Assembly: GCA_002729515.1 (NCBI GenBank)
Contig: PBYF01000010.1
Location: forward strand, 1 to 64,000
Source: Deltaproteobacteria bacterium
GTDB taxonomy: Bacteria; Myxococcota_A; UBA9160; SMWR01
Reading direction: 5' to 3'
Length of the DNA: 64,000 nucleotides
The translations under genes and the position numbers were made by a program. The notes below the pieces were generated by a model that was given only the letters and a program-made list of their open reading frames with translations, had not been told where the DNA came from and did no database searches. This document shows, piece after piece, positions 1 through 64,000 of this stretch (the first letter of the stretch is position 1; the number at the start of each line of letters is the position of its first letter).

Positions 1-196
1 CATCCGTGCACCGCGAATCAGCCTCAGGCGGGCGAGAAGCATCCGTGCACCGCGAATCAGCCTCAGGCGGGCGAGAAACATCCATGCACTGCGGAATCAG
101 CCTCAGGCGGGCGAGAAACATCCATGCACTGCGGAATCAGCCTCAGGCGGGCGAGAAACATCCATGCACTGCGAATCAGCCCGGCGGAGACGAAAG
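1..196. repeat. Tandem repeat array, 39-40 bp unit, about five copies
   Basis: Units begin at 1, 40, 79, 119 and 159, each starting CATCC(G/A)TGCA and containing GAATCAGCCTCAGGCGGGCG. Units 1 and 2 are 39 bp and differ only at the last base; units 3 and 4 are 40 bp and identical to each other; unit 5 decays after about 24 bases. The mixed 39/40 period cannot hold a reading frame, so the array is non-coding. Each unit contains a small GCC-TCA-GGC hairpin. The first unit starts at the window edge, so the array probably continues upstream. It ends about 58 bp before the phosphatidyltransferase start at 254. Confidence 0.9.
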
Positions 197-253
197 CACG
201 CGTGTGATACAGTCCGCCGCCCTCTCAGTGACCTCGGATCAGGACTTTCCTCC

Positions 254-1420
254 ATGCCGACGCCGCCGGAACCCGCGGCACCTGCCGCGTGGATCGTCAC
301 ACCCGCCGGGACCCCCACGTTCGAGGTCTGGGGCCTGCGTCCCGTCGAACGCCTGCAGCGCTCGCTCGAGCGGGCCGGCTGCATCGCTGCGCGGGTGCTG
401 GGCGACGCAGATGCTCCGCAGACTCCCGCCACCGGCAGCGTCGTGGTGGCGCGCTCCGACTGGATCTACGACGAGCGCCTGGTCGAGGCACTCGTCGGTG
501 CCGAGGACGACGTGCTGCTGGTCGCGCCGGAAGACCGAGTGCCGGTCGCAGCACGTGTCTCGGCCGAGCGCGCCGCGTCGACGCTGGCCGCATTGCGCAC
601 GGGGCGGGGCGACCTCGACCTGCCCACTCGGGTGCCGGTGGAACTCGCTCCGTCCTACACAGCAAAGCTCCGGAAGACCGAGCCGCCCTATCTAGTGGCG
701 GCCCGCCCAGAGACGCTGCATGAGATCGAGGCACTCACGTTCGCCGCGTCCTATAAGGGCGCCACCGACCTGGTGACCAAGTGGGTCTTGCCGCGCCCGG
801 CACGCGCCGTGACGCGCCGGCTCGCCGCTTCCCACGTACACCCCAACACGGTGACCCTGGCAAGCTGGGTCCTGGCCATCGCGGCCTTCGCGCTCTTCTG
901 GTCGGGGAGCTTCGGCCCCGGACTCATCGCCGCGTGGGGAATGACCTTCCTCGATACTGTCGATGGAAAGCTGGCGCGCGTGACACTGACCTCGAGCCGG
1001 CTCGGTGACTTTCTAGACCACGGGCTCGACCTGGTGCACCCGCCCTTCTGGTGGTGGGCCTGGGGCGCCGGCATCGGATGGGCCTGGCACCCGGAGACGC
1101 TAGTCGTCGTGGCCGGATACTTCGTCGGACGCTTGATCGAGGGCGTATTCCTCGCGACATTCGGCTTCGAGACCCACAGTTGGCGTCCCATCGACACGCT
1201 CTTCCGCACGATCACGGCGCGGCGCAACCCGAACCTCATCCTCTTCAGCGTCGGGACAGCCGCCGGGCGCCCGGACCTCGGCATGACGCTCGTGGCGCTC
1301 TGGACCGCCGCATCCCTGGCCTTCCACACGCTGCGCCTGCTTCAGGCCTTTGCGGCACGGCTGCGGGGAGAGAACGTGACGCCGTGGAACCGAGACCTCG
1401 CCGGCAAAGCGGCCGGCTGA
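254..1420 (+). CDS. CDP-alcohol phosphatidyltransferase with N-terminal extension
   Basis: 388-residue membrane enzyme expected to transfer a phosphatidyl (or similar) group from a CDP-activated lipid to an alcohol. The full family signature D-x2-D-G-x2-A-R-x8-G-x3-D-x3-D lies at about residues 234-259 (DTVDGKLAR followed by GDFLDHGLD), and hydrophobic segments surround it. About 180 residues precede the catalytic part, with no membrane segments and a stretch that looks like a degenerate nucleotidyltransferase or Rossmann-type domain. I chose ATG 254 (MPTPPEP) because the frame upstream runs into the repeat array; AGGA lies about 9 bases before it. It heads a lipid module with the next two genes. 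The product headgroup cannot be read from sequence. Confidence 0.88.
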   Translation: MPTPPEPAAPAAWIVTPAGTPTFEVWGLRPVERLQRSLERAGCIAARVLGDADAPQTPATGSVVVARSDWIYDERLVEALVGAEDDVLLVAPEDRVPVAARVSAERAASTLAALRTGRGDLDLPTRVPVELAPSYTAKLRKTEPPYLVAARPETLHEIEALTFAASYKGATDLVTKWVLPRPARAVTRRLAASHVHPNTVTLASWVLAIAAFALFWSGSFGPGLIAAWGMTFLDTVDGKLARVTLTSSRLGDFLDHGLDLVHPPFWWWAWGAGIGWAWHPETLVVVAGYFVGRLIEGVFLATFGFETHSWRPIDTLFRTITARRNPNLILFSVGTAAGRPDLGMTLVALWTAASLAFHTLRLLQAFAARLRGENVTPWNRDLAGKAAG

Positions 1421-1666
1421 AGGTCCGGCGTCCGTTCGGGAAACGAATCACCACCGATCACCCGCGGGGTACGGAGTTGCTTGCCGTTTGCACCCCAAGT
1501 GGTGTACTTCTCTGCGCGTCACCGGAAAAGGAACCGGCCGGCCCCCACATGAGGTGAAGTAGACGCCACATCGGACCGATCCTAGAGCCGGTCCGAAACC
1601 CCCTTTGGGAGAGATCCCTCACTCCCCGGCGTCCCTAACCACTGATCCTCCCGGTAGGAGTCGAAT

Positions 1667-2623
1667 GTGCAGATCGGCCTGATCAACAATCTCCGTGCGG
1701 GACGCAGCGATCGCCTGGTGTCGAGGATGCTGGGTGTGCTGCGCGACTACCCGGAGGTGCACCACGTCGAGACGAATCGGGCGGGGGCGCTGCCCTACGC
1801 CATCACCGACCTGGCTCGCCGCGGCATCGACCTGCTCCTGGTCAACGGTGGGGACGGCACGCTCCAGCACACCCTGACCGAGATCCTCCGCAACGAGAGC
1901 TTCGACCGCATCCCGCTCGTCGCCCCGCTCCGCGGCGGCCGCACCAACATGACCGCCAAGGACCTGGGGGCCACGCGCAATCCCTTGCACGGGATGCGCG
2001 CGGTGGTGGATGCGGCGCGCAGCGGCCGGCTACACGAGCGCTTCGTGCACCGTCCCGTCATGCGCGTGTCCTTCGACCGGGGCCAACGCTCGGAGTACGG
2101 GATGTTCTTCGGCATCGGCATGATTCCGCGGGCCATCTCGCTGGTCCACGAGGTCTTCCCGCCGGGACGCACCCAGGGCTCCCTGGGCGCGGGCCTCGTC
2201 ACCATGGCGTTGGTGGCCAAGACGGCTCTGCGTCCGCGGGCGGGCATCCTGGTGCCGGACAAGGTCGACGTACAACTCGACGGCGAGGCGCTCGATCGCG
2301 CCGAATTTCGCCTCGGCATCTCGACGACGCTGCAAAAGCTCTTTTGGGGCCTCGATCCGTTCTGGGGCCAGGAGCGCGGCGACCTGCGCATGACGTTCAT
2401 CGCCAGCGACGGCCAGCGCTTCGCTGCAGCTGCACCCGGCGTCCTGTGGGGTCGCCCGCCGGCTTTCACCACGCCCGAGAACGGCTACGTGAGCCGCAAC
2501 GTAGACCGCGCACAGCTGCGACTGTCCTGCGGCTTCACCATCGATGGCGAGATCTACGGACCGCGAACCGACGAGGTGGTAACACTCACCACCGACCGGC
2601 GCGTGACCTTCGTCCGCGCCTGA
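1667..2623 (+). CDS. Diacylglycerol-kinase-family lipid kinase
   Basis: 318-residue protein of the DAGK catalytic family (YegS/DgkB type), which phosphorylates a lipid hydroxyl with ATP. The nucleotide-binding NGGDGT motif is at about residues 59-64, and a second conserved block reads GGRTNMTAKDLG. There are no membrane segments, as is usual for this soluble kinase type. The GTG start at 1667 is supported by GGTAGGAG about 7 bases upstream; the ATG two bases earlier is in another frame. It follows the phosphatidyltransferase by about 245 bp and precedes the Tam41-like gene by 7 bp, so it would supply phosphatidate to that enzyme. The lipid substrate (diacylglycerol, ceramide or other) is inferred only. 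Confidence 0.85.
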   Translation: MQIGLINNLRAGRSDRLVSRMLGVLRDYPEVHHVETNRAGALPYAITDLARRGIDLLLVNGGDGTLQHTLTEILRNESFDRIPLVAPLRGGRTNMTAKDLGATRNPLHGMRAVVDAARSGRLHERFVHRPVMRVSFDRGQRSEYGMFFGIGMIPRAISLVHEVFPPGRTQGSLGAGLVTMALVAKTALRPRAGILVPDKVDVQLDGEALDRAEFRLGISTTLQKLFWGLDPFWGQERGDLRMTFIASDGQRFAAAAPGVLWGRPPAFTTPENGYVSRNVDRAQLRLSCGFTIDGEIYGPRTDEVVTLTTDRRVTFVRA

Positions 2624-2630
2624 TCTCACC

Positions 2631-3587
2631 GTGAGCGCCGGAGACGAAGCGCTGGTCCGCCTGGCGCGAGAGGAACTGGCGCGCCCGGCACCCGACGCGG
2701 CACGCCGTGTCGCTGCGGCGATCTGCACGCGCACTGGCAACGCCACGTTGGGAGTCGTGTTCTACGGCTCGTGCCTGCGCAGAGACAGCGCCGAAGGCGT
2801 CTTGGACTTCTACGTCATCGTCGATGATTACGCCGGTGCGCTCGGCCCCGGCTGGCTCGCGCGCGTGAGTGATTGGCTCCCACCGAGCGTCTTCTACATC
2901 GAGTGTCCGGCCTCTGACGGGAGTGTCCTGCGCGCGAAGTACGCCCTGCTGACGCTCGAGGACTTCGCCCGGGGAGCCGTGTCGGGCGGGTTCCGCAGCG
3001 GGATCTGGGCGCGCTTCTGTCAACCCGCGCTCGCCCCCTGGGTGCGCGACGAGGCAGCGCTCGAATCGATCGCCGGCGTCTGCGCGCAATCGGTGCGAAC
3101 GGCGGTCGAGACCGTGACGCCGCTGCTCGAGGGTCCATCGGATGCGGAGGAGTTCTGGCAGACCGTCTTCGCCGAAACCTACAGGCGCGAACTGCGCTCC
3201 GAGAGCGTCTCGACGATCCGCTCACTCCACGCCGCGGCGCCAGAACGCTACGAGCGGGCACTCCGCGCTGGCCTCGCCGCGTGCGAGCAGGAGCGCCTGT
3301 TCGCAGTCGAGTGGAGCGGCCCTCGCTTCGCCCTCGAATGGCCCGCGGGCCGGCGCGAGAAGCTGCACCGCAGATTCCGGCGCCGGATCGCATGGGCGAA
3401 GTGCGCCTACGTGGCGCAGTTGCTCAAGACTGCCTTCACGTTCGGCGACTGGCTGCCGTACGCCTTGTGGAAGGTCGAACGACACACGGGAGCCGAGATC
3501 CCGTACACCGAACGCCAGCGCCGCCACCCGCTCATCTTCGGCTGGCCACTGCTCTTCCGCGTCCTGCACAATCGCGAGTTGCGTTAG
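2631..3587 (+). CDS. Tam41-like nucleotidyltransferase (candidate CDP-diacylglycerol synthase)
   Basis: 318-residue soluble protein. Residues 44-66 show a nucleotidyltransferase core, FYGSCLRR followed by VLDFYVIVDD, matching the YGS...(M)LDF.(F/I).VDD arrangement of mitochondrial Tam41, which makes CDP-diacylglycerol from phosphatidate and CTP. Further on, KYALLTLEDF and ARFCQPA resemble the Tam41 KYGV-S...D and GRLQKPV regions as I remember them. GTG start, 7 bp after the lipid kinase stop, so co-transcribed. Between a lipid kinase and a CDP-alcohol transferase this activity would complete a pathway. It could instead be another nucleotidyltransferase-fold enzyme; the assignment rests on motif recognition. 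Confidence 0.62.
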   Translation: MSAGDEALVRLAREELARPAPDAARRVAAAICTRTGNATLGVVFYGSCLRRDSAEGVLDFYVIVDDYAGALGPGWLARVSDWLPPSVFYIECPASDGSVLRAKYALLTLEDFARGAVSGGFRSGIWARFCQPALAPWVRDEAALESIAGVCAQSVRTAVETVTPLLEGPSDAEEFWQTVFAETYRRELRSESVSTIRSLHAAAPERYERALRAGLAACEQERLFAVEWSGPRFALEWPAGRREKLHRRFRRRIAWAKCAYVAQLLKTAFTFGDWLPYALWKVERHTGAEIPYTERQRRHPLIFGWPLLFRVLHNRELR

Positions 3588-3602
3588 CCCGCCGGGCGAT
3601 GG

Positions 3603-3630
3603 CCAGACATCGTCCCCACACGGTGTCTGG
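3603..3630. terminator. Hairpin between convergent genes
   Basis: CCAGACA at 3603-3609 pairs with TGTCTGG at 3624-3630; after one mismatch, a further CG pairs with CG inside. It lies between the plus-strand Tam41-like gene ending at 3587 and the minus-strand MarR gene ending at 3676, where a bidirectional terminator is expected. There is no T-tract. A second weaker stem, GGGTCT with AGACCC, follows at about 3645-3670. Confidence 0.4.
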
Positions 3631-3675
3631 GCGCTCGTCGGGTCGGGTCTCGTCAGGAGACTCCAGACCCGGGGA

Positions 3676-4122
3676 CTAGGCGGCCGACTGCGCCAGGACG
3701 CTGCTCATGTAACGCGTGATGCCGGTGACATCGGCTCGCTGCGTCCGGCCCGCAAGGCCCATCATGCGCTCGGCGAGCACTGCCTCGGCGCGGGCCACAG
3801 CGGCGATGCCCGCGTCCGTGGCGCGAAGCTCGATGCCCCGGCGATCCGTCGGCACCGGCACGCGTTGGAGCAAGCCCGCCGTTTCGAGCCCGTCGACCAG
3901 GGACGTCAGCGTGGGGCGACTGACCGCGAGCCGGGTAGCCAGCGCGCTGGCTCGGCTCGGACTTCCCGCCACTTCGGCGAGCAGACGGTACTGGGGCAGG
4001 CTGATGCCGGTCGCCTGGCACGCCTGCTCGGCGATGCGGGCCAACTTCGCCAGCAGGCGAATTCCAAGCCGCATGTCCTCGTCGATCTCATTGGTGGGCA
4101 GTAGCACGTTGGGGGCGCTCAT
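3676..4122 (-). CDS. MarR-family transcriptional regulator
   Basis: 148 residues, normal length for the family. The winged helix-turn-helix is visible at about residues 55-105 (SRASALATRLAVSRPTLTSL, then GLLQRVPVPTDRRGIELRAT as the wing) with dimerisation helices on both sides. The ATG start at 4122 has AGGAG about 11 bases upstream. A 24-bp inverted repeat 31-54 bp upstream of the start overlaps the likely -10 box, so autorepression is likely. It lies downstream of the DUF192 gene on the same strand, with no divergent partner at the operator. Its ligand is unknown; MarR proteins usually sense aromatic or other small molecules. Confidence 0.92.
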   Translation of the reverse strand: MSAPNVLLPTNEIDEDMRLGIRLLAKLARIAEQACQATGISLPQYRLLAEVAGSPSRASALATRLAVSRPTLTSLVDGLETAGLLQRVPVPTDRRGIELRATDAGIAAVARAEAVLAERMMGLAGRTQRADVTGITRYMSSVLAQSAA

Positions 4123-4152
4123 TTCGTTCGGTCTCCTGAATATGGGACTTAC

Positions 4153-4176
4153 ATTCTACCTGCACGCAGGTAGAAT
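4153..4176. promoter_or_regulatory. Near-perfect palindromic MarR operator over the promoter
   Basis: ATTCTACCTGC (4153-4163) and GCAGGTAGAAT (4166-4176) are exact inverted repeats with a 2-bp AC centre. Read on the minus strand, the downstream arm ends in TAGAAT, a good -10 box placed for a transcript starting just before the MarR start codon at 4122. A repressor bound here would block RNA polymerase. Confidence 0.8.
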
Positions 4177-4226
4177 TCCACCCCCCCTGTACCCAGCAGC
4201 CTGGAAACAACCGGGAACCGGCATGC

Positions 4227-4745
4227 TCAGCGGGCCTGGCCTACGAGTACGTCATCCCCCAGGGGGACATGATCTCCGATGCCGAGACCCAGCTGAGCCA
4301 GGCGCCCGCCGGCCACCTCGATGGCAAAGCGCACGGGCGCGGAGCTCGTGTAGACGGTGAGGCGCCGCTCGTAGTCGCCCCGGCTCTCCCCGGGCCGCCG
4401 CCGCGGCTCTATCGGCATCTGGTGGACAGTGACCACCCTTCCCGTGTCGTCCAGGAACGCGACGTCGATCGGAACCTTGCAATCGCGCATCACCATGCTG
4501 CGCTGGCCAACACTCGGGTACACGAAGAGCATGCCCGCGTTTTGCCCGATCCGCGTGCGGCCGGAAAGCCCACGCGACCGCGTGCCCTGATCCGTGGCCA
4601 ACTCGAGCGCGAAGATCTCGCCGCCCAGCGTCACCCGCACGACCGGAAGGGACGGCGTGCCCGAGTCGTCGGCAAACGTTCCCAAATTGGCAGACACCAC
4701 CAGCGCAGCGGCCACCAAGGCGAACGGGACACCGCGGCGAGGCAT
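4227..4745 (-). CDS. Secreted DUF192 family protein
   Basis: 172 residues. An N-terminal hydrophobic segment (FALVAAALVVSANLGTFA) looks like a signal peptide. The mature part carries the DUF192 pattern: TRSRGLSGR, GMLFVYP, then MRDCKVPIDVAFLDDTGRVV. The family is a small beta-rich fold of unknown function, usually exported. The ATG at 4745 is preceded in frame by GTG at 4748; either could start and neither has a clear Shine-Dalgarno. It is divergent from the SDR gene at 4772 with only 26 bp between, so the two promoters must overlap. The MarR gene follows on the same strand about 100 bp later but has its own promoter. Confidence 0.85.
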   Translation of the reverse strand: MPRRGVPFALVAAALVVSANLGTFADDSGTPSLPVVRVTLGGEIFALELATDQGTRSRGLSGRTRIGQNAGMLFVYPSVGQRSMVMRDCKVPIDVAFLDDTGRVVTVHQMPIEPRRRPGESRGDYERRLTVYTSSAPVRFAIEVAGGRLAQLGLGIGDHVPLGDDVLVGQAR

Positions 4746-4752
4746 CACGAGG

Positions 4753-4761
4753 TGTTAGCAT
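4753..4761 (+). promoter_or_regulatory. Extended -10 box just upstream of an SD-less start
   Basis: TGTTAGCAT fits an extended -10 (TGN followed by TANNAT). It ends 10 bases before the SDR ATG at 4772, leaving a leader of only a few nucleotides. No convincing -35 is seen. Confidence 0.45.
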
Positions 4762-4771
4762 CGCAGCCCGC

Positions 4772-5575
4772 ATGAAGCCCTCGGTCCTGATCACGGGTGC
4801 ATCCAGCGGCATCGGAGCCGCTGCAGCGCGCCTGCTCGCGGACCGCGGTTTTCGCGTCTTCGGAACCAGCCGCAGGCCCAAAGACACGGCAGCCCAGGCC
4901 CCGCATGTCGAGTGGATCACCATGGACGTGTGCGACGACACATCCGTCGAGCACGGCGTCCGTTCCGCCCAGTCGGGTGCGGGCCATCTCGACGGGCTCG
5001 TCTGCAATGCGGGTTACGGGATCTTCGGCAGCGTTGAGGAGGTGCCCCTCGAGCAGGCGCGCGCCCAATTCGAAACCAATTTCTTCGGCGTGCTCCGCAC
5101 ACTGCGTGCGGCGCTCCCCGCCATGCGCGAGTCGCGCCGCGGCCGCATCGTATTGGTGGGTTCCCTGGCCGGCCGCGCGCCGATCCCGTTCCAGGCGCAC
5201 TACTCGGCGAGCAAGGCGGCCGTCGAAGCACTCGCCCTGGCGCTGCGCAACGAACTCCACGCTTTCCGGATCGGGGTCTCGCTGGTCGAGCCGGGCGACA
5301 TCCACACAGAATTCAACTCGGCGATGGAATGGGGCGACCCGGGAGCGTCCGCCTATGCCGCTCAGGCGCTCCGCACCGAGCGGATCATCCGCGAATCCCT
5401 GCCCCGGGCCCCAGAACCCGAGGAAGTCGCCCACGCCATCCACCGCGCGCTCACGGCCCGGCGCCCCCGGGTTCGGTACGCCGTCGGTGCCGAATCGACG
5501 TTGGTCCCGCTGGCGCGACGTCTGCTCCCGGACTGGCTCTCACTCAAGCTCATCCGAAACCACTTCGGCCTCTGA
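4772..5575 (+). CDS. Short-chain dehydrogenase/reductase
   Basis: 267-residue classical SDR using NAD(P)H on an alcohol or carbonyl. The N-terminal TGASSGIG nucleotide motif (about residues 8-15), CNAGYG, the catalytic Ser in VLVGSLAG, and the Y-x3-K pair in [11 protein letters not shown] are all present. The residue after the glycine motif region (TSRR) suggests NADP preference. Length and motifs resemble the 17-beta-hydroxysteroid or retinol dehydrogenase-like group that acts on lipophilic substrates; the substrate cannot be assigned. The ATG start lacks a Shine-Dalgarno and follows a -10 box closely. A thiolase gene follows 125 bp downstream. Confidence 0.9.
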
Positions 5576-5700
5576 ACCCCACCCCTCGGGGAACGTCCAG
5601 ATACCCCGTCCGCTACCCTGCGCGGTTCTCGACTCAACTCCCCACTCGAAGCACGCTCGGGACCCGCTGGGCCCGAAGCGACGGAAAGGATCGCAGTCCA

Positions 5701-6897
5701 ATGGGCAACAAGGTCTACGTGGTCGGCGTCGGCATGACCAAGTTCGAAAAGCCGGGCTCGAAGGAATGGGACTACCCGGACATGGCCGAGCAGGCCGGAA
5801 CCCGCGCCCTCGAGGACGCCGGCATCGCCTACGACCTCGTGGAGCAGGCCGCCGTCGGCTACTGCTACGGCGACTCCACCTGCGGCCAGCGCGCCGTCTA
5901 CACCCTCGGGCTCACCGGAATTCCGATCTACAACGTGAACAACAACTGCGCGACCGGCTCGACTGCGCTCTTCATGGGCAAGCAATTCGTCGAGGCGGGC
6001 ATCGCGGACTGCGTGTTGGCACTCGGTTTCGAGAAGATGGAGAAGGGTTCGCTCGGCACGCATTTCACCGACCGCACCAACCCGATGGACAAACACGCCA
6101 AGGCGATGATCGAAAAGCGCGGCTTCGAAAAGGCACCGCCGGCCCCGCAGTTCTTCGGAAACGCGGGCCGCGAGCACATGGAAAAATACGGAACCAAGCC
6201 GGAGCACTTCGCCAAGATCGGCTGGAAGAACCACAAGCACTCGGTGAACAACCCGTACTCCCAGTTCCAGGACGAGTACTCGCTCGAAGACATCCAGAAC
6301 GCCCCGACCGTGTACGAGCCGCTCACCAAGCTCCAGTGCTGCCCCACCTCGGACGGTGCCGGCGCGGCGGTCCTGGCCAGCGAGGCGTTCGTCCGTCAGC
6401 ACGGACTCCAGGCCAAGGCGGTGGAGATCGCCGGCATGACGATGGCCACCGACACGCTCAGTTCGTTCGACGACAAGAGCGACATGAAACTCGTCGGATA
6501 CGACATGACTCGCGACGCGGCGCGCAAGGTCTACGAGCAGAGCGGCAAGGGGCCCGAGGACGTCGACGTGGTCGAGCTGCACGACTGCTTCTCGGCCAAC
6601 GAGCTCATCACCTACGAAGCGCTGGGTCTCTGCCCCGAGGGCAAGGCCGGCGACTTCATCGATTCGGGCGCCCAGACCTACGGCGGCCAGGTCGTGGTCA
6701 ACCCCTCGGGCGGGCTCATCTCGAAAGGCCACCCACTCGGCGCAACCGGCCTCGCCCAATGCGCGGAGCTCAACTGGCAGATCCGCGGCGAGGCAGATGC
6801 GCGCCAGGTGGACGGCGTGAAGATCGCCCTCCAGCACAACCTGGGCCTCGGCGGCGCCGCCGTCGTCGCGCTCTACCGCAAGGGCGAACTCAGTTAA
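5701..6897 (+). CDS. SCP-x-type thiolase (lipid-transfer thiolase)
   Basis: 398 residues. Thiolase-fold protein of the SCP-x/thiolase-like group that cleaves or forms 3-ketoacyl-CoA, often on branched or steroid side-chain substrates. Visible motifs are the nucleophile Cys83 in [17 protein letters not shown], and [12 protein letters not shown] near the C-terminus. ATG 5701 (MGNKVYVVG) is chosen because it matches the family N-terminus; longer in-frame starts run into the preceding intergenic region. It follows the SDR on the same strand and is followed by a hairpin at its stop codon. It probably acts in beta-oxidation of an unusual acyl chain with the transporter genes downstream. Confidence 0.9.
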
Positions 6898-6912
6898 CCG
6901 GGGATTCCGGTT
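6896..6912 (+). terminator. Hairpin overlapping the thiolase stop codon
   Basis: AACCGG at 6896-6901 and CCGGTT at 6907-6912 form a 6-bp stem with a 5-base loop. The stem begins in the TAA stop codon. There is no long T-run, so it may be only a weak terminator or processing signal. Confidence 0.35.
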
Positions 6913-6972
6913 GCTTGGCGCGCGGCGGACTGCAATTCTAGCGCCGCCGCGCATCCCGCAGCCGGGACTTCC

Positions 6973-8361
6973 TTGAGCCAATCCACTTCTCAAAACGCGT
7001 CCCCCGAGGCGGCCGTCCCGGGCGAAGACCCGCGGCTGACTCCCGTTCGCATGACGGGCTACGCGGCGGGCGACGTCACCGTGAACACGGTGCTCGTCTC
7101 GCTCAACATGGTCTGGGTGACGTACTTCCTGACGCAGGTGGCGGGCCTGCGTCCAGAACTCGCCGGGCTGGTTCAGCTGATCGGGAGAGCCGTCGACGCG
7201 TTCACGGACCCGGCGATGGGCCGCCTCTCGGACCTGTGCCGCTGGAAGTGGGGGCGGCGGCGGCCGTTCTTCGTGTTGGGGGCGCTTCCCCTGGGAATCT
7301 CGTTCGCGCTGCTCTGGATGATCCCGACCGATTCCCAGCTGGGAATGTTCGCGTACTACACGGGTCTCTATGTGTTGCTCAGCGTGTCGCTGACGATGCT
7401 TTCCGTTCCGTACCTGGCGCTGCTGCCCGAAATGGCGCTCGGCTACGACGCCCGCACCCGGCTCAACATGTTTCGGAATGTGGGATCGATCGTCGGGATC
7501 GCCGTGGCCATCGCGATCCGCCAGGTGGCGAGGGGCTTCGGAGGCGGCCCGGAGGGGTACGTGACCGCCGGTCTCCTGTACGGGCTGCTGATCGCCCTGC
7601 CGTGGCTCATCGTCTATGCAACATCCTGGGAGCGGCCGGATTTCCAGTCGCGCGGCAGCACGATGAGCCTGGCCGATGGGGTGCGCCTGCTCCTTCGGCA
7701 CCAGAACTTCCGCAAGCTCACCGGTCTCTTCATCTGCAGCCGGATCAGCATGGATCTCGTCGGTGCCATGCTGATCCTCTACTTCACCTTCGTGATGGGG
7801 CGCAGCAGCGACTTCGAGTGGGCGATGGGGCTCTTCCTCGGAGCCGTACTGCTCTCGCTGCCAATCTGGGGGCGCATCGCGACGCGCTTCGACAAGTCGA
7901 CGCTCTTCGTGGCCGGTGCGATCTGGTGGATGGTCTCGTTCCTTCCGTTTCTCTTCGCGGAGGCCACCTGGCCACGCTGGCTGATATTCGTCTTCCCACC
8001 GCTGGCAGGCGTCGGCTTCGCAGTGGTCGACCTGATGGCGTGGTCGATGCTCGGAGACGTGGTCGACGAGGACGACCTCATCACCGGCGAGCGGCGTGAG
8101 GGCATCTACAGCGGCGCCTTCATGTTCGTGAGAAAGCTCGCTGGGAGCCTCGCCGTCTTCGTCGCCTTCTGGATCCTGGCCGCCGTCGGCTACCACAAGG
8201 ATCTGGAGCAGAGCCAGGCCGTGACCGACGCGATCCGGGAGATCACGGCCCTGGGTCCGGCTCTCTTCCTCGCGCTCTCGATCTGGATCGCACGGGGCTA
8301 TCTCCTGACACGCACGCGGCATGCGGAGATCCGGAGCGAGTTGGAAAGGCGCGCCCTTTGA
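6973..8361 (+). CDS. MFS transporter of the GPH (MelB-like) cation symporter family
   Basis: 462 residues with about 12 hydrophobic segments. After the second helix region the sequence has DAFTDPAMGRLSD followed by WKWGRRRPFF, the hallmark of glycoside-pentoside-hexuronide symporters; similar proteins are also found near lipid and steroid genes with unknown substrates. The start is TTG at 6973 with only a weak upstream GGGA; the next in-frame Met is at residue 27. The gene overlaps the next MFS gene by 4 bases, so both are translated from one message. Substrate is not predictable, but thiolase and acyl-CoA genes nearby favour an organic acid or terpenoid over a sugar. Confidence 0.85.
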   Translation: MSQSTSQNASPEAAVPGEDPRLTPVRMTGYAAGDVTVNTVLVSLNMVWVTYFLTQVAGLRPELAGLVQLIGRAVDAFTDPAMGRLSDLCRWKWGRRRPFFVLGALPLGISFALLWMIPTDSQLGMFAYYTGLYVLLSVSLTMLSVPYLALLPEMALGYDARTRLNMFRNVGSIVGIAVAIAIRQVARGFGGGPEGYVTAGLLYGLLIALPWLIVYATSWERPDFQSRGSTMSLADGVRLLLRHQNFRKLTGLFICSRISMDLVGAMLILYFTFVMGRSSDFEWAMGLFLGAVLLSLPIWGRIATRFDKSTLFVAGAIWWMVSFLPFLFAEATWPRWLIFVFPPLAGVGFAVVDLMAWSMLGDVVDEDDLITGERREGIYSGAFMFVRKLAGSLAVFVAFWILAAVGYHKDLEQSQAVTDAIREITALGPALFLALSIWIARGYLLTRTRHAEIRSELERRAL

Positions 8362-9623
8362 CCCAGGCGATACCCTTTCACGGCTGGCGCATGGTTGGCG
8401 TCGCCTTCGCCGTCGACTTCATCGCCGTCGGCTTCTTCTTCTACTCGTTCGGCGTCTTCTATCCAGCGATGGACGCAGATTTCGAGGGCGCGAGCTTCTG
8501 GGTCGCGGTGGGAATCTCTGTGTCGACGCTGGGAAGCGGCCTGCTCGGACCGGTCATCGGGAGATGGCTCGACCGGTACCCACTGCGGCGCATCATGCTG
8601 CTCGGTGCACTCATCACGAGTGCGGGCTTCGCTGCACTCTCGCAGACGCATGAAATCTGGCAGTACTACCTGGTGCTCGGCACGTTCTTCGCGTTCGGAC
8701 TGGGCATGATGGGCGGAATGGCCTCGGCGAAGCTCGTGGCCAACTGGTTTTCCGCGAATCGCGGCACGGCACTGGGAATCGCCACCGTGGGCGTATCGAT
8801 CTCCGGCCTGGCGATGCCGACGGTGGCGCACTGGCTCATCGAACAGGTCGGCTGGCGCAACGGCTTCCTCCTCTACGCTTTCGGAATCCTGGTGATCGCA
8901 ATTCCGCTCGTGGCCTCTTTCGTCGTGACCCGGCCGGAAGACGTGGGCCAACGGCCGGACGGCGTGGCACCCGAAACCGCCGTGCAGGAAAACCCCGCCG
9001 ACGTCTGGTGGACGCGCGGCGAGATCCTGCGCACGCGAAACTTCTGGATCATCTCGCTTCCCTTCGCGATGGCCTTTGCCGTGCTCTCCGCCGTGCTGAT
9101 CCACCTGGTCTCCCATGCCAGGGACCTGGGAATCGACGGCTACCGCGCCACCCATGCGGTCTCGCTGGCCGCGGGCGCCGGTGCGATCGGCAAGGTGTTC
9201 TTCGGACGTCTGGTCGACCGCGTCGACCCGCGCATCGCCATATGGACCTCCTTCGCGGTGCAGATCGCCGGCCTGCTGGTCCTGATGGCCGCCGACGCCT
9301 ACGCCTCGCTCGTCGCCGGTGGACTGATCTACGGCTTCGGCATGGGCGGCATCGTCCCGCTCCAGGGCGCCGTCACCGGGCGAGCGTTCGGACGGTTTTC
9401 CTTCGGCGAGGTGGCGGGCCTCATGCGGCCCGTCCAGGTGCCGCTCAACATGATCGGCATACCGCTCGCCGCGTGGATCCACGATGCGACGGGCAGCTTC
9501 GAAGGGGCCTTCGGGATCTTCCTGGGCGTCTACGTCGTGAGCGCGACGATCATCTCCCTGCTCCGGGTGCCGCCGGTCCCGGGAGCTCCGATCGTCTCAG
9601 GCGACGAGCCCGGACTCGTGTAG
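8358..9623 (+). CDS. MFS transporter, monocarboxylate-transporter-like
   Basis: 421 residues, about 12 membrane segments. The opening FHGWRMVGVAFAVDFIAVGFFFYSF-like region and the GRWLDRYPLRRIM loop are typical of the MCT/oxalate-formate antiporter branch of the MFS. TTG start at 8358 overlapping the TGA of the previous gene. The 3-prime end overlaps by 27 bases the convergent hydrolase gene ending at 9597. Two different MFS families encoded back to back suggests import and export, or uptake of two related organic anions, for the upstream SDR and thiolase pathway; this is inference. Confidence 0.85.
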   Translation: MTQAIPFHGWRMVGVAFAVDFIAVGFFFYSFGVFYPAMDADFEGASFWVAVGISVSTLGSGLLGPVIGRWLDRYPLRRIMLLGALITSAGFAALSQTHEIWQYYLVLGTFFAFGLGMMGGMASAKLVANWFSANRGTALGIATVGVSISGLAMPTVAHWLIEQVGWRNGFLLYAFGILVIAIPLVASFVVTRPEDVGQRPDGVAPETAVQENPADVWWTRGEILRTRNFWIISLPFAMAFAVLSAVLIHLVSHARDLGIDGYRATHAVSLAAGAGAIGKVFFGRLVDRVDPRIAIWTSFAVQIAGLLVLMAADAYASLVAGGLIYGFGMGGIVPLQGAVTGRAFGRFSFGEVAGLMRPVQVPLNMIGIPLAAWIHDATGSFEGAFGIFLGVYVVSATIISLLRVPPVPGAPIVSGDEPGLV

Positions 9624-11018
9624 CGCGTCGTCGATCAGCCGATTGACAGCGCGGTGGGCGCGGAACGTCACATGACTCCCTTGGTACCAGACGATCCGCG
9701 GCTCCTCCCAATGACGCCAGAGGTCGCGCACCTGGTCCGCGGGCACGATCCGGTCGGCGATGCCCCCGAAGAGATAGCGGCGCTCCCGCGGCAGCTTCGG
9801 ATCCAGCTCGAGTGGCGAAATGACGCGCGTGAGTTCGCGCATGCGTTCTTCCGAGAGCCCCACGTCGTGCAGGATGCGGAGGTTGCGCGGCGGGCCGTGC
9901 CGAAACAGGATGCGCGTAAAGTCCGCGACCGGAACACCGGCGATCGCGCACGCGAGATCCGGGTCGAGGCAGGCGAGCAGCGCGGCGTTGTAGCCCCCGA
10001 GCGAGAGCCCATAGACGCCCACCGGAGCGCTCGTCTGCCGGCGCACCCAGTCGAGGCAGCGACGCATATCCCACATGGCCTGGGCCTCGGCATGGATCAT
10101 GTCGAGAACGTCGGCGCGGAAGAAACCCTCGCCACTCCGGCGCCCGATGCTGCGCCGCCCGTGGAGGGGAAGCGTCGGCAGGATCATGTTCATTCCGAGT
10201 TTTTCGTGGAAGTAGCCCGGGCGAAAGACAGCGAGGTCCACGAGTGGCGTGCCCATCACGTAGCCGTGCACGCACAAGAGCCAAGGCCGGTCGGCACCCA
10301 CGTGCCGCACGACCCACGCGTGGGCGGTGCGATTTGCGCGGTAGGAGAGCCAGCGTTCGCGTCCGGGCTCGTCCGGGTGGGGCTCGTAGCCGCTGTCGAA
10401 GTGCAGGTGCTCGTAGTCCAGTCCGCGCATGCGCCGGCGGTCGATGCGCGGCTCTACGAGAGGCGGGGGGGCGCGATGGTAACGCTCCGGCTTCTCGAGC
10501 CAGCCTTCGGCAGCAAACCGGTCGCGAGCGGAGGACACCTCGCGTTCGACGCGCGCGTGATCGTCGCGCGTCGGGGGGCGAATCGCCATCACCATCTCGG
10601 CCAGGAGCATCTCGTCGGCAGCCACCTGGGCCGCCAGTCTGAGGGATGCAATTGGCTCGGGAACGCCATCGTGGGGCGGCTGGTCCCGGAGCGAATGGAC
10701 ACCCGCCGCCAGAAAGGCCGCGGCGGAGACCCCTGCCAGCACGAGGCCAGCCCCGACACCCACCACGAATACGGCCGGAAGCGCGAACCCCACGCCGAGC
10801 GCCGCACCCGCGGCCGCGAACTGGGCGATGCGCCGGTCCCCGGGCATCAGGAGCATCGAAACGCCCGAGCCGAGCAGGAGACAGCCGGGCACGACCGCGA
10901 GGAGCAAACCGATGAGCCCCTGCCCCGGCGCCTCCCACAGCCAGGCGAGGCCCGCGAGAAGCGGGACCCATGCCTCGGCGGGCCAGCGATGGACGTCGCG
11001 CACGGTCTCTCCCTTCAC
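9597..11018 (-). CDS. Membrane-anchored alpha/beta hydrolase
   Basis: 473 residues. The first about 110 residues hold three to four hydrophobic segments; the rest is an alpha/beta-hydrolase domain with an oxyanion region (LCVHGYVMG), nucleophile elbow GLSLGG, and a late His in GSHVTF. The combination of an N-terminal membrane part and a cytoplasmic or periplasmic hydrolase domain is uncommon. GTG 11018 gives the longest frame, but a second in-frame GTG at 11003 has GGGAG five bases upstream and may be the true start. It is divergent from the M20 amidohydrolase at 11065. Likely an esterase or lipase-like enzyme; substrate unknown. Confidence 0.75.
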   Translation of the reverse strand: MKGETVRDVHRWPAEAWVPLLAGLAWLWEAPGQGLIGLLLAVVPGCLLLGSGVSMLLMPGDRRIAQFAAAGAALGVGFALPAVFVVGVGAGLVLAGVSAAAFLAAGVHSLRDQPPHDGVPEPIASLRLAAQVAADEMLLAEMVMAIRPPTRDDHARVEREVSSARDRFAAEGWLEKPERYHRAPPPLVEPRIDRRRMRGLDYEHLHFDSGYEPHPDEPGRERWLSYRANRTAHAWVVRHVGADRPWLLCVHGYVMGTPLVDLAVFRPGYFHEKLGMNMILPTLPLHGRRSIGRRSGEGFFRADVLDMIHAEAQAMWDMRRCLDWVRRQTSAPVGVYGLSLGGYNAALLACLDPDLACAIAGVPVADFTRILFRHGPPRNLRILHDVGLSEERMRELTRVISPLELDPKLPRERRYLFGGIADRIVPADQVRDLWRHWEEPRIVWYQGSHVTFRAHRAVNRLIDDALHESGLVA

Positions 11019-11064
11019 GGTCCGAGACGATACCCTGGGTCCTTCTCAGGCCAATGAGGACAAG

Positions 11065-12375
11065 ATGCGAACCGTCCCCGCACTCCTCGCACTCGCCTGG
11101 CTCGCGGCACCACCCACCGCATTCGGCCAGGAAGACCAGGAGACCCTGCGCCGCGACCTCGACACCCGGGCCGCGGCGATGGAGGCGCGGGTGCTCGCAC
11201 TGCGCCGCGATATCCACCGGCACCCGGAACTTTCCAACCGAGAGATCCGCACCGCCCAGCTCGTCGCGCAGGAACTCGAGCAGCTCGGCCTGGAGGTGCG
11301 CAGCGGTGTGGCCCACACGGGAGTGGTGGGCGTGCTGCGGGGCGGCCTGCCCGGTCCAGTGGTGGCGCTGCGCGCCGACATGGACGCGCTTCCCGTGACC
11401 GAGGAAACCGGGCTGCCGTTCGCATCGATGCAGCGCGCGGAATGGCTGGGACGCGACGTCGGAGTGATGCACGCCTGCGGCCACGACGCACACACGGCAA
11501 TGCTGCTCGGGGCGGCCCATGTGCTCGCCGCTGTGCGCGACCAACTTCCCGGCACCGTGGTCTTCGTCTTCCAGCCCGCCGAGGAGCGTCCGCCTCCGGG
11601 AGAAGACGGCGGCGCCCAGCTGCTGCTTCGCGAGGGTGGCCTCGACGCGCCGCGGCCGGACGCCATCTTCGCGCTCCACGTCGTTCCCGAGTATCCGGTG
11701 GGCACGCTGGCCTGGCGCGCCGGGGGCGCCATGGCGAGTTCGGACCGCATGCGCATCGTGGTGCACGGCCGGCAGACCCACGCCGCCAAGCCCTGGGAGG
11801 GCATCGATCCCATCGCCGCCGCCTCGCGTATCGTGCTGGGGCTCCAGGCAATTCCCGGGCGCCAGACCGACGCGCGAAAGCCCGCTGTCGTCTCCATCGG
11901 CGCGATCCACGGCGGCGTGCGAAACAACATCATTCCCGACCAGGTCGAGTTGCTGGGAACCATCCGTTCGCTCGACCCGGAACAACGGCTCGAACTCCAC
12001 GAACGGGTGCGGCGCACCGCGACGGCGCTGGCGGAGAGTTCAGGCGCCCGCGCCGAGGTGGAAATCGACGTCGCGCGCGGCTACCCGGTGACATGGAACG
12101 ACCCGGAGCTGGCGCGCCGCATGCTCCCGACGCTCGAACGCGTCGCCCCGGTCGTCGTGGAGGCTCCGCCGCGCACCGGCGCCGAGGATTTCGCCTTCTA
12201 CGCGCAGCAGATCCCGGGCCTTTACCTCTGGCTCGGCGTGCGATCTCCGGACCTCGACGCCGCCGACGCCGCACCCAACCATTCGCCGCGCTTCCTCGTC
12301 GATGAGGACGCCCTGCCGCTCGGCGTGCGCACGCTCTCCCACCTCGCCCTCGACTACCTGACCACGGCGCCCTGA
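11065..12375 (+). CDS. Secreted M20 family amidohydrolase
   Basis: 436 residues. A signal peptide (MRTVPALLALAWLAAPPTAF then GQ) is followed by an M20D-type metal-dependent amidohydrolase related to aminoacylase, hippurate hydrolase and IAA-amino-acid hydrolase. Metal-binding motifs are HACGHDAHT, FQPAEE and, near the C-terminus, TGAEDFAFY. ATG 11065 is chosen because it opens the signal peptide; AATGAGGA lies just upstream. The enzyme would hydrolyse N-acyl amino acids or related amides outside the cytoplasm. It is divergent from the membrane-anchored hydrolase, and the two may act on related amide or ester substrates. Confidence 0.88.
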   Translation: MRTVPALLALAWLAAPPTAFGQEDQETLRRDLDTRAAAMEARVLALRRDIHRHPELSNREIRTAQLVAQELEQLGLEVRSGVAHTGVVGVLRGGLPGPVVALRADMDALPVTEETGLPFASMQRAEWLGRDVGVMHACGHDAHTAMLLGAAHVLAAVRDQLPGTVVFVFQPAEERPPPGEDGGAQLLLREGGLDAPRPDAIFALHVVPEYPVGTLAWRAGGAMASSDRMRIVVHGRQTHAAKPWEGIDPIAAASRIVLGLQAIPGRQTDARKPAVVSIGAIHGGVRNNIIPDQVELLGTIRSLDPEQRLELHERVRRTATALAESSGARAEVEIDVARGYPVTWNDPELARRMLPTLERVAPVVVEAPPRTGAEDFAFYAQQIPGLYLWLGVRSPDLDAADAAPNHSPRFLVDEDALPLGVRTLSHLALDYLTTAP

Positions 12376-12392
12376 GAACGACCTGCACGGTG

Positions 12393-12475
12393 TAGAATCG
12401 CGGGCAATGGCGCCCGCCGCCGGCCTCCGGCCCACGCTCCGGAACGAGCCCCGCCGGCCCGGCGTCATCAACTGA
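12393..12475 (+). other. Putative promoter and 22-codon leader ORF before the DUF3604 gene
   Basis: TAGAAT at 12393-12398 resembles a -10 box and is followed 8 bases later by ATG 12407, which opens a 22-residue arginine- and proline-rich frame ending at TGA 12473-12475, 20 bases before the DUF3604 start. GCGGGC (12400-12405) and GCCCGC (12412-12417) form a hairpin around this ATG. A leader peptide is possible; a chance frame in GC-rich spacer is equally possible. Confidence 0.25.
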
Positions 12476-12495
12476 ACCAAGACCGGGAGAACTCG

Positions 12496-14721
12496 ATGCT
12501 TCGTATCTCTGGAATCCTGATCCTCCTGGCCGGGGCAGTGCTCGTGGTTCTGCACTTCGCGGGACGCGGCTTCGGCACGGAGGATCAACACGCCGGCACC
12601 CCGGCGGCACGCGCCGTCGACCCGGCGGTTACTGCAAAACGCACGCAACGCATCGAGGAGGCGGGCCAGGAGATCGGCGTGTCGAAGCCGAAACAGATCC
12701 TGTTTGGCGATCTCCACGTTCACACCACGTTCTCTTTTGACGCGTTCCAGATGAGCCTTCCCATGGCCGGCGGCGACGGTGCCCACCCGGTAGCCGATGC
12801 CTGCGACTACGCGCGTCATTGTGCGGCGCTCGACTTCTGGTCGATCAACGACCACGCCCTTTCCATTACTCCCCGGCGTTGGGAGGAGACCATCGAGTCG
12901 ATCCGTCAGTGCAACGCGATCGCCGGAGACGACGCTGCGCCAGACCTGGTGAGCTTCCTGGGCTGGGAGTGGACACAGGTCGGCACCACCCCGGAAAACC
13001 ACTGGGGCCATAAAAACGTCGTGGTACGAGGCCTCGCAGACGACGAAATTCCGGCGCGCCCCATCAGTGCGGGAACGCCACCGGGCATGCCCTCCATTCC
13101 GGATGCCGCGCCTCCCGCTGTCGCGATGGGCCTGCTCGCACTGCTCGACCTGGACGGCGGCGGCCCGGAACTCGCCCGCTACATGACCGAGATGACCGCA
13201 GCGCCGGATTGTCCCAGCGACGTTCCCGTACGTGACCTGCCGCTCGACTGCCGAGAAGTCGCCCCGTCGCCGGCAGAACTCTTCGAGAAACTCGACGAAT
13301 GGGACCTGGAAACCATCGTCATTCCCCATGGAACCGCGTGGGGCTTCTACACGCCACTCGGTTCCTCGTGGGACAAGCAGTTGACGCCGGAGCAACACGA
13401 CCCGAACCGGCAGACTCTCGTCGAGGTTTTCTCCGGTCACGGAAACTCCGAGGAATACCGGCCGTTCCGCGAGGTGATCCTCGCCGAAGACGGGTCGCGG
13501 ACCTGTCCCGAGCCCAACGAGGGCTACCTCCCCTCGTGCTGGCGTTCGGGCGAGATCATCGAGGCCCGCTGTCTGAATGAAGGTGACTCGGCGAATACGT
13601 GCAGCGAGCGCGCGGCCAAGGCGAGACAGGACTTTGTCGACGCCGGCTTCAATGGCGGGGCCGCCACGATTTCGGGCTGGACCCCGGCAGACTGGCAACA
13701 GGCCGGCCAATGCGAAGACTGCTTTCAGCCCGCGTTCAACTACCGGCCCCGGAGTTCCGTGCAGTACATGATGGCACTCGGCCGCGGAGAACCCGGCGAT
13801 CCGGAGCGCTTCCGCTTCGGCTTCATCGCATCGAGCGACAACCACTCGGCGCGTCCGGGTACGGGCTACAAGGAAGTGGCCCGCATGGAGTTCACCGAGC
13901 AGCGCTTCGTGCGATTCCTCGACACGCCCCTGGGCAGCCGGCCCGACCCGGAAGCCCGCGCCGAATCCGAGCGCGTCGACGGCACCAACATCAGCGTTCC
14001 GTTCTCGGCCTTCGAAACCGAACGCGGGGCTTCCTTTTTCATGAACGGTGGCCTCGCGGCGGTCCACGCCGAGAGCCGCGACCGCAACGCGATCTGGGAT
14101 GCCATGCAGCGACGCGAGGTCTACGGAACCAGCGGACCGCGCATCCTGCTCTGGTTCGACCTGCTCAACGCGCCGGGCGGACGTCCGGTGCCGATGGGAA
14201 GTGAGGTGAGCATCGACGGGGCGCCCATCTTCCAGGCGCGCGCCGTCGGGTCCTTTGAGCAGGAACCGGGATGCCCTGCCGACGCAACCGATGCACTGAC
14301 GCCGGAGCAACTCGCGCGGCTATGCCAGGGAGAATGCTACGCACCCTCGGACCAGCGCCGGGAAATCGAGCGTATCGAAATCATTCGAATCCGCCCCCAG
14401 ACTTCGCCCGACGAAGACATCACGGCGCTCGTCGAGGATCCCTGGCGTATATTCCCGTGCCCGCGAAACCCGGCCGGGTGCCAGGTCGCGTTCTCAGACC
14501 CCGAGTTCGCGGGATCCGGACGCGACACGCTCTACTACGCGCGGGCCATTGAAGCGCCGAGTCAGGCCGTCGCCGCGGATCCGCTCGGGTGCAAGTACGA
14601 CGCGAACGGGCGCTGCGTGTCCACCGACCCGTGCTCCCAGCGACCGGACTCCGACGACTGTCTCGCCGAGACTCGGGAGAGAGCCTGGTCGTCGCCGATC
14701 TTCGTGAACCCGGTGCAATAG
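12496..14721 (+). CDS. DUF3604 family protein, copy 1
   Basis: 741 residues. An N-terminal hydrophobic segment (ISGILILLAGAVLVVLHF) acts as signal anchor. At about residue 73, [14 protein letters not shown] is the family hallmark; its HVH resembles the metal-binding start of PHP-type phosphoesterases. Later [24 protein letters not shown] and SSDNHSARPGTGYK blocks carry further His and Asp residues suited to metal binding. The protein has many cysteines, consistent with an extracytoplasmic location. ATG 12496 has GGGAGA 5 bases upstream. Function of the family is not established. It opens a four-gene run on the plus strand and has a clear paralogue at 18313-20517. Confidence 0.88.
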   Translation: MLRISGILILLAGAVLVVLHFAGRGFGTEDQHAGTPAARAVDPAVTAKRTQRIEEAGQEIGVSKPKQILFGDLHVHTTFSFDAFQMSLPMAGGDGAHPVADACDYARHCAALDFWSINDHALSITPRRWEETIESIRQCNAIAGDDAAPDLVSFLGWEWTQVGTTPENHWGHKNVVVRGLADDEIPARPISAGTPPGMPSIPDAAPPAVAMGLLALLDLDGGGPELARYMTEMTAAPDCPSDVPVRDLPLDCREVAPSPAELFEKLDEWDLETIVIPHGTAWGFYTPLGSSWDKQLTPEQHDPNRQTLVEVFSGHGNSEEYRPFREVILAEDGSRTCPEPNEGYLPSCWRSGEIIEARCLNEGDSANTCSERAAKARQDFVDAGFNGGAATISGWTPADWQQAGQCEDCFQPAFNYRPRSSVQYMMALGRGEPGDPERFRFGFIASSDNHSARPGTGYKEVARMEFTEQRFVRFLDTPLGSRPDPEARAESERVDGTNISVPFSAFETERGASFFMNGGLAAVHAESRDRNAIWDAMQRREVYGTSGPRILLWFDLLNAPGGRPVPMGSEVSIDGAPIFQARAVGSFEQEPGCPADATDALTPEQLARLCQGECYAPSDQRREIERIEIIRIRPQTSPDEDITALVEDPWRIFPCPRNPAGCQVAFSDPEFAGSGRDTLYYARAIEAPSQAVAADPLGCKYDANGRCVSTDPCSQRPDSDDCLAETRERAWSSPIFVNPVQ

Positions 14722-14731
14722 GAATCCAGCC

Positions 14732-15814
14732 ATGCCGGACGATCCGCTTCAGCGTCTCCGGGACGGAACCGCCTGGGACGAGTTCTGCGAACGACTCAAG
14801 GCCGCCGGGCACCAGGTGCTCGACGCGGCGCCCGACGATCCGCTGGACCGGGCGGAGGGCCTGCGCTACGTCAGCCGACTCGCGCGACACTTCCTCAGGG
14901 CCACGATCGAGGACGCGGATCCGGCAGCAGCCGTGATGTCGACCGAGACACCCAAGATCGGACTCGACAATCCCGACTACGTCTACTACGGGGCGCGGCT
15001 TTCCGCCAGTTTCGAGTACCGGCTGAGCGGCTCGATGGGTGACGCTCACCTGGTGGGATTCGGGACGTTCTCCGGAGGTCTCGGCACGAAGGAAGGGCTC
15101 GTACGCAACGGCTACCTCACCAGCGAGGAACTCGAGTTCGATTCCGACGGTCGCTTCACGATTTCGCTTTCCCGGGAGCGGCGCCCCGGAAACTGGCTGC
15201 CGATGCTCTCCGAAACGAACTCTCTACAGATCCGACAGACGCTCCTCGACCGGCGGAACCAACAGCCCGCTCCGATGGAACTTGCGCGCGTCGACGAGGG
15301 CACCGGACCGTCGCCTCTCGATCCGGCGCGCTTCTCCCGAGGGCTCGACCGCGTGGGGCTGATGGTGAGCGGCGTCGTGGGCCAGTTCCTCGGCTGGACG
15401 AATAGCTTCCGCTCACACACGCACGAAATCCGCACGCTCGACCCCAGCCTGCTGGCCGTCGCCCAGGGTGACCCCAACACCAGCTACAACTACAGCTATT
15501 GGGATCTCGATGAAGACGAGGCTTTCGTCATCGAGTTCACGCCCCCGGAGTGTGAGTACTGGAACCTCCAGATCGGAAACCACTGGCTGGAATCGCTCGA
15601 CTTCCGGCATTACACGACGCACGTGAACCACGAGACGGCCGTACGCGAAAACGACGGCTCGGTGCGCATCGTGATTGCGCACCGCGATCCAGGTGTCCCG
15701 AACTGGCTCGACACCGCGGGACACGCCCGCGGCGGGCTGGCGCTGCGCTGGGTCGGTGCCGAGCACCCCCCGAGCCCCTCGACCCGCGTGGCGGAAATCG
15801 ACTCCCTGCAATGA
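14732..15814 (+). CDS. DUF1214 domain protein
   Basis: 360 residues, no signal peptide or membrane segments. The C-terminal half has the DUF1214 flavour: FEYRLSG and GDAHLVGFGTFSG in the middle, then ECEYWNLQIGNHWLES and GLALRWVG near the end. The family is of unknown function and is often annotated next to DUF1254, which is absent here. ATG 14732 has AGGAA about 8 bases upstream, 10 bp after the DUF3604 stop, and the stop overlaps the sulfotransferase start in ATGA, so the three genes are one operon. The conserved context with DUF3604 and a sulfotransferase hints at a shared pathway. Confidence 0.75.
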   Translation: MPDDPLQRLRDGTAWDEFCERLKAAGHQVLDAAPDDPLDRAEGLRYVSRLARHFLRATIEDADPAAAVMSTETPKIGLDNPDYVYYGARLSASFEYRLSGSMGDAHLVGFGTFSGGLGTKEGLVRNGYLTSEELEFDSDGRFTISLSRERRPGNWLPMLSETNSLQIRQTLLDRRNQQPAPMELARVDEGTGPSPLDPARFSRGLDRVGLMVSGVVGQFLGWTNSFRSHTHEIRTLDPSLLAVAQGDPNTSYNYSYWDLDEDEAFVIEFTPPECEYWNLQIGNHWLESLDFRHYTTHVNHETAVRENDGSVRIVIAHRDPGVPNWLDTAGHARGGLALRWVGAEHPPSPSTRVAEIDSLQ

Positions 15815-16974
15815 CCGGCTTCCTTGCCTCTGAGGAGGCATTGCACGCCGAGGCGCGTGACGCGTGCGGTCTCGAAGACTTCGGAGATCCGGAATATCTC
15901 GAAGGCCTGCGCGCGCTGCTCGAGTCCCTCGATCTCGACGCCGCGCTAAACCCCATGGGCGAACTGGCGATTCGCGGCTCAATCGTCGAGGCGCTGGCAG
16001 GCCGGCTCCTCTCCGAACGCGGCTGGGCATCGTATCCGGAGTGCGCGAAAGCATCCGTCGAGCAACCCCTCGTCATCATCGGGCTGCCGCGCACCGGAAC
16101 CAGCGCGCTGCACCAGTTCCTGTCCCAGGACCCCGCACTTCAGGGACTTGCCTTCTGGCTCTCGGTCACACCGAAACCGCGGCCGCCCCGGGCGAGTTGG
16201 CGCGAAGACCCCGAGTTCGTTGCCTGCGACGAGCGCCTGCGACTCATGTTCGAGCGAAGCCCGGACATGAAGGCGATCCACTTCATGCAGGCGGACCTCG
16301 TCGATGAGTGTTGGCGGCTCTTGTCCCAGAGCTTTGCCCACTCGAGCTGGCATGCCTGGGCCGACGTCGCGCGCTACGACAGCTGGTGGGCGCAGCACGA
16401 CATGCGGCCCGCCTACGCGAGGCACCGACGCAACCTCCAACTGATCGGACACCGCGAGCCTGAGAAACGCTGGCTGCTCAAGGACTCGACGCACCTCTTC
16501 GACCTCGGGGCCTTTCTCGACGTCTACCCCGATGCGCGGGTGGTCCAGACGCATCGGGATCCCGTGAAGTCGGTCGCATCGGTCTGCAGCCTTTGCTGGG
16601 CGGCGCGACGCCCGCTCAGCGCGCATCCGGACCCGGCGAGCTTCGGAAGGGCGACGCTCGAGCTGTGGCTGCGCGGCGTGCTCGACGCCGCGCAAGCGCG
16701 CCGGGAACGCGACCCGCAGCAATTCTTCGACCTCCCGTTCGGAACCTTCCAGGCGGATCCTCTGGCTGCGATCCAGTCGATCTACGCACACTTCGGAATG
16801 GAGTACACCGAGGCGGCCGACGCGGGGATCCGCCGCTTCCGAGCGGACAACCCCCAGGGCAAGCACGGCACCCACAGCTACGACCTCGACACCTGGCACC
16901 TCGACCCGGACGAGATTCGCGAGCGCTTCCGGCCTTACGTCGAGACCTTCGACGTGCCTGCCGAACCGGCCTAG
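15811..16974 (+). CDS. PAPS-dependent sulfotransferase family protein
   Basis: 387 residues. The 5-prime phosphosulfate-binding loop appears as PLVIIGLPRTGTSALHQFL at about residues 86-104; a second phosphate-contact region is RVVQTHRDPVKSVASV, with conserved Arg/His and Ser. Bacterial proteins of this group transfer sulfate from 3-phosphoadenosine-5-phosphosulfate to hydroxyl groups, though many are of unknown substrate. The ATG overlaps the DUF1214 stop. An acyl-CoA dehydrogenase follows after 106 bp. Sulfation of a lipid or sterol intermediate would fit the setting, but this is inference. Confidence 0.85.
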   Translation: MTGFLASEEALHAEARDACGLEDFGDPEYLEGLRALLESLDLDAALNPMGELAIRGSIVEALAGRLLSERGWASYPECAKASVEQPLVIIGLPRTGTSALHQFLSQDPALQGLAFWLSVTPKPRPPRASWREDPEFVACDERLRLMFERSPDMKAIHFMQADLVDECWRLLSQSFAHSSWHAWADVARYDSWWAQHDMRPAYARHRRNLQLIGHREPEKRWLLKDSTHLFDLGAFLDVYPDARVVQTHRDPVKSVASVCSLCWAARRPLSAHPDPASFGRATLELWLRGVLDAAQARRERDPQQFFDLPFGTFQADPLAAIQSIYAHFGMEYTEAADAGIRRFRADNPQGKHGTHSYDLDTWHLDPDEIRERFRPYVETFDVPAEPA

Positions 16975-17080
16975 ACCGGAGCGCAACGCCCCAAAAGATC
17001 GTCTCTCGCGCGCAAGCATCCCGCCGTTCAGCGTGTGAAGTAGCGATGTGCCAAGATGTCCGGTTCTGGAGGGAACCCCC

Positions 17081-18316
17081 GTGGACTTCGATTACAGCGA
17101 AAAGACCCGCTTCTTGCTCTCGCGCCTCGAAACGTTCATGAACGAGCACATCTACCCGAACGAGGAGGCCTACTACCGACAGCACGCGGAACTGCCGGAC
17201 CCCTGGCAGCCGCCGCCGATGCTCGAGGAGTTGAAGGACCACGCCCGGGAAGCCGGGCTCTGGAACCTTTTTCTACCGGGCCACGAGCAGGGCCTCACCA
17301 ACCTCGAGTACGCGCCGCTGTGCGAGGTGATGGGCCGGGTCGGCTTCTCCGCGGAGGTCTTCAACTGCGCGGCACCGGACACCGGCAACATGGAGGTGCT
17401 GGAGCGCTACGGGAGCGAAGAGCAGAAGAAGGAATGGCTCGAACCGCTGCTCCAGGGAAGGATCCGATCCGCATTCGCCATGACCGAGCCCGAGGTCGCC
17501 TCGTCGGACGCCACGAACATCCGCACAGAGATCCGCCGAGAGGGCGACGAATACGTCATCAACGGGCGCAAGTGGTGGACATCCGGGGCCCCCGACGTCC
17601 GGTGCCGCATCCTGATCGTCATGGGAAAGTCGAACTTCGACGGACCGCTCCACCAGCAGCAGAGCATGATCCTGGTGCCGCGGGACGCACCCGGCGTCAC
17701 GGTGCTGCGCAACCTTCCGGTCTTCGGCTATAACGACGCGCCGCACGGACACGCCGAGATGCTGTTCGAGAACGTGCGGGTTCCCGCCAGCAACATGCTG
17801 CTCGGCGAGGGGCGTGGCTTCGAGATCGCCCAGGGCCGACTCGGGCCCGGCCGCATCCACCACTGCATGCGTGTCATCGGGATCGCCGAGCGGGCGCTCG
17901 AGAAAATGTGCCAGCGACTCATGAGCCGCGAGGCCTTCGGCAAGAAGATCTACGAGCATTCGCTCTGGGAGGAGCGCATCGCAGACGCACGCATCGAGAT
18001 CGAGTGCTCGCGGCTGCTCACACTCAAGGCCGCCCACATGATGGACACCGTGGGAAACAAAGTGGCCCGCGGCGAAATCGCGATGATCAAGGTGAAGGCA
18101 CCGATCATGGCACTGACCATCATCGACGATGCGATCCAGGCCCACGGAGGAGGCGGGGTGACCAGCGACTTTGGCCTGGCCAGCACGTGGGCGCACGTCC
18201 GCACCCTGCGCCTGGCGGATGGGCCCGACGAGGTACACCGCCGGTCGATTGCGCGGATCGAGCTGAAGCGCCAGGCCGAGCGCGCCGGAATGGAGAAGCC
18301 GGGAGCCCGGCGCTAG
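17081..18316 (+). CDS. Acyl-CoA dehydrogenase, ACAD10/11-like
   Basis: 411 residues, FAD enzyme oxidising an acyl-CoA to the 2-enoyl-CoA. Motifs include [16 protein letters not shown] (flavin and substrate contact region), [10 protein letters not shown], and the C-terminal [14 protein letters not shown] followed by [11 protein letters not shown], which is characteristic of the ACAD10/ACAD11 and FadE36-like branch. GTG 17081 is chosen over earlier in-frame codons because GGAGGGA stands about 7 bases upstream. It shares its stop region with the convergent DUF3604 gene: the CTAG at 18313-18316 supplies TAG stops on both strands. Substrate chain is unknown; the family can act on hydroxylated or branched acyl-CoAs. 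Confidence 0.9.
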
Positions 18317-20517
18317 CGGAGCGCGTTGACGAAGATCGGCGACGACCAGGCCCGCTCGCGGGCCGGCGCCAGACAGTCGTCGGAGACATCCGTGCGGTAG
18401 TCGCCGTAGCAGGGATCGGTCGACACGGCGTTTCCGTCCGCATCGAACTCGGTCCGCAGCAGGTCCCCGTTGATCGCCGGTGTCGCATCCTGGACGGCGC
18501 GGGCGTAGTAGAGGACGTCGCGCCCGGAGCTCGGGAACTCCGGGTCGACGAACTGCACCACGCATCCCGCCGGATCCGGCGCACACTCGAAGCGCCTCCA
18601 GGGATCCTCGATCAGCTCACTCGGGTCCTCGTCGGACCCGACGCGCGGCCGGATGCGGATGATTTCAATCGCCTCGATCGGATGCCGCACCTCGCCCGGG
18701 TTGTCGCACTCGCCAGCACAGAGCGCCTCGAGACGGTCCGCTGAAAGCCCGTCGACTGTGGTCTCCGGACACCCGGGCTTCTGCACGAAGGCCCCCGCTG
18801 CCCGTACCTCGAAGCGCGGCACCTGCTCCATTTCGACCTCGGAGCCCATCGGCGCGCTGCCGCCCGGTCCGTTCAGGAGGTCGAACCACAGCAGGAGTTT
18901 CGGCCCGCTCGTGCCGTAGACCTCGCGGCGCTTCAGCGCGTCCCACACGCCTTCGCGGGTCCGGCTCGGCGAGTGAACGGCAACGATGCCACCCGGGTAG
19001 GTGAAGCTCGTGAGGCGTTCGGAGTCGATGACCCGGGCGGCCACGTCGACGGGAACGGGGCGCTGCGGATCCTCGACTTCGCCGAGCTGCGCACGCGCAT
19101 CGATGAAGTCGGTCTGCAGGCCCGGGGAAAAGGACATCTTCTTGCGCGCGTACTGTTTGTAACCGGTCGCCGGACGCGAGGTGTGGTCATCCGTCGACGC
19201 GATGAACCCGAAACGGAAGCGCAGCGGCCGTCCGTCCGGACCCACCTCGTCCGGATTCGCCAGCGACATCGCGTACTGCACCGACTCGAGCGGGCGCATG
19301 TTGAAGGAGGGCTTGAAGCAATCCCGGCACTGGTCGCAATCGAGCCAGTCCTCGGCGCTGCTGTCGGGAAAAACGTAGGCCGGGCCCACGTTCGCCTGCA
19401 TCGCGAGCTGCTTGGCCTCCTCGACCCGGCGCTCGCACTCCGCTTCCGGGAGGTCTCCGCACCGCTCGCGCATGATCTCCCCGGCACGCCAACAACACGG
19501 CAGGAAATCGGGACTCGGCTCCGGGCATACGAAGGCGCCGTCCTGCTCCGTGAAATTCCTCCAGTCGCGGTACTCCTCGCTGTTGCCGTGGCCCGACATG
19601 ATCTCGACGAGCCGTACCTTTTCGGGGTCGTGGTAACGGCGCGTGAGCGCCTTGTCCCAGGATGCGAGCGGCGGCGTGTAGTAGCCCCATGCCGTGCCGT
19701 GGGGAATCACCAGGTTGTCGAAGCCCCATTCGTCCAGTTTTCGGTAGAGCACGTCCGGCGTCGGCGCGTTCTCGTGGCAATCTGCATCGAGTTCGCGTGT
19801 ATCGACATCGCGCGGACACTCGGGCCAGGCCTCCAGGCGATCGATGAGCCACTCGAGGTCGTCGTACATGCCCCAGTTCGCGGGGTCCACCCAGCGCGCC
19901 TGGGCCGCCGCCCGCACCGTCTTGAACAGGCCGATGTCACCGGCGTACGGGCGGGAATCGATCGGGCGGTCCGGGAGTTCATCCTCCTCCTGGCCGAGGA
20001 AGATCACGTTCTTGTGGCCCCAATGCGCCTCGGGCGTCAACCCGACCTGTGTCCACTCCCAGCCGGCGAAGACCATCAGGTCCTGGCTCGCCGGGTCACC
20101 AGCGCTGGTGTTGCACGCGCGCACCGCCTGCTTCGTAGCCGCCCAGTGCTCGGGAATCAGAGCCTCCGCGTGGTCGTTGTAGCTGAAGAAGTCGACCTCG
20201 GCGCAGTAGCGCGCGAAGTCGCAGGCATCGGATAGGGTGTGCGTGCCCTGCCCCCCCATGATCGGTAGCGCCAGGGTAAACGCGTCCGGAGAGTAGGTCG
20301 TGTGCACATGGAGATCGCCGAAGAGGATCTGCTTGGCATCGAGTGCACGGGGAACGCCGGACCGGCCGGCGAGCGCACGCTCGGCCGCTGCCTGGCGCTC
20401 GCCGCGGGCCTTCAGCGTATCGGGAGTGTGGGCCCGCCCTTCGATGGCGTTGTTGGGGCGATCCGAACCGCTGCAGGCCAGAGCCAGCAGCACAACCCAC
20501 GCGATCCATCGGGACAT
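18313..20517 (-). CDS. DUF3604 family protein, copy 2 (lipoprotein-like)
   Basis: 734 residues, clear paralogue of the product at 12496: both have [41 protein letters not shown] and end in [11 protein letters not shown]. It begins [17 protein letters not shown], a short hydrophobic segment ending at a Cys, so it may be a lipoprotein, whereas copy 1 has a longer uncleaved-looking anchor. ATG 20517 is chosen because it opens this segment; a longer frame from 20538 would overlap the upstream gene. Downstream of the nitronate-monooxygenase-like gene by 7 bp, so probably co-transcribed. Activity unknown; PHP-like metal-dependent hydrolysis is plausible. Confidence 0.87.
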
Positions 20518-20524
20518 GGCGAAT

Positions 20525-21655
20525 TCAGACGTTCGCATTCAGCTTCTCGAGCCGTCCGGATGCCTCGACGTATTGCTCGACGAGCTCGTAGATCACATCG
20601 CGGCAGGACTTCACCTCGCTCATCTGTCCCACCACCTGCCCTACGGGGTTGAAGGCCACCCTCTGCGACTTGTCGCCGTAGCGGTGCACGCGCTGTACCG
20701 CGTCGGCGGTGACCATGCCCTGAAGCGGCATGCCGAGGGGATCGGGGGTGCCGTCGCGTTCCCACGCCTCGGTCCACTCGTTGCGCAGCATGCGGCAGGG
20801 CTTGCCCGTGTACGAGCGCGAGCGCACCGTGTCCTGGCTCGTCGCCTGGAGGTAGCTCTCGACCTGCGGCGGCTCACAGCCCGACTCGGCGGTGGTCAGC
20901 CAGGCGGAGCCGAGCCACGCGCCCTCGGCGCCCATGGCCAACGCCGCCGCCACCTGGCGTCCGTTCCCGATGCCGCCGGCGGCGAGCACCGGCATCGGTG
21001 CCACGGCATCGATGATCTGCGGCCAGAGCACCACACTGCCGATTTCTCCCGTGTGCCCTCCCCCCTCGTATCCCTGGGCAATGATGAAGTCGAGGCCCGC
21101 GTCCCGGTGACGCACCGCCTGGTGAATCTTTCCGCACAGCGCGCCCATCAGGCGGCCGCTCTCCTGGACCCGCTTCACGATTCCGGCAGGTGGGGTTCCC
21201 AAGGCGTTCGCGATCACCCTCACCTTGTCGTGAGACAGGGCCACGTCGAGTTGCGGGGTCGCCGTGGACTCGGTCCACCCCAGGAGTTCCTGGAGGTGTG
21301 CCTCGCCCTCGGGAATCTCCGGAACGCCCGCATCGCTCAGCAGCTTTGCGGCAAACGCGCGATGCTCGGCCGGGATCATGCCGTCGAGCTTCGCCTCGAG
21401 TTCCTTGGGGTCGATCTTTCCGGCGTCCATCCCCTCGTATTTCTGGGGAATTACCAGGTCGATGCCGTAGGGCTTGTCCCCGATGTGATCGTCGATCCAC
21501 CGGCACTCCTGCTCGATCTGCTCCGGCGAAAAACCCACCACGCCGAGGACTCCGAGCCCCCCGGCCTGGCTCACGGCAGTGACGACATCGCGGCAGTGCG
21601 TGAAGGCAAAGATCGGGAACTCGATGCCGAGGCGGTTGCAGATCTCGGTGCGCAT
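20525..21655 (-). CDS. Nitronate monooxygenase / 2-nitropropane dioxygenase-like flavoprotein
   Basis: 376 residues, TIM-barrel FMN enzyme. Motifs: N-terminal GIEFPIFAFTHCRDV, a central IIAQGYEGGGHTG with the catalytic-site His, and the phosphate-binding MPVLAAGGIGNGRQVAAAL followed by LGSAWLTT. Such enzymes oxidise nitronates or related activated carbons; many in degradative clusters have unknown substrates, and enoyl reductase-type activity is also possible. ATG 21655 is preferred to a longer frame because GGAGGT lies six bases upstream. It heads the operon with the DUF3604 copy 2 and is followed upstream on the same strand by a PPOX-fold gene. Confidence 0.87.
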   Translation of the reverse strand: MRTEICNRLGIEFPIFAFTHCRDVVTAVSQAGGLGVLGVVGFSPEQIEQECRWIDDHIGDKPYGIDLVIPQKYEGMDAGKIDPKELEAKLDGMIPAEHRAFAAKLLSDAGVPEIPEGEAHLQELLGWTESTATPQLDVALSHDKVRVIANALGTPPAGIVKRVQESGRLMGALCGKIHQAVRHRDAGLDFIIAQGYEGGGHTGEIGSVVLWPQIIDAVAPMPVLAAGGIGNGRQVAAALAMGAEGAWLGSAWLTTAESGCEPPQVESYLQATSQDTVRSRSYTGKPCRMLRNEWTEAWERDGTPDPLGMPLQGMVTADAVQRVHRYGDKSQRVAFNPVGQVVGQMSEVKSCRDVIYELVEQYVEASGRLEKLNANV

Positions 21656-21687
21656 GGGGGACCTCCAAAATTGGGATGGGCAGGGTA

Positions 21688-22143
21688 TCAGGTCAGCTTG
21701 CGGTGGTCCCAACTGAAGATCTTCTCCGGCCGGACCACGACCCCGGTGCGCTTGCGCGCCAGGCCACGGGCGGCCTCGCCCACCTCAGACTCCGGCGTTT
21801 CCGGGTAGTTGCGCCGGACCACGTGCTGGGCGAGATCGGCGACCCGCTCGAAGTCGTCGATCAGCGTCACCGCGCCGTTCATGGACACCCCGCGCAGCTC
21901 CCCATAGAGCTCTCCATCTTCCCAGAGCAGCGCGATGCGCGCATCGCGGCGGAGGTTCACGATCTTCTGGGACTTCGTGTAGGTCTCGAAAAGGATCTGG
22001 CGGCCGACGATCGCAAACCAGTTCGTGGTCAGATGCGGACTGCCATCCCGGTTGAGCGTCGCGGTCTGCATGGCCTTCCGCGAGGCGATGAAGTCCCAGG
22101 CATCTTCGTCGGTCATGCGGATCCGGTCGCGCAGCTTGGACAC
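21688..22143 (-). CDS. PPOX-class (pyridoxamine-phosphate-oxidase-fold) flavin/F420-binding protein
   Basis: 151 residues, typical for the split-barrel family. The pattern MQTATLNRDGSPHLTTNWF, ILFETYTKSQKIVNLRRD and ALLWEDGE is the standard core of PPOX-type proteins that bind FMN or F420; several in high-GC bacteria reduce xenobiotics. GTG 22143 is chosen because GGAGGG stands 7 bases upstream; longer in-frame starts at 22167 and 22209 lack one and the latter would overlap the divergent CoA-transferase start. It ends 33 bp before the nitronate-monooxygenase-like gene, so the two are likely one transcript. Substrate unknown. Confidence 0.82.
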   Translation of the reverse strand: MSKLRDRIRMTDEDAWDFIASRKAMQTATLNRDGSPHLTTNWFAIVGRQILFETYTKSQKIVNLRRDARIALLWEDGELYGELRGVSMNGAVTLIDDFERVADLAQHVVRRNYPETPESEVGEAARGLARKRTGVVVRPEKIFSWDHRKLT

Positions 22144-22192
22144 GGGCTCTCCCTCCGGCGGCACCATGAGGGCGATCCGCGGGCCGGTCAAG

Positions 22193-22201
22193 TGGTAGGA
22201 T
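22193..22201 (+). promoter_or_regulatory. Extended -10 box for a leaderless CoA-transferase transcript
   Basis: TGGTAGGAT ends 6 bases before the ATG at 22208, the distance at which transcription would start on the A of the start codon. No Shine-Dalgarno precedes this ATG. No clear -35 is visible. Confidence 0.5.
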
Positions 22202-22207
22202 CGCTCC

Positions 22208-24664
22208 ATGAACGCCCCGTCACGGTCCGGCGCCCTCGACGGCATCCGCGTCCTCGATCTCACCACGCGGCTCGCCGAGGCGACGGGTCGCGTGCTCGCG
22301 GACTTCGGCGCCGAAGTGATCAAGATCGAGCCGCCGGGCGGCTGCGACGCCCGTTTCACACCGCCCTTCGCCGAGGGACGGGAAGGCGATCCCGACGGCT
22401 CGCTCTACTGGCAGTCGTGGGGCATGGGAAAACGCAGCGTCGTACTCGACCTCGAAGACCCCGGCGAGCGCGAGCAGTTGCGCGCCCTGGCCAGCGGGGC
22501 CGACATGCTGCTCGAGTCCTTCGCGCCGGGACACCTCGAAGCGCTCGGGCTCGGTGCCGACGAACTCTGCGCGGCCAACGAAGCGCTGCTCTTCGTCTCG
22601 GTCACTCCCTATGGACACGGAACACCCGACGCGCACACACCCGCCACCGACCTCACCCTCGCCGCAGCCGGGGGGCTACTCGCGATGCAGGGCGACGCGG
22701 ATCGACCGCCGGTCCCCGTGGGCTTTCCCGAGACTTCGCTCCACGGTGCGGTGCAGGCCGCCGCCGACGCGACCCTCGCGCTCTACGAACGCAACCGCAC
22801 GGGCCGCGGCCAGCACCTCGACACGTCCATGCAACAATGCGTCCTCTGGTCCCTGCTCTTCGTGAGCGGATACACCGCCCAGGGAATCGACCCGCCGGGA
22901 TTCGGCGAAGACCGAGGCGAACTCGGCCTGCGCGAGGTGCTCCCCGGCGTGCGTCTGCCCGTGGTCGAAGCCTGCAAGGACGGCCACGTGGGCACCACGT
23001 TCGTGATCGGTGCCCAGGGAAACCACGGCTTTGGCGAAGCGATGCGGTGGGCAGCCGAAGAAGGTGCCATCGACTCCGATATCAAGGACCGCGACTGGAG
23101 TGCCTGGCTCACCGACGTCGGGGAAAAAACCCTCTCGATCGAAGATGCAAAACGCGGCCTGAGCCAGCTCCTCACCTTTCTCAAAACAAAGCCGAAGGCC
23201 GAGATCCACGCCCGGGCCGTAGCGAATAAGATGCTGATCGCCCCCGCCTACACCCCGGCGGACCTGCTGGCCGATCCACAGCTATCCGCACGCGATTTCT
23301 GGACGGAAGTTGCCGGAACACTGCACGCGGGTCCCTTCGCGCGCCTGTCGGGCACACCGATCGCCTACCGCCGTCGCGCTCCGACTCTCGGCCAGGATCA
23401 GGCCCTCGCGGAAACGCGGGCCCGCCGTCCGCTGGTCCCCCCGTTCCGGGTGCGCAGCGAACGGACCTCGCTCTTCGACGGCCTCAAAGTGGCCGACGTC
23501 GGCTGGATCGCCGCCGGGCCGCTGACTGCATCCGCTCTCGCCAACCTCGGTGCCACCGTGATCCGCGGCGAATCCGAGGCCCGGCTCGACACCCTGCGCC
23601 TGATCCCGCCGTTCCTCAAGCCGGACGACCCGATCAACACGGGGCACCCGATGGCGAATATGAACCAGTCGAAGCTCGGCTTCGCCTGCAACTATTCGCT
23701 CGACGCGGCCCGAGAGATCGTGAACCGCATCATCGACTGGGCCGACGTCATCATCGAAAACTACACGCCGGGAACCGCCGCACGCCTCGGCTTCGGCTGG
23801 GAGCAGGTGCGCGCCCGGCGACCCGACGTGGTGATGCTCTCGACCTGTATGCGGGGACAGACGGGACCGGAAGCCCAGCACACCGGGTTCGGACTCCACG
23901 GTGCGTGCCTCGCGGGCCTCACCGCGATCACGGGTTGGCCCGACCGTTCCCCCCAGATCCCCTGGGGTGCCTACACGGACTTCATCTCGCCGCGCTTTGC
24001 CCTGGCGGCGCTCGGCGCTGCACTGCACCACCGCGACCGCACCGGCGAAGGCCAGTACATCGATGTCTCGCAGGTCGAGGCGTCGATCCACTTCATCTCC
24101 CCGGCGGTGCTCGACTACGTGGTGAACGGTCGCGTGCTCGACCGAGCCGGCTTGAACTCGGAGCGCGCCTGCCCACACGGTGTATTCGAAAGCAGCGGAA
24201 AGGCCCGCTTCGTCGCAATCGCTGCGGAATCCGAAGAACACTGGGAGGCACTTCGAAGCGCGGTACCCGGCCTCGCGGAACTCGGTGCGCTCACGCTTTC
24301 GGAACGGCTGGCGCGCAAGCCCGAACTCGAAGCGCCCCTGGCGGCCTGGTGCTCCCAACGAGACGCCTTTGCAGCGGCCGAGCAGCTGCGCAGCGCGGGC
24401 GTACCGGCCTACGCCGTGCTCCGAGCGAGCGACCTTGCAACCGACCCGCAACTCGCGGCGCGCAACCACTTCATCGAACTCGAGCACGGCGCCATCGGCC
24501 GCACGCTATTCGACGGTCCACCGACCCGGTTTTCGGCGACGCCGGCACACCCCACGCACGCGGGTCCGCTGGTCGGCCAGCACACGATGGAAGTGATGCG
24601 CGACCTCCTCGGCTACACCGAGGACGAAATCGCCGACCTCGCCGCCACGGGGGCGATCAGCTAG
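22208..24664 (+). CDS. Double-domain class III (CaiB/BaiF) CoA-transferase
   Basis: 818 residues, about twice the usual length, because two complete CaiB-type halves are fused. Half 1 begins GIRVLDLTTRLAEATGR and has IKIEPPGG, VLDLEDP and GQHLDTSMQQ; half 2 begins GLKVADVGWIAAGPLTASAL at about residue 425 and has NYTPGTAARLGF and GQYIDVSQVEAS. The family moves CoA between acyl-CoA thioesters and free acids, or racemises 2-methylacyl-CoA. Fused forms may work as an internal interlocked dimer. The ATG is leaderless-looking. It ends 8 bases inside the end of another double-domain CoA-transferase on the opposite strand. Confidence 0.88.
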   Translation: MNAPSRSGALDGIRVLDLTTRLAEATGRVLADFGAEVIKIEPPGGCDARFTPPFAEGREGDPDGSLYWQSWGMGKRSVVLDLEDPGEREQLRALASGADMLLESFAPGHLEALGLGADELCAANEALLFVSVTPYGHGTPDAHTPATDLTLAAAGGLLAMQGDADRPPVPVGFPETSLHGAVQAAADATLALYERNRTGRGQHLDTSMQQCVLWSLLFVSGYTAQGIDPPGFGEDRGELGLREVLPGVRLPVVEACKDGHVGTTFVIGAQGNHGFGEAMRWAAEEGAIDSDIKDRDWSAWLTDVGEKTLSIEDAKRGLSQLLTFLKTKPKAEIHARAVANKMLIAPAYTPADLLADPQLSARDFWTEVAGTLHAGPFARLSGTPIAYRRRAPTLGQDQALAETRARRPLVPPFRVRSERTSLFDGLKVADVGWIAAGPLTASALANLGATVIRGESEARLDTLRLIPPFLKPDDPINTGHPMANMNQSKLGFACNYSLDAAREIVNRIIDWADVIIENYTPGTAARLGFGWEQVRARRPDVVMLSTCMRGQTGPEAQHTGFGLHGACLAGLTAITGWPDRSPQIPWGAYTDFISPRFALAALGAALHHRDRTGEGQYIDVSQVEASIHFISPAVLDYVVNGRVLDRAGLNSERACPHGVFESSGKARFVAIAAESEEHWEALRSAVPGLAELGALTLSERLARKPELEAPLAAWCSQRDAFAAAEQLRSAGVPAYAVLRASDLATDPQLAARNHFIELEHGAIGRTLFDGPPTRFSATPAHPTHAGPLVGQHTMEVMRDLLGYTEDEIADLAATGAIS

Positions 24665-27053
24665 ACGGATCGACCTCGCGCGGCACCTCGAGAGTGCCGG
24701 CCTTCACCAGTTCCTCGATCTCTGCGTCCTGAAGCTCGAGCAGTTCCCGGCAGATGGCACGAGAGTGCTCTCCGAGCAGTGGTGCCTGGCGCGTCACGAT
24801 GTCGGACATCCCGCTCGCGCAAAACGCGGGGCCCTCCATGCCGATCCAACCCAGTTCCTGTTGTTCGATCCAGCGCGGGAAGCCGCGCGCCTGAAAGTGC
24901 GGATCCTTCGCCTGCTCCGAACCCGTGAGCATCGGCGCCGCCGGAACCCCGAACATCTGGAGCGCACTCGTCACCAAAACCTTGCTCTGGGCAGCGGTCC
25001 ACTCGGCGAGGTGCGCGTCGATCTCATCGTGGGCTGCGCGGCGGCCTTCGAGCGTCTCGAACTCCGGTGCCACCGACCACTCCGGGCTGCCGAGCGCGAG
25101 CCGAAGCTTCTGCCAGTCCTCGTCGCTGCGGCAGGTAATGGCGACCCACTGCTCGCTCCCCTGGCAGGGGTAAGTGCCCCAGGGCGCACCCCGCTCGCTG
25201 CGATTGCCCCGAGGCTGCACGCTCCCGGGCGCGAGGCCCGTCGCGAGGAGCAAGTCTCCGATCATATTGGTCACCACCTCGGCCTGCGCCACCTCGCCGT
25301 GTCCACCCACCCCGGTTCGCTCCCGGCGGTAGAGCACCGCCAGTGCGGCGATGGCGGAAACACGCCCCGCCAGGTGATCTGGAAAGATCGATGTCGAGCC
25401 CGCGGGCTCGTCCTGATCCGCATAGTTCCAGAGATGCACGAGGCCACCGATGGGCTGGGTGCTCGGGCCGTAGCCGATCCAGTTGGCCCAGGCGCCGCGG
25501 GAACCCAACAGCTGACTGCTCGTCATCGCGATTCCCGGGTTCTGCTGCTTCAACGACGCGTAACCGAGCCCGATGTCATCCATCGTGCCGGTCGAATTGT
25601 TCTCGATCACCACGTCGGATTGTTCGACCAGCTTGCGAACGAGCGCGAGACCCTTTTCGTGCTTCAGGTTCACTCCGAAGCCCCGCTTCGAGCGACTCGA
25701 CGAGGCGAACGACGCGCTCATCTCGCTCGACATCACGATGCGCATGAAGTCGAAGTAGCTCCGGCTCTCGATCTTCAGGACATCGGCGCCGTAATCGGCG
25801 AAAAGCCGCCCGGCCTCGACGCCGACCCCGCCAATACCGAAGTCGAGGACGCGCAGTCCCTCGAGCGGAGGCGATGGGGCAGGCACCGGTCCCGACGGCG
25901 ACGGACGCGGCTCCAGCCAGACGCCGGCGGCGACCTCTGCGTCGTGCTCGCCCACTTCCGGGGCCCGGTGCCGGTAGCCCTGCCGCTCGGCGTCGATCTC
26001 GAAGAAGCCCGCTGCGACGGGCCCGGTCTCTCCGGGCGTGTACTCCACGTCGGCAAAGGTGCCGCGCGACACGAAGTGCTCGTTCGCCAGCACCTCCTCG
26101 GGCCGCAGCACGGGCGTGCAGACGATGCCGCGCCGCTGCGCCTCGGCGGCAACCTGTTCGTGGGGCAGCGTCGCGAAGAGGTCACCGATCGTCACGGCGA
26201 GCGCATCGGCGATCTGCAGACGCCCGAGGAAGGAGTTGTACATGGGGTCCCGCAGGTATTCGGGATCCCCGAGCCACTCGCGCATGGCGTGCCACTGCCT
26301 CGGAGAAAGAATGACGAGACGCACGTAACCGCTCTTGCAGGCGTAGATCCGGTACATGGGTCCGGACCCCGCGCGCATTTCCGCGGGCTCCTGCCCGTTG
26401 GCGAGCGTCTGGGTCCCGTTCGAGAACGACCAGTCGCATTGTTGAGACGTCGCCTCGAGCACGGAGAGATCGAGCGTCTGTCCGTGACCGGTGCGCTGCC
26501 GCTGGAGCAGCGCCGTCAGCACGGCGAAGCATCCCATCACGCCGGCTACGTCGTAGGCAATGGCGCCGGGGGGCAACAGCGGCGGCTTCCCGGGAAGGCC
26601 CGCCTTGAACTGCATGCCGCCGATGGCCTCCAGCGTGGCGTCGGTGGCGACCCATTCCCGGTAGGGACCCGTCTGGCCGAAGTCCGTGATCGAGAGTGCA
26701 ACCAGGTGGGGATGACGCTCGACCAGGCTCGCGGGCGCGAGATCCATTTTCGCAAGCGTCCCCGGCGCAAACGACTCGATGAAGACATCGGTCCGCCCGG
26801 CGAGGTCGGCGAGTTGGTCCCGACCCCCCTGCTGTTCCAGGTCCAGCGCGATGCCCCGCTTGTTCGAGTTGCGGTGGGCAAAGTACAGGCTCGTGCCGTC
26901 GTGAAAGGGTGGAAGGCCGCGCGACTTCGCACCTTCCGGCGGCTCGACGCGGATCACATCGGCGCCGAGATCGGCGAGCAGACGGCCGGCGAGTTCTCCC
27001 TTTTCGTCGGCGAGGTCGAGAACGCGCAGTCCTTCGAGGGGGGGGATCGACAA
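24657..27053 (-). CDS. Second double-domain class III CoA-transferase
   Basis: 798 residues, same fused architecture as its convergent neighbour. Half 1 opens GLRVLDLADEKGELAGRLLA, with RVEPPEG, ALDLEQQG, ESFAPGTL and GQTLDLSVLEA; half 2 opens GLRVLDFGIGGVGVEAGRLF at about residue 395, with LKIESRSYFDF and VVIENNSTGTMDDIGLGY. In half 2 the usual GQ-x-(I/V)-D site reads GGHGEVAQAE, so the Asp at that position is Glu. TTG 27053 is supported by AAAGGAA about 7 bases upstream. The two genes look like diverged copies that moved apart on opposite strands; each probably activates a different acid. Confidence 0.86.
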   Translation of the reverse strand: MSIPPLEGLRVLDLADEKGELAGRLLADLGADVIRVEPPEGAKSRGLPPFHDGTSLYFAHRNSNKRGIALDLEQQGGRDQLADLAGRTDVFIESFAPGTLAKMDLAPASLVERHPHLVALSITDFGQTGPYREWVATDATLEAIGGMQFKAGLPGKPPLLPPGAIAYDVAGVMGCFAVLTALLQRQRTGHGQTLDLSVLEATSQQCDWSFSNGTQTLANGQEPAEMRAGSGPMYRIYACKSGYVRLVILSPRQWHAMREWLGDPEYLRDPMYNSFLGRLQIADALAVTIGDLFATLPHEQVAAEAQRRGIVCTPVLRPEEVLANEHFVSRGTFADVEYTPGETGPVAAGFFEIDAERQGYRHRAPEVGEHDAEVAAGVWLEPRPSPSGPVPAPSPPLEGLRVLDFGIGGVGVEAGRLFADYGADVLKIESRSYFDFMRIVMSSEMSASFASSSRSKRGFGVNLKHEKGLALVRKLVEQSDVVIENNSTGTMDDIGLGYASLKQQNPGIAMTSSQLLGSRGAWANWIGYGPSTQPIGGLVHLWNYADQDEPAGSTSIFPDHLAGRVSAIAALAVLYRRERTGVGGHGEVAQAEVVTNMIGDLLLATGLAPGSVQPRGNRSERGAPWGTYPCQGSEQWVAITCRSDEDWQKLRLALGSPEWSVAPEFETLEGRRAAHDEIDAHLAEWTAAQSKVLVTSALQMFGVPAAPMLTGSEQAKDPHFQARGFPRWIEQQELGWIGMEGPAFCASGMSDIVTRQAPLLGEHSRAICRELLELQDAEIEELVKAGTLEVPREVDPSS

Positions 27054-27212
27054 GAAAAATTCCTTTCAGCCCGGCTCGACAACCGGCAGTGGGCTCACCG
27101 AATCGGTGCTCCCGGCGTACGGGTAGAGGTCGACCGGATGTCGGCGGCGGCGGGCATGCGACACTTCCATGGGCCGTGAAGCGACCCAGTGTGCGCCGTG
27201 GGACCGCCCGAT

Positions 27213-28544
27213 TCAAGCGGCGAACAGATCAAACACCGCGCGCAGGGTCCCGGGAACGGCATCCCACAGGACGTAGAGCAGTACAAGCGGCACTGCGAAA
27301 CGCAGCAACGCCCTCCACAGGGAAAACCCGCGCCCGCCCCTTGCGCCCACACGAGCCTCCCCCACCGGGTCCTGCATGCGCCAGCCCACGAAGAGCGAGA
27401 GCGCCAGGCCCCCGCCGAGCAGGAAGACGTTGTTGGCCACCTGGTCCATCACGTCGAGCACGCCGAGGCTCCAGGCGGCGGGTGCACCGAGCAAGGTGAT
27501 CGCCCCACCCGACAGGAGCGCCGCACGGCGGCGCCCCCAGCCCAAGCCATCGATCGCGGCGGAGACGACCACCTCGAGCAGCGAGATCGCCGACGTCAGC
27601 GCCCCGACGACCAGTGCGGCGAAGAACACCAGTCCCACCACGCGTCCCACGCCACCCATTCCGGCAAACGCCTCAGGTAGCGTGATGAAGAGAGCGCCTA
27701 GCGTGCTCCCCCCCACTTTTTCCGAAAGGCCGAGGGCAAAGATCATCGGGAACACCGCGAGCCCCGCCAGAAATGCAATCCCCATATCCGCACCCGCGAT
27801 TACCACCGAACCGTTCGGAAGATTCGCATCGCGTCCGAGGTAGCTCGCGTAGGTCATCATCGCGCCCATGCCGAGACTCAGGCTGAAGAAAGCCTGGCCC
27901 GCAGCCTGGGTGAGCACCTCGCGAGAAAGGATCCCGGAGAAATCGGTGTCGAGATAGTAGGCATAGCCCTCCTCGGCACCGGGAAGCATCGCCGCGTAGA
28001 CGGCAAGCCCCGCCACCATCAGGAAGAGCAGCGGCATCAGCACCGTGGCGGCGCGTTCGATTCCAGCCTTCACACCACCCGCGACGATCGCGATGGTGAT
28101 GGCCATGAACGCCAGATGGAACGAAAAGGCATCCGGACCCTGGGCGATGTCCTCGAAGCGTTCGGAGACGCCGGAAAATCCGCCGAAGAACGCCATCAAC
28201 CCGTAGCGGAGCGTCCAACCGGCGATCACACCGTAGTAGGCGAGGATCAGGAAGCCGGCCGCCACGAAGACCATGCCCAGGGGCGTCCATGCGCGGCCTC
28301 CGTAGTGCTGGAGTGCCGCCACCGGGCTCCGCTGGGAGCCGCGTCCGACCGTGAGTTCGGCCAACAAGACGGGCAGGCCAATCAACAGCGTGACGCCGAG
28401 GTAGAGAATCACGAACGCAGCACCGCCGTTCTCGGCGGTGAGGTACGAGAAGCGCCACATGTTTCCGAGGCCCACAGCCGAGCCCACGGCGGCCAAGACG
28501 AAGCCCGCCCGGCTCGACCACTGCTCGCGAGGTGCGTTCGCCAC
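27213..28544 (-). CDS. Sodium-dependent neurotransmitter-symporter-family transporter
   Basis: 443 residues with about 11-12 membrane segments. The N-terminus REQWSSRAGFVLAAVGSAVG followed by LGNMWRFSYLTAENGGAAFV is the unmistakable NSS/SNF signature, including the unwound helix 1 region and the Na-site residues. Bacterial members (LeuT, TnaT, MhsT) import amino acids with sodium. GTG 28544 is chosen because a purine-rich GGGGGGAG precedes it and it places the family N-terminus correctly; the longer frame to 28640 overlaps the divergent promoter. The next gene on the same strand is unrelated. The amino acid imported is not predictable. Confidence 0.92.
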   Translation of the reverse strand: MANAPREQWSSRAGFVLAAVGSAVGLGNMWRFSYLTAENGGAAFVILYLGVTLLIGLPVLLAELTVGRGSQRSPVAALQHYGGRAWTPLGMVFVAAGFLILAYYGVIAGWTLRYGLMAFFGGFSGVSERFEDIAQGPDAFSFHLAFMAITIAIVAGGVKAGIERAATVLMPLLFLMVAGLAVYAAMLPGAEEGYAYYLDTDFSGILSREVLTQAAGQAFFSLSLGMGAMMTYASYLGRDANLPNGSVVIAGADMGIAFLAGLAVFPMIFALGLSEKVGGSTLGALFITLPEAFAGMGGVGRVVGLVFFAALVVGALTSAISLLEVVVSAAIDGLGWGRRRAALLSGGAITLLGAPAAWSLGVLDVMDQVANNVFLLGGGLALSLFVGWRMQDPVGEARVGARGGRGFSLWRALLRFAVPLVLLYVLWDAVPGTLRAVFDLFAA

Positions 28545-28618
28545 GCATCTCCCCCCTGGTTCGGCGGTGGGGGAAGCCGCACGCGCGGAGCATAACCCGG
28601 CGCCGGCGATCCGAGAAG

Positions 28619-28627
28619 TGTTAGGAT
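28619..28627 (+). promoter_or_regulatory. Extended -10 box before the frameshifted gene
   Basis: TGTTAGGAT ends 11 bases before ATG 28639, the same arrangement as at 4753 and 22193. No Shine-Dalgarno lies between. A kept promoter in front of a broken reading frame favours a recent lesion or a sequencing error. Confidence 0.4.
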
Positions 28628-28638
28628 CCCCGCCCTGC

Positions 28639-29093
28639 ATGGGTGACGTCTCTCACGTCCGGTTCGATCCGCTCCTCCCCGCAGACGAGGCCAAAACAAC
28701 GCTTCGCCTCTGCGAGCGCTTCGGTCGCTGCGGCACCGACGCGGCCGAAGACATGGAGCAAGACTTCGGCGAGAGCATCGGCCAGCACCACGACGCCGCA
28801 GCCCACTTCGCGCAAACGGGCGGACGCCTGGGGCGCCGGGAGTCCGGGCAGCGCCTCATCGCGCGCACCCACTACCGCCGCGGAAGACCTGCTGCTACCG
28901 GGACGAAGTGGAATACGCCCGGGTGGCGGAGCACCCAGAAAATATTGCCCGCAACCAGACAATCGAAACCTTGGTGACCGGCCTCCGCGCACGCGGTCGA
29001 ATCGGAGTGCGGCCCGACGACACGGCTCTGGGCCTGTCGCGCATCGACGAGTACATCCAATTCCCGCCGCCGGCACTGAAAAGTCCGAACTGA
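28639..29093 (+). pseudogene. Unrecognised gene interrupted by a frameshift
   Basis: From ATG 28639 the frame reads a plausible protein (FDPLLPADEAKTTLRLCERF, then TGGRLGRRESG and ARTHYRRGR) for about 80 residues, then turns low-quality and stops at 28975. One base out of step, from about 28880, another frame continues sensibly (CCYRDEVEYARVAEHPENI) to TGA at 29091-29093, just before the aminopeptidase. A one-base loss near 28878-28893 joins the two into about 151 residues. I do not recognise the family; the charged, soluble character and a GGRLGRRE stretch are all that can be said. It may be a pseudogene, a truncated remnant, or an assembly error. Confidence 0.5.
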
Positions 29094-29103
29094 GCCACCC
29101 CTC

Positions 29104-31689
29104 TTGCCCAGCAAGCGGCGCAGCCGCAAGCCCGCCTATCGCCTGGCCGCCGACGTGCGCCCCGACGAAGTCGACCTGCACGTCGAGGTCGATCCCAGCC
29201 GCAGCGGCAGCTTTCGCGGCGAGGTAACCCACGGGATCACACTGTCTCGCGACAAACGGGCGATCCGGATCCACGCCTGCGAACTGCGGGTCTCGGGAGC
29301 TCGAATCGAATGGGACGGCGGAAACGCCCGCGGGAAGCTCGAACCGCTCCCCGAAGTCGAAATGGTCGAGATCCGCTTCCCGAGGCCCGTGCCCGCTGGG
29401 CGCGCCCGGCTGCGGCTCGCGTTCCGGGGCCGCCTGCGCAAGGACCTGTGCGGCTTCTACGGCGCCTCGGTCGGCGGACGGCGCTACGCCTTCACGCAGC
29501 TCGAGGCGACGGACGCGCGAAAGTTCTTCCCCTGTTTCGACGAGCCGGCGATGAAGGCGCGCTTTCGCGTATCCGTCACCACCGGATCGAAAAATGCCGT
29601 GGTGTCCAACGCGCCGATCGCCTCGACCCGACAAGAACCGAACGGGCACAAGACGGTCCGCTTTCGGCAGACGCCCCCGCTCTCGACCTATCTGGTGGCA
29701 CTCGCCGTCGGTGAACTCCATCGCTCGAGACCCGTGCATCTGGGAAAGACAGCGATCCGGACCTGGCACACGCCGGGCAAGGAGCGACTCACCCGCATCG
29801 GGCTCGAGACAGCGCGCGAGACCCTGGCGCGGCTCGAACGCTATTTCGGCCTGCCCTATCCGTACGAGAAGCTCGACCTGATCGCGGTGCCGGATTTCGA
29901 GTTCGGTGCCATGGAAAACGCGGGCGCCGTCTTCTTCCGGGAGACACTGCTGCTGCTCGACCCCGCCACCGCGACGACGAACGAGAAGAAGCGCGCCGCC
30001 GAGGTGATCGCGCACGAACTCGCACATATGTGGTACGGCGACCTCGTCACCATGGCCTGGTGGGACGACCTCTGGCTGAACGAAGCGTTTGCCACCTGGA
30101 TGGCCTACTTGGTCGTCGACGACTGGAAGCCCGAGTGGCATATGTGGCACGACTTCCAGCACGGACGCGCGGCGGCGCTCGAGCTCGACTCCCTGCGCCA
30201 CACCCACCCGATCTACGCCCGGGTGCGAACAGCGGCGGAGGCGAACGAGAACTTCGACCTCATCACCTACGAGAAGGGCGCCTCCATCGTCCGCATGCTG
30301 GAACGCTACCTCGGCGCCGCGGCGTTTCGACGCGGTGTGCGCCGCTACATCCGCCGTCATCGAGAGGGAAACACCGTGGCGGCGGACCTCTGGCGCGCAC
30401 TGGGCGAGGCGTCCGGAGAACCCGTCGAAGAACTGGCCCACGCCTGGCTCGAGCAGGAGGGGTACCCCGTAGTCCGGGCGAGCGTGCGAAGCACGGGAAC
30501 CCGGACGCGTCTGGTCCTCTCCCAGGAGCGCTTCACGGAGCAGCCGCGGCCCCGGACGGATGCCGCGCCCCGCTGGCCCGTGCCTATCGTCGCGCGGGTC
30601 GTGGGTCCCCACGGCGGACGCGGCCGACTCGAGCGGCACCTCCTGACCGGAGCCCGCGGCGCACTCGAACTCGGCCGCGGGGCACCGCGACTCGTCTACG
30701 CAAACGCCGAGGAGGCGGGCTTCTTCCGGCCCCAGCACGGCAAACGCGAACTCGAGGCGATCCTGGCGACACCCCAGAAGCTCGTTCCGATCGAGCGCAT
30801 GGGAATCGCCGACCACGAGTGGGCCCTGGTGCGCGCCGGACGCGCACCGGTGTCGGGTTTCCTGGCACTGGTCACTGCCTTCGCCCAGGACCGCGACCCG
30901 GATGTGTTGACTGCGCTGCACGGCCCACTCGCCTTCCTGGCGCACGACCTGGTTCCCGACGCCGCGCCGGACTGCGCCGAACCGCTCTCCCGTTTCATCG
31001 AGGCGCGGTTCGGCTCTGCATTCTCCGCGTTGGGATGGAAACCACGCCGGGGAGAGGACGAGCCGACCGGTCTCGCGCGTGCCGCGTTGCTCTCGATCCT
31101 GGGATCGGCGGCAGGAAGCCCCGCTGTGCTCGAGGCGGCTGACCGCCAATGCGATCTCTACCTGCGCAGCCGCCGCGCCGTCCCCGCGGATCTCGCGGAC
31201 TCGATCGTGGGACTCGCCGCCCGCGTGGGCGACGCCATGCGTTACCGCGCTTTCCTCGAAGCCATGGAGTCGGCGAATACACCCCAGGACCAGCGGCGCT
31301 TCCTGCTCGCTCTGGGTGGATTCCGGGACCCGGCGCTAATACAGCGCACGCTCCGCCTGTCGCTCACCCCGGCGGTGCCCACCCAGGACGTGGTGTTCCT
31401 GCTCGGGCGCATGTTCGCAAACCCGGCGGCGCGCGACGCAACGTGGGACTTCGTGCGCGCCCGCTGGCCCAGGCTCGAAAAACGCATGGGGTCGATTCTC
31501 GTCGGACGAATGATCGAAACCACGGTCCACCTGCGCGCACCCGCACGGCGCCGCGAAGTGGCGCGCTTCTTCCGCGAGAACCCGGTCCCGAGTGCGAAGC
31601 GCGTACTGCGACAGACACTCGAGCGCTTCGACTGGTACCGGGGGTTCCGCGCAAAGGCGGCCCGCGAACTGCGTGAGGCGCTGGATTAG
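29104..31689 (+). CDS. M1 family zinc aminopeptidase
   Basis: 861 residues, full length for the aminopeptidase N family. The GAMEN substrate loop is at about residues 268-272, and the zinc site HELAH is at 304-308 with the third ligand Glu327 in WLNEAFATWM, exactly 18 residues between. A Tyr in ITYEKGASIVRMLERYLG is the usual transition-state stabiliser. The C-terminal about 330 residues form the helical ERAP1-like domain. TTG 29104 is the only sensible start close to the upstream frame end; no strong Shine-Dalgarno. The lack of a signal peptide indicates cytoplasmic peptide trimming. It ends 4 bases inside the convergent diacylglycerol kinase gene. Confidence 0.92.
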   Translation: MPSKRRSRKPAYRLAADVRPDEVDLHVEVDPSRSGSFRGEVTHGITLSRDKRAIRIHACELRVSGARIEWDGGNARGKLEPLPEVEMVEIRFPRPVPAGRARLRLAFRGRLRKDLCGFYGASVGGRRYAFTQLEATDARKFFPCFDEPAMKARFRVSVTTGSKNAVVSNAPIASTRQEPNGHKTVRFRQTPPLSTYLVALAVGELHRSRPVHLGKTAIRTWHTPGKERLTRIGLETARETLARLERYFGLPYPYEKLDLIAVPDFEFGAMENAGAVFFRETLLLLDPATATTNEKKRAAEVIAHELAHMWYGDLVTMAWWDDLWLNEAFATWMAYLVVDDWKPEWHMWHDFQHGRAAALELDSLRHTHPIYARVRTAAEANENFDLITYEKGASIVRMLERYLGAAAFRRGVRRYIRRHREGNTVAADLWRALGEASGEPVEELAHAWLEQEGYPVVRASVRSTGTRTRLVLSQERFTEQPRPRTDAAPRWPVPIVARVVGPHGGRGRLERHLLTGARGALELGRGAPRLVYANAEEAGFFRPQHGKRELEAILATPQKLVPIERMGIADHEWALVRAGRAPVSGFLALVTAFAQDRDPDVLTALHGPLAFLAHDLVPDAAPDCAEPLSRFIEARFGSAFSALGWKPRRGEDEPTGLARAALLSILGSAAGSPAVLEAADRQCDLYLRSRRAVPADLADSIVGLAARVGDAMRYRAFLEAMESANTPQDQRRFLLALGGFRDPALIQRTLRLSLTPAVPTQDVVFLLGRMFANPAARDATWDFVRARWPRLEKRMGSILVGRMIETTVHLRAPARRREVARFFRENPVPSAKRVLRQTLERFDWYRGFRAKAARELREALD

Positions 31690-32075
31690 CCCCCCGCGAA
31701 ACGGTCTAGGAGCCGCGGGACGAAGATCAGCAGACCCGCGGCGGCGGCCCCGATCGACGCCAACAGCACCGCACCGGCGGCTACGTCCTTGGCCCGCCCG
31801 ACGAGCGGATTCGGATCCGCCGACACTGCGTCACCCAGTGCCTCGAGCGCGGTATTCACCCCCTCGGCCAGCCAGACCAACCCGATCGCAAGCACGAGCA
31901 CCGCCCACTCCACCCGGGTGCAACCCAGCCAGAACCCGACGGCCAGGACCGCGAGCGTCGCCACGGCGTGAATTCGCGCGTTGTGCTGCGTCGCCAGGAG
32001 GACAGCCACCCCGCGGAAGGCGTCCCGGAAGCTGTGCGCCCGGGCCGCCGCACTGAATCGCTCGCCTTGGCTCAC
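31686..32075 (-). CDS. dgkA: Small membrane diacylglycerol/undecaprenol kinase
   Basis: 129 residues with three hydrophobic helices. The catalytic signature EGVNTALEALGD matches the E-x2-N-T-A-(I/L)-E...D of DgkA and its Gram-positive undecaprenol kinase relatives; an upstream Arg/Glu helix (SFRDAFRGVAVLLATQHNAR) is also conserved. It phosphorylates diacylglycerol or undecaprenol at the inner membrane. GTG 32075 overlaps the TGA of the TM2 gene as GTGA, so the two are translationally coupled. The symbol denotes the family; the lipid substrate (dgkA or dgkB/udk sense) cannot be settled. It is unrelated in fold to the soluble lipid kinase at 1667. Confidence 0.85.
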   Translation of the reverse strand: MSQGERFSAAARAHSFRDAFRGVAVLLATQHNARIHAVATLAVLAVGFWLGCTRVEWAVLVLAIGLVWLAEGVNTALEALGDAVSADPNPLVGRAKDVAAGAVLLASIGAAAAGLLIFVPRLLDRFAGG

Positions 32076-32479
32076 ATCGAACCCTCGGAGTTGACCAGCG
32101 TGACCTGGTCGTTGAGCGTCCAGAAATCGTAGAGCACGCCGATCAGGAAGAAGCCACCGGTGAAGAGATAGAGAATGCCGGTGATCCACTTTCCCAGGTA
32201 CATGCGGTGCACACCGAACGCACCGAGGAACGTAAGGAGAATCCAGGCGACGGTATAGTCGATTTTCCCCGCTCGGAACCGCAGCTCCGCCTGCTGCTCG
32301 AGACTCGGCATCAGGAAGAAGTCGACGATCCAGCCGACGAGAAACAACCCGAAGGTGAGGAACCAGATCGTTCCCGAGATGGGTTTCCCGAAATAGAAGC
32401 GGTGCGATCCGGTGAAACCGAAGATCCACAGGATGTAGCCGACCGATGTCAGATGCGTATCTTCGCGTTCGTTCGTCAC
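32072..32479 (-). CDS. Protein with two TM2 domains
   Basis: 135 residues. Two copies of the TM2 unit are visible, each with a paired helix and the G-x-HRFYFGK or G-VHRMYLGKW motif followed by FLVGWIVDFF or FLIGVLYDFW. The family has unknown function; bacterial members are small membrane proteins sometimes linked to envelope or surface processes. The first unit occupies about residues 10-55 and the second 73-122. It is translationally coupled to the downstream diacylglycerol kinase, which is a specific hint that the two act in one membrane-lipid context. The start at 32479 follows about 97 bp of spacer after the DUF547 gene. Confidence 0.88.
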   Translation of the reverse strand: MTNEREDTHLTSVGYILWIFGFTGSHRFYFGKPISGTIWFLTFGLFLVGWIVDFFLMPSLEQQAELRFRAGKIDYTVAWILLTFLGAFGVHRMYLGKWITGILYLFTGGFFLIGVLYDFWTLNDQVTLVNSEGSM

Positions 32480-32576
32480 CGCGAAACCTCCCGAACCGTT
32501 TCTCCCGTTCTCAACCGAAGACCTCGATTTATCCGAACTCGTAGTCCGACCGACCGAACACGCCGCCCCGGGCCGC

Positions 32577-33398
32577 TCAGTCTAACGGGAGCGGCTTCCC
32601 GTTGAGATCCCAGTCGGACTTCTGGTAACGGACCTTCCAGCTACCATCGGCTAGACCGGCAGCGACAGCGGGATCTTCGACGTGCAGCGCCACATAGGCC
32701 GGTACGGAACCCGCGGCGGCAGCAAAGTCCTCGGCGTACCAGTCGAAGATCTCGGAGAGGTATGCGACACGCTCGACCGGGTCGTAGCGGTTCTTCGCGG
32801 GGTCGTTCACGAAGGCGAACGTCGCAGACTCGAGCTGTGCATCGAGCGTGCGCGGCAGGTAGGCCTGAGACGAAAGTGACGGACAAGAGACCGCCGCACA
32901 CACCAGCGCGAAATGGGTGCGCGGGTCGCCAATCGGTCGGATCCTCCGGTATTGGAGGTCCCAGAGCGTGATCGAATCGCCGCCCACGTCGTGACGGGCG
33001 CGCCGAAGGAACTCGTTGCGCCCGAGAATCGTCGCCGGCGACTGCCCGTCGAGGATGCCGGCGATGGCAGAGGCGTTGTAGGCATTGATCCAGAAGGCCA
33101 ACCGTTCGTCGGCGCTGGTGTCGAGTGTGAAGCGCGCACGGCGCAGGGCGGTCAGGAAGACCGGAAACCCGGCGTCGTTCGCAACGGCCGGATAATCGAC
33201 TGCACCCCGGAGCACGTGGGCGCGCAACAGCCCATTCCAATCGGCGTAGTCCAGGCGCTCGACGGGCTGTGTCTCGGGCAGCCAATACGACTGGGACGGC
33301 GCCACACAGCCCGCACCCAGCAGCGCGAGGCCCAGAAGCAACACACCGCGCTTGACCCGAGAGGGACTTTCGTTATTTTTTCGCTTACGAAAGAACAC
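32577..33398 (-). CDS. DUF547 lipoprotein-like protein
   Basis: About 273 residues from GTG 33398. The basic stretch SRVKRG followed by VLLLGLALLGAGC looks like a lipoprotein signal with a Cys at its end, although the residue at -3 is not the usual Leu. The mature part is DUF547: LLRAHV...VDYPAV, then FWINAYNASAI, LWDLQYRRIR, DPRTHFALVCAAVSCP. The fold is cysteine-protease-like by some predictions, with His and Cys here in HFALVCAA. The start is uncertain: 33344 (GTG) is the next possibility, and a longer frame to 33464 would cross the divergent promoter. Function is unknown. Confidence 0.8.
   Translation of the reverse strand: MFFRKRKNNESPSRVKRGVLLLGLALLGAGCVAPSQSYWLPETQPVERLDYADWNGLLRAHVLRGAVDYPAVANDAGFPVFLTALRRARFTLDTSADERLAFWINAYNASAIAGILDGQSPATILGRNEFLRRARHDVGGDSITLWDLQYRRIRPIGDPRTHFALVCAAVSCPSLSSQAYLPRTLDAQLESATFAFVNDPAKNRYDPVERVAYLSEIFDWYAEDFAAAAGSVPAYVALHVEDPAVAAGLADGSWKVRYQKSDWDLNGKPLPLD
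33352..33393 (+). promoter_or_regulatory. Divergent promoter region with inverted repeat
   Basis: TTGACC at 33352-33357 and TATTTT at 33374-33379 are separated by 16 bp and suit a sigma-70-type promoter for the radical SAM gene starting at 33400. CTTTCGT (33367-33373) and ACGAAAG (33387-33393) form an inverted repeat around the -10, a possible operator. The AT-rich run stands out against the GC-rich surroundings. Confidence 0.45.
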
Positions 33399-33399
33399 C

Positions 33400-34461
33400 G
33401 TGCCCCGCTCTGCCCTCAGCCGCCAGCCCACCGCCAACCCCTCGAATCGATTCGAGAAAATCATCTACGACTCCAGTGCGGAGTTCGCCCAGCCGAGCGC
33501 CGAAGACGAGCCGCCTCGGCCCCCTACCGAGTTCTACCGCGATCCGTGCCGTCGCGCCCTCGCCTGGAACGAAAGCCCCGACCTGCCCTTCCACGCGAGC
33601 CTCAACCCCTACCGCGGCTGCATGCACGCCTGCGCCTATTGCTACGCGCGTCCCAGCCACGAGTACCTGGGCTTTTCCGCCGGACTCGACTTCGAGACGA
33701 AAATCCTGGTGAAAGAGGACCTCCCGGCGGTGCTTCGGGCAGAACTCTCCGCTCCGCGCTGGGAGCCCCAGGTGGTGGCGATCGGCGGCGTCACGGACCC
33801 ATACCAGCCGATCGAACGCAGGACACGCCTGACGCGCCGCTGCCTCGAGGTCTTCCTGGAGCTTCGCAACCCAGTGACTCTCGTGACGAAGAGCACCCTG
33901 GTGCGGCGCGATCTCGATCTGCTCGTGGAGTTCGCGCGCCTCGACCTCGCCCAGATCTACGTCTCGATCACGACGCTCGACCGCGAACTCCAGCGCGGCC
34001 TCGAGCCGCTCGCAGCGGCGCCCTCGCAGCGAATCGCAGCAATCGAGACGCTGGCGGGCGCGGCAATTCCGGTGGGGGTGCTCGTCGCCCCGGTGATCCC
34101 AGGCCTCACCGACCACGAAGCTCCCGCCATCGTCGAGGCGGCAGCCCGCGCCGGTGCCCGCAGCGCGCGCCACGTGATGCTCAAGCTCCCGCACGCCGTG
34201 AAGCAGCTCTTCGAGACCTGGCTCGAGCGCCACCATCCCGGCCGGCGCGCGAAGGTGATGAACCGCGTGCGCGCCATGCGCGGCGGGCGCCTGAACGACC
34301 CGCGCTTCCACCTGCGACAGCAGGGAATGGGCTTGTTCGCGGACCAGACCCGCACGCTGTTCGCGGTGGCCTGCCGCCGCGCCGGCCTGGCCCAGGAGAT
34401 GCCGCCGCTCTCGACGGCCCACTTCCGGTACCCGGGCGGCGAGCAGCTGCCGCTCCTGTAG
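33400..34461 (+). CDS. SPL-family radical SAM protein
   Basis: 353 residues. The CMHACAYCYARPSHEYLG block carries the C-x3-C-x2-C cluster motif of radical SAM enzymes, in the arrangement found in the spore-photoproduct-lyase-like group (related to Rv2578c and PA0069). It binds a [4Fe-4S] cluster and S-adenosylmethionine; substrates of these non-sporulating members are unknown. Later motifs include GGVTDPYQPIE and STLVRRDLDLL. GTG 33400 is preferred to an in-frame TTG at 33352, which is better explained as part of the -35 box. The ABC-class ATPase begins 11 bp downstream and is likely cotranscribed. Confidence 0.85.
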   Translation: MPRSALSRQPTANPSNRFEKIIYDSSAEFAQPSAEDEPPRPPTEFYRDPCRRALAWNESPDLPFHASLNPYRGCMHACAYCYARPSHEYLGFSAGLDFETKILVKEDLPAVLRAELSAPRWEPQVVAIGGVTDPYQPIERRTRLTRRCLEVFLELRNPVTLVTKSTLVRRDLDLLVEFARLDLAQIYVSITTLDRELQRGLEPLAAAPSQRIAAIETLAGAAIPVGVLVAPVIPGLTDHEAPAIVEAAARAGARSARHVMLKLPHAVKQLFETWLERHHPGRRAKVMNRVRAMRGGRLNDPRFHLRQQGMGLFADQTRTLFAVACRRAGLAQEMPPLSTAHFRYPGGEQLPLL

Positions 34462-34472
34462 CCTACCGGGCC

Positions 34473-36329
34473 ATGGGCAATGGCCTCGACGACCTCCGCG
34501 CGGCCCTCCACCGCATCGACGGACGCGGCTACAAGGCTTACCGGGACGTGCGGGGACGCTGGGAGCGACCCGATCTCGTCCTCTGCATCGATCGCGTGCA
34601 GGGCGATCCGTTCGCGGCCCCGTCGAAGCTCCGCCTGCGCGTTCCCCAGGAGGCGGCGGAGCTTCCCGCGCGCCTCTTCTCGAACCCGGTTCGACGCACA
34701 GCCCTGGCCGATTTCCTGACGCGCCGCGCGGCACGGGCGGTGCGCGGCGGACAGCGCCGCGGCAGCGGCAAGAGCGGCCTCGTCGAGGTCGATGCGGGCG
34801 GACAGCGCCGCGGCAGCGGCAAGAGCGGCCTCGTCGAGGTCGATGCGGGCGGACAGCAGGTGCTCGAACGAACGGCGTGCGTCATCACCGACGCCTGGGT
34901 GGAGCTGAGGGTCCAGGCCGGGCTCCCGGCTGCGGGGCGGCGCGTGCTTGGGCGCGAGGCCGAGGAACTCCTCTGCGACGAGTTGCCGGAACTCGCGGCG
35001 GCCGCGCTTTGTTGGGAACGGCTGCCCCAGGAGGAGGCGGCGCGCTTCGTCGACTGCATCGAGAACCAGGAGCACCTGCGCAGCCAGCTCGATGGGCGAG
35101 GACTCGTGGCCTTCGTGGCCGACGGCGCGCTGCTGCCGCGCCAGAGCGGAGCCAGCGATCGCCCGCTCGCACCCGATGAGGCCGTATTGTTCGAGGCGCC
35201 CGAAGCACTGCGCGTCGAGCTCTCTCTGCTTCACCCCGTTGAGGGCCCCAACGGGCCCCGCGATCGGCTCCGCGGTCTCGGCGTTCCGCGCGGAGTGACA
35301 CTCGTCGTGGGCGGCGGCTACCACGGAAAGTCGACGCTCCTGCGCGCGCTCGAGAGTGCCGTCTACCCGCACGTGCCCGGGGACGGGCGCGAGTGGGTGG
35401 TGAGCGCCCCCGGCCTCGCAAAGATCCGCGCCGAAGACGGCCGCCGGGTAGAGCAGGTCGACATCAGCGCCTTCGTCTCCGACCTGCCCCAGGGCCGGAG
35501 CACGGCGCGGTTTTCGAGCGACGACGCCTCGGGCAGCACGAGCCAGGCCGCCAACATCGTCGAGGCGATCGAGGCGGGCGCCACGGGGCTGCTGCTCGAC
35601 GAGGACACCTCGGCCACCAACTTCATGGTGCGCGACGCGCGTATGCAGGCACTCGTGGCCAAGGAGCACGAACCCATCACTCCGTTCCTCGAGCGGGTGC
35701 GCGAGATCCACGATCACCTCGGAATTTCGACCGTGCTGGTGATGGGCGGCTGCGGCGATTACTTCGAAGTAGCCGACACGGTGATCGCAATGCGCGCGTT
35801 CCGTCCCGAGGACGCGACCCGCGAGGCGCGTGCCATCGCGGATGCGTCGCCTTCGGAACGGCGCAACGAAGCGCTGGTGCCCTTCGAGGCGGTAACGCAG
35901 CGCGTGCCGGAAGCCTCGAGTTTCGATCCGTCCCGGGGTCGACGCGACGTGAAGATCGCCGCCAAAGCCCGGGACCTCGTGCTCTTCGGAACCGACGCCA
36001 TCGACCTGCGCTGCGTCGAGCAGCTCGTCGATCTCTCCCAGACCCGCGCCGTGGGCCACGCCGTCCACCTCGCCGCCACCCGGTTCGTCGACGGCGAGGC
36101 GACGCTGCGCGAGGTGGTGGATCGTCTGGAGGCCTTCTTCGACGCCCAGGGTCTCGACGCCCTAGACCCCCACCACCGCGACGAGCACCACCCGGGCGAC
36201 TTCGCGCGCCCGCGCGGCCTCGAGATCGCTGCCGCAATCAACCGCCTCCGAACCCTGCGAATGCGCCAGAAACCCCGGCAGGCGACTGAAAAACACGAGG
36301 CCCGAGACGACGGAGTTCCGGCGAAGTAA
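34473..36329 (+). CDS. ABC-class predicted ATPase (COG3044-like)
   Basis: 618 residues, no membrane segments. The true P-loop is GGGYHGKSTLL at about residue 281, followed by Walker B LLLDEDTSATNFMVRD at about residue 371 and a preceding ASGSTSQAANIVEAIEAGA signature-like block. This is the stand-alone ABC-fold ATPase family of unknown role, possibly linked to nucleic-acid processes. Between residues about 92 and 125 a 17-residue unit beginning GGQRRGSGKSGLVEVDA occurs twice, encoded by a perfect 51-bp tandem duplication; relatives as I recall have a single copy. Start ATG 34473, just after the radical SAM gene. Function unknown. Confidence 0.82.
   Translation: MGNGLDDLRAALHRIDGRGYKAYRDVRGRWERPDLVLCIDRVQGDPFAAPSKLRLRVPQEAAELPARLFSNPVRRTALADFLTRRAARAVRGGQRRGSGKSGLVEVDAGGQRRGSGKSGLVEVDAGGQQVLERTACVITDAWVELRVQAGLPAAGRRVLGREAEELLCDELPELAAAALCWERLPQEEAARFVDCIENQEHLRSQLDGRGLVAFVADGALLPRQSGASDRPLAPDEAVLFEAPEALRVELSLLHPVEGPNGPRDRLRGLGVPRGVTLVVGGGYHGKSTLLRALESAVYPHVPGDGREWVVSAPGLAKIRAEDGRRVEQVDISAFVSDLPQGRSTARFSSDDASGSTSQAANIVEAIEAGATGLLLDEDTSATNFMVRDARMQALVAKEHEPITPFLERVREIHDHLGISTVLVMGGCGDYFEVADTVIAMRAFRPEDATREARAIADASPSERRNEALVPFEAVTQRVPEASSFDPSRGRRDVKIAAKARDLVLFGTDAIDLRCVEQLVDLSQTRAVGHAVHLAATRFVDGEATLREVVDRLEAFFDAQGLDALDPHHRDEHHPGDFARPRGLEIAAAINRLRTLRMRQKPRQATEKHEARDDGVPAK
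34746..34847 (+). repeat. Perfect in-frame 51-bp tandem duplication inside the ATPase gene
   Basis: Units 34746-34796 and 34797-34847 are identical, beginning GGCGGACAGCGCCGC. A third partial copy of about 10 bases follows (to about 34857). Each unit encodes 17 residues containing GSGKSG, and the frame is preserved. Identity at all codon positions indicates a recent duplication. Confidence 0.95.
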
Positions 36330-36419
36330 AGCGCAGGGCCGAGCGCCCCATTGTCCCGTCGATATCGCAGCCGGCCTCGAGCCGGACGTGCCCGTGCTTG
36401 CGCTAGACGCTCCAGTCCC

Positions 36420-38657
36420 TCATGCGGGCGACACCTCGACGGGAATTCCGTTCACCACCGCATTTCCCGAGATCGGGTCGACCAGTTCTCCCGGGGCCAG
36501 CGTGTTGTTGCAGACCCCGGCGTGGGCGGATGCCACGCCGAGCTTGGTGCCCGGCTTGTCGTGCCCCCAGCCGTGGGGCAGGCTGACGACGCCCGGCATC
36601 ATTTCGTCCGACACCTCCACCGCGACCGTGACGCTCCCCGCTTCCGAGCTGACGCGAGCCCGCTTGCCGTCCTCGAGTCCGAGTTCGCCGGCATCGCGTG
36701 GATTCACGAGCAGGGTACAGCGGTCGCGCCCAGTCATGAGGGCGGGGACGTTGTGCATCCAGGAGTTGTTGGACCGCAGGTGGCGGCGGCTCACCAGGAC
36801 GATGCAGTCGTCGCGCCGCGAGAGACGATGCGCAAGCCGAGGGATGTCATCGACGATGTAGTCGGGCGCCAGCTCGATCCGGCCGGAAGGCGTCTCGAGC
36901 ACCTCGTCGAGACGCGGCACCACGGCCCCGAAGTCGACGCCGTTGGGCTCCGCCGCGAGCTTCTCGAGTGTGAGCCCCTCGGGCTTTTCACCGTAGGCAT
37001 CACCCCAGGGTCCCGTGCGGATCGCGAAGTCGAGCAGCCGCTCGGGCCCGGGCCCGCCCGCCTGCTCCACGATCTCGGCGGGGGCGCGCCCGTGGACGGC
37101 CGAGCCCTCGATCCCAGTCAGCATCGCCACGACACCGGCGAAGAAGAGCTGATCGAGAGCACCGGTGTCGACTTCGCCTGGGGCCTGGCCCTGCACCATC
37201 GCCGCGAGCGTCAGCAGGATCTCCCATTCCTCCGGGCGCCCCGGTTCCGGATCGAAAAGACGCGGTGAGAACTTTCCGGCGCTGCGAAGCGCCCAGGACC
37301 AGATCAGCTCGTCGTAGTGCTGCTGCTCGAGCGGCGAGAGGCCCGGCAGGATGACGTGGGCGTGGCGCGTCGTTTCGTTCAGGTAGTTGTCGACGGAGAT
37401 CATGCAGTCGAGCCTGGGAAGTGCCGCATCGAGCTTGGAAGCGTCGGGGGAGGAGAGAACGGGGTTGCCGGCCAATGTGATCAGCGCCTTGATCTGGCCA
37501 TCCCCGGGCGTGGCGATCTCCTCGGCCATGCAAGACATGGGAACCTGGCCCAGCACCTCGGGTGCTCCGCGCACGCGGCTCTTCCAGCGACCGAACTCGA
37601 AACCGTCCGCGAAGTCCGGCGGACGAAGCGCGGTGAGCGACCAGGCGATCGGCTTGCCGAACATCGCACCACCCGGCCTGTCGAGATTCCCCGTGAGCAC
37701 ATTCACGACATCGACGAGCCACGACGCCAACGTCCCGAATTCCTGGTTGCACAGGCCGATGCGTCCGTAGACCGAGGCCTTCTCCGCCTCGGCGAACTCC
37801 CGGGCGATGCGCCGAATCGTATCGGCGGGGATGCCGCAGGTCTCGGCGACCACCTCGGGCGTGAACTCGCGACAGGCGTCGCGCACACGGTCGACGCCCT
37901 CGACGCGACCTTCGAGGTGGCCGAGGTCGACGAGCCCCTCGTCGAAGAGCACCTGGACCCACGCCAATAGCAGTGCCGCGTCGGCTCCGGGTCGAATCGC
38001 AACCCACTCATCGGCGCGCTCCGCGGTGCCGGTGCGGCGCGGATCGACGACGATCACCTTGCCTCCGCGCTTTCGGATCGCGTCCAGCTTTCCCAGCACG
38101 TCTGGCGCGGCGAGCAGGCTCCCCTGCGAGGCCTGCGGGTTCGCGCCCATCACGATCAGGAAATCCGTGCGATCCAGATCGGGCGCCGGGAAGGTCCACA
38201 TTCCGCCGTAGAGCAGTGCCGACGACACGTTCTTCGGCCACTGGTCGACCGTGCCCGCCGAATAGAGCCTCGGTATGCCCGACATCGATATAAACGCGGC
38301 GACATAACGAGACAGCGAAAAGTTGTGTGCGGCCGGGTTCCCGATATAGGCGGTGACGGCGTCGATTCCGTTCTCCTCGAGTACCGGTCGCAGGCGGCGT
38401 GCCGCCTGCTCGAACGCCTCGTCCCACGACACTTCGCGGAAACCGTCGCCATCACGCACCAGAGGGCGGCGCAGGCGGTCTGGGTCCTCGTGGAGCTGTC
38501 CGAGAACGGTGCCCTTGGGGCAGATGTAACCCGCGCTCCACACATCGTCGGCGTTGGGGCGGATCTGGGTGACCCGGCCTTCCTCGACCGTGAGGCGCAG
38601 ACCACACATGGCCTCACAGAGATGACAGGTGCGGATGTGTTCGAAGCTTTCGGCCAT
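36420..38657 (-). CDS. Molybdopterin-dependent oxidoreductase with N-terminal [4Fe-4S] cluster
   Basis: 745 residues of the DMSO-reductase superfamily. The N-terminus has CHLCEAMC followed by CPKG about 28 residues later, the four Cys of a [4Fe-4S] cluster. MGANPQASQGS, IVVDPRRTGTAERAD and a C-terminal beta-barrel ending VSLPHGWGHDKPGTK are molybdopterin-contact regions. No twin-arginine signal, so cytoplasmic. The metal-site residue cannot be fixed by eye. No partner electron-transfer subunit is adjacent. ATG 38657 has AGGTTCCC just before it and a TACAAT -10 about 30 bases upstream. Relatives in degradation clusters hydroxylate or dehydrogenate unusual carbon skeletons. Confidence 0.87.
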   Translation of the reverse strand: MAESFEHIRTCHLCEAMCGLRLTVEEGRVTQIRPNADDVWSAGYICPKGTVLGQLHEDPDRLRRPLVRDGDGFREVSWDEAFEQAARRLRPVLEENGIDAVTAYIGNPAAHNFSLSRYVAAFISMSGIPRLYSAGTVDQWPKNVSSALLYGGMWTFPAPDLDRTDFLIVMGANPQASQGSLLAAPDVLGKLDAIRKRGGKVIVVDPRRTGTAERADEWVAIRPGADAALLLAWVQVLFDEGLVDLGHLEGRVEGVDRVRDACREFTPEVVAETCGIPADTIRRIAREFAEAEKASVYGRIGLCNQEFGTLASWLVDVVNVLTGNLDRPGGAMFGKPIAWSLTALRPPDFADGFEFGRWKSRVRGAPEVLGQVPMSCMAEEIATPGDGQIKALITLAGNPVLSSPDASKLDAALPRLDCMISVDNYLNETTRHAHVILPGLSPLEQQHYDELIWSWALRSAGKFSPRLFDPEPGRPEEWEILLTLAAMVQGQAPGEVDTGALDQLFFAGVVAMLTGIEGSAVHGRAPAEIVEQAGGPGPERLLDFAIRTGPWGDAYGEKPEGLTLEKLAAEPNGVDFGAVVPRLDEVLETPSGRIELAPDYIVDDIPRLAHRLSRRDDCIVLVSRRHLRSNNSWMHNVPALMTGRDRCTLLVNPRDAGELGLEDGKRARVSSEAGSVTVAVEVSDEMMPGVVSLPHGWGHDKPGTKLGVASAHAGVCNNTLAPGELVDPISGNAVVNGIPVEVSPA

Positions 38658-38722
38658 GGGAACCTCGCGTGCCGGGCTCCCGATTGTACCTCGCCGCCCC
38701 GGCGAGGGGGGAGCGAGCCAAA

Positions 38723-39424
38723 CTAGAGGTAGCCGTTCAGCAGTTCCGCGAGCTCCCGGGGGTGGGAGATCATCACGTCGTGACAGGCGTCGAGAGTCCG
38801 CACCTCGGCATCACCCAGCCGGGCGATCACGGCGTCCTGCAGCTCCTGCGAGAGCGTCGCGTCGCGCAGCAGCTTCACGTAGGTCCGCGGAACCGGCTGC
38901 GCGAGCCCCGCGAGGCGCATGGGCTCGGACAACGGACCCGGCGCCTCCGGGCACAGGTTGTCGAGGACAAAGCGCGTCTGTACCGCGTCCATGCCGTTGC
39001 AGAACATCCCCATCGCCTGCTCGTCCGTCAGGCCGAATTGCTCGGCCCCGGCGGCATTGGCCGCTGCCGCAATCTCGGCCACGTCGGGATCGAGCTCACC
39101 GAGAATGGAGCCGCCCTCGGGCGGCGTCGTGCAGGCGACGAAGACGAGCCGGGCGAGCCGCTCGGGAATCCGCTCGACAACCCGCGGCAGCGTGAGCCCC
39201 GCCATCGAGTGCCCAACGAGGATCACGTCCGAGAGGCCCGCCTTCTCGATATCCGCGGCAGCCGAATCGGCCCAGACGTCGCAGGTGATGCTCTCGAGGT
39301 CCGCGGGGTGCCGGCCGCGGCCCGGGAGGTCGAGGGCCAGTGCCGGCGCGGCCAGGTACGGCATCAGCGGCCCCCAGCACCACGCGCCGTGGCCACCGCC
39401 GTGAATCAGGACGAAGCTCGCCAC
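38723..39424 (-). CDS. Alpha/beta hydrolase, methyl-esterase-like
   Basis: 233 residues. It opens ASFVLIHGGGHGAWCW, the oxyanion-hole region typical of plant methylesterase and hydroxynitrile-lyase-like hydrolases. The nucleophile elbow is GHSMAG at about residue 71, an acid lies in the DNLCPEAP region, and the catalytic His is probably in DACHDVM near the C-terminus. GTG 39424 is chosen because it begins this motif and lies 8 bp after the DapB-like stop, so the two are one transcript. It may hydrolyse an ester or lactone in the surrounding catabolic run. Confidence 0.82.
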   Translation of the reverse strand: MASFVLIHGGGHGAWCWGPLMPYLAAPALALDLPGRGRHPADLESITCDVWADSAAADIEKAGLSDVILVGHSMAGLTLPRVVERIPERLARLVFVACTTPPEGGSILGELDPDVAEIAAAANAAGAEQFGLTDEQAMGMFCNGMDAVQTRFVLDNLCPEAPGPLSEPMRLAGLAQPVPRTYVKLLRDATLSQELQDAVIARLGDAEVRTLDACHDVMISHPRELAELLNGYL

Positions 39425-39432
39425 GGCGCGGC

Positions 39433-40494
39433 TCAGGACTCCGGGAGCAGGTCCGGCGCCGCGCGCCCCGCGTACATCGGCAGGTCCAGATACGTGCGGA
39501 TTCCCGGTGCGGCTTCGCACACGGCGGGAATCGCGCTGACGCAGTGCATGGCCGTGGCCACGACTCCCGCGTTGCGCTGCACGCCGGCTTCGAGGCTCTC
39601 CGGATGCAGGCCTTCGAACGTGAGGCGCACAGGCGGATCTCCAGTCACCTCCACCTCGAAGCGCTCGCCGTCGAGCCTCCAGGCGGGGTCGAGGTTCTCC
39701 TCGCCCATGAGCCAGTTGACCCGGACCGTGATCACCGGCTCGCCGCGCACGGTTCCCTGCCAGGTAAAGCGCTGAGCGGCGACCGTGCCGGGCTCGATCG
39801 CTCCCCAGGGCGTATCGATCGGTGCGGTGGCTACTGCCATTTCCTGAGTTGCGAGCTTCTCGGAGTCGAGTCTCATGCCGAGCGCATGCGCCACCATGTC
39901 GATCGACTGCTGGAAGCCGCTGCCCAGCATGCGAAGCATCGGGCTCTGGCGCGCCTCCTCCGGCGATTTTCCAAAGAGCATCAATTCCCGCACCACGAAC
40001 TCGGCGTCGTAGGTGCGAATGTCCGAGAACTCCTCGGCCCGGACGTGGCGGATCTCCCGCGACAGGCCCGAGACCACCAGCGGGAAGCGCTCGGTGATGC
40101 CACCCGGGTGAATGCCGGTGCCGTGGAGCGTCACGCCCCCCTCGCGACAGGCCTCCTCGACCTCCGTCACGTCGCTCATGCGGAAGGGAAAGAACCAGCC
40201 GAGGGGTGTCACGACGTTCTTCCCGGATGCGAGGATCCGGATCACCTCGGGCGTCTGGGCCATGATCGGGCTGTAGAGGACGCAGTCCGCGTCGGTCGCG
40301 AGCAGGGCGTCGACGTCGTTGGTGGCGCACACCCCGATGGGTCCGACGCCGCAGATCTCCCCCACGTCCCGGCCCACCTTCGCCTCGCTGTGGACCCAGG
40401 CCCCGACGAGTTCGAGCTCCGGGTGAGAGAGAATGCCCTCGATCGCAGCCCGGCCCACGTTGCCGGTCGCCCACTGGATCACCCTATACGCCAC
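39433..40494 (-). CDS. DapB-like NAD(P)-dependent dehydrogenase
   Basis: 353 residues. The Rossmann start MAYRVIQWATGNVGRAAIEG matches the dihydrodipicolinate-reductase N-terminal domain; ELVGAWVHSEAKVGRDVGE and DADCVLYSP follow. This is the family of amine or 2,4-diaminopentanoate dehydrogenase-like proteins common in actinobacteria and related groups, with substrates mostly unknown. It is longer than true DapB (about 270 residues). GTG 40494 is supported by GGGGGA about 5 bases upstream and a TACAAT -10 at 40528-40533 on the minus strand. It probably starts its own transcript including the downstream hydrolase. Confidence 0.82.
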   Translation of the reverse strand: MAYRVIQWATGNVGRAAIEGILSHPELELVGAWVHSEAKVGRDVGEICGVGPIGVCATNDVDALLATDADCVLYSPIMAQTPEVIRILASGKNVVTPLGWFFPFRMSDVTEVEEACREGGVTLHGTGIHPGGITERFPLVVSGLSREIRHVRAEEFSDIRTYDAEFVVRELMLFGKSPEEARQSPMLRMLGSGFQQSIDMVAHALGMRLDSEKLATQEMAVATAPIDTPWGAIEPGTVAAQRFTWQGTVRGEPVITVRVNWLMGEENLDPAWRLDGERFEVEVTGDPPVRLTFEGLHPESLEAGVQRNAGVVATAMHCVSAIPAVCEAAPGIRTYLDLPMYAGRAAPDLLPES

Positions 40495-40606
40495 GCCGCT
40501 CCCCCTTCAGCCACACCGGGCGGCAGCATTGTACCCCCTTCGGCAGGCAGGTCGGCCACGGACCTGACCGAGTTTCCCGGCCTCGCCGTCGTCACGCACG
40601 GCTGAA

Positions 40607-41443
40607 TCAGTCGAGAAAGCGATCGGCGAAGCGTCGCAGGGCCTCGACGGCCTCACGCGAACGAGTCCACGGCGAAACGACCAGGCGATCGACACCGGCC
40701 TCTTCCCACCGCGCGAGGTCCCCGGAGTCGTGCGGCACGGCCCCGACCGTCACCTCGAAGGGCTCGGCGTCACGGCCCGCGGCGCGACGCATTTCGCGCA
40801 GGCGCGCCAGCGCGCCTGCCACACCCTCCGGCGTCGCCTGGAGGCCGTACCAACCGTCGTGGCGTGCGGCCCGGCGCAGGGCAGCGTCCGAGTCTCCACC
40901 CACGTGGATCGGCGGGTGCGGCTTCTGCACCGGCTTGGGCTCGAACATCACCGGGCCGAACTCAAAGAACTCGCCGTGGTGCTCGATCACCTCCTCGGTC
41001 CACAAGCGGCGGCACACCGCCAGCGCCTCGTCGAGCCGGCGACCGCGCGTCGCCGGATCGAGCCCCGCGGCCATCCACTCCTGGCGCAGCCAGCCCGCGC
41101 CCACGCCGAGCAGGCTGCGACCATTCGAAACCTGGTCGAGCGTCTGCACGGCACGAGCGGCGGCAAACGGGTGGCGCAGGCCCAGCAGGTAGACGTTGGT
41201 CCCGAGCCGCACGCGCTCGGTCTTCGCCGCCAAGTGCGCCAGCCAGGCGAAGGCGTCGAAGACCGGCGTGGAGGGCGGCACCGGCGGAAGGTCTTCCCCG
41301 GGATGCGGCGATCCCGACATGTCGACGGGAAACACGAGGTGCTCCGCCATCCACACCGACTCGTAGCCGAGCTCGTCGGCCGCGACGGCGACATCGAGGT
41401 GGAGAGCCGGGTGGCAGCCCGAGAGCGCGACGCCAAACTTCAC
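40607..41443 (-). CDS. Luciferase-like monooxygenase (LLM class, probably F420-dependent)
   Basis: 278 residues, TIM-barrel of the bacterial luciferase superfamily. VKFGVALSG at the start, SVWMAEHLVFP, RVRLGTNVYLLGLRHPF, GVGAGWLRQEW and PIHVGGDSDAALRRAARHDGW are family blocks, the last being typical of the TIGR03619-type F420 branch. It would use F420 or FMN to oxidise or reduce a small organic substrate. GTG 41443 has GGAG about 9 bases upstream. It follows the acyl-CoA dehydrogenase by 31 bp on the same strand, so likely the third gene of that operon. Substrate unknown. Confidence 0.86.
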   Translation of the reverse strand: MKFGVALSGCHPALHLDVAVAADELGYESVWMAEHLVFPVDMSGSPHPGEDLPPVPPSTPVFDAFAWLAHLAAKTERVRLGTNVYLLGLRHPFAAARAVQTLDQVSNGRSLLGVGAGWLRQEWMAAGLDPATRGRRLDEALAVCRRLWTEEVIEHHGEFFEFGPVMFEPKPVQKPHPPIHVGGDSDAALRRAARHDGWYGLQATPEGVAGALARLREMRRAAGRDAEPFEVTVGAVPHDSGDLARWEEAGVDRLVVSPWTRSREAVEALRRFADRFLD

Positions 41444-41474
41444 GGTCGCGCTCCGCGCGACGCCACGGCGGGTG

Positions 41475-42551
41475 CTACCAGCCGGCGAGCTGCGCTGCGC
41501 GCTCGCGGTGTACCGACGGCTGCCCGAGGAAGGCGCGGTCGAACATCGCGCGCTTGAACCACATCTGGACGTCGCACTCCCAGGTGAAACCGATGCCCCC
41601 GTGGGCCTCCACGGCATCGCGAGCCACCTGCATGGTGCCGTCGGTGATGTGGGCCTTGGCGATCGCCGCCGTCCGCTCCGCTTCTCCCGGAATGTGATCG
41701 AATGCGTGCGCCGCGTACCAGAACAGGCCGCGCGCCGGCTCGACCTCGAGCGCCATATTCGAGAGTTGATGCTTCAGCGCCTGAAAGTGGCCGATGGTGA
41801 CGCCGAACTGCTCGCGCTGCTTTGCGTACTCGACACACATGTCGAGCAAACGCCGGGCCGTCCCGAAGGCATCGGCCGCCAGCAGCACGAGACCCGCATC
41901 GCGAAGCCGCAAAGCGGCCTCGCCACCGCCTGGCAATATTTCGCAAGCGGCATCCTGGAGCTTCAACGTGGCGAGAGGCCGGACGCGGTCCACGCCGTCG
42001 AACGCCTCGATCTCGACACACGGGGATTCGCGCTCGACCAGGACGAGGCCCGGACCCGCCGTTCCGACGACGATGACGTCCGCACGCTCCGCGTGGGGCA
42101 CGTGGGTCTTCGTACCCGAGAGACTGGAGCCCGCCTCGAGCTTCCACTGGTCGGGCTGCCACGCGCCGCCCTCTTCGCCGAGAGCGACACTGCCGAGCGC
42201 CTCGCCCGTCGCGAGGCGCGGCAGCCACTTCTTCTGCTGCTCGGGACTGCCGGCCAGTGCCAGCGCGAGGCACGCCAGCGAGTGTCCGAAGAACGGGCCG
42301 GGAGCGCCCGCGTACGCCAGCGACTCGGCCGCAAGCGCCAGGTCGAGCAGTTCGAGCCCGGCGCCTCCGTGCTCCTCGGCAACGATGAGCCCGGCGACAC
42401 CCATCTCGACCAACCCCTTCCAGAACGTCGGCTCCCAGCCCTCGCCGCTGTCGAAGAGCTCCCGGATGCGCGTCGGCGGGCATTCGTTTTCCGCGTACTG
42501 GCGAATCGTCGCCTGCAGGAGTTCCTGCTCTTCCGAGATGTCGAAGTTCAC
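41475..42551 (-). CDS. Acyl-CoA dehydrogenase, smaller subunit of a pair
   Basis: 358 residues with the acyl-CoA dehydrogenase fold: N-terminal NFDISEEQELLQATIRQYAE, ESLAYAGAPGPFFGHSLA, KTHVPHAERADVIVVG in the middle and AHGGIGFTWECDVQMWFKRA at the C-terminus. The usual C-terminal E-G-T catalytic element is missing, as in one partner of heteromeric enzymes that degrade steroid side chains. GTG 42551 overlaps the TGA of the upstream dehydrogenase gene (GTGA), which strongly suggests a stoichiometric complex with it. A partner relationship like FadE28/FadE29 is inference from the arrangement. Confidence 0.85.
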   Translation of the reverse strand: MNFDISEEQELLQATIRQYAENECPPTRIRELFDSGEGWEPTFWKGLVEMGVAGLIVAEEHGGAGLELLDLALAAESLAYAGAPGPFFGHSLACLALALAGSPEQQKKWLPRLATGEALGSVALGEEGGAWQPDQWKLEAGSSLSGTKTHVPHAERADVIVVGTAGPGLVLVERESPCVEIEAFDGVDRVRPLATLKLQDAACEILPGGGEAALRLRDAGLVLLAADAFGTARRLLDMCVEYAKQREQFGVTIGHFQALKHQLSNMALEVEPARGLFWYAAHAFDHIPGEAERTAAIAKAHITDGTMQVARDAVEAHGGIGFTWECDVQMWFKRAMFDRAFLGQPSVHRERAAQLAGW

Positions 42552-43753
42552 TTTCCGGAGCTCCTGTTGGCGTAGTAGTCACGGGGAAGCCCGAGTCCGC
42601 GCTCACCGATCACGTTGCGCTGGATATTCGCCGTTCCACCCGCCGTCGAAATGCCCAGCGAATACATGTACTGGCTAATCCACATCTTGCTGCCGCTGGG
42701 GACCGCGAACGCATCGCGCGCCAGCGGATCTTCGAGACCAGTATCTCCCATGATGTCGAGTGCAATCTTCGCGACCATGCTCCCGAGGTTGGTCGAGTTC
42801 AGCTTGTTCATCAGAGTGATGAGCCCCGGGTCCTCGCCTTTCGCGTTCTTGGTGAACTGGCGCAATCCCGAGTACTCATGGGCACGCACATAACCCTCGA
42901 GCTGCCCGATCTTGTCGCGGATCAGGGGGTCTTCGATGGCCGGTCGGCCGTTGCGCTTCTGCTGCTTTGCAAACTCGACGAGTCCCTGCAGCATCATGAC
43001 GCTCTGTGCCGCGGCGCCGATCGAGTTTCGTTCGTGCTTGAGGGTCGTCCGCGACACGAGCCAGCCCTCACCGCGCTTGCCCACGATGTGGTCGGCTGGA
43101 GTCTTCACGTCCGTGAAGAAGACCTGGTTGAAGTCCGCGCTCCCATTCATCGTCTTGAGCGGGCTCACCTCGATACCCGGCTGTTTCATCGGAATCAGCA
43201 GATAGGAGATTCCGGCATGCTTCTGCGCTTCGGGCTCGGTGCGGCAGAGGCAGAACATCCAATCCGCGTTCTGCGCGTTCGTCGTCCAGATCTTCTGGCC
43301 GTTGATCACCCAATCGTTGCCAACGATTTCAGCGCGGGTCTGTAGCGAGGCGAGGTCGCTGCCCGACCCGGGCTCGCTATAGCCCTGGCACCAGACGATC
43401 TCGCCCCGCACCGTGGGGGCGACGAACTTCTCCTTCTGCCACTCCTCGGCCCGCTCCAGGAGGGTCGGCACCAGCATCATCATGCCGATGCCGTGGATCT
43501 CCATCGGTGCGCGAACGCGGGAGAACTCCTCGCGGAGGATCTGCGCCTCGACAGCATCCGGCTCCTGCTCCGAGCCGCCGTATCTCGAGGGGATATTGCG
43601 GTAGAGATAGCCGGCTTCGATCGCCTGCTGGCGGAAGCGGTGGGTTCCTTCGGCCCGGTCGGCCTCTCCCTCGTCGGGAGGCCAGTGGGCCGCCAGAAAA
43701 TCGCGCACCTGGGTACGGAACTCCTCGTATTCCTTGCCATAGCTCAGATCCAT
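42548..43753 (-). CDS. Acyl-CoA dehydrogenase, larger subunit of a pair
   Basis: 401 residues. N-terminal MDLSYGKEYEEFRTQVRDFL, then QGYSEPGSGSDLASLQT (flavin and substrate contacts), NGQKIWTTNAQNADWMF, GRPAIEDPLIRDKI, and GGTANIQRNVIGERGLG at the end. The C-terminal site that is Y-E-G-T in many acyl-CoA dehydrogenases reads A-G-G-T. ATG 43753 has GGAGAG about 5 bases upstream; the longer frame to 43846 would overlap the divergent glycosylase. A TATCTT-like -10 lies about 40 bases upstream. Expected partner is the next, translationally coupled dehydrogenase. Confidence 0.88.
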   Translation of the reverse strand: MDLSYGKEYEEFRTQVRDFLAAHWPPDEGEADRAEGTHRFRQQAIEAGYLYRNIPSRYGGSEQEPDAVEAQILREEFSRVRAPMEIHGIGMMMLVPTLLERAEEWQKEKFVAPTVRGEIVWCQGYSEPGSGSDLASLQTRAEIVGNDWVINGQKIWTTNAQNADWMFCLCRTEPEAQKHAGISYLLIPMKQPGIEVSPLKTMNGSADFNQVFFTDVKTPADHIVGKRGEGWLVSRTTLKHERNSIGAAAQSVMMLQGLVEFAKQQKRNGRPAIEDPLIRDKIGQLEGYVRAHEYSGLRQFTKNAKGEDPGLITLMNKLNSTNLGSMVAKIALDIMGDTGLEDPLARDAFAVPSGSKMWISQYMYSLGISTAGGTANIQRNVIGERGLGLPRDYYANRSSGK

Positions 43754-43844
43754 GGACACTCTCCGGTGGCTGGGATTGACTCGCGGCTCGGCAAGATAGC
43801 AGCCGCGGAGATGCCCGGTCGATCGGCCCGGCGCGGGGAAACAC

Positions 43845-44459
43845 ATGAATACGGGTGGACGATTCCGGCGTTCCTTTTTCGCGCGGCCGTGCCTCGCGGT
43901 GGCGCCGGAACTCCTGGGCGCCTACCTGGTGCACCAATTCGACGACGGCACCCTGCTCGCCGGGCGAATCGTCGAGGTCGAGGCCTACCTGGGCGAAGGG
44001 AGCGACCCCGGCTCCCACTGCTACCGGGGAAAGACGCCCCGGAACAGCGCGATGTTCGGACCGCCGGGGCACCTCTACGTCTACCGCAGCTACGGCGTAC
44101 ACGCGTGTGCCAACGCGGTGTGCGAGCCCGAGGGCCGCGGCGCCGCGGTATTGCTGCGCGCCCTCGAACCCGTCGCAGGCAGCGTCCGCATGCACGACGC
44201 CCGCGGCCTGCTCCGGGACGCGCCCCCACGCAACATCGCAAATGGACCCGGGAAGCTCTGCCAGGCCCTCGGCATCACCCTCGACCACTGCGGAACCAGC
44301 CTGCTCGACGGGCCCCTCGCGCTGCGCCGGCGGCGCGCATCGGACCCGGTCCCGCGTGTCGCGCGCAGTCGACGCATCGGACTCAGCCGGGGCCGCGAAC
44401 ACCTCTACCGCTTCTACATCGACGGCAGCCCCTTCGTGAGCCGCGCCCGCCCAGGCTGA
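43845..44459 (+). CDS. mpg: 3-methyladenine (alkyladenine) DNA glycosylase, MPG/AAG type
   Basis: 204 residues, matching the compact bacterial AAG family. It removes alkylated purines from DNA in base excision repair. Visible are LARP-like ARPCLAVAPELLGAYLV, the active-site RIVEVEAYLGEGSDPGSH (with the Glu that activates water), MFGPPGHLYVYRSYGVHACANAV, and GPGKLCQALGI. All match the family in order. ATG 43845 opens the family N-terminus. It is divergent from the acyl-CoA dehydrogenase operon and ends 3 bp before the end of the broken glutathione transferase gene on the opposite strand. Unrelated to the surrounding metabolism. Confidence 0.93.
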   Translation: MNTGGRFRRSFFARPCLAVAPELLGAYLVHQFDDGTLLAGRIVEVEAYLGEGSDPGSHCYRGKTPRNSAMFGPPGHLYVYRSYGVHACANAVCEPEGRGAAVLLRALEPVAGSVRMHDARGLLRDAPPRNIANGPGKLCQALGITLDHCGTSLLDGPLALRRRRASDPVPRVARSRRIGLSRGREHLYRFYIDGSPFVSRARPG

Positions 44460-44462
44460 CGG

Positions 44463-45062
44463 CTACCCGGGAACGGCCATTCCACGCCGCACGGCGGGCC
44501 GCTCGGCGACGCGCTCGAACCAGGCGAGTACGCGTTCACGTCCCATGAGCGGCGGCGCTTTGAGGGCGTGCACGGGAGCGAGCCACGGAAAGTGCATGAT
44601 GTCCCCGATCGAGTACTCACCCGCCAGGAAGGGGCGGCCATCCGCCAGGATCCGGTCGATCACGCCGAGCAACCGGTCCACCTCCTGGCTGAAGATCTGC
44701 ACCATCTCGACGTTCCGCTCGGCTTCCGGCCGGCGCAGCCGAGCACCGAGCCGGCCCAGGTTCGGTCCCCACCCCCCGGTCTGGAAGAAGGCGTACTGGA
44801 TGGCATGGGCCGGGCCGGCCGGCAGCAGCCTGCCGTGCTTGTCCGCAAGGTGTAGGAGAATGGCCCCCGACTCCCAGAGCACGAGGCCATCATCGTCGAT
44901 GATGGGGATCTTCTAGGTGGGATTGAGCCGCAGCATCGCGTCCGTCGGATGCTCCGGGGCCTGGAGATCGACCGTGACTACTTCGTAGGCAAGGGCGAGT
45001 TCCTCGAGGGCGATCGACACCTTCCGGCCGTTGGGGGCAGCAGCTGTGTATAGCTTGAGCAC
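44463..45062 (-). pseudogene. Glutathione S-transferase gene with an in-frame amber codon
   Basis: Read from GTG 45062 (AGGAG upstream), the frame encodes a complete thioredoxin-fold GST N-terminus (LKLYTAAAPNGRKVSIALEE, then EVVTVDLQAPEHPTDAMLRL and NPT), hits TAG at 44915-44913 (codon 50), then continues without any shift into KIPIIDDDGLVLWESGAILL and the helical C-terminal domain ending at 44463. Total about 199 codons, normal for the family. The stop replaces the residue usually found in NP-x-(G/Q)-KIP; one base change from CAG would explain it. Ribosomes reinitiating at Leu/Met in VLWESG would make only the C-terminal part. TAG is an ordinary stop elsewhere here, so read-through is unlikely. 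Confidence 0.85.
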
Positions 45063-45101
45063 TAAAATCTCCTGAGGGGCGCGCTTTCAGACTAACAGAA
45101 G

Positions 45102-45107
45102 TAGACT
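45102..45107 (+). promoter_or_regulatory. -10 box for a leaderless UbiA transcript
   Basis: TAGACT ends 6 bases before the GTG start at 45114, so transcription would begin on or next to the start codon. There is no Shine-Dalgarno in the interval. Confidence 0.4.
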
Positions 45108-45113
45108 TGCTCC

Positions 45114-45971
45114 GTGCTCCGGCTATTGCGCCCGAAACAGTGGACCAAGAATCTCCTGATCTTCGCGGCCCCACTTTTCGCCGAGCGGCTCTTCGACCCC
45201 GCCGATTTCGTCACGGCGTGCCTGGCCTTCGTGGCCTTCTGCCTCGCATCCTCGTCCTGCTACATCGTGAACGACCTGGTGGACGTGGAGCGCGACCGTC
45301 GCCACCCGGAAAAACGCCGCCGGCCGATTGCCTCGGGACGAGTCTCCCGCGGCGCAGCGCGGGTCATGGCCACGGTGTTGACGGCCGGCGCGCTGGTCCT
45401 CGCCTGCTGGATTGATCTCAACTTCGGCATGGCGGTTCTGATCTACATCGCCTTCACCCACTTCTACTCCTTCGCCGGAAAGAACATCGCCGTACTCGAG
45501 ATCGTCCTGGTGGCGGTCGGCTTCGTACTGCGCGCGGTGGGCGGAGCGCTCGCAATCGAGGTGCCCTACTCGGACTGGTTCGTGCTGTGCACGTTCTTCG
45601 TCGCCCTATTCATCGCGGTCTCGAAGCGAACGGCCGAGTACCGCACCGCGGGGGTGCAGAGCGAAACCCGCCCCGTACTGGTCGCCTACGGCGAAGGTGC
45701 ACTGCGCGCCTTTACCATCACCGCGATGGCTGCGGCGGTAATCAGCTACTCGCTGTGGGTCCAGGACCAGCTCGCGGAGACCGGCGATGGGGCGCGCCTG
45801 CTGCTGCTCACGGTGCCCTTCGTGGTCGTCGCAATATTCCGCTACCACCTCCTGGTGGAGCGCGGTGAGGCAGGAGAAAAGCCCGAGGAGACGCTCCTCA
45901 CCGACCGCAGCCTCCAGCTCTCGATCCTCGGCTTCCTGCTCGTCGCCCTGGCCGCCTTCTACGGACGCTGA
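45114..45971 (+). CDS. UbiA-type prenyltransferase, decaprenyl-phosphate phosphoribosyltransferase-like
   Basis: 285 residues with about nine hydrophobic segments. It opens LRLLRPKQWTKNLLIFAAPL and has the Asp-rich motif NDLVDVERDRRHPEKRRRPI at about residue 53, the pattern of the DPPR synthase branch (Rv3806c-like), which joins PRPP to a polyprenyl phosphate to start decaprenyl-phosphoarabinose synthesis. The second Asp-rich loop of ordinary UbiA is replaced by SKRTAEYR. Partner enzymes (DprE1/DprE2) are not in the window, so a polyprenyl-phospho-ribose product is inferred only. GTG start at 45114 with a -10 box immediately upstream. Confidence 0.82.
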   Translation: MLRLLRPKQWTKNLLIFAAPLFAERLFDPADFVTACLAFVAFCLASSSCYIVNDLVDVERDRRHPEKRRRPIASGRVSRGAARVMATVLTAGALVLACWIDLNFGMAVLIYIAFTHFYSFAGKNIAVLEIVLVAVGFVLRAVGGALAIEVPYSDWFVLCTFFVALFIAVSKRTAEYRTAGVQSETRPVLVAYGEGALRAFTITAMAAAVISYSLWVQDQLAETGDGARLLLLTVPFVVVAIFRYHLLVERGEAGEKPEETLLTDRSLQLSILGFLLVALAAFYGR

Positions 45972-45981
45972 GCGGTGGGCC

Positions 45982-46842
45982 TCAGGCGGGGCCGAGCAGC
46001 TCCTCAACCAGGAGATCCGGCTCTTCCATCAGGACCAGATGACCCGCGTCCAGCGCTCGCACGGACCCATTGGACATCGGACGCACAAACTCCTCGAAGT
46101 GCTCGCGCGAAAAGTTTCCGTCATGCGCCCACAACACCACGACGGAGGCACGGAGACGGTGGGCGTGGAGCATCGGATCGACGCTCGACGCGTTCTCGAA
46201 GATGCTGGCCTCGACTTCGGGGGGGCACTTGAGCGTCACACTGCCATCAGCGCGCTCCTCGAGACCCTCGGCCGCGTAGAGATCGAGAGCCCGCTGCGTC
46301 CAGGCGGCGAAAGCCGGGCGCTCGGCCCAGCGCGTTCGCGCCGCCGCACGGCTCTCCCATTCCCAGCGCCGCCGCCGCGCCCCCTCGGCCATCGGGTTCG
46401 CGCCTCCGAAGGTGCTGCGCATTTCCGGATCCGCGGGAAGAACGACCGGATCGACGAGCACGAGGCGCTCGAACAGCCCCGGCCGCGCCGCCTCCGCCAA
46501 CGTCAACGCAGTGCCGCCGAACGAATGCCCTACGCCGAGCGCCAGCGGTCCGTGCGCGTCCGTGAGCTGCGATGCCACCGCCTCGACGTCACGGCCGAAG
46601 GCGTCCCAGCGATAGGCTTCCGGAGGCGGAGGTTTGCCCGAATCTCCGTGACCGCGCGCGTCCATGGCGAAGACCCGAAAGCGTTCCGTCAGTCGTTCGG
46701 CCACCGGCGCCCAGAGCGCGGCGCAAAAGCCCGTCGCGTGGTGCAACAGCGCCGCCGGTCCACACCCGCCGAAATCGAGCACGGCGATTTCCACACCGGG
46801 ATCTCCCCCGCGCAGCCGGATGCGGTGCAACTCGTCGAGCAT
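45982..46842 (-). CDS. Alpha/beta hydrolase
   Basis: 286 residues, full alpha/beta hydrolase. LLHHATGFCAALW is the oxyanion region, RVFAMDARGHGDSGKP a conserved strand-turn, GHSFGG the nucleophile elbow, and a late DAGHLVLMEEPDL holds the catalytic His. The fold and length are typical of epoxide hydrolase, haloperoxidase or ester hydrolase-like proteins; no cap feature allows a choice. ATG 46842 (MLDELHRIRLRGG) is preferred since the longer frame to 46926 would run into the divergent Nudix gene start. It converges with the prenyltransferase, ending 10 bp from it. Confidence 0.83.
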   Translation of the reverse strand: MLDELHRIRLRGGDPGVEIAVLDFGGCGPAALLHHATGFCAALWAPVAERLTERFRVFAMDARGHGDSGKPPPPEAYRWDAFGRDVEAVASQLTDAHGPLALGVGHSFGGTALTLAEAARPGLFERLVLVDPVVLPADPEMRSTFGGANPMAEGARRRRWEWESRAAARTRWAERPAFAAWTQRALDLYAAEGLEERADGSVTLKCPPEVEASIFENASSVDPMLHAHRLRASVVVLWAHDGNFSREHFEEFVRPMSNGSVRALDAGHLVLMEEPDLLVEELLGPA

Positions 46843-46918
46843 CGGGCCGTGATTCTCGCCGCGGCCCGGTCCGGTGTCCACTCGACGGCAGTACAGGCGG
46901 GTTCGGTATCGTGGCGCC

Positions 46919-47551
46919 GTGCCCACCGCCCCCTACCGCTTCGACGCCGCGCTGCGAGATCGAATCGCCGGCCACCTCGAGGGCTTCCCGCGCCGGCCCC
47001 ACCCTCCGGACTCCCTGCGCCCGGCGGCCGTGGCACTCACCTTGGTAACAGATGAGCTGGATCGCGCGTGCTTCCTGCTGACGCGGCGAACCGAAGGTCT
47101 GCGTGCCCACGGCGGACAATGGGCTCTCCCGGGAGGCCGGCTCGACGCGGGTGAGACTTCCAGCGAGGCGGCCCTGCGCGAACTGGACGAAGAACTCGGA
47201 CTGCGGCTCGGACCGGAGAGCCTGCTCGGCGAACTCGACGACTACCCGACGCGCTCGGGCTTCCGGATCACGCCGGTTGTGGCGTGGGCCAGCGGCGACC
47301 AGGCCCTTGCACCGAATCCGCAGGAGGTCGCCGCCGTACACCGCGTCCCGCTCTCCGAACTCGACCGGTCCGACGTGCCGCGCCTGCGACACATCCCCGA
47401 AAGCGAGAGGCCCGTGATCTCGGTGCCGCTGCTCGGCACCCACATCCACGCGCCCACCGCGGCGATCCTCTACCAGTTGCGCGAGGTGGCACTCTGGGGG
47501 CGCGAAGTGCGGGTTGCCGAGTTCGAGCAGCCGGTCTTCGCATGGCGCTGA
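46919..47551 (+). CDS. Nudix hydrolase, CoA-pyrophosphatase-like
   Basis: 210 residues. A perfect Nudix box G-x5-E-x7-REUxEExGU is present at about residues 73-95 (GRLDAGE followed by RELDEELGL), which binds Mg and hydrolyses a nucleoside diphosphate linked to another group. PRRPHPPDSLRPAAVALTL and LLTRRTEGLRAHGGQWALPG before it resemble the NUDT7/8 and NudL branch that cleaves CoA or acyl-CoA; this assignment is tentative. GTG 46919 is preferred to the longer 46874 frame. The next gene begins one base after its stop, so the two are coupled. Confidence 0.85.
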   Translation: MPTAPYRFDAALRDRIAGHLEGFPRRPHPPDSLRPAAVALTLVTDELDRACFLLTRRTEGLRAHGGQWALPGGRLDAGETSSEAALRELDEELGLRLGPESLLGELDDYPTRSGFRITPVVAWASGDQALAPNPQEVAAVHRVPLSELDRSDVPRLRHIPESERPVISVPLLGTHIHAPTAAILYQLREVALWGREVRVAEFEQPVFAWR

Positions 47552-47552
47552 A

Positions 47553-48674
47553 ATGAGGGATACACCCGAAATTCCCCAGGCCTACGAACGCGCGCTCGCA
47601 GGTGTGGGCGCCGCCACGCTCGCGGGCCTTCACGCGCTCGAGACCGGGTTCCGACGCCTCCATCCGCCGCAGGTTCTGGCACTGCGCGAGAAACTGGCGC
47701 CGGTGCAGGAGCAGCTGGTCCGCGATCTCGAGACCTTCCATTCCAGCGCGCCGCCGCCCGAGGAACTCGAAGCTTTCCACGAAGCACTCGCGGCTGCAGC
47801 TGGCACCGCGCTCGGCGCGCTCGAGCGCTTCTGCGAGGACGTGCCCGGCGCCCATCCCGCCGCCGGTGTGCTCGCAAGCATGGAGGGACACGCGCGCGCG
47901 CAGGAACTCCTCTATCCGCTCCGCCTCGCGCTGCCGCCGCTCGGGCGCTATTTCGTCGAGCCGGTCTTCCACGACCGCCTCGAGGAACTCGACCCACCGG
48001 AGCCAGACGGTGCAGGGGTGGGTCTGCACCGGACCAACAAAGACGAAGAGGACACCCGCGGTGGCTTTTCGCTCTACGTGCCCGAGCGTTTCCGCGCCGA
48101 TACGGCCTGGCCCCTGGTAGTGGCGCTCCACGGCGGATACGGAAACGGTCGGAGCTTCCTCTGGACCTGGCTGCGCGAGGCGCGCGGCCGCGGCTTCCTG
48201 CTGCTGGCGCCCACCTCGCGCGGTGGCACCTGGGCATTCCAGCGCTCGGCAGAAGAGGCGACGGCGCTCACGGCAATGCTCGACTTCGTGTGCGAACGCT
48301 GGAACGTCGACCGGGAGCGCGTGCTCCTCACCGGCCTCTCCGACGGCGCGACCTTCAGCCTGCTCGCCGGTCTCGCAGAAGCGGCGCCCTACACCGCGCT
48401 GGCCCCCGTCTCCGGCGTACTCCACCCGGAGAACCTTCGGCTGGGAAACATCGCGCGGGCCCGGGGCCGCCGCATCTACCTGACGCACGGAGCACTCGAC
48501 TGGGTGTTCCCGATCAGTGCAGCGCACAGGACACGGGACACCCTGGCCGAGGCCGGGGCGGATCTCACCTTCCGCGAAATCGCGGATCTCTCCCATACCT
48601 ATCCACGCGAGGAAAACGCCCGCATTCTGCGCTGGTTCGACCCAGGGCTGGCACTCCCCGGCGACGCGGACTGA
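47553..48674 (+). CDS. Serine esterase with phospholipase/carboxylesterase-like domain
   Basis: 373 residues. The first about 150 residues are helical and charged with no recognised domain; the rest is a compact alpha/beta hydrolase: WPLVVALHGGYGNGRSFLW, then a TGLSDGATFSLL nucleophile elbow and a DLSHTYPREE region with the catalytic His. The second part resembles the polyhydroxybutyrate depolymerase or carboxylesterase family. ATG 47553 is chosen because it follows the Nudix stop by 1 base; longer in-frame codons overlap that gene. It converges with the DapF-like gene, leaving only 5 bp. Substrate unknown; the large helical N-terminus is unusual. Confidence 0.75.
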   Translation: MRDTPEIPQAYERALAGVGAATLAGLHALETGFRRLHPPQVLALREKLAPVQEQLVRDLETFHSSAPPPEELEAFHEALAAAAGTALGALERFCEDVPGAHPAAGVLASMEGHARAQELLYPLRLALPPLGRYFVEPVFHDRLEELDPPEPDGAGVGLHRTNKDEEDTRGGFSLYVPERFRADTAWPLVVALHGGYGNGRSFLWTWLREARGRGFLLLAPTSRGGTWAFQRSAEEATALTAMLDFVCERWNVDRERVLLTGLSDGATFSLLAGLAEAAPYTALAPVSGVLHPENLRLGNIARARGRRIYLTHGALDWVFPISAAHRTRDTLAEAGADLTFREIADLSHTYPREENARILRWFDPGLALPGDAD

Positions 48675-48679
48675 GGCGT

Positions 48680-49549
48680 TCAGGCGAGATCGCGAATCAA
48701 GGAGGCAACGAGACGGCCGCGCGCCACTTCGGCAACCGGCCCATCGAGCGTCACCTCGAACCCCGGACCCACCGCCACCCGCAGCAGACCGCCCGGCGCG
48801 CGCACGCGCACGGGACTCTTCAGCAGTCCGCGGCGCACGGCGGCGCAGGCCGCCGCACAGGCCGAGGTTCCCGAAGCCGCCGTTTCCCCGGCGCCGCGTT
48901 CCCAGACCAGGATTTCGAGGGCGCCCGGCCCGGCCACCCGTGCGAGTTGCACGTTCGTGCGCCGGGGAAATACGCGATGACGCTCGAGCGCAGGTCCCAG
49001 TTCCAGAAGATCTTCGCGCCGCCACTTCCGGCGACCCGCGGCGAAAACGACACAATGCGGGTTTCCGACACTCACCCCCGTGAAACGGAGTTTGTGACGG
49101 GCAGCTGTGAGCGGGATATCGACGAGTTCCGTGCGGCGCAGCGTACACGGCAAGGCGCGCGGTGCGAAGCTCGCACTTCCCATTTCGACCGTCGCTCGCG
49201 AGGCTTCACCGCGGCGGTCGAGGTGCAGGGAAATCGCGACCGGCCCGGCGCGGGTCGCCACCCGAAAGCGCGTGCGCCGCGTGCGGCCGGTGGCGAAGAG
49301 GTAGCGGCCAAAGATTCTCAGTCCGTTTCCCGAGCGCTCCGCCTCGCTTCCATCCGGGTTGTAGACGCGCAGGCCGAAGTCCGCTCCCCGTGACGGTGCG
49401 AGCGCCAGCACGCCATCGGCACCCACACCACGGTGACGATCACAGAGCCCACGCACCGCCTTCGGCGTCAACTCGAAGTCGAGCTCTTCGGGATCCACCA
49501 CCAGGTAGTCGTTTCCCAGCCCGTGCCCCTTGAAGAAACCATTTCTCAT
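48680..49549 (-). CDS. DapF-like protein lacking both catalytic cysteines
   Basis: 289 residues with the diaminopimelate epimerase two-domain fold. FFKGHGLGNDYLVVD, YNPDGSEAERSGNGLRIF, VGNPHCVVFA and ERGAGETAASGTSACAA are all in DapF order. In true DapF the two active-site residues are Cys in the E-x-C-GNG and A-C-GT positions; here they are Ser73 and Ser226. Every other part of both motifs is retained. A Cys-to-Ser swap in the enzyme greatly lowers racemase activity, so this may be a different isomerase or a binding protein. No lysine-pathway genes are adjacent. GTG/ATG start at 49549 is the family N-terminus. Confidence 0.85.
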   Translation of the reverse strand: MRNGFFKGHGLGNDYLVVDPEELDFELTPKAVRGLCDRHRGVGADGVLALAPSRGADFGLRVYNPDGSEAERSGNGLRIFGRYLFATGRTRRTRFRVATRAGPVAISLHLDRRGEASRATVEMGSASFAPRALPCTLRRTELVDIPLTAARHKLRFTGVSVGNPHCVVFAAGRRKWRREDLLELGPALERHRVFPRRTNVQLARVAGPGALEILVWERGAGETAASGTSACAAACAAVRRGLLKSPVRVRAPGGLLRVAVGPGFEVTLDGPVAEVARGRLVASLIRDLA

Positions 49550-49749
49550 GACTCAGAGCCGGCGGAGACGCGTCGCAACGCCGTCGAATGCAACGAACAG
49601 AGACCCATTCCCTGCCCGGACGCACGCCCATGCTATCACTACCAGGTGCCGGAACCCTTCGACATCGGCTTCGCAGAAATCCGCAGCGGTGTTCGGACCG
49701 TGCGGGCAATGCTCTCGGATAGTGAATCCGAGGCGTTCCGGATCACCTA

Positions 49750-51174
49750 GTGGCCGAAACTTCCCCGCCCACCCGAGGCGCGCGTTCCGTGTTTCGCAAC
49801 CTGCGCCAGCGCGACCATACGCGCGGCAGCCTGCTCGTGTCTCTCTTTGCGCTGGCGCTTCCCATGATGGCAACCAGTGGTCTCTTCCTGGTCTTCCAGG
49901 TGGCGGACCTCGCCTTCATCTCGCGTCTGGGCGACGCACCGATGGCATCGGTCATCATCGTGAACCAGGTGCTGCGCCAAATCGTGATGATGATGGTGAT
50001 GGGCATGGGTTTTGGAAGCCAGGCGCTCATCGCCCGCGCAATCGGTGAGGGGCGCGTCGACCATGCAGAGCTCCTCGCAGGGCAGGTGGTCCTTCTCGGT
50101 GCGGTCTTCTCCGCACTCGTTGCCATCGTCGGTTTCACCGTTCCGGACTTTCTCTTTTCGCTCGCGGGCGCCAACCCGGATTTTGCCGTCTACGGAGTGC
50201 CCTACCTGAGACTCATCTACGCCTTCACCTTCGGCATGGCGGGCATGCAGCTCTTCGCCGCGATCCTCGGCGGCGCTGGCGACACGACGACGCCCCTTCT
50301 CGTGATCACGCTCCAGGTCACGGTCGCAATCGCAGCGGAATGGGCGCTCATTTTCGGACACCTCGGCGCGCCCGCTCTGGGTGTCCAGGGCGTGGCGCTC
50401 GGAATCGCCGCGGGAAACGTACTCGCCATGATCGTCGGGATGAGTGTGCTGTTTCGCGGGCGGTCTCGTGTCCACCTGCGCCGGCGCCACCTCCGACCCA
50501 ACGGAGCCGCGATCCGTTCGATCCTGAACCTTTCCTGGCCACCCGCCATACAGATGGGAGGCCAGTCCCTGACAGTCGCGATTTTTCTCCGTCTAGCCGA
50601 CGAGTTCGGAGAGAGCGTGCAGACGGCCTACGCCATCGGCCTGCGCCTCGGCATGATCGTTCCAATGGTCTGCTTTCCACTCGCCGGCGCGTGTGCAACG
50701 CTGGTCGGTCAAGCGCTCGGCTCGGGCAACGTGCCGCGAGCCTGGCGGGCTCTGCGCATCGGACTCCAGGTGCATTGCTCCATCATGTGGACCCTCGCCC
50801 TGATACTCTTCTATTTCCGCACCGAGCTGATGGGCCTCTTGAGCAACGACCCGGCGGTGATCGAGATCGGCTCGCAATACGTGCTCTACCTGTCGGGTGC
50901 AGCTTTCTTCTGGGGCTTCTACTTCGTTTTCTTCCGCTCGCTCCAAGGTGCCGGGGACATGCGAGTTCCCATGCTGATCTCCGTCGGCTCGACGCTCCTG
51001 GTCTCACTTCCCCTGGCCTACGTGCTGACGCAGTACACCGACCTGGGCCAACAGGGGCTCTGGATCGCCATCCTCGTGAGCACCGCGGTCACGACGATGG
51101 GCACCGGTGCGCGGATTGCCAGCGGCCGCTGGACGCGGCGCGCCGACACCGTTCTTGGGAAGTCCGAAGCATGA
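49750..51174 (+). CDS. MATE family efflux transporter
   Basis: 474 residues, 12 hydrophobic segments. SLLVSLFALALPMMATSGLF, FVFQVADLAFISRLGDAPMA, GMGFGSQALIARAIGEGR and LRLGMIVPMVCFPLAGACA are the family blocks; the two halves repeat the same topology. It exports organic cations or drugs with sodium or protons. GTG 49750 is the first codon after a 200-bp non-coding spacer; no clear Shine-Dalgarno precedes it. The stop codon overlaps the HAD phosphatase start (ATGA). Natural substrate unknown. Confidence 0.9.
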   Translation: MAETSPPTRGARSVFRNLRQRDHTRGSLLVSLFALALPMMATSGLFLVFQVADLAFISRLGDAPMASVIIVNQVLRQIVMMMVMGMGFGSQALIARAIGEGRVDHAELLAGQVVLLGAVFSALVAIVGFTVPDFLFSLAGANPDFAVYGVPYLRLIYAFTFGMAGMQLFAAILGGAGDTTTPLLVITLQVTVAIAAEWALIFGHLGAPALGVQGVALGIAAGNVLAMIVGMSVLFRGRSRVHLRRRHLRPNGAAIRSILNLSWPPAIQMGGQSLTVAIFLRLADEFGESVQTAYAIGLRLGMIVPMVCFPLAGACATLVGQALGSGNVPRAWRALRIGLQVHCSIMWTLALILFYFRTELMGLLSNDPAVIEIGSQYVLYLSGAAFFWGFYFVFFRSLQGAGDMRVPMLISVGSTLLVSLPLAYVLTQYTDLGQQGLWIAILVSTAVTTMGTGARIASGRWTRRADTVLGKSEA

Positions 51175-52007
51175 GCATACGCCTGCTGGCACTCGATCTC
51201 GACGGCACGCTCCTCGATCCCTACGGAAAACTCCCGGGCACGGCGCGCGCTGCAGTAGCCGACGCGCAACGTGCGGGGCTCGCAGTGATCGTCTGTACCG
51301 GACGCCGCTTCCGGACGGCGTTGCCGCTGCTGCGCGAACTTGAGCTCGAGGGTCCGGCGGTCGTGAACAACGGGGCCGTCGTCAAGGACCTGGCGACCGC
51401 ACGCACGCTGCACCACGCGTACCTGGCGGACGAGGTGTACCCCGAGGCGCTCGAGGTCATGCGTTCGGCCGGGGCGCCGCTCGTCTACGTAGACGAGTAC
51501 GAAGCAGACACGGACATCCTGGTCGAGCGCGGTGGACGCACCCATCCATTCCAGGTGAAGTATCTCGCGGACCACGGTGAGCACTGCCGCTTCGTGGACG
51601 ATCTCGGCGCCCCGCGTCAGCATGACGTGATCATGCTCAGCATGATGGCGGACGAGGCGACGCTCGAGCCGCTGCGCGAACGTGCGGCCCGAACACTCGG
51701 GAACCGCATCGAAACCCACGTGATCTGGAACAAGAACTACGAAGGCCAGATCCTGGAGTTCTTCTCACCCAGCTCGGGCAAGTGGCGCGCGCTCGAGCGA
51801 GTCGCCTCAGACGCGGGTATCGCACCGGAAGAAATCGCAGCCGTGGGTGACGACAGCAACGATGCCTCGATGCTCCGGGGAGCGGGGCTCGGCATCGCCA
51901 TGGGAAATGCCGTCGACGAGGCCAAGCGGGCCGCAGACATCGTCGTGCGGAGCAATGCCGAGGGGGGTGTGGTGGAGGCCATCCGACGCGTGCTGCTCAC
52001 GGCATGA
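51171..52007 (+). CDS. Cof-type HAD phosphatase
   Basis: 278 residues. Motif I ALDLDGTLLD holds the nucleophile Asp9, CTGRRF is motif II, and the C-terminal GDDSNDASML (metal Asp) with EVKK-type loop follow. The cap domain lies between about residues 85 and 190, as in the Cof/IIB subfamily that dephosphorylates sugar phosphates, FMN or related compounds. It starts in the ATGA overlap with the MATE gene, so translation is coupled. The CoA-transferase follows 58 bp later. Substrate unknown. Confidence 0.9.
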   Translation: MSIRLLALDLDGTLLDPYGKLPGTARAAVADAQRAGLAVIVCTGRRFRTALPLLRELELEGPAVVNNGAVVKDLATARTLHHAYLADEVYPEALEVMRSAGAPLVYVDEYEADTDILVERGGRTHPFQVKYLADHGEHCRFVDDLGAPRQHDVIMLSMMADEATLEPLRERAARTLGNRIETHVIWNKNYEGQILEFFSPSSGKWRALERVASDAGIAPEEIAAVGDDSNDASMLRGAGLGIAMGNAVDEAKRAADIVVRSNAEGGVVEAIRRVLLTA

Positions 52008-52065
52008 CCGGGCTCACCCACGCCCAGATCCGGATCTGGACCGACAGCGCCACTGGAGTCTTCCC

Positions 52066-53250
52066 ATGCCGGGTCCGCTGACGGGTGTACGCATCGTCGA
52101 CTGCACGAATATGATCTCGGGACCCATGGCCACGATGATCCTCGGCGACCAGGGCGCAGACGTGCTGAAGATCGAGGCGCCCGGAACTGGAGACCTCGTG
52201 CGGCACATGGGGTCGGGGCGCCGCGGCATGGCGCCGACCTTCGCGACGGTGAACCGCAACAAGCGTTCGGTGGTACTGAATCTTCGCGAGCCCCGCGGGC
52301 TCGAACTGCTCGAACGACTCGTGTCGGGGGCCGACGTCTTCGTGCAGAACTTTCGTCCCGGGACGGCGGAGCGCATGGGGATCGGTGAGGAAGTGCTGCG
52401 CCGCGTGCAGCCAGACCTGGTCTATGTGTCGATCTCCGGTTTCGGCGAGACGGGACCCTACGCTAAAAAGCGGGTCTACGACCCGATCGTCCAGGCGCTT
52501 TCCGGACTCGCTTCGATCCAGGCCGATCGCACCACCGGGCGCCCGCATATGCTGCGGCTCATCGTGCCGGACAAGCTGACCGCCCTCACCGCGGCCCAGG
52601 CCATCACGGCGGCCCTCTTCGCCCGCGCGCGCACCGGGACCGGGCAACACGTGCGGCTCTCGATGCTCGACGCCACGGTCTCCTTCCTCTGGCATGAAGC
52701 CATGGCGGGCTACACTTGGGTGGGCGACGAGACGGAGCGCGCGCGCCCGCAACTCGCACAGGACCTGGTCTTCAAAACGACCGACGGCTTCATGACGGCG
52801 GGCACCGTCGCCGACGCTGAATGGCAGGGCTTCTGCAGGGCGGCCAACCGGCCCGAATGGCGGGACGATCCGCGCTTTGCCACCACCGGCGCCCGGGTCC
52901 TACACGTCGAGGAACGGCTCGCGCGAATGCAGGAGGTGCTCGCCGGCGCCACCACGGACGAATGGCTCGAGCGGCTCGACGCCGAAGGGGTCCCATGCGC
53001 GCCGATCCTGAGCCGCTCGGAACTCTTGAGCCACCCGCAGCTCGCCGCCAACGAGCTCGTGGTGGAGGGAACTCATCCTCACGCCGGCCCGATGCGCCAA
53101 CCCCGCCACGCCGCCCGCTTCGATGCGACGCCGGCAGAACTGCGTCTACCCGCCCCGCTCCTCGGCGAACACACCGATGAGGTTCTGGCAGAACTGGGAC
53201 TCGACGCCGAACAGGTCACGACGTTGCGTCGCGACGGCATTCTCGACTGA
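52066..53250 (+). CDS. Class III (CaiB/BaiF) CoA-transferase, single domain
   Basis: 394 residues, the normal single-domain length, unlike the two fused copies at 22208 and 24657. [20 protein letters not shown] at the start, [53 protein letters not shown] and [16 protein letters not shown] are family blocks. At the position that is D in GQ-x-(I/V)-D of both halves of the neighbour at 22208, this protein has R (HVRLS); whether the catalytic Asp is affected needs structural alignment. ATG 52066 has GGAG about 9 bases upstream. It converges with the thiolase. Confidence 0.88.
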
Positions 53251-53268
53251 ACCCCAGGAACGTTCGAG

Positions 53269-54504
53269 TCAGATCCGCTCGAGCACGGTGGCGATCCCCA
53301 TTCCGCCGCCGATGCACATCGTCACCAGACCCGTCGTCTCGTCCCGGCGCTCGAGTTCGTCGAGGAGCGTGCCGATCAGCATCCCGCCGGTGGCACCGAG
53401 CGGGTGGCCCAGGGCGATGGCGCCGCCGTTCACGTTGACCTTCTCGGGATCGAGGCCCAGGTTGCGCATGGTCTGGAGCGGGACGGCGGCAAAAGCCTCG
53501 TTGATCTCGGTGAGGTCGATGTCCGAAACCGCCAGGCCCGCCTTCTTCAGACACTTTTCACTGGCCGGGGTCGGCGCCGTCAGCATGATGATGGGCTCGC
53601 TTCCGGCGGTGGCTGTGGCGACGAAGCGCGCGCGGGGCTTCATGCCGTGGGCCTTCGCGTATTCTGGAGAGGCGACAAGCACGGCGCTCGCACCATCCAC
53701 GATACCTGAAGAATTCCCCGGATGATGAACGTGCTCGATTCCCGAAAGCTCCGTGTAACGCGCCAGAGCGCGCTCGTCGAAACTCGCGCTACCGCCCTTC
53801 GGTACATGGGCGCCAAGCTTCGCGAAAGACGGCTCCAGCTTCGCGAGCCCGTCGACGGCAGTCCCGGCCCGGGGATGCTCGTCTCGGTCGATCGCGAGAT
53901 TGCCTTCGCGGTCGTGTACGGGGATCAAGCTTGCGTCGAAGCGGCCTTCCTTCTGGGCGAGTTCGCAACGCCGCTGGCTCTGCGCCGCGAAGGAGTCGAC
54001 GTCTTCACGCGAGAAGCCCTCCAGCGTAGCGATCAGGTCCGCCGAGATGCCCTGAGGCACCATCGGATGCAACTCGGCGAGGTGAGGGTTGTGCCCATCG
54101 AGCCCGGACTTGGTCGAGCCCATCGGCCAGCGCGACATGCTCTCGACGCCGCCTCCGATCACCAGGTCTTGCTGACCCGCCATCACCCCCTGGGCAGCGA
54201 AGTTCACCGCTTGCTGTCCGGAACCGCAGAACCGGTTCAGCGTGACGCCGCTCGCCCCCTCGGCGGGCCAACCCGCATTGAGGACAGCCATGCGCGCGAT
54301 ATCTGCGCCCTGTTCACCGACGTCGGACACGCAGCCTGCGATCAGATCCTCGACATCCGCAGGGTCGAAGCCGTTGCGATCCTTCAGCGCGTTCAGGCAC
54401 GTCGAGAGCAGATCCTGCGGGTGAATTCCCGAGAGTGCACCGACCTCGGCCTTGCCCTTGCCCCGAGGCGTGCGGACTGCGTCGATGATCCAGGCTTCAC
54501 CCAT
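53269..54504 (-). CDS. Acetyl-CoA acetyltransferase (thiolase)
   Basis: 411 residues, full-length degradative-type thiolase. The nucleophile Cys93 sits in [11 protein letters not shown], the substrate loop in [11 protein letters not shown], and the second active-site Cys in [13 protein letters not shown]-terminal [18 protein letters not shown] is the family start. ATG 54504 has AGGAGG about 8 bases upstream, a textbook Shine-Dalgarno. It splits or condenses acetoacyl-CoA in beta-oxidation or the start of PHB and mevalonate-like routes; the neighbouring CoA-transferase and UbiA enzyme are on other transcripts. This thiolase is different in type from the SCP-x copy at 5701. Confidence 0.94.
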
Positions 54505-54602
54505 CTCGAACCTCCTGCGCGTGTGGATTGGCGGACGGACTCTACCAGAACGCGGCGACGCTCCCGGAAGGCGGCTGTTCCGCGCCCTGCTGCCGGCTCT
54601 GA

Positions 54603-55607
54603 TCAGGTGAGATGCACGGGCCAGAACGCGTCGATGAGCAGGCCCACGACCAGCAACAGGCCGGCGAGACGCGTCACGAGGAAGACCCAGGCCACGTACC
54701 AGAGCGGCCAGAGCGGGTAGCCGGCCGGCGGTGCGTCGGGCTTGGGCTCGTTGAGAACGCGGAGCACCTTGATGAGCTTGGGCGCCGCCCCGAAGACGAG
54801 AAGCGTCCATACACCCAGAGTTCCCGTCAGCACCAGGCAGAACACCAGCACAAAGAACGAGACCAGCAGTTCCTGAGCCAGGAAGAGCGCGCGGTCACGG
54901 CCCAAGACGACCGGAAGCGTGCGGATTCCCTTCTCCGAATCGGCCTCGAACTTGTCCACGTGCTTTCCGATCAGCACGCACATCACCAGGAGCGCGTAGG
55001 GAAGGCTCGCGACCAGGACCCAGGCCGGGAGGGTCGCCGTGGTGACGTAGTAGGTGCCACCGATCATCAGCGGACCCCACACCAGGAAGACGCCCGGCTC
55101 GCCCAGTCCGCGGTGCTTCAGCTTGAGCGGTGGCGCCACGTAGAAGACGCTGATGAACAGGCCGAGCAACGCGAAGAATGCGACCGGCCAGCCGCGCAGT
55201 TCCGTGAGGCTGACGAGAATGGCCAGATCGAGGAGGTTCACCAAGGCGATGGCGAGCAACAGGCCGGACTTCGACACCAGCCCCGACAGCACCGGGTGCG
55301 GGGCGTACTGTCCGCGCACGTAGCCCTCGGTATCGACACCGGCTTCGAGATCGAAGTAGTCGTTGATCATGTTGTTGGCGGCGTGGGCGAGCACGAGCCC
55401 CAGGAAGGCGAGGGCGAAGCCCGCCCAGCTCTTCTCACCCGGCGCGGCCGCAGCGAGCAGACCCCCGATCGCCGCCGACGTGATCGTCATCGGAAAGACG
55501 CTGGCGCGCGTGATGAGAAGCCAACGCGAAACGACATCCATGTCGTCTTGTGAGCCGAGGTTCTGGGTGCGCAGGATCTCGCCCCAGTTCTGGATCACAC
55601 TCGCCAC
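54603..55607 (-). CDS. UbiA-family prenyltransferase, MenA-like
   Basis: 334 residues, eight to nine membrane helices. The Asp-rich motif [16 protein letters not shown] is the 1,4-dihydroxy-2-naphthoate octaprenyltransferase or related MenA/UbiA pattern; a second loop ([20 protein letters not shown]) carries the other Asp and Arg residues. The enzyme attaches a polyprenyl chain to an aromatic or quinone head; the head group cannot be named because no menaquinone genes flank it. GTG 55607 has GGAGG about 6 bases upstream. The 5-prime end is only 62 bp from the monooxygenase, so the genes may form one transcript. Confidence 0.85.
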
Positions 55608-55669
55608 GAAGACCTCCGCCCGATGCTCTCAGGATAGCGATTCACCGACATCGACGGAAAGCTCCCCGC

Positions 55670-56524
55670 CTAGCGAATGAACGACTCAGAGAACTGCTCC
55701 AGAGCGGCACGCTTCTCGTCAACGCTGGTCCCCGGACCAAGCGAGAAGAAGAGCGGATAATTGACGAGCGCCGTTACCCCCTGGTCTTCGGCACGCTGAA
55801 AGGCATCGCGACTCGGGGGCGTAGCCAATGCCATAATGATCTCGTAATCGCCGCTGGCCCCGGCATCCTTTCGGTGACCGCGAAGCGTCTCGACGATTCC
55901 CGGGATGTCCTCGGGCGCGTTCCCGGCGCTGAGCCAGCCGTCGAAGCGCGCCGCCCGGCGCATCGCTGGAGGGCTCGCGCCGCCGATGTAGATCGGAATC
56001 GGCGCCGGCGGCACCGGAGACATCTGCAGCCGACCGAAATCGAATAACTCTCCGTGGTGTTCCACCATCCCACCCCGCCAGAGGTCGCGCACCACCTCGA
56101 GTGTCTCATCGAGCTGCCGGCCGCGTTTGCTGAAGTCCATGCCGAGGTCATCGTGCTCCTCTCGCACCCAGCCAGCACCGGCACCGAGTGCCACGCGTCC
56201 GTTCGAAAGCACCGCGGCCGTAGCTACCGACTTGGCCACCAGCAGGGGGTGACGCAGGGTCGGCAAGTAGACGGAGGTCGTAAACTGCAGTCGCGAGGTC
56301 ACCACTGCCATAGCGGAGATCGCGGCCCAGGATTCGGGAAACTCCGTATCGGCCTCGAATGGTGGAGTGCCGTCCGAAGCGTAGGGGTACTTCGATTCGA
56401 GCTTCTCGGAAATGGCGACGTGGTCCGAGACGAAGGCCCCGTGGAAGCCCACGTCTTCGCAGATCTTCGCCAACTCGACGAGTTGGTCCGTCTCTGTGAA
56501 AGAAAGAGCCTGCCAGTACTTCAT
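55670..56524 (-). CDS. Luciferase-like monooxygenase (LLM class)
   Basis: 284 residues. MKYWQALSF is followed by GFHGAFVSDHVAISEK, LQFTTSVYLPTLRHPLLVA, GAGAGWVREEHDDLGMDF and PIPIYIGGASPPAMRRAARF, the family blocks. It belongs to the same branch as the enzyme at 40607 and probably uses F420 or FMN. The ATG at 56524 overlaps the stop of the SDR gene upstream (ATGA), so the pair is translated together. An SDR plus a monooxygenase acting on one alcohol-ketone pair is the simplest reading; not shown. Confidence 0.86.
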   Translation of the reverse strand: MKYWQALSFTETDQLVELAKICEDVGFHGAFVSDHVAISEKLESKYPYASDGTPPFEADTEFPESWAAISAMAVVTSRLQFTTSVYLPTLRHPLLVAKSVATAAVLSNGRVALGAGAGWVREEHDDLGMDFSKRGRQLDETLEVVRDLWRGGMVEHHGELFDFGRLQMSPVPPAPIPIYIGGASPPAMRRAARFDGWLSAGNAPEDIPGIVETLRGHRKDAGASGDYEIIMALATPPSRDAFQRAEDQGVTALVNYPLFFSLGPGTSVDEKRAALEQFSESFIR

Positions 56525-57300
56525 GGCATCAACTGACCGGAATTCACGAAGAGCGTCTGACCGGTCACGAACTTCGCCCGGTCGGAGCAGAGGAAGATCG
56601 CCGATTCAGCCACGTCCTCATCCGCGGGAATTTCGGGGATCGCCATGTCGGAAACGATCTCTGAAATGACCTCATCGGTCGAGACGCCCCGCTGCTTCGC
56701 AACTCCCCCGACGTATCTCTCGACCGGCGGCCCCCACATCCACGTGGGCACCACGTGGTTTACGCGGATGCGGTGCTGACCCAGCTCGCTGGCCATGAAA
56801 TACATCGCGGTGTGCAGAGCACCCTTGGAGCTGGCGTAGGCAATCTGCGAAATGATTTTCTTGAAGCTCGACTGTGAGCCGATCAAGACGACAGAGCCGC
56901 CCCCGGTCTGTTTCATCTTCTCGGCTGCGGCCTTCACGATTTGCGTCGTTCCGATGACGTTGACCTCGAAGGCCCGCCGAAAATCCTCGCTCGTCACATC
57001 GTCGAGGCCGCCGAAGAGCGCGTCGAGCGCAGCGACCTGCACGAGACCATCGATGCGACCGAAACGCTCGACGGTGGCGGCGGCAAGCAACTCGCACTGC
57101 TCCGCGTCGGTAATGTCTCCAGGGTTCCACGCCATACGCGCCCCAGCGGGATCGATATCCTTCGCGATCGCCTGGAGAGACGCTTCGCGCCGCGCCGCAA
57201 TCATGACGTTGGCGCCATCGCGATGGGCGAGACGCGCCACCTCGCCGCCGAGTCCCTCGCCGACCCCCGTCACCAGGATCGTCTTCCCTTCGAGAATCAC
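56521..57300 (-). CDS. Short-chain dehydrogenase/reductase
   Basis: 259 residues, classical SDR. LVTGVGEGLGGEVARL is the Gly-rich nucleotide site with an unusual TGVGEGLG, AARREASLQAI follows, D-I-T near residue 64, and the catalytic SSFKKIISQIAYASSKGALH has Tyr and Lys in the Y-x3-K spacing. VNHVVPTWMWGPP replaces the usual VNAISPG. It opens the transcript on the minus strand with GGAGGG upstream of GTG 57300. Its stop overlaps the monooxygenase start. The divergent NTF2-like gene at 57370 shares the intergenic region; the three genes probably act on the same compound. Confidence 0.88.
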   Translation of the reverse strand: MILEGKTILVTGVGEGLGGEVARLAHRDGANVMIAARREASLQAIAKDIDPAGARMAWNPGDITDAEQCELLAAATVERFGRIDGLVQVAALDALFGGLDDVTSEDFRRAFEVNVIGTTQIVKAAAEKMKQTGGGSVVLIGSQSSFKKIISQIAYASSKGALHTAMYFMASELGQHRIRVNHVVPTWMWGPPVERYVGGVAKQRGVSTDEVISEIVSDMAIPEIPADEDVAESAIFLCSDRAKFVTGQTLFVNSGQLMP

Positions 57301-57313
57301 CTCGCACCCTCCC

Positions 57314-57322
57314 TGGTAGAAT
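57314..57322 (+). promoter_or_regulatory. Extended -10 box for the NTF2-like gene
   Basis: TGGTAGAAT matches the extended -10 seen at 4753, 22193 and 28619. Here it sits about 47 bases before the start at 57370, leaving a leader of roughly 40 bases that holds a GGAG Shine-Dalgarno, unlike the leaderless cases. Confidence 0.5.
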
Positions 57323-57369
57323 CTCTGCGGACCGCCATCCTACCCCAAACGCGAATCTCCGGAGACCCA

Positions 57370-57885
57370 ATGAACGAAATCGAACGGCTCCTCGCTCGGG
57401 ACGAGATCCGGCAGCTCGCGCACCGCTACGCGCTCGCTGTCGATGGGCGTGATCTCGACGCGCTCGTCGCCCTTTTCGTCCCCGACGTGCGCGTGGGACG
57501 CGACGCGTCTGGACACGTCGCGCTGCGCGAGGATTTCGACCAGCAGCTTCGGGGGATCGGCGTCTCCATCCTCTTCGTGGGCAACCATGTCATCGATTTC
57601 GACGACGACGCGCATGCCCATGGTGTCGTGTATTGCAAAGCCGAGGTCCAGGAAGGCGCAAACTGGAGTCACCAGGCGATTCAGTACCAGGACACGTATG
57701 AGAAACGAGACGGCCGTTGGTACTTCGTGCGACGCAAGCACCTCCTCTGGTACGCCGCACATCAGGAGAAAAGCCCGCTGGACCAACCGCCGGTCGACTG
57801 GCCCCACGGCACCACGGGGCGAGGCACGATCCCCGAAAGCCTCTCGAGTTGGCAACGCTTCTGGAGCGAAGAGGGGAATCAATAG
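57370..57885 (+). CDS. SnoaL/NTF2-like protein
   Basis: 171 residues, single cone-shaped alpha-plus-beta domain. IERLLARDEIRQLAHRYALA, AVDGRDLDALVALFVPDVRV, then a strand pattern ending DGRWYFVRRKHLLWY are the SnoaL_4/NTF2-like blocks. Family members are small isomerases, cyclases or dehydratases, or have no known activity; conserved His and Asp (in RYALAVDGRDLD) could be catalytic. ATG 57370 has GGAG five bases upstream. Divergent from the SDR-monooxygenase pair. Its 3-prime end overlaps the convergent DUF922-like gene by 7 bases. Confidence 0.85.
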   Translation: MNEIERLLARDEIRQLAHRYALAVDGRDLDALVALFVPDVRVGRDASGHVALREDFDQQLRGIGVSILFVGNHVIDFDDDAHAHGVVYCKAEVQEGANWSHQAIQYQDTYEKRDGRWYFVRRKHLLWYAAHQEKSPLDQPPVDWPHGTTGRGTIPESLSSWQRFWSEEGNQ

Positions 57886-58595
57886 TCCGCATCGCGGAGT
57901 TCTCGCGTGATGCGGTCATACCATTTCCGCTGGCGCTCGGGCTCTTCGCCATGAGACGTTTCCTCGTCGAACGCGGCGTTGCGCTCGAGCACGGCGCGCA
58001 AGGCGTGGCGGAGCCGGTTTTCCAATGCTTCCTGAGACGCGGCGGCTGCCTCCTCTGCGGTGTCGCCAACCGTGATGGCGGCTTCTGCAATCTCACCCGA
58101 GCGTGCGTCGAGCCGACGCGCCTCGATTTCGAAAAGAGCGAAGTGGATCTGCTCGTGTTCGAGCACGTATTCCCTGGCGAGAACGCTCTGGCTCGCATTC
58201 CACCACGAACACGCCCGGTCCATTCGAGCGTAGAAGGCCAGACCCGAGGGAACCGCCTGGTACACGAGTGCATCGCCGTCGTTCACGCGCCTCGTTTCTA
58301 AGCGAGCTTCCGGCGCCAACGGGATGTAGGCGCAGGTGGCGGCGCCCAGGCGATCGCGCACTCGGGCGAACTGGGGCGGCGGCGCAACGCCTCGGAAATC
58401 GGAGCGCGTCAGGGTGCGGTAGGGAATCGGATCGGCCCCAGCCGGAAGCCCTCCCCTGGAGAGGCTTCCGGCTGGAGCCAACCCTTTCGGTTGCGCGGAG
58501 ACGTCTCCCACAAGAAAACACGCGATCCCCAGCGCGAGTGTGGCGGAGCTTCGCGCTTCCAGCACGTGCCGAAAACAGATGCCGAGAATCTTCAC
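57879..58595 (-). CDS. Secreted DUF922-like protein with HExxH-type motif
   Basis: About 238 residues from GTG 58595. The N-terminus ends in a hydrophobic run (SATLALGIACFLVGDVSAQ) that looks like a cleaved signal peptide. The mature part shows RTLTRSDFRGVAPPPQFARV, an ACSWWNASQ block, and LEHEQIHFALFEIEARRLDA, matching the DUF922 family, which has a HExxH-like HEQIH and is predicted to be a zinc-dependent protease. Two further residues suited to bind metal lie in that helix. The start is uncertain because no Shine-Dalgarno is visible; longer frames run toward 58688. Activity untested. Confidence 0.7.
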   Translation of the reverse strand: MKILGICFRHVLEARSSATLALGIACFLVGDVSAQPKGLAPAGSLSRGGLPAGADPIPYRTLTRSDFRGVAPPPQFARVRDRLGAATCAYIPLAPEARLETRRVNDGDALVYQAVPSGLAFYARMDRACSWWNASQSVLAREYVLEHEQIHFALFEIEARRLDARSGEIAEAAITVGDTAEEAAAASQEALENRLRHALRAVLERNAAFDEETSHGEEPERQRKWYDRITRELRDADY

Positions 58596-58772
58596 GACCA
58601 CACTCGCGAGCGTATCATCGCGCGCCCGGGAAGGGACGACGCTGGACGGGATTCCCCCGGCTCGGGCTTCTAGCCTCACCGGTGCCACCGAGCGTCTGGA
58701 ATCGAACGACTTCGGCGGTGCGTCGTTCCACTAGCCGCTCGGGCGGCCGTGCGCGACTCTCGAAAAGGAGGG

Positions 58773-58778
58773 TACATT
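58773..58778 (+). promoter_or_regulatory. -10-like box close to a start codon
   Basis: TACATT ends 8 bases before the ATG at 58787. A GGAGGG purine tract lies upstream of this box, too far for ribosome binding, which suggests a leaderless start or a mis-chosen start codon. Confidence 0.35.
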
Positions 58779-58786
58779 CTGCCCTG

Positions 58787-59668
58787 ATGAAGATCGGCAT
58801 GAATCTTCCCGTGATGGTGGGCGGCCTCGACCGCGACGTGATCCTCGAATGGTCGCGGCGCATCGATGCAGGCCCTTTCTCGAGCCTCGCAGCGGGCGAA
58901 CGGATCACCTTCCCGAACCCGGAAGTCATGGTGACGCTCTCTGCGGCGGCCGCAGTCACCGAGCGCGTCCGCATCGTCTTCTCCGTACTGGTGCTTCCCA
59001 TGCACAACCCTGTCCGCATCGCAAAACAGATCGCGACGCTCGACGTTCTCTCGCAAGGACGCGTCTCGCTCGGGCTCGGCGTCGGCGGACGCGAGGAGGA
59101 TTACGCCGCGGTGGGCGCCGAGTACGACAAGGGGCTGTGGCGAAGGTTGGGTGAGCACGTCGAACTGATGCGACGCGCCTGGCGCGGCGAGAACGTGGTG
59201 CAGGGCGCGCTGCGCTCCGTCGAACCGCTGCCGATCCAGCCGGGGGGCCCAGAGCTTCTCGCGGGCTCGATGTACCCTCGGTCGATCCGCCGCGCGGCCG
59301 GCTGGGCCGACGGCATCTCGGGCTTCAGCTTCGGACCCGAAGCATCCGAGATCGCAAACCAGTTCGAGTTGACCCGCAGCGCCTGGAAGAAAGAGGGGCG
59401 CGAAACGCCCCCGCGCCTGGTCACGAGCTTCTGGTTCGCCCTGGGGCCCCGGGCGCGCGACCAACTCGACGCCTACCTGCACCGCTACCTCGAGTTCATG
59501 GGGGAGGGGGCGGCCCGCAAGCTCGCACCGACCGTCACGACCACATCACCTCGGGCGCTCCAAGACGCCACCCGCATGGTGGCCGACCTCGGCTGCGACG
59601 AGCTGATCCTGGTTCCCACCACCGCGGACCCGGACGAACTCGACCGGGTGGCGGACGCACTCGGCTGA
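58787..59668 (+). CDS. Luciferase-like monooxygenase (LLM class)
   Basis: 293 residues. MKIGMNLPVMVGGLDRDVI, SLAAGERITFPNPEVMVTL, FSVLVLPMHNPVRIAKQIAT, LGLGVGGREEDYAAVGAEY and GGPELLAGSMYPRSIRRAAG are family blocks. It is a different branch from the 40607 and 55670 enzymes by its longer C-terminal part. It would use F420 or FMN to oxidise a small molecule. Divergent from the DUF922-like gene; a possible leaderless promoter precedes it and a hairpin follows it. Substrate unknown. Confidence 0.85.
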   Translation: MKIGMNLPVMVGGLDRDVILEWSRRIDAGPFSSLAAGERITFPNPEVMVTLSAAAAVTERVRIVFSVLVLPMHNPVRIAKQIATLDVLSQGRVSLGLGVGGREEDYAAVGAEYDKGLWRRLGEHVELMRRAWRGENVVQGALRSVEPLPIQPGGPELLAGSMYPRSIRRAAGWADGISGFSFGPEASEIANQFELTRSAWKKEGRETPPRLVTSFWFALGPRARDQLDAYLHRYLEFMGEGAARKLAPTVTTTSPRALQDATRMVADLGCDELILVPTTADPDELDRVADALG

Positions 59669-59675
59669 GCCGCGC

Positions 59676-59693
59676 CGGGTCCCGAAGGACCCG
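59676..59693 (+). terminator. Perfect 7-bp hairpin with CGAA loop
   Basis: CGGGTCC (59676-59682) and GGACCCG (59687-59693) pair around a CGAA tetraloop, 8 bases after the monooxygenase stop. There is no T-tract, so termination may be weak or Rho-assisted. No gene lies between here and the MFS end at 59796. Confidence 0.45.
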
Positions 59694-59795
59694 CGATACC
59701 GGGGCTTCACGGGGGGGTCTGCTCCCCATCTAGGGGCCGACACGCTAGTCGTCGGGGGAATGCGAGAACCCGGCACGCTCAGCCCCGTGAGAAGA

Positions 59796-60992
59796 TCATT
59801 CGGGGTGCTCCCGACGCAGCAGAAAAAGTGACGTGAAGACCAGCGCGTTCATCCCCACGAACACCTCGAAGGCGATTTCGTAACTTCCGAAACGGTCGAA
59901 GCACCAGTGCGCAAACGCCGGGCCCACGCTCGCGGGCAGGAGCACCGTCATGAGGTTCCCGTAGATGGGGGCCAGGTTCCGCACCCCGAAGCACTCCGCA
60001 ATCATCAACGGGTAGACCACGTCGCGGGCCGCGTACGAGAAGCCGAACACGACCGCGAAGACCGGGAGGACGACCGGCGCAGGCAGCGCCAGCAGGATCA
60101 GCGACGAGAGCGCCAACAGCCCGAAGGCCAGGATGAATGCAACCCGCGCCGCCATGCGGTCGGCAAATAAGCCCATCATCACCTTGCTCAGAAGACCCAT
60201 CAGAATGGCAAAGCTGAAATAAGCCGTAGCCGTCTGGCGGTCGATCCCGGCGTCAGTGAGAAAGACGACGAGGAGGTCGAGAATCGCGAGGGCATAGAAG
60301 AAGAAGGAGAAGAGCGCGACGAAAAGGACCCAGAAGGAGCGCGTGCGCAGGGCGTCCCGCGACGTCATGTGCGGCCCGTCGGCAGCGAGCACACCCCGCG
60401 GCGTCGGCGCCGGTGCCGGCTTCGGATCCCCGGGCCGCCAATCGCGGACCACGCCTGCCGCGAAGGGCAGGATCAAGGCGGCACCACCGAGACCGATGGT
60501 GAGCAACGCCGTCCGCCACGACTGTTGAACCGCGAGCCAGGTCGCCACCTGTACGAAGACGACGGCGGCCAGGTTCGAGCCGGTGTAGACGATGCCGAGG
60601 GCGAGGCCCCGCCCGCGGACCACCCACTGAGACACCACGGCCCCGATCGTCACATCGCCGAGACCCGCGGTCAGAAGCCCGAGAAGCGCGTAACCCACGT
60701 AGAGGTCGGTGAGACTCGACGCGCGGCTCAGCCCCACGTAGGTGACGACGATCAAGAGCACGGCCGCGACGAGCACCGGCCGCGCGCCCACCCGCACCAC
60801 CAGCCAACCGACGACCGGGCTCGCGAGTGCCATGGCAACGGTAGTGGCAACCCGTGCGGACCCGTAGGCGGAGCGCGTCAGGTCCAGATCCGCCGTGATA
60901 TCCGCGAGCAGCGGCCCGAAGACGTAGCCGTAGCCGAGGGCCAGCTGGCAGATGAAGCATCCGAAGACGACCCAGCGCGCCCTCCCGGTCAA
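59796..60992 (-). CDS. MFS transporter
   Basis: 398 residues with about 12 hydrophobic segments. It starts RARWVVFGCFICQLALGYGY, has the loop WLVVRVGARPVLVAA and the second-half GLFADRMAARVAF, which fit the MCT-like or organic-acid branch of the MFS. It is the third gene of a minus-strand operon after the FAD dehydrogenase and the SRPBCC protein, 9 bp downstream of the latter, with AGGA before a TTG start at 60992. Its job is probably uptake of the compound that the two upstream enzymes transform. Confidence 0.85.
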   Translation of the reverse strand: MTGRARWVVFGCFICQLALGYGYVFGPLLADITADLDLTRSAYGSARVATTVAMALASPVVGWLVVRVGARPVLVAAVLLIVVTYVGLSRASSLTDLYVGYALLGLLTAGLGDVTIGAVVSQWVVRGRGLALGIVYTGSNLAAVVFVQVATWLAVQQSWRTALLTIGLGGAALILPFAAGVVRDWRPGDPKPAPAPTPRGVLAADGPHMTSRDALRTRSFWVLFVALFSFFFYALAILDLLVVFLTDAGIDRQTATAYFSFAILMGLLSKVMMGLFADRMAARVAFILAFGLLALSSLILLALPAPVVLPVFAVVFGFSYAARDVVYPLMIAECFGVRNLAPIYGNLMTVLLPASVGPAFAHWCFDRFGSYEIAFEVFVGMNALVFTSLFLLRREHPE

Positions 60993-61001
60993 GCTGCGGT
61001 C

Positions 61002-61586
61002 CTAGGCCTTCGTTCCGTGGATCTCTTCGAGCCTCGCCACGATCCCGTCGGCGAGCTGCTCGGCGGCCGGCAGCATGGCCGGCTTCATCAGTGCGTTCAG
61101 CATCGGCGCCATCGGACCGCCGGGATTGACCTCGAGCCGGAAGCTGAGTTCTGCCGCGCCCTCGCCGGGCCGGGCCTCGGCACCCGCAGCCCGCCGAGGC
61201 GTGCTCCCGCCGACGAACCGCAGCAAGCAGCGCGCAATCGCCTCGAACAAGCGCAGGATCGGACTCGTCCCGGGTGCCGAGCCGGCGGGCACCACGCCCT
61301 CGCTCTCGCAGGCCCGCATCTCGAAGCTGCCGCCGCCCTCGAGCGGCTCGTTCAGACCCTTCAGATCGAAGGCGACTCGCGAAGGACCTTTCCAATCGGT
61401 GATCTGAACCCGGAACTGGACCACCCGGGCGAGCGCGCCGACGTCGCCCTTGAGGGTCCACAGCGAGTCCGTCTCGCTCTGCTTCTCGTGGGCTTGATAA
61501 CCCGTCACGAACGGGGCCCAGTTGTCCATCTCCTTCACGAAGTCCCAGATCGCAGCGACCGGAAGCTTCGCAGTGGTCGTGTACAC
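61002..61586 (-). CDS. SRPBCC/CoxG-like protein
   Basis: 194 residues. VYTTTAKLPVAAIWDFVKEMDN, WAPFVTGYQ and the following strands with a final amphipathic helix (PAAEQLADGIVARLEEIHG) form the START-like helix-grip fold with a deep ligand pocket. CoxG relatives help a molybdenum hydroxylase or bind hydrophobic ligands. Two insertions rich in Gly and Pro (about residues 90-150) make it longer than typical family members. It sits 15 bp from the FAD dehydrogenase stop and 9 bp before the MFS gene. GTG 61586 has no clear Shine-Dalgarno. Ligand unknown. Confidence 0.75.
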   Translation of the reverse strand: MYTTTAKLPVAAIWDFVKEMDNWAPFVTGYQAHEKQSETDSLWTLKGDVGALARVVQFRVQITDWKGPSRVAFDLKGLNEPLEGGGSFEMRACESEGVVPAGSAPGTSPILRLFEAIARCLLRFVGGSTPRRAAGAEARPGEGAAELSFRLEVNPGGPMAPMLNALMKPAMLPAAEQLADGIVARLEEIHGTKA

Positions 61587-61601
61587 GGCCCGGGCCAGGG
61601 T

Positions 61602-63263
61602 TCAGCCCTTCCCCATGGCATGGCGGCCCGCGATATAGCCCCAGGTGAGCCCGCGCATGTTGGAACAGCCGCTCTGGTAGCCGGCCCCCAGGTCGAGCAG
61701 CGCCGCCGAATTCCCGACGGCGTAGAGCCCCGGAATGGCGTGGCCACGCACATGCACCACCCGGCCTTCGAGATCGGTCTCGAGGCCGTGGGAGTTCACC
61801 CCGACGGAGACCGGGACCAGGTTGATGCCGTAGTACGGCGGCTTGTCGAGTGGCGCCACGTTCGGGTTCGGGTAGTCGAAGTCCCCAACCAGACGGTTCG
61901 ACCACGCGTAGGAGCCGCGGTCGAAGTCGGGATCCTCACCCTTGCGGGCGCAGTCGTTGAAACGCGCGATCGTCCGCTCGAGCCCCTCGGGATCGACACC
62001 GAGCTTCTCTCCCAGCGCGCGGGGCGTGTCGGCCGTATGGGCCAGCCCTTCGGGCAGCTCCTGGCCGGGCATGTAGGAGCCGACCGGGTAGCGATCGCGG
62101 TAATTCTGATCAAAGACCAGGGCCGGCGGGATGTTGGGCATCGTCTGGGTTCTCCCGTCCCAGTGGCGCAGCCGTGGCTGGTAGTCCTTGTAGGTCGACT
62201 CGTCGCAGAAGCGCTCGCCCTTCTTGTTGACCCAGATGGCGTGGGGTACGCCGCTCTCCCAGCCGGTGCGAAAGAGCGGCGCGCCCTCTGCTTCCTCACC
62301 GGGGATGTGATAGCCGTAAAACATCGCCAGGTTGTTCGTCGGCACCGCGGTGATCGAGGCGCCGACCTCGGTACCCATCACGATGTTGTCTCCCTCGATG
62401 CCGGGCGGGATCGAGGTATTCCAGTCGGGCATCGATTCGAAGGCACACGCCATCTTCTTGTTGTGGTCATAGCCGCCGGCCGCGATCACCACACCGCGGG
62501 CCGCCCTCACGAAGAAGTCAGAGCCCTCCTTCTCGGCGCGCACCCCGATCACTGCGCCCGAAGCCTCGGTGACGAGTTCGCGGACCGGCGTCTCGACGTG
62601 CGCCGGAATCCCGCGATCTACCACGGCCGCCTTGATCAACCAGCCCATCATCCCGGCGCCCATGCTGCGCTGGTCGTCCTCGATGCGCTTCCCGATCAGC
62701 TCGTAGTCCCACTGCGTGACCGACGAGAGCCCGCCCCAGGCATACATCTCCCGGTGGAGCGCACCCGGCGGAATGTGGGGCGACATTGCGTAGGTCTCGA
62801 GCTGCCACTTCCCGAGTTGCTTCGCATCGAAGAGTTCGACCGAGAGGCACCGGCCGCCCGCATGCGAGCCCACCGCTTTCGGGTAGTAGTAATCGGGCAG
62901 GCCCTCGACGGAGAGCCATGGGACGCCGGCCGCGCGCCCAAAGTACTCGACCGCCTCCCCGATTGTCGTGTACAGCTTCTCGAAGTGCTCGGGCCGATTG
63001 AAGCCGGCGGCGACGAAGCCGAGATAGGCGCGCCCGTCTTCATCGCTGTCCTCGATGCCGAGTTCGCGCATCCAGCGATTGTTCGGCGCAAAGACCTCCC
63101 CACCACCGTAGCCCGAGAGGCCCCCCAACTTCGGAGCCTTCTCGAGGATCACAGTCCCGCCGCCCGCATCGTGGGCCGCGATGGCGGAGCAGACGCCGCC
63201 AAGGCCCGATCCAATCGAGATCCAGTCCACCTCGAGATCCCAATGTGCGGGTGCCTCGGCCAT
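61602..63263 (-). CDS. FAD-dependent dehydrogenase (KsdD/fumarate-reductase-like)
   Basis: 553 residues. DWISIGSGLGGVCSAIAAHD carries the Gly-rich FAD motif, VILEKAPKLGGLSGYGGG the second contact, GVVIAAGGYDHN the third, and the C-terminus ends GLYAVGNSAALLDLGAGYQS then GCSNMRGLTWG. The order and length match FAD-binding proteins of the ketosteroid 1-dehydrogenase and flavocytochrome-c family, which dehydrogenate cyclic ketones; steroid specificity is not shown. ATG 63263 has GGGGAG about 8 bases upstream. It opens a minus-strand operon with the SRPBCC protein and MFS transporter and is divergent from a TetR regulator. Confidence 0.85.
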   Translation of the reverse strand: MAEAPAHWDLEVDWISIGSGLGGVCSAIAAHDAGGGTVILEKAPKLGGLSGYGGGEVFAPNNRWMRELGIEDSDEDGRAYLGFVAAGFNRPEHFEKLYTTIGEAVEYFGRAAGVPWLSVEGLPDYYYPKAVGSHAGGRCLSVELFDAKQLGKWQLETYAMSPHIPPGALHREMYAWGGLSSVTQWDYELIGKRIEDDQRSMGAGMMGWLIKAAVVDRGIPAHVETPVRELVTEASGAVIGVRAEKEGSDFFVRAARGVVIAAGGYDHNKKMACAFESMPDWNTSIPPGIEGDNIVMGTEVGASITAVPTNNLAMFYGYHIPGEEAEGAPLFRTGWESGVPHAIWVNKKGERFCDESTYKDYQPRLRHWDGRTQTMPNIPPALVFDQNYRDRYPVGSYMPGQELPEGLAHTADTPRALGEKLGVDPEGLERTIARFNDCARKGEDPDFDRGSYAWSNRLVGDFDYPNPNVAPLDKPPYYGINLVPVSVGVNSHGLETDLEGRVVHVRGHAIPGLYAVGNSAALLDLGAGYQSGCSNMRGLTWGYIAGRHAMGKG

Positions 63264-63289
63264 CGGGGCTGCTCCCCAAGTGAAAATGG

Positions 63290-63325
63290 AACAATAACGG
63301 AACGTATAGTATCGTATTCCCGACC
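63290..63325. promoter_or_regulatory. AT-rich divergent promoter/operator region
   Basis: Between the FAD dehydrogenase start (63263) and the TetR start (63509) the sequence turns AT-rich: ACAATAACGG, GGAACGTATAG and TATCGTATTCC around 63290-63320. The GGAA and TTCC ends at 63299-63302 and 63317-63320 form an imperfect palindrome with an internal CGTAT direct repeat. This is the natural place for a TetR operator and the dehydrogenase promoter. No perfect inverted repeat is present. Confidence 0.4.
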
Positions 63326-63508
63326 CGCGGAGACAGCGGATCCCCTGGGACACGAGTCACCGGTTCGCAACACCGAATCCCAAATGCGACGGATCGGGAG
63401 ACGCGCCCGAAGGGAAGGCCCCATGAAGCCTCGCAACGCAGAAGGTCGACGCGGGCCTGGGACTCTCCACTCCGATCGAGCCGCTGGGCCGAAGCCACCG
63501 TGGGTCTC

Positions 63509-64000
63509 GTGAACGACGGGCAACAGAGTGCCGGGCGCCCCCGCAGCGAGGAGGCGCACCAGGCAATCCTCGACGCGACGATCGAGTTGCTGGTCGAGGT
63601 GGGCTTCTCCTCCCTCACCGTGGAGGGTGTGGCCAGCCGTGCCGGCGTGGGCAAGGCGACGATCTACCGGCGCTGGCCGTCCAAGCTCCCGCTGGTCGTC
63701 GAGGCGTTCGGACAGCTCCCGGGCTTCGAGGAAGTCGACACGGGCAACGTCTCCGAAGACCTGAAACAGATGCTGCGCACCTACATCCATGCTTTCAACA
63801 GCACGCCCCTGGCCTCGGTCATGCCGAGCCTCGCGGGCGAGCGGGCCCACAACCCGGCGCTCTCGGAGTTCTACGACCCGGTCGCGAAGCAACGCCGCCA
63901 GCCGTTGATCCGAATCCTCCAACGCGGCGTCGAGCGGGGTGAGATCCCCGACGACGTCGATCTGGAGTTACTGGCGGATATTGTCGTGGGCCCGATCTCG
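63509..64000 (+). CDS. TetR/AcrR-family transcriptional regulator (3-prime end cut by the window)
   Basis: 164 codons visible, no stop before the edge. Residues 10-60 hold the TetR DNA-binding domain: GRPRSEEAHQAILDATIELL, GFSSLTVEGVASRAGVGKAT and IYRRWPSKLPLVVEAF. The C-terminal ligand domain begins but is truncated. GTG 63509 is the first codon after the AT-rich promoter region. It is divergent from the FAD dehydrogenase-SRPBCC-MFS operon, so it probably represses that operon and responds to its substrate; the ligand is unknown. Confidence 0.9.
   Translation, partial: MNDGQQSAGRPRSEEAHQAILDATIELLVEVGFSSLTVEGVASRAGVGKATIYRRWPSKLPLVVEAFGQLPGFEEVDTGNVSEDLKQMLRTYIHAFNSTPLASVMPSLAGERAHNPALSEFYDPVAKQRRQPLIRILQRGVERGEIPDDVDLELLADIVVGPIS

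Follow-up and report, generated by a model that had tools for sequence, protein, structure and literature searches.

A probable cpgABC-like ceramide head-group gene set in Myxococcota, with a Tam41-fold protein as a candidate CDP-ceramide synthase

The first three genes of the window (the whole 64,000-nucleotide stretch of DNA analysed here, from a Myxococcota genome) are very probably a cpgABC-like ceramide head-group module. The best overall explanation, to which we assign a probability of about 0.7, is that they are the counterpart of Caulobacter cpgABC and form the core of a phosphosphingolipid head-group pathway of the ceramide phosphoglycerate type, working through CDP-ceramide. The third protein, which has a predicted Tam41 fold, would in this case be a CTP:ceramide-1-phosphate cytidylyltransferase, an assignment that we put at slightly better than even. 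The support computed here comes from the protein families, the predicted fold, residue conservation, synteny, and joint occurrence with serine palmitoyltransferase (SPT).

In the Caulobacter cluster CC_1165-CC_1152, CC_1159 encodes a CDP-alcohol transferase, CC_1160 a ceramide kinase, and CC_1161 a protein to which InterPro assigns a CDP-DAG-synthase domain (PMC11324152). These genes, cpgABC (CCNA_01217-01219), are accompanied by CC_1152, CC_1153, CC_1155/1156, and CC_1158. CpgB (CC_1160), a protein of the DAGK fold, was shown by assay to be a ceramide kinase (PMC10331486), and CpgD (CC_1152) makes CDP-glycerate (PMC12275187). Addition of the first phosphoglycerate requires cpgB and cpgC, whereas cpgA is dispensable (PMC11324152, PMC12275187). 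For CpgC (CC_1161), the authors noted the InterPro domain and the possible formation of an NDP-activated ceramide; its activity had not been established by May 2026 (PMC13228409), and papers of 2025 and 2026 call the mechanism unidentified.

Three lipid genes in a row

The three reading frames were found where a preliminary description had placed them, all on the same strand (Table 1), with 7 bp between the kinase and Tam41-like genes and 246 bp between the transferase and kinase genes. By family and by order, they match Caulobacter cpgABC.

Table 1. Features at the start of the window
Feature	Positions	Strand	Product length	Remarks
Tandem repeat	1-181			39-40 bp unit, 4.6 copies; very start of contig C16
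cpgA-like CDP-alcohol phosphatidyltransferase	254-1420	+	388 aa	
cpgB-like lipid kinase with the DAGK_cat fold; by sequence a probable ceramide kinase	1667-2623	+	318 aa	GTG start
cpgC-like Tam41-fold nucleotidyltransferase, probable CTP:ceramide-1-phosphate cytidylyltransferase	2631-3587	+	318 aa	GTG start; activity inferred
MarR-family regulator	3676-4122	-		Between cpgC-like gene and reductase; same-place homologue in a few relatives (clusters 31/32)
DUF192 protein	4227-4748	-		Pfam
SDR reductase resembling 3-ketodihydrosphingosine reductase	4772-5575	+		KdsR NF049977, 205 bits (cut-off 400)

The first protein is a CDP-alcohol phosphatidyltransferase, as had been proposed (Pfam CDP-OH_P_transf, 8.6e-9); its motif DTVDGKLARVTLTSSRLGDFLDHGLD is intact and the DxxDGxxAR...GxxxDxxxD pattern is complete. 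Its N-terminal part of about 150 aa matched no family in Pfam or NCBIfam, and the reading frame stays open upstream, across the tandem repeat, to the end of the contig. Relatives encoded 5' of the kinase gene are 45-61% identical in Myxococcota-type loci and 36-48% in alpha-, beta-, and gamma-proteobacterial loci. Below threshold, the transferase matched the NCBIfam models for archaetidylinositol-phosphate synthase (50 bits) and phosphatidylinositol-phosphate synthase (37 bits), which might indicate a head group other than phosphoglycerate, such as inositol phosphate or another alcohol placed onto activated ceramide. However, an alphaproteobacterial CpgA-type transferase matches the same models, so that these scores do not discriminate, and CpgD-like homologues (45-63% identity) are encoded in other Myxococcota cpg loci. 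A literature search for a myxobacterial ceramide phosphoinositol found no paper. We consider such a head group improbable.

The second protein is a DAGK-type lipid kinase, also as proposed (Pfam DAGK_cat, 8.9e-9). It shares the DAGK_cat domain and an intact GGDGT motif with the YegS, BmrU, and DgkB kinases, but reached at most 31 bits with the curated models of these. A profile built from the CpgB kinases of alpha, beta, and gamma type gave it 249 bits, and the YegS-like kinase of the same genome 22 bits. By profile score, the window kinase groups with the CpgB ceramide kinases, apart from the YegS and diacylglycerol kinases.

The third protein is a remote Tam41 relative

The third protein gave no credible match to Pfam or NCBIfam, and neither phmmer with the protein nor hmmsearch with its 36-member family profile found anything credible among PDB sequences. 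Its AF2 model (pLDDT 92.9, pTM 0.90) was compared with PDB structures by Foldseek. The top four matches were SpTam41 (6ig2, 6ig4), with E-values from 5e-8 to 6e-7, probability 1.0, and TM-scores of 0.48-0.56 over about 280 aligned columns; next came ANT(4') nucleotidyltransferases, near 1e-4. Thus, in the predicted structure Tam41 ranks ahead of other nucleotidyltransferases, and the likeness covers the full-length nucleotidyltransferase plus winged-helix fold of SpTam41.

When 84,980 species genomes were scanned, 36 relatives of the third protein were recovered (28-51% identity). Their hosts are Myxococcota/Deltaproteobacteria MAGs, Alphaproteobacteria (Kordiimonadales, Rhodospirillaceae, Dongia, and Glacieibacterium), and some beta- and gamma-type MAGs. 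In an alignment of 36 sequences (the window's protein and 35 relatives), residues Y45, G46, R50, D59, V64, D65, K103, R128, F129, Q131, P132, E187, R189, E191, K266, T270, Y277, K281, and H285 are invariant, S47 is present in 35, and the motif RFxQP is conserved throughout. The Tam41 core YGS...LDF...VDD, which the preliminary description had read in the protein, was retained at Y45, G46, S47, D59, and D65, but not at the second Asp of VDD (D66), which is found in only 25 of the 36 sequences. The acid at D65 is variable in Tam41. The two outcomes that would have spoken against the preliminary description, a closer structural match to an unrelated nucleotidyltransferase and disappearance of the YGS and Asp residues among homologues, were not seen.

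At the level of sequence, PF09139, the Pfam family of Tam41/TAMM41, matched none of the 36 family members above its cut-off and only one at all (E 0.0021). An hhalign comparison of the family profile with three Tam41 sequences gave a weak but co-linear match (probability 48%, E 2e-4), weaker when one Tam41 sequence was used alone; the yeast Tam41 sequence was checked solely through its match to the PDB Tam41 entries. The co-linear motifs are YGS, then D, KYxVxS, RFxQP (RFQKP in Tam41), and TYxxELR...E (SYxGDIR...EN in Tam41). When PF09139 was searched against 190 genomes related to an alphaproteobacterial genome, the best match (22.6 bits, cut-off 24, E 6.5e-5) was L070, a member of the third-protein family encoded beside an SPT-like gene. 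From this match and the co-linear profile alignment, together with the modelled fold, we take the third protein to be a remote, full-length relative of Tam41 that lies outside PF09139 by profile score. The preliminary description is outdated in two respects: a bacterial Tam41 from Firmicutes is already on record (PDB 7ecd; Kimura et al. 2022, cited in PMC11646218), and the gene trio has been reported from Caulobacter as cpgABC.

Gene neighbourhood in relatives

The order cpgA-cpgB-cpgC was kept in most of the complete loci surveyed. The kinase gene lies directly 5' of the cpgC-like gene in nearly all loci that are long enough, and the transferase gene lies 5' of the kinase gene in most; in several alphaproteobacterial and a few Myxococcota-type loci, only the kinase and CpgC-like genes are kept together. 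In the alphaproteobacterial loci, the next genes encode serine palmitoyltransferase (NF047599, 606-619 bits), an ACP, a CerR-like epimerase, a PRK09192 fatty acyl-AMP ligase (NF006624, 805 bits), and LptF/LptG. These loci, with spt, acpR, cerR, and aasR, are the Caulobacter phosphosphingolipid cluster, and our orthology of the window genes to Caulobacter cpgABC is drawn through such alpha-, beta-, and gamma-proteobacterial copies, to which the window kinase is 25-30% and the CpgC-like protein 28-43% identical.

The host group here is Myxococcota, as opposed to the alpha-, beta-, and gamma-proteobacteria of the Caulobacter-type cluster, but the surroundings are similar, with CpgD-like, CofC-like, phosphoesterase, and LptF/G genes nearby and an association with SPT. 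Within 17 kb, locus L095, from the same order as the genome of the window, carries genes for a KDSR-like protein, SPT, LptFG, the CpgD-like and CofC-like proteins, the phosphoesterase, cpgA, cpgB, and cpgC, as well as an AttH-like orfX between cpgA and cpgB and a second CpgA-type transferase. The SPT of L095 is 67% identical to the SPT-like protein of our genome. The AttH-like secreted protein is encoded between cpgA and cpgB in most relatives, but is absent from the window. The reductase gene (4772-5575 in the window) is kept 0.9-3 kb 3' of cpgC in many relatives, and in L095 it adjoins spt.

Of 189 genomes surveyed in the phylum, 19 encode the third protein. SPT-like proteins scoring more than 500 bits occurred in 16 of these 19 and in 7 of the 170 others (Fisher 3e-15, a value that the relatedness of the genomes inflates); when restricted to the order, the association was only modest (16/19 versus 7/15, p 0.025). 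Of 20 Myxococcota-type genomes to which the first scan had led, an SPT-like protein was present in 19 (538-580 bits).

The same genome beyond the window

The window begins at the first base of contig C16, inside the tandem repeat, and the same repeat is found in the opposite orientation at one terminus of contig C5; none of the other loci fetched contained the 39-bp repeat. The repeat probably caused the assembly to break between the two contigs. Read from the repeat terminus, C5 encodes a phosphoesterase, an SDR, a CofC-like NTP transferase, KdsA, a CpgD-like NTP transferase, and LptF and LptG fused into one 761-aa protein, the fusion being a difference from the Caulobacter cluster. Since the order CofC(+), phosphoesterase(-), cpgA(+) is standard in relatives, C5 very probably adjoins C16, as judged from sequence. 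The PDB relatives of the CpgD-like protein (258 aa; L084:3809-4585) include IMPCT (4jd0), the enzyme with which Caulobacter CpgD has been compared, and the protein is predicted to function as CpgD.

An SPT-like protein is encoded on C64; its best NCBIfam model, SerpalmtaseCFB (547 bits, cut-off 640), makes it closest to the Bacteroidota type, another difference from the Caulobacter system. A BioF, separate from it, is encoded on C43. No close homologue of the Caulobacter-type acyl ligase AasR was found in the genome (best 29%). Where the Caulobacter-type system has CerR, this genome has the KDSR-like reductase of the window. In general, the reading is limited by the remoteness of the sequence similarity to Tam41 and by the SPT-like and KDSR-like matches, which are both below cut-off.

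These surroundings bear on the pathway in the preliminary description, in which diacylglycerol is converted to phosphatidate, then to CDP-diacylglycerol by the third protein as a bacterial Tam41 CDP-DAG synthase, and then to a glycerophospholipid. Both mitochondrial Tam41 and the Firmicutes enzyme act on phosphatidate, the third protein has Tam41 as its fold match, and the kinase has the DAGK fold. Furthermore, the three lipid genes are linked and co-occur, and the serial logic of kinase, nucleotidyltransferase, and transferase is sensible. This part of the proposal stands, but the lipid is probably wrong, because the kinase is CpgB-like, the loci lie in a sphingolipid and not a cardiolipin context, and the genome has an ordinary CdsA (PF01148, 191 bits, on C97). 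In Caulobacter, loss of the ceramide kinase CpgB leaves phosphatidate unchanged, and PF09139 had no match in the genome of the window. We regard the diacylglycerol pathway as very improbable.

Proposed pathway

Under the preferred reading, a ceramide head-group pathway through CDP-ceramide, the kinase would phosphorylate ceramide to ceramide-1-phosphate. The Tam41-fold protein would then transfer CMP from CTP onto ceramide-1-phosphate, as Tam41 does with phosphatidate, to give CDP-ceramide, and the CDP-alcohol transferase would displace CMP and add the head group. One likely substrate of this transferase is CDP-glycerate, which the CpgD-like enzyme encoded on the adjoining contig may supply. 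Judging from the LptFG-like permeases and other genes nearby, the lipid may be exported to the outer membrane.

The dispensability of cpgA in Caulobacter has a consequence for this scheme, in that the CDP-ceramide route needs a further transferase for the first phosphoglycerate. L095 and L088 each encode a second CpgA-type transferase and L008 encodes part of one, whereas a search of our own genome for such an enzyme found only one of the CpgA type. In an alternative version of the cpgABC-like set, the third protein would not make CDP-ceramide; it would either act as a nucleotidyltransferase on a different substrate or join glycerate or phosphoglycerate directly to ceramide-1-phosphate. The requirement in Caulobacter for cpgB and cpgC only would suit this, no second transferase being known, and direct attachment by CpgC was first proposed from mass spectrometry. 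However, the Tam41 fold and the conserved nucleotidyltransferase residues indicate transfer of CMP from CTP, and direct attachment is energetically unfavourable according to the authors. We consider this explanation unlikely, with a somewhat stronger claim than that of a different head group.

Implications

For Caulobacter and further alpha-, beta-, and gamma-proteobacteria, the literature already covers both the cluster and the domain annotation of CpgC. New here are the Myxococcota branch, of which we found no description in the literature searched, the full-length fold match of the CpgC-type protein to Tam41 with a map of its conserved residues, and the accessory genes. How ceramide-1-phosphate becomes ceramide phosphoglycerate is the unexplained step in a pathway that enables a Gram-negative bacterium to survive without LPS and that sets polymyxin sensitivity in Caulobacter. 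The Tam41 fold match and the invariant active-site residues give it a specific predicted activity, CTP + ceramide-1-phosphate -> CDP-ceramide. We judge it an evenly balanced question whether CpgC proteins in general, the third protein included, constitute one family of CDP-ceramide synthases with the Tam41 fold, spread across Myxococcota and proteobacteria. If so, bacteria would possess a liponucleotide route for sphingolipids, parallel to that of CDP-diacylglycerol for glycerolipids.

Accessory genes and other features of the cpg-like loci

In the cpg locus L002 of a relative, and in ~30 further Myxococcota-type loci (A3), the genes for the CDP-alcohol transferase CpgA and the kinase CpgB are separated by a gene for a Pfam-orphan protein. 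Its AlphaFold2 model (pLDDT 87) gave as top Foldseek match the AttH-like protein NE1406 (2ich, E 2e-12), whose fold is a double lipocalin. Two lipocalin domains are also present in yeast Svf1, for which a role as ceramide carrier has been proposed; thus, it is conceivable that the intervening protein serves as a lipid carrier within the operon. The protein is absent from the window, and a search of the genome from which the window comes, with one query, gave no match.

The ends of contigs C16 (at whose first base the window begins) and C5 of this genome have a tandem repeat in common. The KdsA gene on C5 also lies within the cluster in several relatives, and this placement ties LPS-core genes to sphingolipid genes.

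Features in the window, on C5 (L084) and in cpg loci of relatives (L002, L088, L095)
Feature	Position	Strand	Setting
~350-aa protein, signal-peptide-like	L002:3924-5033		between cpgA and cpgB
39-40 bp tandem repeat	window 1-181; L084:1-93		
LptF-LptG fusion, single 761-aa protein	L084:4630-6915		adjoins CpgD-like gene
KdsA (Kdo-8-phosphate synthase) gene	L084:2912-3745		within cluster
DUF192 protein	window 4227-4748	-	between MarR and reductase genes
Second CpgA-type CDP-alcohol transferase	L095:9535-10785		in cpg cluster
Second CpgA-type CDP-alcohol transferase	L088:8732-9961		in cpg cluster

The clusters of two relatives contain a second CpgA-type enzyme, which may be the pathway's missing first transferase.
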